Below, one piece after another: positions 1 to 20,829 of a stretch of DNA of 20,829 nucleotides. The notes beneath the pieces are model-generated. The model worked only from the letters and a program-made list of their open reading frames with translations, was not told the DNA's origin and searched no databases. The position numbers and the translations under genes were made by a program. Position 1 is the stretch's first letter; each line of letters begins with the position of its first letter. Origin of the DNA: a virus; IMG/VR virus record IMGVR_UViG_3300034118_001235, positions 1 through 20,829 of that record; one strand, written 5' to 3'.

Positions 1-912
1 CGGCGGTACTACATCTCGGAGAAGTGCAACGGCAACCTCCAGACGTTCCATGAACAGTGCCCGGCGTTCCCCGAAGAGGCGCTGCTCGCGTCGGGCCGGA
101 GCGCGTTCAACCTGGAGCACGTCCAGTTCAAGATGGGCACCCACATCCGGGCGCCGCTGGCGGTGGCGAAGCTCGTTGAGTCGGAGGGCAAGCCGCACTT
201 GCTGCACGACCGGCACGGCGAGCTCAGCGTGTGGCGCTGGCCGGCGATGGGGCGGCAGTACGTGATCGGCGTGGACACGGCGGCCGGCGTGCGCGGAGGC
301 GACCCGTGTGTCGCGCAGGTGATCGACGCGCAGACCGAGGCGCTCGTCGCGGAGTGGTACGGCTGGGAGCCGCCGCACGCCTTCGGGCGCACCGTGAAGC
401 TGCTCAGCGACCTCTACAACGCGACGGTCGCGGTGGAGACGCACCCCTCCCAGCACGGCCTCGCGGTGTACGAGGCGGCCGAGGCGGCGGGCTGCCAACG
501 CCTGTTCGTCCAGCAGCGCTGGGAGGACCGCGAGGGCAAGTTCGTGCTGCGCAAGGGCTGGATCATGAGCGCGCAGGGCAAGGCGCTCGTGATCGACCGC
601 GTTGCGATCGCACTGGCCGACCAGAACGTCGATACCCCCTCGAAGCGGCTGCTCCAGGAGTGCATGGACGCGCAGCTCGACGAGAAGGAGAAGATCGACC
701 GCAAGTGCCGGAACGACGCGATCATGGCCTACGGCATCGCGCTCAAGCTCCTCGAGACGGTGAAGATCCAGAACGTGAAGCCCGCGGAGCCCGAAAAGCT
801 CCCGCCGAGCGGCTCCGATGAAGATTTCTGGCGAGCGCGCAACCAGCGCCGCGGCTCGACGGATGGAACACCGAGGCGCTTCGACAAAGGCCCCAACGGG
901 CAAGGACTGTGA
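1..912 (+). CDS. terL: Terminase large subunit, C-terminal part (5' end outside window)
   Basis: The reading frame is open from the first base, so the ATPase domain and true start lie upstream; 303 residues are visible. Large terminase is the DNA-packaging motor that translocates DNA into the procapsid and cuts the concatemer. Seen directly: a CPAFPEEALLASG segment at residues 20-32, typical of the stretch linking the ATPase to the nuclease in this family. An RNase H-like nuclease core follows, with three well-placed acidic residues: D92 in IGVDTAAG, E146 in AVETHPS, and D239 in RNDAIMAYGIAL. This set matches the metal-binding acidic residues of terminase nucleases. The C-terminal tail from about residue 265 is Pro/Arg/Gly-rich and probably flexible. 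The ATG at 133 is internal, not the start. The gene stops one base into the next start (TGATG). The family call is firm; the phage subgroup is not. Confidence 0.93.
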   Translation, partial: RRYYISEKCNGNLQTFHEQCPAFPEEALLASGRSAFNLEHVQFKMGTHIRAPLAVAKLVESEGKPHLLHDRHGELSVWRWPAMGRQYVIGVDTAAGVRGGDPCVAQVIDAQTEALVAEWYGWEPPHAFGRTVKLLSDLYNATVAVETHPSQHGLAVYEAAEAAGCQRLFVQQRWEDREGKFVLRKGWIMSAQGKALVIDRVAIALADQNVDTPSKRLLQECMDAQLDEKEKIDRKCRNDAIMAYGIALKLLETVKIQNVKPAEPEKLPPSGSDEDFWRARNQRRGSTDGTPRRFDKGPNGQGL

Positions 913-1217
913 TGGACTGGCTCACCCTCTCGATCATCTTCGCGGCGCTCCTGCTCGCGTTCTACGCGGTCGCCAACTCGGGCCGCATGGCGCGCGAGGC
1001 GATGCGCCGACAGGCCGACATGGAGCGGCTGCTCGTTGTTGCGCGGCTGGCGCAGTCGGGCGATCCGACCCAGCAATCCCTCGCGCATCTCGTTGGTACG
1101 ATGGGCCAGCCGCAGCAGGCTCCGCTCCAGGCGCCCGCGTTGCAGCGAATCCCGATTGAGGACCAGGACCCGATTGACGCTCTCGGCTACGACCTGCCGA
1201 GCTCGCTCAAGGGTTGA
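912..1217 (+). CDS. Small single-pass membrane protein, unknown function
   Basis: 101 residues. ATG at 912 shares its A with the terminase stop and has AAGGA five bases upstream; a GTG at 909 would be too close to that ribosome site. Residues 4-21 form one strongly hydrophobic helix (LTLSIIFAALLLAFYAV). An amphipathic, Arg/Met/Glu-containing helix follows to about residue 47, then a Gln/Pro-rich linker and an acidic end (IEDQDPIDALGYD). There is no cleavable signal peptide pattern, so an N-terminal anchor with the rest in the cytoplasm is likely. It sits between terminase and portal, an unusual place for a membrane protein. Possible roles are holin-like lysis, tethering assembly to the membrane, or a minor virion part. 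No family is recognised. That the gene is real is supported by the tight coupling and ribosome site. Confidence 0.75.
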   Translation: MDWLTLSIIFAALLLAFYAVANSGRMAREAMRRQADMERLLVVARLAQSGDPTQQSLAHLVGTMGQPQQAPLQAPALQRIPIEDQDPIDALGYDLPSSLKG

Positions 1218-1229
1218 TTCGAGGGCACG

Positions 1230-3344
1230 ATGCAAGTCAAGAAAAGCTACGCGCAGGCCACGCACAAGACGCACGGGCGCTTCTCGAAAGAGGAGGCGCT
1301 CCAGTACGTGACCGCGCGGATCAGCCCGAAGCTGAACGACTCGCATCGGCAACCGATGGAACGCGAGTGGGTCAAGAACCTCGCGTTCCTCAATGGAAAC
1401 CAGTACTTCGTCGACGACGGGATGGGGTTCCGCACGCCCGTCCTGCCCCCGCACAAAGTCGTATACCGGGCGAACATCGTGCGCACGCTCGTCACGCGCG
1501 CGATCAGCACTGTGCTCGCCAGCTCGTCAGTGTTCCGGGCGCCCACGCGCGACCACTCCAAGGCGGAGCGCGACAAGGCGTTCGTCACCGAAAAGCTGTT
1601 CGAGCACCTGCGCGACAACGTGGTGAACTGGAGCGAGCTGCTCGAGGAGGCGCTGACCTGGGCGGCGGTGTGCGGCTCCGGCTTCATCGAGATCGGCTGG
1701 AACGCCGAGGCGGGATCGCCGGACCGCTTCTACGTCGACGAGAACGGCGAGACGATCCTCGGGCTCACGCCGGACCAGCAGCGCATGGCCGAAGAGGAGG
1801 GCCGCTACGAGGACCTGCCGCCGGGCGAAATCACGGCCAAGGTCCACTCGCCGCTGCGCGTGCGCTGGGACTGGAGCTCGCGCACGGACTTCCAGGCCGA
1901 TGAATGCACCTGGGCGGGCACCCAGGAGATCGTCGACATGGCGTCGCTTGAGGACACCTACGGCGCCGCGGCGATCAAGGGCGTGAAGCCGCTCGAGCCG
2001 CGCACCACGTCGTTGTGGTGGGACGAGATGCTCTCGTTCATGCACGGCGGCCAAGCGCAGTCGCCGGGTTTCCTCCAGCCGCGCGACAAGTCCAGAAGCC
2101 GGACGGTGCTCTCGAGGTTCTTCGAGAAGCCGATGCGCAAGAACAACTGGAAGGGCCGCTACATCGTGATCGCGGGCGAGACCGTCCTGGTCAATCGGGA
2201 CAACCCGATGCGCGCGACGAAGTACCCCATCCCCTTCGTCAAGATCGACTGGCAGAAGCGGCCGGGCTCGTTCGTCGGGCACCCGCTCATGGACGACCTG
2301 CGCAACCCCCAGTTCCAGTACAACAACGCGCGGGCGCACCAGACGGAAGTGGTGAACGTCCACTCGCACCCGCCGATCTTCGTCGACAAGCGCTCGGGCC
2401 TGCCGACGGGGATGCTCGCCATCGAGCCGGGCGTCGCGTACCCGTGCGACGTGCTGGCGTCGGGCGGGAAGCCGGTGACGCTGGGGCCGGTGCCGCAGAT
2501 CCCCAAGGAGCTCGCGGACAGCGCGAACCGGGCGCTCAGCGAGATGCAGATGATCTCGAGCCAAGCCGACCCGGACATGAGCAAGCTGCCGGGGCAGATC
2601 CGCTCGCGGCCGGGCCTCGACGCGATGATCGAGGAGAAGAACAAGGCGCTGACGCCGGCGGCGCGGAGCGCCCTGCGCGCGACGCTGACGGGCGGGCGGA
2701 TGATGCTCTCGGTCGCGCGGGCCTTCTACACGACCCGGCGCACGATGCAGTACGTCGGCGCCGACAACGCCTACCGCGTGGCCGAGTTCGAGTCGGCCGA
2801 CATCCGCGACGACATCCGCATCGTCGGCGAGCCGGACTACTTCCAGAGCCGAAGCGTGGAGCGCGCGCGCATCCTGGAGTACGTGCAGGCGGGCGTGCTC
2901 GACCCGATCAACAACCCCGAGGACAAGCTCAGCGTGCTCAAGACGCTGGCCTACGGCGGCGCCGAGGACATCCTCGCGCAGCGGCTCATCGAGGAAGAGA
3001 ACCAGGAACGGGAGTGGGACGAGATGACCGGCGATCCGCTCAAGTGGATGCGCCAGAACGACATGGGCCAGCCGATGCTGGACTACCCGACCCACGACTA
3101 CGACGACGACGGCACGCACGTTCGCGTGATGCAGCAACGGATGCGCTCGGGAGAGTTCCGCGACCTCGACCCGATTGCGCGCCAGCTCGTGATCCAGCAC
3201 TACCAGGATCACGTCGAAAAGATCCAGCGCGCCATGATGCAGCAGATGCAAATGCAGCAGATGGCGCAGCCGGGAGGGTCGGCCAACCGCGGCCAGCCCT
3301 CGAGACCGAAACCCAAGGCATCCCAAGGAGCCGCCCGTGGCTAA
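1230..3344 (+). CDS. Portal protein
   Basis: 704 residues, the size expected of podovirus-type portals. The portal forms a ring at one capsid vertex through which DNA enters and leaves, and it docks terminase and then the tail adaptor. Seen in the sequence: an N-terminal helical region (residues 18-60) ending in LAFLNGNQYF, then NIVRTLVTRAISTVLASS (82-99), a typical early portal helix. A mixed beta region follows (150-350, with VHSPLRVRWDW). A helical stem-like segment (427-449, ELADSANRALSEMQMISSQ) leads to SRPGLDAMIEEKN and a long helix with LRATLTGGRMMLSVARAFY (482-500). The C-terminal part is helical and ends in a Met/Gln-rich stretch (669-678) and a basic Pro/Lys tail. ATG 1230 has GAGGG a few bases upstream. 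The stop overlaps the next gene by eight bases. The assignment rests on motif pattern, size and position after terminase. Confidence 0.88.
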   Translation: MQVKKSYAQATHKTHGRFSKEEALQYVTARISPKLNDSHRQPMEREWVKNLAFLNGNQYFVDDGMGFRTPVLPPHKVVYRANIVRTLVTRAISTVLASSSVFRAPTRDHSKAERDKAFVTEKLFEHLRDNVVNWSELLEEALTWAAVCGSGFIEIGWNAEAGSPDRFYVDENGETILGLTPDQQRMAEEEGRYEDLPPGEITAKVHSPLRVRWDWSSRTDFQADECTWAGTQEIVDMASLEDTYGAAAIKGVKPLEPRTTSLWWDEMLSFMHGGQAQSPGFLQPRDKSRSRTVLSRFFEKPMRKNNWKGRYIVIAGETVLVNRDNPMRATKYPIPFVKIDWQKRPGSFVGHPLMDDLRNPQFQYNNARAHQTEVVNVHSHPPIFVDKRSGLPTGMLAIEPGVAYPCDVLASGGKPVTLGPVPQIPKELADSANRALSEMQMISSQADPDMSKLPGQIRSRPGLDAMIEEKNKALTPAARSALRATLTGGRMMLSVARAFYTTRRTMQYVGADNAYRVAEFESADIRDDIRIVGEPDYFQSRSVERARILEYVQAGVLDPINNPEDKLSVLKTLAYGGAEDILAQRLIEEENQEREWDEMTGDPLKWMRQNDMGQPMLDYPTHDYDDDGTHVRVMQQRMRSGEFRDLDPIARQLVIQHYQDHVEKIQRAMMQQMQMQQMAQPGGSANRGQPSRPKPKASQGAARG

Positions 3345-3912
3345 GACCACCCAACCCAAGACCGAACCGCCCCACCAGGGCGCTCAGGTCGCGTCCGAGC
3401 CCACCACGGCGACGACGGACCCCTCCCCGGCCTCCGAGGCCAAGACCGAAGGCATCGAGCCGGCGAAGGCGAAGGCGAAGAAGAGCCAGAACCCAGCCGC
3501 CGAGCTCTTGCTCAAGAAGATCAAGCGCGACGCGCAGAAGAAGCGCGAGGAGTTCGAGCAGGACGCCGAGGAGAACATTCACTTCCTCAAGTGCCCGCGC
3601 ATCGCGGGTCACCACGCGGCCTACCTCACCGGCCCGTACGAGGGCGAGATCCGGCCCGACCAGTGGTACTCGCTCATCAAGCCGCAGGAGAGCTCGGTCT
3701 GGACGCGCGACCACATCCCTTGCCAGGAGTGCTACCTGGAAGGCGACCAACGCCCGTGGGCGGTTCACTTGCTGCCGAAGCGCAGCGAGGACGGGTCTTT
3801 CAGCTTCCGCGTCAACGTCAAGCGCGAATACGTGCTCGGCTCGTGCAGCCGGGAAGAGTTCGAGGAGCGCCGCGGCTCCATCAACGAGTCCATCGGGGAG
3901 AAGGTGATCTGA
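3337..3912 (+). CDS. Small charged protein with a CxxC motif, unknown function
   Basis: 191 residues from a GTG start at 3337, chosen because AAGGAG lies six bases upstream (3325-3330) inside the end of the portal gene. The first 80 residues are low complexity: Thr/Pro/Glu-rich, then a Lys/Ala run (AKAKAKKSQ) and a basic helix (residues 55-75), so probably flexible. The rest looks folded, with C86, H92, H93, C129-x-x-C132 and C170. CxxC plus an upstream Cys and two His could bind zinc, but the spacing matches no zinc finger I recognise. Several aromatic residues (W110, Y111, W122, W141) fit a small beta domain. It sits between portal and scaffold, a place where phages often encode head accessory proteins. 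A structural, head-maturation or DNA-binding role are all possible; none can be chosen from the sequence. Confidence 0.8.
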   Translation: MAKTTQPKTEPPHQGAQVASEPTTATTDPSPASEAKTEGIEPAKAKAKKSQNPAAELLLKKIKRDAQKKREEFEQDAEENIHFLKCPRIAGHHAAYLTGPYEGEIRPDQWYSLIKPQESSVWTRDHIPCQECYLEGDQRPWAVHLLPKRSEDGSFSFRVNVKREYVLGSCSREEFEERRGSINESIGEKVI

Positions 3913-3915
3913 GCC

Positions 3916-4929
3916 ATGAGCGAACGAATCGAAATCCAACCCAACGGCGGCGCTCCGGCGGAACGCCCCAGCCCGTTCGAGGCCCTGCGCGCGATGCGCA
4001 ACGGTGGCGATCCCGCCGCCGCTGGCGGAGCTCCGCAGCCGAGCAAGCTGGCGCAACTCATCGAGCAGCGCCAAGCCCAGCCGACCGCGGCCGACCCTGC
4101 GCGCCAGCGGCTCGACGAACCGCCCGCGGCTCCGGCGCCGGCCGCGCCCGCGGCTCCGCAGCGTCACAAGGTCAAGTTCCGGCACCAGGACGTGGAGCTC
4201 GACGAGGCCGATCTGGTCAAGTACGCCCAGAAAGGCATGTCGGCCGCCAAGCTCGAGGAGCAGCGGCAGAAGTTCGAGCAGGAGAAGCGCGACCTCGAGG
4301 CCCGCGTCGGGATCGTGCAGAACCTCGAGCGCTTGGCGCAGGTCGACCCGGCCCGGTATCAGGCCGTGATCGACGCCATGCACGGCCGCGCGCCGCAACG
4401 CGGACTGGCCGACGATGGTGTCCAGGATTTGGACGAACCGATCTTGACTGGCAACCGTGGGGCGCCTAACGTGACCTCTGCCCTGGAGCAGCGACTCGCT
4501 GCCCTCGAGGCGCAGCTCCAACAGACTGCGCAGACCTTCCACCAGAAGGACTACGAATCGAGGGCCAGCCAAGCGCTTAGCTCCCAGGCGTACATCCGGC
4601 AGAACCCCGAAGCTGGGGAAGTGGCTCGAAGCCTTCTGGACGCTGCGCTCGCCGCCCGCGAGTTCGACACGCCGGAGGAGGCTGCACCGATCATCGCGGC
4701 GAAAGTCCGCAGGATCGCCGAGGCCCACATGGAATCGGAGCGCAAGGCCCGTCAGTCGGCCCAGGACGCATCCATGCCGCGTACGCCGAGCGGGTCTCCG
4801 AACATCCCTCGGATCGACCCCAAGAACCTGACGCGCGAGTCGCGCAGGAATGGCACGTCGACAAAAGCCCTCCAGGGGCTCGTCAACGCTTTCCGCCAGC
4901 AGTTCAGCGGGACCAACCAACTCCTCTAG
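3916..4929 (+). CDS. Probable capsid scaffolding protein
   Basis: 337 residues. Scaffolding proteins guide capsid subunits into a procapsid and leave or are digested before packaging. Evidence is compositional and positional, as these proteins diverge fast: the gene lies directly before the major capsid gene. It has a long Ala/Pro/Gln-rich disordered N-terminus (to about residue 85) and a predicted coiled coil with many Glu/Gln/Lys/Arg (about 110-140, AKLEEQRQKFEQEKRDLEA). A second helical heptad-like stretch spans 188-212 (ALEQRLAALEAQLQQTAQ). The charged C-terminus ends in a short helix (KALQGLVNAFRQQF), resembling the capsid-binding end of known scaffolds. ATG 3916 follows the previous stop by three bases, and a GGGGAGAAGG stretch (3895-3904) can serve as ribosome site. 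No Ser or Cys protease motif is visible, so a scaffold/protease fusion is unlikely. Confidence 0.78.
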   Translation: MSERIEIQPNGGAPAERPSPFEALRAMRNGGDPAAAGGAPQPSKLAQLIEQRQAQPTAADPARQRLDEPPAAPAPAAPAAPQRHKVKFRHQDVELDEADLVKYAQKGMSAAKLEEQRQKFEQEKRDLEARVGIVQNLERLAQVDPARYQAVIDAMHGRAPQRGLADDGVQDLDEPILTGNRGAPNVTSALEQRLAALEAQLQQTAQTFHQKDYESRASQALSSQAYIRQNPEAGEVARSLLDAALAAREFDTPEEAAPIIAAKVRRIAEAHMESERKARQSAQDASMPRTPSGSPNIPRIDPKNLTRESRRNGTSTKALQGLVNAFRQQFSGTNQLL

Positions 4930-4959
4930 GCGGCTACCGATCTAGCGACGGTGGCTGCC
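4929..4959 (+). promoter_or_regulatory. Stem-loop between scaffold and major capsid genes
   Basis: GGCGGCTACCG (4929-4939) pairs along its whole length with CGGTGGCTGCC (4949-4959), giving an 11-bp stem with two G-U pairs and a nine-base loop (atctagcga). It begins at the last base of the scaffold stop codon and ends 25 bases before the capsid ATG. No U-run follows, so it is not a standard intrinsic terminator. It may stabilise or delimit the capsid mRNA, or set the scaffold-to-capsid ratio. The pairing is seen directly; the role is inference. Confidence 0.55.
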
Positions 4960-4984
4960 ACGACCACCAACCTCACCTACGACA

Positions 4985-6502
4985 ATGGCAGCCACCGACG
5001 CCGGACTTGGCCTGGGCTTTTCAAGCTCTTCGGCACAAGCCTCCTTCCTGCACTTCCTCACGCGGGATTACGTCTCGAACGTGATCCACGACACGCGCAA
5101 CAACAACGCGCGCATCCTCTCCCTGATCCCCGAGAGCACGAAGTACGTCGGGGGTCGCCACATCCGCGAGCGCGCGATGTACGGCCGCAACCCGCGTCAG
5201 TTCAACGCGGTCGGCGACAACGGCAACTTCCCCGATCCGGGCCAGCGGCGCATGGCGTGGTACGCCTACCGTGGCCGCCAGCAGTTCGGGCGCTTCATCC
5301 TCGACGGCAAGCTGGTCCGCGCCATGTCGAACGGCGCTGGCGACGTGTCGGCGATGGAGATGGAGATCCAGCAGTTCCTCGACGACTACGAGCTCGACCG
5401 CGCGCGGATGCTGTACAGCGACGGCTCGGGCCGCCTGTGCGAGGCCGCGGGGGCGGGCACTGCGGCCTCGGTGGACGTGCCGATCAACTTGCAGATCAAC
5501 CAGGACATCGCTACGGGCCTGAGCGCTCCGGGCGCGAGCGCGACGGGCATGGCGAACGAGCCGCCGACCCGCTGGCTGACGCCGGGGATGCGCGTGTTGT
5601 TCGTGACGAACGTGGGCGTGCCGAAGTGCATCGCCAACGTGGTCTCCATCACGGACGCCGACACGGCGGTTTTCACCGTGCTCTCCTTCAACGCGGCGGC
5701 GTTCACGGACTTCTCGAGCCTCGCTGCGGGCGACTGGATCGTCAAGACCGGCTCGACCGACAACTCGAGCGTGGAGCGTATGCGCCAGAACAGCGCGTAC
5801 CGCTCCGAGCCGATGGGCCTCATGGGCATCCTCGGGTACGGCGGTCCGATGGACGGCACCGGCCGCGCCGCGGAAGTCGGGGCGACGTTCGCCTCCGAAG
5901 TCGAAGGCACGGACAACGGTGCGTTCCAGTGGGGCGGCACCGACGACCGGCTCGGGGCCGACAGCCGCTACTTCCAGGGCCTCGCCTGCATCCCGACCGG
6001 CCTGGGCTGGAACAGCGATCTCGTGTTTAACCAGGGCGTGGTCAACCACAACGGCGGCTCCGTCCGCACCCCCTCCGAGAACCTGCTCATGCAGATCATC
6101 GACGAGGTGGAAGAGCGCAACAGCGCCGAGATCATGGTGTGGCTCTCGAGCTACGCGGCGAAGCGCGTCTACTCGAGCCAGCTCACCGGCGAGAAGCGCT
6201 ACGTCAACACGACGACGCTGCCGGGCGGCTGGAACCGCCTCATGGTCGGCCCCGGCGGCATCCCGTGGCTGGTCGACCGCCTGTTCCCCAAGAACAACAT
6301 CCTGGGGCTCTCGCTCGAGCAGGGCGGCTTCACGAACTGGCTGACCGAGCCGCTCTCGTGGGCCACCGAGCAGGGCGCGAACATCTGGCAGTACCTCCAG
6401 GACATGGACCGCTACCAAGCGCGCACCGTCGAGGAGAGCACGCTGGGCGTCGGCGTCCGCGATCGTTGCGGCGTCCGCATCATGGACATCGAAGAGAGCT
6501 GA
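4985..6502 (+). CDS. Major capsid protein (probable HK97 fold)
   Basis: 505 residues, forming the icosahedral shell. The call comes from position after a scaffold-like gene, size and sequence pattern: an N-terminal arm-like segment (residues 20-65, with FLTRDYVSNVIHDTRNNNAR), a glycine/aromatic region (89-118, WYAYRGRQQFGRFILDGKL) and a long acidic helix (121-145). A beta-rich insertion-type domain (about 195-255, LTPGMRVLFVTNVGVPK to GDWIVKTG) follows. The C-terminal half resembles known capsid cores (VEERNSAEIMVWLSSYAAK at 376-394; GGIPWLVDRLFPKNNILGLS; TVEESTLGVGVRDRCGVRI). ATG 4985 is the only ATG that fits: upstream in frame only a CTG (4955) lies before a stop at 4943. Oddly, no Shine-Dalgarno sequence precedes it, although this should be the most abundant product. 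Hairpins lie on both sides. A GTG at 4951 in another frame also encodes MAAT. Confidence 0.9.
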   Translation: MAATDAGLGLGFSSSSAQASFLHFLTRDYVSNVIHDTRNNNARILSLIPESTKYVGGRHIRERAMYGRNPRQFNAVGDNGNFPDPGQRRMAWYAYRGRQQFGRFILDGKLVRAMSNGAGDVSAMEMEIQQFLDDYELDRARMLYSDGSGRLCEAAGAGTAASVDVPINLQINQDIATGLSAPGASATGMANEPPTRWLTPGMRVLFVTNVGVPKCIANVVSITDADTAVFTVLSFNAAAFTDFSSLAAGDWIVKTGSTDNSSVERMRQNSAYRSEPMGLMGILGYGGPMDGTGRAAEVGATFASEVEGTDNGAFQWGGTDDRLGADSRYFQGLACIPTGLGWNSDLVFNQGVVNHNGGSVRTPSENLLMQIIDEVEERNSAEIMVWLSSYAAKRVYSSQLTGEKRYVNTTTLPGGWNRLMVGPGGIPWLVDRLFPKNNILGLSLEQGGFTNWLTEPLSWATEQGANIWQYLQDMDRYQARTVEESTLGVGVRDRCGVRIMDIEES

Positions 6503-6529
6503 TCGCTCTCGTCGCCTGAGTGAGACAAA

Positions 6530-6562
6530 GGCGTGCCGGAGCCGCGGGGCAGCCGGCACGCC
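6530..6562 (+). terminator. Strong hairpin after the major capsid gene (terminator-like)
   Basis: GGCGTGCCGG (6530-6539) and CCGGCACGCC (6553-6562) form a perfect 10-bp stem, 27 bases after the capsid stop. The 13-base loop can fold further (GCC 6541-6543 with GGC 6548-6550). There is no U-tract after it, so it may be a weak or U-less terminator, or a 3' end that protects the capsid mRNA. It lies in the longest non-coding gap of the window (6503-6614). Confidence 0.6.
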
Positions 6563-6614
6563 CATCCAAGCCCCGCGTGAGTAGCCGAGTGGCATCCGGC
6601 CCAAGAGAGCAGTC

Positions 6615-7910
6615 ATGTCCGGCATCCGCCTCAAGAACCTCGCCCCCACCAGCCTTCTCGGTCGCGCGTTCCACTACGGCACGGAAGTCCTGTGCCCGCC
6701 GGGTGACCCGCAGCACATCTGCCTGTTCCAGGCGCTGGCAAGCAACACCGCGAACGGAAATCTGACGTTGAATCCGGCGTTCGTCGCGCGCGGCCAAGTG
6801 CTGCCGTGGCCGCAGCAAATCAGCATCGTGCTGGAGAACAACCGCACGGCCCCCACCGGACGGCCGGGCGCGGTGCAGGCGACGCCGAACGTTTCGGGTG
6901 TCGGCAACTCATTTCCGATCACGGTCAGCGGTTTCCTCAACGGCAAGCCGCAGTCGGAGACGTTGACCGTCAACATCGGCACGCTTCTCCAGCCGGCCAG
7001 CATTCAGCTCTCCCACGTCCGCACGTCGCGCTTCTACGACCGAATCACGTCGATCAGCCACGGGACCAAGGCGGGAACCTGGGGGACGCTCAACTCTCTC
7101 CAGATCGGAGTCGGCACCGGGATCGCGCTGCTTGGTGAAGCTCCCGCGCAGGTGACGCGCGTGCTGTCCCCGATTCGCCCGAGCCTGCCGAGTCAGATCC
7201 GCGCGCTGCTGTTCCCGGACTCGGGCGAGGGCAACGTCCAGGGCACCGGCGTCAACGACTTCCAGTTCGACAACGCCGTCGGCTCCATGTCTATTCCGGG
7301 CCGCGCGCGCGCCTTCGACGTGTCGCTCGGCGCCTGCGCGGTCACGAGCACGACCGCGGATCGGTCTGTAGCCCTCACCGCGCACGGGCTGCGCAAGGGC
7401 GACGTGGTGCGAGTGCGGCCGCTGGACAACGGCCTGCCGACCGGGCTTTCGCTGAACACGAACTACTACGTGCAGCCCGGCGTCGACGCCAACAGCTTCC
7501 GCCTTGCGGCGGACGCGACGGCGCGAACGGCCACGGCCACGGCCAGCACCGATCGGGTGGGCTTGACCAATCACGGCATCACGGCTGGAACGCCGCTCTT
7601 GCTGCAACCCGCAAACGTCGGCAGTGTCTTGCAGGCGCTCCCGGCCGTTTCGGGCATCGCGCTGTCCACGTCTGCGATCTACTTCGCCCTGGCTGTGGAC
7701 GCGAACAACATTCAGATCGAGCGCACCGTCGGCGGCGGCGCCGTGGATTTCACGGCCGACTCGACCGGCATGGGCGTTGTTGTGTTGGCGGCGCTCGGCA
7801 CTGGCGGCAACTTCGCCACTGGCGAGGCGATCGAAGTGCTGCGCCCGCGCGCGACGTGGGAGTATGCCCGCTTGGTCTACGAGGACGGCCAGAACGTCGA
7901 GCGCATCTAA
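6615..7910 (+). CDS. Virion protein with two FCCH-like beta repeats (possible head decoration or fibre)
   Basis: 431 residues; ATG 6615 has GAGAG five bases upstream. The first 230 residues look beta-rich, with many Thr/Ser/Asn/Gly (ITVSGFLNG, TLTVNIGTL, LSHVRTSRFYDRITS). Two related units follow. Unit 1 is at about 250-300 (SVALTAHGLRKGDVVRVR, GLPTGLSLNTNYYV, DANSFRLA). Unit 2 is at about 313-372 (RVGLTNHGITAGTPLLLQ, LPAVSGIALSTSAIYFALAVDANNIQIE). The order HG, G-D/T, LP, G(L/I), Y(Y/F), VDANxxxl is the pattern annotated as the FCCH domain of ubiquitin-activating enzyme E1 when found in phage tail and fibre proteins; no ubiquitin link is implied. The place right after the capsid gene fits a decoration or head-fibre protein; a tail role is possible. 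The gene ends in TAATG, coupled to the next start. Confidence 0.75.
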   Translation: MSGIRLKNLAPTSLLGRAFHYGTEVLCPPGDPQHICLFQALASNTANGNLTLNPAFVARGQVLPWPQQISIVLENNRTAPTGRPGAVQATPNVSGVGNSFPITVSGFLNGKPQSETLTVNIGTLLQPASIQLSHVRTSRFYDRITSISHGTKAGTWGTLNSLQIGVGTGIALLGEAPAQVTRVLSPIRPSLPSQIRALLFPDSGEGNVQGTGVNDFQFDNAVGSMSIPGRARAFDVSLGACAVTSTTADRSVALTAHGLRKGDVVRVRPLDNGLPTGLSLNTNYYVQPGVDANSFRLAADATARTATATASTDRVGLTNHGITAGTPLLLQPANVGSVLQALPAVSGIALSTSAIYFALAVDANNIQIERTVGGGAVDFTADSTGMGVVVLAALGTGGNFATGEAIEVLRPRATWEYARLVYEDGQNVERI

Positions 7911-8431
7911 TGACCGACGAGCTCCAAGTCGAAGTGGGGCGCGTTCGGGAAGTCCCGACGTGCCCCGACAACATCCAGGTCGGTCTGCGCGACTTCGACT
8001 CGCGCTTGCGATGCGTGTTCAACACACGCCGGTCGGTCTGGGAGGTCCAGGAGCAGCTCAAGAGCTCCGGGAAGTGGTCGCATGTGTTCTTCTGGCATGA
8101 CGGCCCGTGGAACGCGCCCGCGTACCGCCCGCTGCCGTTCACGGCGGAGCCGCTGATCGCACGTCTGCGCGAGATCGACCTCCAGCGTTCGGGGACCGGC
8201 CTGCGCCAGTTCAACGACCTGCTGGAAGCGGAGGGCGCCGAGAAGCGCGCGCGTCTGACCGTGGCCGCTCGAGCGGAGCGCGCGAAGAAGCTGGAGGGCT
8301 ACCTCCAGTGGATGCGCCGCCGTCTGCCGACGGTGCTGCGCCGGTTCGAGCTTGGCGGCCGTCCCCGCCTGGACGCGATGCAAGAGCGCCAGCAAGCGCT
8401 GAACGATCTTTCCTTGCGCCCGCGTCCATAA
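7910..8431 (+). CDS. Unrecognised phage protein, 173 residues
   Basis: The start is ATG 7910, which overlaps the previous stop by one base; upstream in-frame codons would extend into the preceding gene. The N-terminal half is mixed alpha/beta with a compact hydrophobic/aromatic part (residues 22-65: NIQVGLRDFDSRLRCVFN, WEVQEQL, WSHVFFWHDGPW). The C-terminal half (about 80-160) is a long, very Arg/Glu-rich helical region (REIDLQRSG, EKRARLTVAARAERAKKLEG, QWMRRRLPTVLRRF), possibly a coiled coil or nucleic-acid-binding surface. No catalytic motif, membrane segment or known domain is visible. It lies between a beta-repeat virion protein and a membrane protein, in the interval where short-tailed phages keep head-completion genes. 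A minor head protein is the simplest guess, weakly supported. Confidence 0.75.
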   Translation: MTDELQVEVGRVREVPTCPDNIQVGLRDFDSRLRCVFNTRRSVWEVQEQLKSSGKWSHVFFWHDGPWNAPAYRPLPFTAEPLIARLREIDLQRSGTGLRQFNDLLEAEGAEKRARLTVAARAERAKKLEGYLQWMRRRLPTVLRRFELGGRPRLDAMQERQQALNDLSLRPRP

Positions 8432-8449
8432 AGGCGAGATTTTCCACAC

Positions 8450-8746
8450 ATGATGCAACTTTTTGCCCTCGTTGCGCTGCAAACCCCCGGAGATGCGGAA
8501 TCCTGGGGAGTCATCGGCAAATTGCTTCCCGAAGGCGTATCTGTTGCCGCCGTGATCGCCGTGGTGATTCTGTTTCTGCGTCGGCAGAAGGAATCCCAGG
8601 ACGAGTTCCAGGCGCAGCTCCGTGCGATGCAAACGGAGCAGCTCGAGCGCGACAAGCTGTTCGTGTCGGCGATGAATCGGCTGGCCGACAAGATCGACGA
8701 ACTGGGCTCCTCGCGGGTCAACGGGACCGCGCGCCGCGGAGCATGA
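8450..8746 (+). CDS. Small membrane protein with cytoplasmic coiled coil (possible holin)
   Basis: 98 residues from ATG 8450; a second ATG at 8453 is equally possible, and only a weak AGGCGAG lies upstream. A short N-terminal part (MMQLFALVALQTPGDAESW) is followed by a clear transmembrane segment at residues 29-43 (GVSVAAVIAVVILFL). An Arg/Arg/Gln/Lys stop-transfer follows, then a charged heptad-like helix to about residue 87 (ESQDEFQAQLRAMQTEQLERDKLF ends near 69). One membrane helix plus a charged coil is seen in small phage holins and membrane-anchored accessory proteins, but also elsewhere. No endolysin or spanin is visible nearby, so lysis is not established. Codons in the first 150 bases are less GC-biased than in neighbouring genes (TTT, ATT, GAA, GCA), which may hint at a different origin. 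Confidence 0.7.
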   Translation: MMQLFALVALQTPGDAESWGVIGKLLPEGVSVAAVIAVVILFLRRQKESQDEFQAQLRAMQTEQLERDKLFVSAMNRLADKIDELGSSRVNGTARRGA

Positions 8747-8749
8747 TCC

Positions 8750-9712
8750 ATGCGCCTCTCGAAAGCCATCGAGGCGGTACGGGAGGTTCTCCAGGCTCCC
8801 GACTCGACTCAGTGGGACGACAAGCAGATCGTCCAGCACATCAACCGGCACATCATGTCGCTCGCGCGGCGCATGGCGGAGGTTGACGAGGGCTACCTGA
8901 ACGCGAGCTTCGTGCTGCCCAAGACGGCGGCGCGCAAGGTGAAGGCCGACGTGTGGGACTACACGCTCCCGCCGTGGGTTGAGCGGATCGCGGAGGTTCG
9001 GCGCGCGGGTTCGCCGACGGATCCCACGGGCGCCGCGCGCGACGCGGTGGTCCCGGTGGTGGGCAAGCTCGGGTCCAACGGCTGGACGACCCAGGGGCGC
9101 AGCCTGCGCCTCGTGACGAGCATTGACCCGATCGACCTGGAGGTCGGTGTCTCCAAGACCCCGGCCGCCCTGACAAAAGGCACGCTGCCGACCCAGGCAA
9201 ACCTCCCGGCGTCTCCGGCGGGCGCGTACCTACGCCTGGACGCGGACACGAGCGCGGACGCACTGGTCTACCCGCACGAGACGCTGGCCGGCGCGTACAT
9301 CAACGCGATCGTGGAGATCACGGGCAACTCGGCGCGGGCGGGCCAGCTTCTCACGGTGGTCGGCTCGACGCACTTCCAGAACGAAGCGGGAACGCTCTAC
9401 ACGGTGCTCCAGCTTGAGAGCGCGTGGGCGGCCGCTCCGCAGGCGGGCGACACCTACGAACTGCGCAGCGAGATCCCCGAGCAGCACATGCAACTCGTGG
9501 TGCTTCTCGCGGCTCATTCGCTGTGGGCGACGCGCGGGCAGTACGAACAGCAGAAGGCTAACGCTCAGTTGCTCCAGGAGGAGATGTCGGCTTTCATGCG
9601 GCACATCACGCCGCGGCAGGTCCAGCAGCCGTACTATCTGCGCAGAACGATCCTGCCCCCGGCGTCGACGCTGATGCGCGGCGAGGACTCGTACAACACC
9701 CTTTGGAAGTGA
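8750..9712 (+). CDS. Probable head-tail adaptor (connector) protein
   Basis: 320 residues; ATG 8750 has GGAG at 8738-8741. The N-terminus (MRLSKAIEAVREVLQ, then WDDKQIVQHINRHIMSLARRMAEVDEGYL, residues 1-50) is the helical pattern common in gp4/gp11-like adaptors, which bind under the portal and start the short tail. A beta-rich middle (about 110-240) includes LRLDADTSADALVYPHE and AGQLLTVVGSTHFQNEAGTLY. The C-terminal helices (245-285, MQLVVLLAAHSLWATRGQYEQQKANAQLLQEEM) match the aliphatic plus Gln/Glu pattern of the same group. The tail (PYYLRRTILPP) is basic and aromatic. Position after the head genes and before the large tail genes agrees. The identification is by pattern and place rather than a diagnostic motif, so it could instead be another neck protein. 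Confidence 0.6.
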   Translation: MRLSKAIEAVREVLQAPDSTQWDDKQIVQHINRHIMSLARRMAEVDEGYLNASFVLPKTAARKVKADVWDYTLPPWVERIAEVRRAGSPTDPTGAARDAVVPVVGKLGSNGWTTQGRSLRLVTSIDPIDLEVGVSKTPAALTKGTLPTQANLPASPAGAYLRLDADTSADALVYPHETLAGAYINAIVEITGNSARAGQLLTVVGSTHFQNEAGTLYTVLQLESAWAAAPQAGDTYELRSEIPEQHMQLVVLLAAHSLWATRGQYEQQKANAQLLQEEMSAFMRHITPRQVQQPYYLRRTILPPASTLMRGEDSYNTLWK

Positions 9713-9717
9713 CCCCA

Positions 9718-10317
9718 ATGTCGATCTACGAACGCGGCGCCAAGTGGATGCACCTGACCGGCGCGACGAACAACCTGCGCTGCATCCCCGGCGACGGCGC
9801 GGGCTCGCGCCTCGATGAAGCGGTGAACACCACGGTCGCGGCGTACACGACCAACGTGACCGACCAGAAGCGCCAGTGCGTGCTCACGGCGACGACCACG
9901 GTTGCGCCCGGCCAGCTCGCCATCACGTCGGACGGATTTTTCGGGACCGTCGTGTCGGTGAGCGGCGGGACTGGCGTTCTCACTGTGGACCGCTGGCTGA
10001 GCACGCGGGCTGAGGGTCCGGCGATGCGCGGCCCGGCGGCGACGCAGACGATCCGGTTCTTCCCGGCGGGCTCGTGCTTGGCGGGTGCGCAGAAGGTGCG
10101 GCTCCTGCGCATGATCCCAACGAAGTCGATCACCGGGGCCGCGCTGTCGCACATCCTCGACTACCGCATGGCGACGGCGACGCCTGTGCTGCCCTACAAC
10201 AGCGTCGTCGGCGAACTCGGCCCGGTCGACCTCGACATCCAGCTCGGCGGGCCGTTCGGGCTCATCACGGACACGATCGCTCGCTTCGACTGCACCGTCA
10301 CGTTCACGCTGAACTGA
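9718..10317 (+). CDS. Probable virion (neck or tail) protein, 199 residues
   Basis: The start is ATG 9718, with GGAAG (9705-9709) eight bases upstream; a GTG at 9709 and a TTG at 9703 are in frame but less well placed. The protein is rich in Thr, Val, Ala and Gly and looks mostly beta: AAYTTNVTDQKRQCVLTATT, QLAITSDGFFGTVVSVSGGTGVLTVDRW (residues 67-93), and a C-terminal IARFDCTVTFTLN. There is no membrane segment or enzymatic motif. Three Cys (22, 54, 120) and C182 have no metal-binding spacing. It lies between the adaptor and the giant LamG-like gene. A neck, tail-tube-like or decoration role fits, but no family is recognised. Confidence 0.75.
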   Translation: MSIYERGAKWMHLTGATNNLRCIPGDGAGSRLDEAVNTTVAAYTTNVTDQKRQCVLTATTTVAPGQLAITSDGFFGTVVSVSGGTGVLTVDRWLSTRAEGPAMRGPAATQTIRFFPAGSCLAGAQKVRLLRMIPTKSITGAALSHILDYRMATATPVLPYNSVVGELGPVDLDIQLGGPFGLITDTIARFDCTVTFTLN

Positions 10318-10324
10318 GAGCACC

Positions 10325-13300
10325 ATGCCGAACCAGCCGGGGCGGCGCCACTACCGGCGCTATCCGATCAAGCCCTTGGCGTTGGGCCTGAACGACGCGC
10401 TGAATCCGGCTCTGCTCCAGGACGGGCAGACGCCGGACTGCGAGAACGTCGACTTCGACCGCGAAAGCGTTTCGGGCTCGGGTGGCGCGGTGAAGTTCAA
10501 CAACCAGCCGGCGCCGCACTCGGGCGTGCTGACCACGGTGTCGGAGGCTCCGCTGGGCGGCGTTCCATCGCGCGGCTATGTGTTCGTGCCGTACCGGCGC
10601 GAGCAAGACCTCGGCGGCGACTTCGCGCTCTCGGGGACGGCGCTCAACACGTCCACGCACGAGTTCCACGGCCGGCGCGGCAAGTCGTTCACGTTCTCGA
10701 TCGGGTTCCGGCTGCCGATCGACGAGAAGCTCTACGCGCCGCAGGCTGGCTCGGGCGCACCGGCCTCGGCGTCGAGCGAGATCAACACCTACGACGAGGG
10801 GCTCGAGGAGTGCTCGCTGCTCGCGCAGAAGGGCGGCGATGCCTTCTCGCCGATGTCGTGGGCGCTGGGCATCGTCAACACGGGCGACCAGTTCGAGACG
10901 ATCACGGGCGCCGCGGCGTTCGACCGGCCAAGCAACTATGCGCTGGTGTTCATGTGGTACGACGCTCCGGGCTGGGGTGCGTACGGCGGAAACCAGATGC
11001 GCTACCTCGTGGGCGCGGGCGGCGCGAACGTCGGATCGTCGGGCCGTCAGGCGACGATTGGGCTGCGCGCGATCATCGCCAAGGCGTTCATCGAGCCTGG
11101 GCGCGACTACCAAGTCGCCGTGCGGCTGCGGCTGGACACGGGGACGCCGGGCGACGCGACGAGCTCGAACCCCACCGCGGCGTGGAACAGCGATGGCGCG
11201 TTCGAGATCGTGCTGCGCGACCAAGCGGGCACGGTGACGCGCTGCGCGACGAGCGGGACCGACCTGTTCTCGTGGAAAGGCCCGATCGACAACTTCGACT
11301 ACCTCACGCGCTACGGCGTGCGGTTCTCGGGGCGCGATCCGATGTTCCTCGGTCTCGGGATGCGCTTCGAGCCCTGGGCGGATCAGGGCTTCGCGCCGCT
11401 CGGGCTGGACTCGGCGCGCTTGGCTTCGGGCGGGCATCGCATGATCGACGTGTCGGCGAGCGGTCCCCCGGCCGCGTACCCCGCAGGCCAGACGTGCAAC
11501 TACACGATCGGGGTGGCGCACCTCTCGATCAACCTCCAGGGGATGCATGGCAACGCGGCCAACGCGGCGGCGAACCTGCCGAACCCCTACGACCCTCTGG
11601 ACTTGGCGACCGCGGCCGGGCCTTGGCCTGGGCTTTTCAACGCTGGAACGGGAGCGATCCCGGACCAGGGGACGGCTGGCCAGTCCGAGGCTCTGCGCAA
11701 CTGCTGGGTGGCGCTGTGGAACGGCGGCGGCGCGACGCCAACGGCCATTCGCGGCGGCCGGGTGCGAATTGGGCACTACGCGGAGGGCGGAGGAACGAAC
11801 CGGCTCGTGCGCGCCGATGGGCTGGTGGCTGGGACCGGCTGGGCGACGAACGCGCCGTTCTTCGTCATCGTGTTCCGCTGGCGGCAGCGTCCGCTGGCGC
11901 TCTCGAGCTTTCGCATCTGGACCACGGCGCGAGACCTGACGACGGCGCGGGCGCGCTTCTCGCTGGCGTCGTACTCGCTCCCCGATGACCTGACGGAGCC
12001 GGACATCTCCAGCCTCGTCGGCGAGTGGCCGATGGACGACGCGGGCGGCGGCGTGCTGCGCGATCGCGTGGCGGGCAACGATGCGTACCTCGCGCCCTAC
12101 ACGCTCGGCCGCGGCTCGGGCAAGCTGTTCCTGAGCGGCGAGGGCGAGGCGCTGACGCTCGACATGGAGGAGGACAGCGTTCTGCGGCGCGAGCTCGCGG
12201 AGATGCTGCGCTCCGGCTCGTCGGGGTTTGCCATCGAGTTCTCGTGTGTGATTCCGCAGGCGTACTACGGGCGCGAGGTCCTCGTTGGCGCGACGCAACG
12301 CCGCACGCAGGGCGCCCCCGTGCTGGCCTCCTGGGAGATTCGAGACGACACGCCTGCTTTGAGGGTGGCGGCTCGACCGATGCTGCGCCTCTCGAACGCG
12401 AGCGCCGTGCCGTTTGCGGCGGCATCCCATCCGTTCTTCTTCCCGCAGGGCTTCACGCTCGAGGTGGACACGCAGCCCGACAATGAAACGGGCTCGCTGG
12501 CGGTCGCGGTGGAGCCTTGGTCGACCGGGCCGGTGGCGAACTTCTCGACCACGGCGGAGTGGGTCGGCGAGCGCATCCGCATCCAGATTGGCGTGCAGTC
12601 GACTGGCAACCCGGACGAGTACCGCGTCTACATGGCGGCGTCGCCCAAGAGCGTTCTTGCGCCGGCGGCGGGCGATCCGCCGAACGCGGAGTTCGCGTAC
12701 TTCTCGACGCTGACGATCTCGCGCCGCGCCCTGCTCCGCTCGGTCGTGGTGATCGGCGGGGCGTGGCGGCCGGAGTCGCTGCGCGTCGGCGAGTTCAACG
12801 CGCGCATGATCGTCGAGGACGTGCGGGTGTTCGGCGTGGCCGCCCCTGGGGCGCTTCCGGCCGCAAGCGGCGGCGTCACTCCGGCGGGGACGGGCAAGCT
12901 CTCGGGCGCCCGCGCGCTGCCTCCGGGCAAGCTCTCGCGGGCCGACCTGCTCAATCCGCTGAACGCGGCGGCGTCTGGCGTCAACGTCACGCGCGAGTCT
13001 GCGTCGGTGGCGTCGGCTGGCGGCGTGCCGTTCTTTGCGAGCGAGCCGGAGGACACTCTCGACGCCGCGAAGGAGACGTTCGTGCGCGTGTCGCGCGACG
13101 AGCTCGAGGTGCGCCAGGAGGACACGGCCCCGGTCGTGCTCAACGAGTTCTACTACGCGCCGAGCGTCTCGGGCTCGACACTCACGCTCTCGCGGCCCTT
13201 CGACGGCCCGACGATGCGCAACGTCAGCGCGGCGAGCTTCCGCGTCATTGGCTACACGGCGTTCGACGACGACATCTCGCACATCACGGTGCAGACCTCG

Positions 13301-14560
13301 ATGGGCGCTCCGTTCGCCGCTGGAACGAACGTTCCGAGCGACGCGGGAATCACGCGCTACGTGTTCGCCAACCTCTCGCCGTGCGCCGCGGAGTGGACGA
13401 TCCGCACGCTCTCGCCGGCGGTGTTCGCGCTGGATGCTGCTCCGCGGTGGTGGCGTGCTCCGTCCGTGCCTCGCCGCAATCCGGTGCTCGGGATGCGATC
13501 GCACCGGGGCCAACTGTTCGCAGCGACGCGCGGGGCGCTGTACCTCGCCGACGACCGCTGGCGCACCGACGGGCCGACCGAGACGATCAAGCGCAGCCTG
13601 CACCTGCGGGGGCGGATGCTCGAGGGCTCTGGCGCGTGCGCTCCGCTCGAAAGCGACGGCGTTCGGTTCGACTCGGCGACCGGCTTGGAGGTCACGGGCG
13701 CGCGCCTGGGGACCGGCTTCTCGATCGACGCCTGGGTCAAGCTCGACGCGCTGGCCGACGTGCAGACGATCCTCTGGGTCGGATCGCTGTCGACCAACCC
13801 GATGCGCAACGCGAGCGGCTCTGCCGGGCAGCACAAGGTTCACCTGTGGATCAGGCTGGCGAACGGTGCGCCGGAGCTTGCCATCGGCTCGACCGCGACG
13901 TTCGACGGGACGAACCGGCCTGCGGGCGGACTGTTCGTGGCGCGCGGCGCGGCGACGCTCAAGGTAGGCGAGTGGACGCACGTTCGCTTTGCCCTGGCCG
14001 GTGCGCAGTCCAATACCTGGATCTCGAGCTCGGTCGGGTGCTTCGTCAACGGCCGATCCGTCGGCGTGCGGCTCCTGGCGACCGAGAACGCGGCGCCGTC
14101 CGACTCCTGGGTCCAGCTCTCGGGCATGGTCCCGATCGCGGGCTGCTCGGCGCTGCTCGGCGTCGCGCGCGATGCGTACTCGGACCCGGAAACCGCGCGG
14201 CCGTTCGTCGACACCGTGGCGGGCGGCGTGGTGTTCCGGCCCAACCGATTCCACGGCAGACTCCACGCGCTCGGCGGGCTGCTTGCCCGCGTCGCTGCGC
14301 GCACTGGAGCGGCAACCGCGGGGTTCCAGCCGGAGGCGCTCGCGGACGCAAGCCCGACGTTCCTGGCGCTCGCGGCGCCCGAGGGCATCGGTCACAAGAC
14401 GCTCGACTCTGGCGGCGCGCAGTACGGGGTGATCGAATCGCATCCGGCGATCAGCCTCTTCCACGAAATGGGCCTGCACGAGAATCCTGCGAGCTGGGCG
14501 CTGTACGGCGCCGCGCTGTTCGTCACCACGGGCGGGAGGCCGGTCCATGTTCGCGGTTAG
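10325..14560 (+). CDS. Giant LamG/concanavalin-like tail protein with nozzle-like N-terminus
   Basis: 1411 residues, the largest gene here; ATG 10325 has GAGAG four bases upstream. Residues 15-60 (IKPLALGLNDALNPALLQDG, then ENVDFDRESVSGSGGAVKFN) look like the N-terminus of phage tail nozzle/stabilisation proteins. Three beta-sandwich regions can be argued. The first (about 105-400) contains SFTFSIGFRLP. The second (about 565-840) contains LVGEWPMDDAGGGVLRDRVAGN and GFAIEFSCVIP. The third and clearest (1095-1320) contains GFSIDAWVKLDALADVQTILW, LKVGEWTHVRFALA and FVNGRSVGVRL, the LamG/concanavalin order of strands. Between them (1050-1080) lies RSHRGQLFAATRGALYLADDRW, a propeller-blade-like strand set. 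LamG-like folds often bind sugars, so receptor binding or tail decoration is plausible. It overlaps the next gene by 14 bases. The exact domain borders are uncertain. Confidence 0.72.
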   Translation: MPNQPGRRHYRRYPIKPLALGLNDALNPALLQDGQTPDCENVDFDRESVSGSGGAVKFNNQPAPHSGVLTTVSEAPLGGVPSRGYVFVPYRREQDLGGDFALSGTALNTSTHEFHGRRGKSFTFSIGFRLPIDEKLYAPQAGSGAPASASSEINTYDEGLEECSLLAQKGGDAFSPMSWALGIVNTGDQFETITGAAAFDRPSNYALVFMWYDAPGWGAYGGNQMRYLVGAGGANVGSSGRQATIGLRAIIAKAFIEPGRDYQVAVRLRLDTGTPGDATSSNPTAAWNSDGAFEIVLRDQAGTVTRCATSGTDLFSWKGPIDNFDYLTRYGVRFSGRDPMFLGLGMRFEPWADQGFAPLGLDSARLASGGHRMIDVSASGPPAAYPAGQTCNYTIGVAHLSINLQGMHGNAANAAANLPNPYDPLDLATAAGPWPGLFNAGTGAIPDQGTAGQSEALRNCWVALWNGGGATPTAIRGGRVRIGHYAEGGGTNRLVRADGLVAGTGWATNAPFFVIVFRWRQRPLALSSFRIWTTARDLTTARARFSLASYSLPDDLTEPDISSLVGEWPMDDAGGGVLRDRVAGNDAYLAPYTLGRGSGKLFLSGEGEALTLDMEEDSVLRRELAEMLRSGSSGFAIEFSCVIPQAYYGREVLVGATQRRTQGAPVLASWEIRDDTPALRVAARPMLRLSNASAVPFAAASHPFFFPQGFTLEVDTQPDNETGSLAVAVEPWSTGPVANFSTTAEWVGERIRIQIGVQSTGNPDEYRVYMAASPKSVLAPAAGDPPNAEFAYFSTLTISRRALLRSVVVIGGAWRPESLRVGEFNARMIVEDVRVFGVAAPGALPAASGGVTPAGTGKLSGARALPPGKLSRADLLNPLNAAASGVNVTRESASVASAGGVPFFASEPEDTLDAAKETFVRVSRDELEVRQEDTAPVVLNEFYYAPSVSGSTLTLSRPFDGPTMRNVSAASFRVIGYTAFDDDISHITVQTSMGAPFAAGTNVPSDAGITRYVFANLSPCAAEWTIRTLSPAVFALDAAPRWWRAPSVPRRNPVLGMRSHRGQLFAATRGALYLADDRWRTDGPTETIKRSLHLRGRMLEGSGACAPLESDGVRFDSATGLEVTGARLGTGFSIDAWVKLDALADVQTILWVGSLSTNPMRNASGSAGQHKVHLWIRLANGAPELAIGSTATFDGTNRPAGGLFVARGAATLKVGEWTHVRFALAGAQSNTWISSSVGCFVNGRSVGVRLLATENAAPSDSWVQLSGMVPIAGCSALLGVARDAYSDPETARPFVDTVAGGVVFRPNRFHGRLHALGGLLARVAARTGAATAGFQPEALADASPTFLALAAPEGIGHKTLDSGGAQYGVIESHPAISLFHEMGLHENPASWALYGAALFVTTGGRPVHVRG

Positions 14561-17500
14561 AGCCAAGCACGCCGGGGTTCGCCCCCCGGTCTCACGCCCC
14601 GAGTTCGAGCTCCGCCGCGGTGCGCCGCTGTGGACGCCCAACTTCCGCAGCGGGATCAACCCGGAGAACGATCCGATCGGTCCGACTTCGACGGCCGACT
14701 CGCGGATCTACCACTACCAGACCGACGGGAACGCCTACCTCGAACAACCGTTTGACGCCGAGATGGCGTTCGAGCCCGCCGCGACCGGGTTGCACGCCAG
14801 CGCCGACGTGTTCGCGTTCAAGTGCTTGGTCAAGCCGCACGAGATCAACGGGCGGCGCTTGCTCTACTCGAATAAGGGCGAAGGCGTGGCCTCGGGCGGC
14901 ATCTTCGTCGACATCCTCGATGGCAAGCTGCGCCTCGGCTGGTACGACACGGTGCTCAAGAAGGAGGTCTGGATCGAGACTTCCGTTCCCGTGTTCGATC
15001 CGCACCACTGGCACTACGTCTACGTGCGCAAGCGCTATCCGAGCAAGTCGCTGGGGTCGGGGTGCTGGAGAGACACGATTTTCGGCCTGACGACTTCGCA
15101 GCTCAACGACGTGATGCTCGTGCGTCGGTTCCGCAAGACGGATGCGAGCTTCTACCAGCGCCGGACGTGGGACTACAAGCGGCACGCATCGGTGCGGCAG
15201 TTCATCGGCTTCACGACCGATCTGGATTTCAGTGTCGGGGGGTCCGCTGGAACCGGGCTCGTCTCGCACAACGGCCTCACGTACACCGGCGACATCGTGG
15301 GCAACATCACGGCGAGCGGGGCGTGCTTCTCGCGCGACATGCTCGGGATGCTGTTCTGTCCAGGAAATGGACCTTTCGCGGGCCAGTCGTTCGTCATCGA
15401 CGCCTTCACGTCGTCAACCATCGTGACCGTCGTGGACCCGATCACCGGCGTGGCGGTGGACCTCACCACACTCGTCAACGACTTGGGCGGCGTCTACACG
15501 GGCGTCAAGCTCATCAAGTCCGATGGCTTCGCCGACAGCGAGAACGTCGACCAGTCGACCTACGCGACCAACCTCTTCGGCTCGCACTTGGCGCTGGATG
15601 CAAGCAGCGGCGTGATGCCGTTTGTTGGCGAGTTCGCGTCCTTCGCCTACATCGTGGAGTCGGGTGCGACGCCCAACCTGTTCGAGCCGAGCAACACGAA
15701 CCTCGCGGGTGGCCTCAGCGCCGACTTGGCCGACGACGGCTGCGACCTGTTCAACGACTTCGAGATTTTCCAGTCGAGCACGGTCGGCCCCGGCGAACTG
15801 CACGCGCACGAAGTAGCCCGTGACTCCTTCACCGCCGTCGACACGCAGCCGCTCGCTGGCGACGATCAGGCGAGCACGAAGCCGAACGAGACGATGCGGA
15901 TCGCGCCCGAGGCTGCGCCCTCGAGTGCGCGCGTCACGCCGCTCACTTGGCGCTTCCTGCGCGAGCGCGGCGAGATGGTGCAGAAGATCCGCGTGCGCTG
16001 CGCGTTCTACGACCCCGAGCAAGCTCAGGTGTCCGCGCCCGGCCCCGAGCTCGAGATCGACCCCGGCGGCGACGACGCGAGCAACACGAGCTCGAAGGTC
16101 GAAATCAAGCTCACCGAGCTCCCGGCCCCGGTCGACCGCGGCGAGATCGAAACCTGGGTGTACGCGACGCTGCCCGGCACGTTCTCGTTCTTCAAGGTCG
16201 CCGAGGTCCCCAAGGGCGCAACGTCGACCTCTTTCTCGCCGACGCTCGACGAGCTCGCGCGCGGGCTGCCCCTGGAGTTCGACAACTGGCCGCCGCCGGA
16301 GTGCAGCGTGCTCGAGGTGTCTCAGAGCTCGCTGGTCTGCGGCAACCTGCGGCGCTGGGTGAACAGCGACGAGGGGAACCCGACTGACTTCCCCGACGTG
16401 GCCGTGTTCTCGAAGCCGAATCGGCCGCTCGCGTTCCCCGCGGAGAACATCATCGCGGTCCCGGACTCGTCGCGTGAAGGTGTGACAGGTCTCCGCGACT
16501 TCAACGGCCGCCTGCTCATCACCAAGCGCGACACGATCCACCGCGCTGCGCTGCGCCAGGGCGCGGCTCAGAGCGAGGTCGTGAGCAAGACGTTCGGCTG
16601 CTCGAGCGGGCAGTCGCTCATCGAGCACGAGGGCGTGCTGATGTTCTGGGGCAAGCGCGGCGTGTACGCCTACGACGGCTCGGGGATTCCGCGCTGGATC
16701 GGCGCGAACGTCCGCGAGCTGTTCGAGACGGGGATCGAGCCCGGCGCCGCGCTCGAGTCCGTGGCCGGTGTGAATCCGCGCCGCAACCAAGTCGTGTTCA
16801 CGCTGCGCGAGGTCGACGCGCTCTACAAGAGCCACCGCCTCAGCGTGGAGCCGTTCGGCGGCGGGCTGCGCTTCTCGCGCTACGAAGCTCCCAACCTCAC
16901 GGCGCTGGTCGATCACGCGACCGATGACGGCGAGGTCGGCGAGTTCGCCGGCGGCACCGAGGAAGGGTTCTTCGTCTGGCTGGACCGCCAGGACTCGTCG
17001 CTCGTGATGCTCGGCGCGGCGGCCACGCACGGCGCTTCGTCGCTCACGGTTGGCGTGGGCAGCACCACCACGCAGATCGTTGTCTCGGGTGGTACGCTCG
17101 ACCTCGCGCTTGCGGGGCCTCGGGGCGCGGTTGCTTCATGGGGGAACGAGCGACGCATGGCGCTCGCGGTTGAAGCTGGGACCCTGCTTCTCGATCGCCC
17201 CGCGAGCGCGCCTCCGGCTCAGGGCACCACGATCCGTCTCGGCGTGGCGCCGCGGTACTGGGAGACGCGCTGGCTCGACTTCGAGGACAGCGAGAGCGTG
17301 AAGCGCGCCCGCTACCTGGACGTGACGACGAAGCTCGGGACGGGTGCGCTGCGCGTCAGCGCGTTCCTGGACTTCGGAGCGACGGCGCGGTCCTTGATCC
17401 CTCACAACTCCAACCCGCCGCCGAGCGAGATCAACCTCGCCACGCGCGCCGTGACCCGCTTCGACATCGGCCACTTGAACGCCCGACATTTCAAGTTCCG

Positions 17501-17570
17501 GTTCGAGGCTGACGTTCCTTTCGAGATCATCGAGCTCGTGTTCCGCGTCTCCGATGTCGACCCGACCTGA
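14547..17570 (+). CDS. Tail nozzle/stabilisation-like protein with N-terminal LamG-like region
   Basis: 1007 residues. ATG 14547 has GGGAGG (14534-14539) seven bases upstream, inside the previous gene. Residues 80-230 look LamG-like (FAFKCLVKPHEINGRRLLYS, GGIFVDILDGKLRLGWYD, HHWHYVYVRKR), followed by a beta-rich region to about 410. From 455 the pattern changes to that of tail nozzle proteins (P22 gp10/T7 gp12-type): a fibronectin-like strand set (462-560, WRFLRERGEMVQKIRVRCAFYD), then propeller strands. These include LRDFNGRLLITKRDTIHRAAL (649-669), SLIEHEGVLMFWGKRGVYAYDG (690-711), VNPRRNQVVFTLRE (742-755) and EEGFFVWLDRQDSSLV. The end (HFKFRFEADVPFEIIELVFRVS) is the usual closing strand set. 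The product should extend the neck into the short tail. The last 17 bases overlap the next gene. Confidence 0.75.
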   Translation: MFAVRAKHAGVRPPVSRPEFELRRGAPLWTPNFRSGINPENDPIGPTSTADSRIYHYQTDGNAYLEQPFDAEMAFEPAATGLHASADVFAFKCLVKPHEINGRRLLYSNKGEGVASGGIFVDILDGKLRLGWYDTVLKKEVWIETSVPVFDPHHWHYVYVRKRYPSKSLGSGCWRDTIFGLTTSQLNDVMLVRRFRKTDASFYQRRTWDYKRHASVRQFIGFTTDLDFSVGGSAGTGLVSHNGLTYTGDIVGNITASGACFSRDMLGMLFCPGNGPFAGQSFVIDAFTSSTIVTVVDPITGVAVDLTTLVNDLGGVYTGVKLIKSDGFADSENVDQSTYATNLFGSHLALDASSGVMPFVGEFASFAYIVESGATPNLFEPSNTNLAGGLSADLADDGCDLFNDFEIFQSSTVGPGELHAHEVARDSFTAVDTQPLAGDDQASTKPNETMRIAPEAAPSSARVTPLTWRFLRERGEMVQKIRVRCAFYDPEQAQVSAPGPELEIDPGGDDASNTSSKVEIKLTELPAPVDRGEIETWVYATLPGTFSFFKVAEVPKGATSTSFSPTLDELARGLPLEFDNWPPPECSVLEVSQSSLVCGNLRRWVNSDEGNPTDFPDVAVFSKPNRPLAFPAENIIAVPDSSREGVTGLRDFNGRLLITKRDTIHRAALRQGAAQSEVVSKTFGCSSGQSLIEHEGVLMFWGKRGVYAYDGSGIPRWIGANVRELFETGIEPGAALESVAGVNPRRNQVVFTLREVDALYKSHRLSVEPFGGGLRFSRYEAPNLTALVDHATDDGEVGEFAGGTEEGFFVWLDRQDSSLVMLGAAATHGASSLTVGVGSTTTQIVVSGGTLDLALAGPRGAVASWGNERRMALAVEAGTLLLDRPASAPPAQGTTIRLGVAPRYWETRWLDFEDSESVKRARYLDVTTKLGTGALRVSAFLDFGATARSLIPHNSNPPPSEINLATRAVTRFDIGHLNARHFKFRFEADVPFEIIELVFRVSDVDPT

Positions 17571-17739
17571 CCAAATCCCGATCCAAGTCGATCGCGTGCC
17601 CGAGGAGTACGACGCCGCCGCTGTGCAGCGCGTGCTCGAGTCGGCCGTTCGGCGCGTCACGGATCGGACCCCGACGCCTCAAGTCCAAAAGCTGGACAAG
17701 GCGGCGGAGGACAACAACCCTCTGCCGTGGGTGCTCTGA
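17554..17739 (+). CDS. Very small protein of unknown function, 61 residues
   Basis: Starts at ATG 17554 inside the end of the tail nozzle-like gene and stops in a TGATG shared with the next start. No clear ribosome site is visible, so expression probably depends on coupling to the upstream gene. The product is hydrophilic, with a probable helix at residues 17-36 (EEYDAAAVQRVLESAVRRVTD) and a Pro/Asn-rich end (EDNNPLPWVL). It has no Cys, membrane segment or known motif. The closely fitted stop/start arrangement on both sides is the main argument that it is translated. Confidence 0.6.
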   Translation: MSTRPDQIPIQVDRVPEEYDAAAVQRVLESAVRRVTDRTPTPQVQKLDKAAEDNNPLPWVL

Positions 17740-18065
17740 TGCCGACGCCGCGCACACTCAACGGCGTTCTGACGACCGGGCAAGTCGCGCTGTATCGCGT
17801 GCCGTCGGACCGCTACGCCGTCGTCACCGCGCTCACCATGATGAACGTGAGCGGCGCGACCGCGACCGGCTCGCTGTTCCTGCGCACGCGCGGAGGTGTC
17901 ACGCAGATCGTGGGGCGATCCATGACGGCGCTCTCGACGAACACCAACGACTTCGCCCTCGGATCCGAGCGCTGGGTGCTCGAGCCCGACAGCGTGGTCG
18001 AGGGACTCGCCAGCGCGGCCAACGCGATCACTTGGGCGATCATGCTCTTGGAGTTCAAGCCGTGA
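17739..18065 (+). CDS. Small beta-rich probable virion protein, 108 residues
   Basis: ATG 17739 shares its A with the preceding stop. The protein reads as alternating beta strands: QVALYRVPSDRYAVVTALTMMNVSG (residues 15-39), TGSLFLRTRGGVTQIVG, then RWVLEPDSVVEGLASAANAITWAIMLLEFKP at the end. The order (LYxVPxxRxxVVxxLxxxN, later VLEPxDxVxGxAS, then a final hydrophobic strand ending in E) is one I associate with small beta-sandwich proteins in phage tail regions, but no function is established for that pattern. It lacks a membrane segment: the hydrophobic end is a strand, not a helix of membrane length. It sits after the nozzle-like gene with two other small beta-rich genes, so a tail-tip or fibre-associated role is plausible. 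Confidence 0.75.
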   Translation: MPTPRTLNGVLTTGQVALYRVPSDRYAVVTALTMMNVSGATATGSLFLRTRGGVTQIVGRSMTALSTNTNDFALGSERWVLEPDSVVEGLASAANAITWAIMLLEFKP

Positions 18066-18487
18066 GCCGTGGAGGGCGCTATGTGGCTCCGCCGGACGCG
18101 GGCGCGGGCGACGGCTCCATCGAGCGCAACCTTGGCGCGACGCCGCGATTCCGCGGGCGGTTCACGATCACCGATGCGTCGATCTCAGCGTCCAGCATCG
18201 TGAAGTGCTGGCAGGCTCCAGGTCCGTACACGGGCAAGGGAACGCGCGCGGACGAAGCGGAGATGCAGCCGGTCCAGGTGATTGCCGTGAGCCCAGGCTC
18301 GGGGAGCGCCACGGTCTACTGGCAGACGCCGCCTGCGTTCACGATGAGCGCGGACAGGCCGAGCGGCCGCCGCGACGCTCCGAGCACGGCAGCAGGTTTC
18401 GATCCGCGCTACCCGTACGTGCAATCCGTTGCGCGACGCAAGGGGCGCGTGCGCGGCAACGTGAAGTTCAACTACTCGGTCGTATAG
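18062..18487 (+). CDS. Small probable virion protein, 141 residues
   Basis: The best start is GTG 18062, overlapping the previous stop by four bases (GTGA), with GGAG at 18050-18053 eight bases upstream. An upstream in-frame GTG at 18032 would only lengthen the overlap. Residues 1-30 are Gly/Arg/Asp-rich. A beta region follows (PRFRGRFTITDASISASSIVKC, ending near 50), then a conspicuous APGPYTGKGTRADEAEM stretch (52-68), VQVIAVSPGSGSATVYWQTP, and a basic C-terminus closing in RVRGNVKFNYSVV. The GPYTGKGTxxDEAEM pattern with a final VKFNYxV strand looks like a conserved phage virion motif, but I cannot name a function. There is one Cys (C50) and no membrane segment. It is followed by AGGAG, the ribosome site of the next gene. 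Confidence 0.75.
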   Translation: MSRGGRYVAPPDAGAGDGSIERNLGATPRFRGRFTITDASISASSIVKCWQAPGPYTGKGTRADEAEMQPVQVIAVSPGSGSATVYWQTPPAFTMSADRPSGRRDAPSTAAGFDPRYPYVQSVARRKGRVRGNVKFNYSVV

Positions 18488-18496
18488 GAGTCGAGC

Positions 18497-19186
18497 ATGG
18501 CAGTCATTGAGGGTGCAGTCAGTCTTGCTCTTGCCGGCGTCGGCGCCGAGGCGTCGTCTCCGCTCCACGTCGTCTCGAAGCCCACGCCGCACGGAGCGCT
18601 GGGCCACTACCGCGTGGCCGCGACGACGGGAGCGATCACGGCTGGGTTGGCCGCCAGTGCGCAGTTGTTTTACTTGCGCTGGACGGACGCAACGCGCTTC
18701 TGCGTCATCACGTACTTCCGCGCTCAGTTCCAGACGCTCACGCCGTTCACCGCTGCGACGCTGACCGACTTTGGATTCGACTTGCACAAAGCGACAGCGG
18801 TGAGTGCGGGCGGCGCTGGGACCGATCTCGGCGCTTCCGTCAAGACTAGGATGCGAACGGGCGGCATGGGCGCGTCGCTTTTGGATGCCTCGGGCCTCAT
18901 GCGCATCAGCGCGAACGTGACGCTCACCAACATCACCACGTTGGATGTGCTGCCGATCGCTCAGAGCCTCGGCGACGCGCAAAGGGTCAACCCGGCTGCG
19001 GGCACGGAAGAGCAGCGCGTGAACGACCCGACGCTGATCTTTGCTCCAGACATGGCTCGCGGTGAGCATCCTCTCGTGCTCGCGCAGAACGAGGGCTTGG
19101 TGTTGCGCAATCGCGCGCTTTGGCCCGTCGCTGGAACGGGCATCGTGCAGGTCGAAATCGCGTGGTCCGAGGTCGACGCTTACTAG
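18497..19186 (+). CDS. Probable virion structural protein, 229 residues
   Basis: ATG 18497 has AGGAG (18486-18490) six bases upstream, one of the best ribosome sites in the window, which suggests strong expression. The protein is Ala/Thr/Gly/Leu-rich and probably mostly beta, with a strand-rich core (residues 50-95: GLAASAQLFYLRWTDATRFCVITYFRAQF). A Gly/Thr/Arg loop region spans 103-125, and the C-terminus (179-229) reads TLIFAPDMARGEHPLVLAQN, EGLVLRN, then GIVQVEIAWSEVDAY. The closing pattern of alternating hydrophobic residues resembles virion beta-sandwich proteins. No catalytic motif or membrane helix is seen. It closes the cluster of small genes after the nozzle-like gene. The 36 bases after it hold only a weak four-base-pair hairpin and the next ribosome site. 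Confidence 0.75.
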   Translation: MAVIEGAVSLALAGVGAEASSPLHVVSKPTPHGALGHYRVAATTGAITAGLAASAQLFYLRWTDATRFCVITYFRAQFQTLTPFTAATLTDFGFDLHKATAVSAGGAGTDLGASVKTRMRTGGMGASLLDASGLMRISANVTLTNITTLDVLPIAQSLGDAQRVNPAAGTEEQRVNDPTLIFAPDMARGEHPLVLAQNEGLVLRNRALWPVAGTGIVQVEIAWSEVDAY

Positions 19187-19222
19187 TCCCGCTTTGCGGT
19201 AGGATCTTGACGGAGGCCCAGC

Positions 19223-19798
19223 ATGGTCACATTCGGACCGACGAACCAATATCAGCCGCAGCCGAACCCGGCTGGCCCGCCCGTTGGGCAAAACATCACG
19301 CCGGGCTTCGGCCATCCTGGGAAGTCGGTACCGGGCGTCACGCCGTACTGGCTGACGACGGGCGCTCCGCAGCGGGTTTTCGACTACCGCGACCAAGTGC
19401 TCCCGCTGCTGCGCGAGCAGACGATGGGCGCGCTCGGGCAGAACATGGCGACGCAGGGCGCGATCTTCCGCGACTCGCAGCGGCAGATGGGCGACCAGTT
19501 CGCGCAGCTCGGAATCAACCCGGCCGCCGTCGCCGGGCGCTTCATGCCTCAGATGCAGATGGGCTTCGCGGAGCAGCTTGGCGGGGCCGCCGCGGGCGCG
19601 CGCGGACAGCTCGCGCAGGGCCAGATGGACCTCGCGGGCGAAGTGCTCAGCGCGCTCAACCAGATCGAGGCGTACTACGACTCCATCGGGCAGCAGAAGT
19701 ACGCGGCCGACAAGTCGGCGAAGGCGTCGAGCAAGGCGGCCGGGATCGGCGGATTCGCGTCGGTGCTTGGCGGGGTCGGATCTATGTTCGGCCTCTGA
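19223..19798 (+). CDS. Probable internal virion (DNA-ejection) protein, 191 residues
   Basis: ATG 19223 has GGAGG (19212-19216) six bases upstream. Residues 1-45 are Pro/Gln/Gly/Asn-rich and look disordered. Residues 52-165 are a Gln/Met/Ala-rich helical part (RDQVLPLLREQTMGALGQNM, FRDSQRQMGDQFAQLG, QMDLAGEVLSALNQIEAYYDSI). The C-terminus (166-191) is Ala/Gly-rich and hydrophobic (KAAGIGGFASVLGGVGSMFGL), long enough to insert in a membrane. Small, Gln/Ala-rich proteins with a Gly-rich hydrophobic end, encoded just before a long coiled-coil protein, are typical of ejection proteins of short-tailed phages (P22 gp7, T7 gp14 type), which leave the head with the DNA and form a channel. The call rests on composition and order only. 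Confidence 0.65.
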   Translation: MVTFGPTNQYQPQPNPAGPPVGQNITPGFGHPGKSVPGVTPYWLTTGAPQRVFDYRDQVLPLLREQTMGALGQNMATQGAIFRDSQRQMGDQFAQLGINPAAVAGRFMPQMQMGFAEQLGGAAAGARGQLAQGQMDLAGEVLSALNQIEAYYDSIGQQKYAADKSAKASSKAAGIGGFASVLGGVGSMFGL

Positions 19799-19816
19799 TT
19801 TTCCCAAGGAAAGCAC

Positions 19817-20829
19817 ATGGCCGTCCCCAAGATTTTCGGCGCACCGAACCCGCAGGACACCGGCGGCGCGATGTCGTCGCTCATCAGCGCGCAGTCGCAA
19901 GCTGCCGGGATGCAGCTCTCGGCGATCCAAAACGCCGTGTCGCAGGCCGTGCAGGGCTTGCAGTTCGGCGCGCAGATCCGCCAGCGCAAGGACGAGCAGC
20001 TCCGCGAGATCGAGGCGCAGAACAATCTCGAGCGGATGCGCCAGACGTTCCAGGGCGACCAGAATCGGCTGATGCGCGAGCAGGACGAGCGGCAGTTCAA
20101 GGCCAATCAGCGTCTCCAACGGCGCGGGCTCAACGCCGACATCGCGTACAAGGGCCGGGCGCTCAACATGCAGCGCTTGGGCTTGGATGCGAGCATCGCC
20201 AACCAGGACCGTAGCTACGGGTTGGATGTCGACACGATGAACCTGCGGAAGCAGGAGTTCGCAAGCAACGAGCGCGTGCGAGAGCAGCAGTTGAAGCAGA
20301 CGGCGTTGGAATACGACAACGCCTTCAAGGCCCAGAAGCGCAAGGACAACGCGGAGCGCTACAAGGACTTCGCTTTCGAGCTTGTCCAGCAGATGGGCCT
20401 GAGCAAGATGCCGGACGGCACGGTCGAGTTCGATCCGAGCTCCGCCGACGCGCTGGTCGAGCGCTTCCGCGTCGGTCCTCGTCCTGCCGACGTGCTGGAG
20501 GCCGCGAACGCTCCGGGCGCCAAGTACGGCGTTTTGCAGGCGTTCGAGGAGCTCACCCAGCCGGCGAACCTGCGCGCGACGAAGCGCGTCGACCAGAACA
20601 TCGACGCCATGTCGGCCGCGGCGCGAAGCGGCGGTGGCGACACGCCGCTGCCGATGGCGCAGGGGCCGAAGTACGTAGACGGCGATGCGATGAAGAAGGC
20701 GATCGAGTCGATCCCTGGGCTCTCGTCGGTTGGCGGGCTTGGGTCTGTGGTGAGCCTTGCGGACGCCGGGAAGATCCTGGTCGATCCGTCAACCGGGAAG
20801 CTCATGGCGGTTGGCGTCAACGATCCGCT
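19817..20829 (+). CDS. Probable large internal virion/ejection protein, N-terminal part (3' end outside window)
   Basis: An open frame from ATG 19817 to the window end with no stop; at least 337 residues are visible. AAGGAAA precedes the start. Residues 15-50 are Ala/Ser/Gln-rich helix. Residues 50-185 are a long, highly charged coiled-coil-like helix rich in Gln, Arg, Glu and Leu (RQRKDEQLREIEAQNNLERM, LQRRGLNADIAYKGRALNMQ, LKQTALEYDNAFKAQ), with a loose recurring R-x-L-N/G-L-D-A-x-I-A theme at 102-128. From about 200 the sequence becomes more globular (GTVEFDPSSADALVERFRVG, KYGVLQAFEEL), then Gly/Ser-rich. This fits the large helical ejection or internal core proteins of short-tailed phages and follows a smaller ejection-like gene. 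Other long helical virion proteins remain possible. No lytic transglycosylase motif is visible in the part present. Confidence 0.75.
   Translation, partial: MAVPKIFGAPNPQDTGGAMSSLISAQSQAAGMQLSAIQNAVSQAVQGLQFGAQIRQRKDEQLREIEAQNNLERMRQTFQGDQNRLMREQDERQFKANQRLQRRGLNADIAYKGRALNMQRLGLDASIANQDRSYGLDVDTMNLRKQEFASNERVREQQLKQTALEYDNAFKAQKRKDNAERYKDFAFELVQQMGLSKMPDGTVEFDPSSADALVERFRVGPRPADVLEAANAPGAKYGVLQAFEELTQPANLRATKRVDQNIDAMSAAARSGGGDTPLPMAQGPKYVDGDAMKKAIESIPGLSSVGGLGSVVSLADAGKILVDPSTGKLMAVGVNDP

Follow-up and report, generated by a model that had tools for sequence, protein, structure and literature searches.

A probable lectin-decorated tail nozzle of short-tailed phages, encoded by two overlapping genes that appear to be halves of one gene split at least twice at the same site

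Short-tailed phages keep their DNA channel closed with a nozzle, which must open on host contact. The nozzle of T7, gp12 (6r21, 9jyz), consists of a propeller and a platform and forms a hexamer below a dodecameric adaptor, where it closes the DNA channel, and fibre contact has been linked to its opening (PMC6702177). A bacterial receptor that binds tail tubular proteins has also been reported (PMC7241545). The nozzle of SU10 (7z47, 7z4f) carries a dock loop in blade 1 (PMC9509320), and both SU10 and crAss001 have extra domains between propeller blades 2 and 3 (PMC9509320, PMC10172136). The crAss001 muzzle, gp44 (7qol, 7qok), is a large decorated nozzle whose distal domains have been proposed to touch the cell surface (PMC10172136).

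The window analysed here, 20,829 nucleotides of IMG/VR virus record IMGVR_UViG_3300034118_001235, is a 20.8-kb fragment with its genes on the plus strand. Two overlapping genes, encoding the chains p1 and p2, lie downstream of the portal and major head protein genes, as expected for a podophage nozzle, and the genes at 8750-10317 occupy a position that fits an adaptor, a putative assignment made by place alone. The two chains are quite likely halves of one ancestral single-ORF nozzle that was enlarged by lectin-like domains and reassemble as one hexameric nozzle. The main features of the locus are as follows.

1230-3344, plus strand: portal gene (phrog_156)
4985-6502, plus strand: major head protein gene (phrog_14242)
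10325-14560, plus strand: ORF of chain 1 (p1), 1411 aa, nozzle N-terminal part with lectin-like insertions
14534-14539, plus strand: Shine-Dalgarno-like GGGAGG, 7 nt upstream of the p2 ATG
14547-14560, plus strand: overlap from the p2 ATG to the p1 TAG, 14 nt, with p2 in the +1 frame
14547-17570, plus strand: ORF of chain 2 (p2), 1007 aa, LamG-like start followed by most of the nozzle

The two reading frames, their 14-base overlap and the good ribosome site of the second gene were all exactly as given in a preliminary description of this DNA. That description also remarked that the pair takes up a third of the window. The figure is correct (7.2 of 20.8 kb), but it refers to a fragment, and the pair amounts to about 14% of a 99.0%-identical phage contig of 50.9 kb. 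This contig continues into proteins of 670 and 2713 aa. The 2713-aa protein (L084:4804-12945, on the G001 contig downstream of the window) has matches to phrog_10691 and phrog_9880 (unknown) and a ParB-like stretch, and is probably a giant ejection or internal virion protein. Within the window, a 229-aa protein at 18497-19186 gave weak profile matches to the PRD1 P2 adsorption protein (E 0.007) and to phrog_16118, which are probably due to chance.

The second chain was modelled with AF2 from a 16-sequence alignment (mean pLDDT 75.5, pTM 0.53), and a fold search of the PDB with this model returned podophage nozzles at all of ranks 1-22, with E values from 8e-13 to 3e-6, followed by sialidases. 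These nozzles included the cyanophage A4 portal-tail chain (8e-13), Pa223, T7 gp12, SU10 (E about 1e-10), VP1 and GP4, together with the crAss001 muzzle, P22 (gp10), Pan3 and Sf6. Their TM-scores were low (0.12-0.34 by target length), which would be expected for a decorated and incomplete chain but gives no proof, and counts somewhat against the reading of p1 and p2 as one nozzle. Residues 590-1007 matched columns 233-563 of a nozzle profile made from nine members, environmental "phage stabilization" proteins and their relatives (99.5%, 3e-23), and phrog_511 matched residues 620-714. Sequence profiles gave no match to PDB chains at E<10, and the nozzle identity therefore rests on the phage nozzle profiles and the fold search, which establish p2 as a nozzle. 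The earlier view that p2 begins with a LamG-like region and reads as nozzle and propeller from residue 455 to its end agrees with these results, with the nozzle seen from about residues 450-590 onward and the LamG-like start visible in the model and in lower-ranked PDB matches (neurexin, laminin LG and CBM-bearing sialidases, about 1e-5). The parts of p2 are listed below.

14637-15866, plus strand: p2 31-440, LamG/ConA-like insertion (AF2 model, lower-ranked PDB matches, no nozzle profile match)
15894-16271, plus strand: p2 450-575, putative Ig/FN3-like domain, judged from strands (AF2 secondary structure, no profile match)
16299-17126, plus strand: p2 585-860, propeller part (nozzle profile match, phrog_511)
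17130-17567, plus strand: p2 862-1007, C-terminal nozzle region, probably the platform (end of the profile match, AF2 strands, analogy with T7 gp12 and SU10)

Since p2 590-1007 covers columns 233-563, p2 appears by profile to lack roughly the first third of the nozzle, and two segments of p1 are nozzle-like. A blind scan used 130 windows, each 60 residues long, which covered p1 and the part of p2 outside the nozzle. Only p1 1-75 (34-36) and p1 1021-1110 (27-28) clearly exceeded the background of about 12.5-12.8 ± 4-4.4 against nozzles, and the best of the 130 windows was the p1 N-terminal arm. Residues 13-71 matched nozzle columns 16-79 (70%, P 4e-5), and joining p1 1-95 to p2 raised the nozzle score from 189.3 to 215.7 in a single path over columns 16-563. 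The segment at 1021-1110 was also the best match to p2's own propeller in the window scan (score 28.5) and forms several antiparallel strands in the AF2 model at low confidence. Nozzle-like character had been proposed for p1 residues 15-60 and 1050-1080, and both stretches fall inside the two segments recovered by the scan; to judge from the scan scores, residues 1050-1080 likely fill a blade of the p2 propeller. A second candidate blade, p1 1351-1411, stayed within background both against the nozzle profile and in the 130-window scan. A joined profile with both candidate p1 blades was no better than decoys, and for this reason only 1021-1110 is claimed as a p1 blade, so that in a tally of seven blades the later part lies in p2 and one blade-like segment in p1. 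When p1 1-1110 was modelled with AF2, residues 1-65 and 1030-1110 had pLDDT below about 50 (about 30 for the N-terminal arm, modelled without p2), against 70-92 for the sandwich regions; the low values fit a need for p2 to fold and would equally fit plain disorder or the shallow alignment (14 sequences).

13-75 of p1 and its other parts are placed as follows.

10361-10549, plus strand: p1 13-75, N-terminal nozzle arm, platform-type segment (profile match, window scan)
10607-12934, plus strand: p1 95-870, probably three ConA/LamG-like beta-sandwiches, boundaries approximate (AF2 beta-rich stretches, Foldseek, no nozzle match)
12935-13384, plus strand: p1 871-1020, beta-rich domain of unknown class (AF2 secondary structure, no profile match)
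13385-13654, plus strand: p1 1021-1110, propeller-blade-like segment, core 1051-1080 (nozzle family score 27.9)
13682-14110, plus strand: p1 1120-1262, LamG/ConA-like domain (Pfam Laminin_G_3, E 2.3e-5)
14375-14557, plus strand: p1 1351-1411, conserved end, ...LFVTTGGRPVHVRG, which would hold the first strand(s) of the split hairpin (junction alignment, 16 relatives)

The remainder of p1 was assigned, with moderate confidence, to ConA/LamG-like sandwiches, one domain by Pfam and the others by fold, in keeping with the preliminary description. The Laminin_G_3 match in the window scored 25 bits, slightly under the Pfam curated cut-off of 27.6, and that in the 82% relative L003 scored 28.5 bits (E 2e-6), above it; a match at E <= 0.1 was found in three of 16 members. 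Pfam gave no match for the other sandwiches, which were assigned by fold. Foldseek matches of the p1 model were CELSR1 (5.9e-5), glucuronan lyase (4e-3) and legume lectins (E above 0.05). A BLAST of p1 against p2 for duplication gave no significant match. In one relative (L039:4226-13153), a fused nozzle carries an extra 424-residue insertion at p1 540 (about 540-964) with a weak match to BD-FAE / alpha-beta hydrolases (E 6e-4), perhaps a putative esterase acting on surface polysaccharide.

Twelve distinct, diverged relatives sampled in viral contig searches (L008, L026, L025, L031, L032, L033, L034, L056, L039, L044, L055 and L066) encode a single-ORF nozzle of 2514-2975 aa. The window's p1 is collinear with residues 1-1502 of the 2586-aa protein of L008, and the alignment crosses the p1/p2 junction with gaps of at most a few residues and with 33-38% identity on both sides. 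As these relatives encode p1 and p2 as one collinear protein, the pair represents one gene that has been split, and by alignment p1 and p2 are shown to correspond to two pieces of a nozzle gene. A lectin-rich p1 and a p2 that alone strongly matches nozzles might suggest two separate tail proteins, a complete nozzle and a neighbouring lectin-like adhesin or fibre. This is improbable, given the collinear protein in twelve relatives, the nozzle-like character of p1 1-75 and 1021-1110, and nozzle columns 1-215, which are without counterpart in p2. With p1 and p2 as queries, direct BLAST found no match among 50,697 phage records, and a scan of genome contigs found no prophage relative.

Among the sampled relatives, the two-gene form occurred only in the group of the window (the window, L002/L005, L003/L006 and L004/L007) and in the pair L023/L037, the members of which are 67-79% identical to each other. 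Both ORFs are intact in the near-identical contig L002/L005 (99.0%) and in relatives at 80-82% identity. Since fused relatives are numerous and a single frame change is enough to give the split, an assembly or sequencing frameshift in a protein that is truly fused might be suspected, yet an error of this kind is extremely improbable: the identical 14-nt overlap recurs in L002/L005 and in two contigs at 80-82% identity (L003/L004), L023/L037 form a second lineage with a different, 8-nt overlap at the same predicted hairpin, and the ATG at the second start is kept in all. A third type of break was observed on contig 3300010397_000015 (L064:9389-13906, with L048), in which the nozzle N-terminal arm stops after about 109 aa. 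Between it and the nozzle remainder lies a 361-aa ORF of its own, which belongs to phrog_2448, has weak relatives in phages of Caulobacter and Brevundimonas, and is possibly a tail gene captured inside the nozzle gene.

The p2 ATG is the earliest start codon in its open frame; in the near-identical copy L005, this frame opens at 14109 and its first start is at 14223. The GGGAGG upstream is identical in the 80% relative L007. Over the 30 bases before the p2 start (window 14517-14546), 28 are identical between the window and L007, the proteins of which are 80% identical, and the ribosome site is perhaps maintained along with the coding sequence. A +1 slip of the ribosome is plausible in the context CCC TAG. 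This context occurs at the p1 stop of L007, and both split lineages have p2 in the +1 frame, so that programmed frameshifting at the p1 stop might yield a fused chain of about 2400 residues as part or all of the product, and a fused or mixed nozzle. We regard this as quite unlikely, as the codon preceding the stop varies (GGT in the window, CCC in L007, GTC in L023/L037) with no slip site kept, the p2 frame in L023/L037 opens just one codon ahead of its ATG, and the ATG is retained in every split member. Because the start is conserved and the pre-stop codon is not, the junction sequences favour re-initiation over programmed frameshifting.

The preliminary description had explained the pair as an ancestral nozzle split by the insertion of lectin-like domains. 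Its first part, one nozzle in two chains, is supported by the fused relatives, by the N-terminal segment of p1 and by the restriction of p2 to later columns of the nozzle profile, but insertion did not make the split, because the lectin-like regions are also present in the unsplit relatives; on gene comparison, insertion and split are separate events, of which the split is the later. In the nozzle tree the split state needs two changes, no bootstrap tree had one change, and a single origin (one split clade) was rejected (p-AU 1.1e-5). The major capsid protein tree also separates the split members into these two clades. Each clade has a fused neighbour, which for L023/L037 is L055 (in both trees) and for the group of the window is L066 (in the capsid tree). 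With midpoint rooting of the trees, splitting thus occurred at least twice independently at the same site, although the root might conceivably lie on the stem of a split clade. The tree itself is unrooted, and parsimony alone permits a root beside a split lineage, in which case the two-gene form would be ancestral and the fused proteins would have arisen by fusion. Such a history is very unlikely, as midpoint or central roots give two splits because each split pair has a fused neighbour, and the undecorated nozzles are single genes.

Both breaks fall in one short stretch, "...LYVANGGRxxVI[break]xAGVxxP...", which is read as a predicted hairpin turn adjoining the LamG-like domain that starts p2. 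By analogy with the insertions between blades 2 and 3 in SU10 and crAss001, the split site may be a natural opening of the propeller. The dN/dS values of the two chains are 0.26 and 0.30 between the window and L007 and 0.14 and 0.14 between L023 and L037, and purifying selection acts on both chains in both split pairs. Recurrent fission of a nozzle gene at one site is the surprising part of these results; no report of it was found, and searches of the open-access literature for a two-gene or a LamG-decorated nozzle brought up nothing relevant.

For the reading of p1 and p2 as two halves of one nozzle, the following mechanism is proposed. A nozzle of the T7 gp12, P22 gp10 or crAss001 muzzle kind would have been enlarged to about 2400 residues by lectin-like insertions that separate the N-terminal arm from the first blade-like segment, follow this segment, and also lie at what is now the start of p2. 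The ancestral gene would have been one ORF, and in the lineage of the window the frame would have been broken at the predicted beta-hairpin, where an ATG and ribosome site just upstream of the stop would give two coupled genes. With the overlap and the local ribosome site, the two chains would be made in near-equal amounts and would re-associate as a hexameric nozzle under the adaptor. The first chain would contribute the N-terminal arm and one or more blade-like segments, and would bear most of the lectin-like arms that point outward; the second would contribute the channel-lining propeller and the platform. The arms probably bind host-surface glycans, and glycan contact probably triggers opening of the nozzle; the two-chain assembly, the hexamer, the glycan binding and the opening trigger are proposals. 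A nozzle that itself senses the host surface is plausible because fibre contact in T7 has been linked to opening and a bacterial receptor is reported to bind tail tubular proteins. It is unlikely, though conceivable, that the split is not neutral and that, with the lectin-bearing chain separated from the channel-lining chain at the propeller, chain 1 on binding host glycans draws its blade and arm from the propeller and so opens the DNA gate; if true, a moving part gained from the split would account for two lineages having split at the same hairpin.

Such a nozzle, which carries most of a large lectin-like surface, would let a single molecule both sense the host and close the channel. The natural fused and split pairs offer a test of whether two chains build a propeller and whether the join is the site of gate motion. 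For annotation, where a giant "LamG" protein starts with the N-terminal pattern G-x-N...NVDFD and a nozzle-like ORF follows immediately, the two are probably parts of one nozzle, with the "LamG" protein as its first half.

Compared with described systems, T7 gp12 is among the top fold matches of p2, but it lacks LamG-like domains and is a single chain of 794 aa, and the nozzle here is made of two chains with about 2418 aa in all; no significant sequence similarity was found between gp12 and p1 or p2. The SU10 nozzle, likewise among the top fold matches, has Ig-like insertions in one chain of about 910 residues. The crAss001 muzzle shares its large decorated form, but its distal domain is the "crass fold" and not LamG, and it is one chain of about 1360 residues. 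The closest detectable sequence relatives are of the P22 gp10 / Sf6 gp8 kind, with the environmental "phage stabilization protein" (e.g. UOF77960.1, MW202497.1; tblastn E 2e-5 with L008 as query, profile 3e-23), and these are undecorated single chains of 470-730 aa. Against these, the pair described here is a real and extreme form of the nozzle family.
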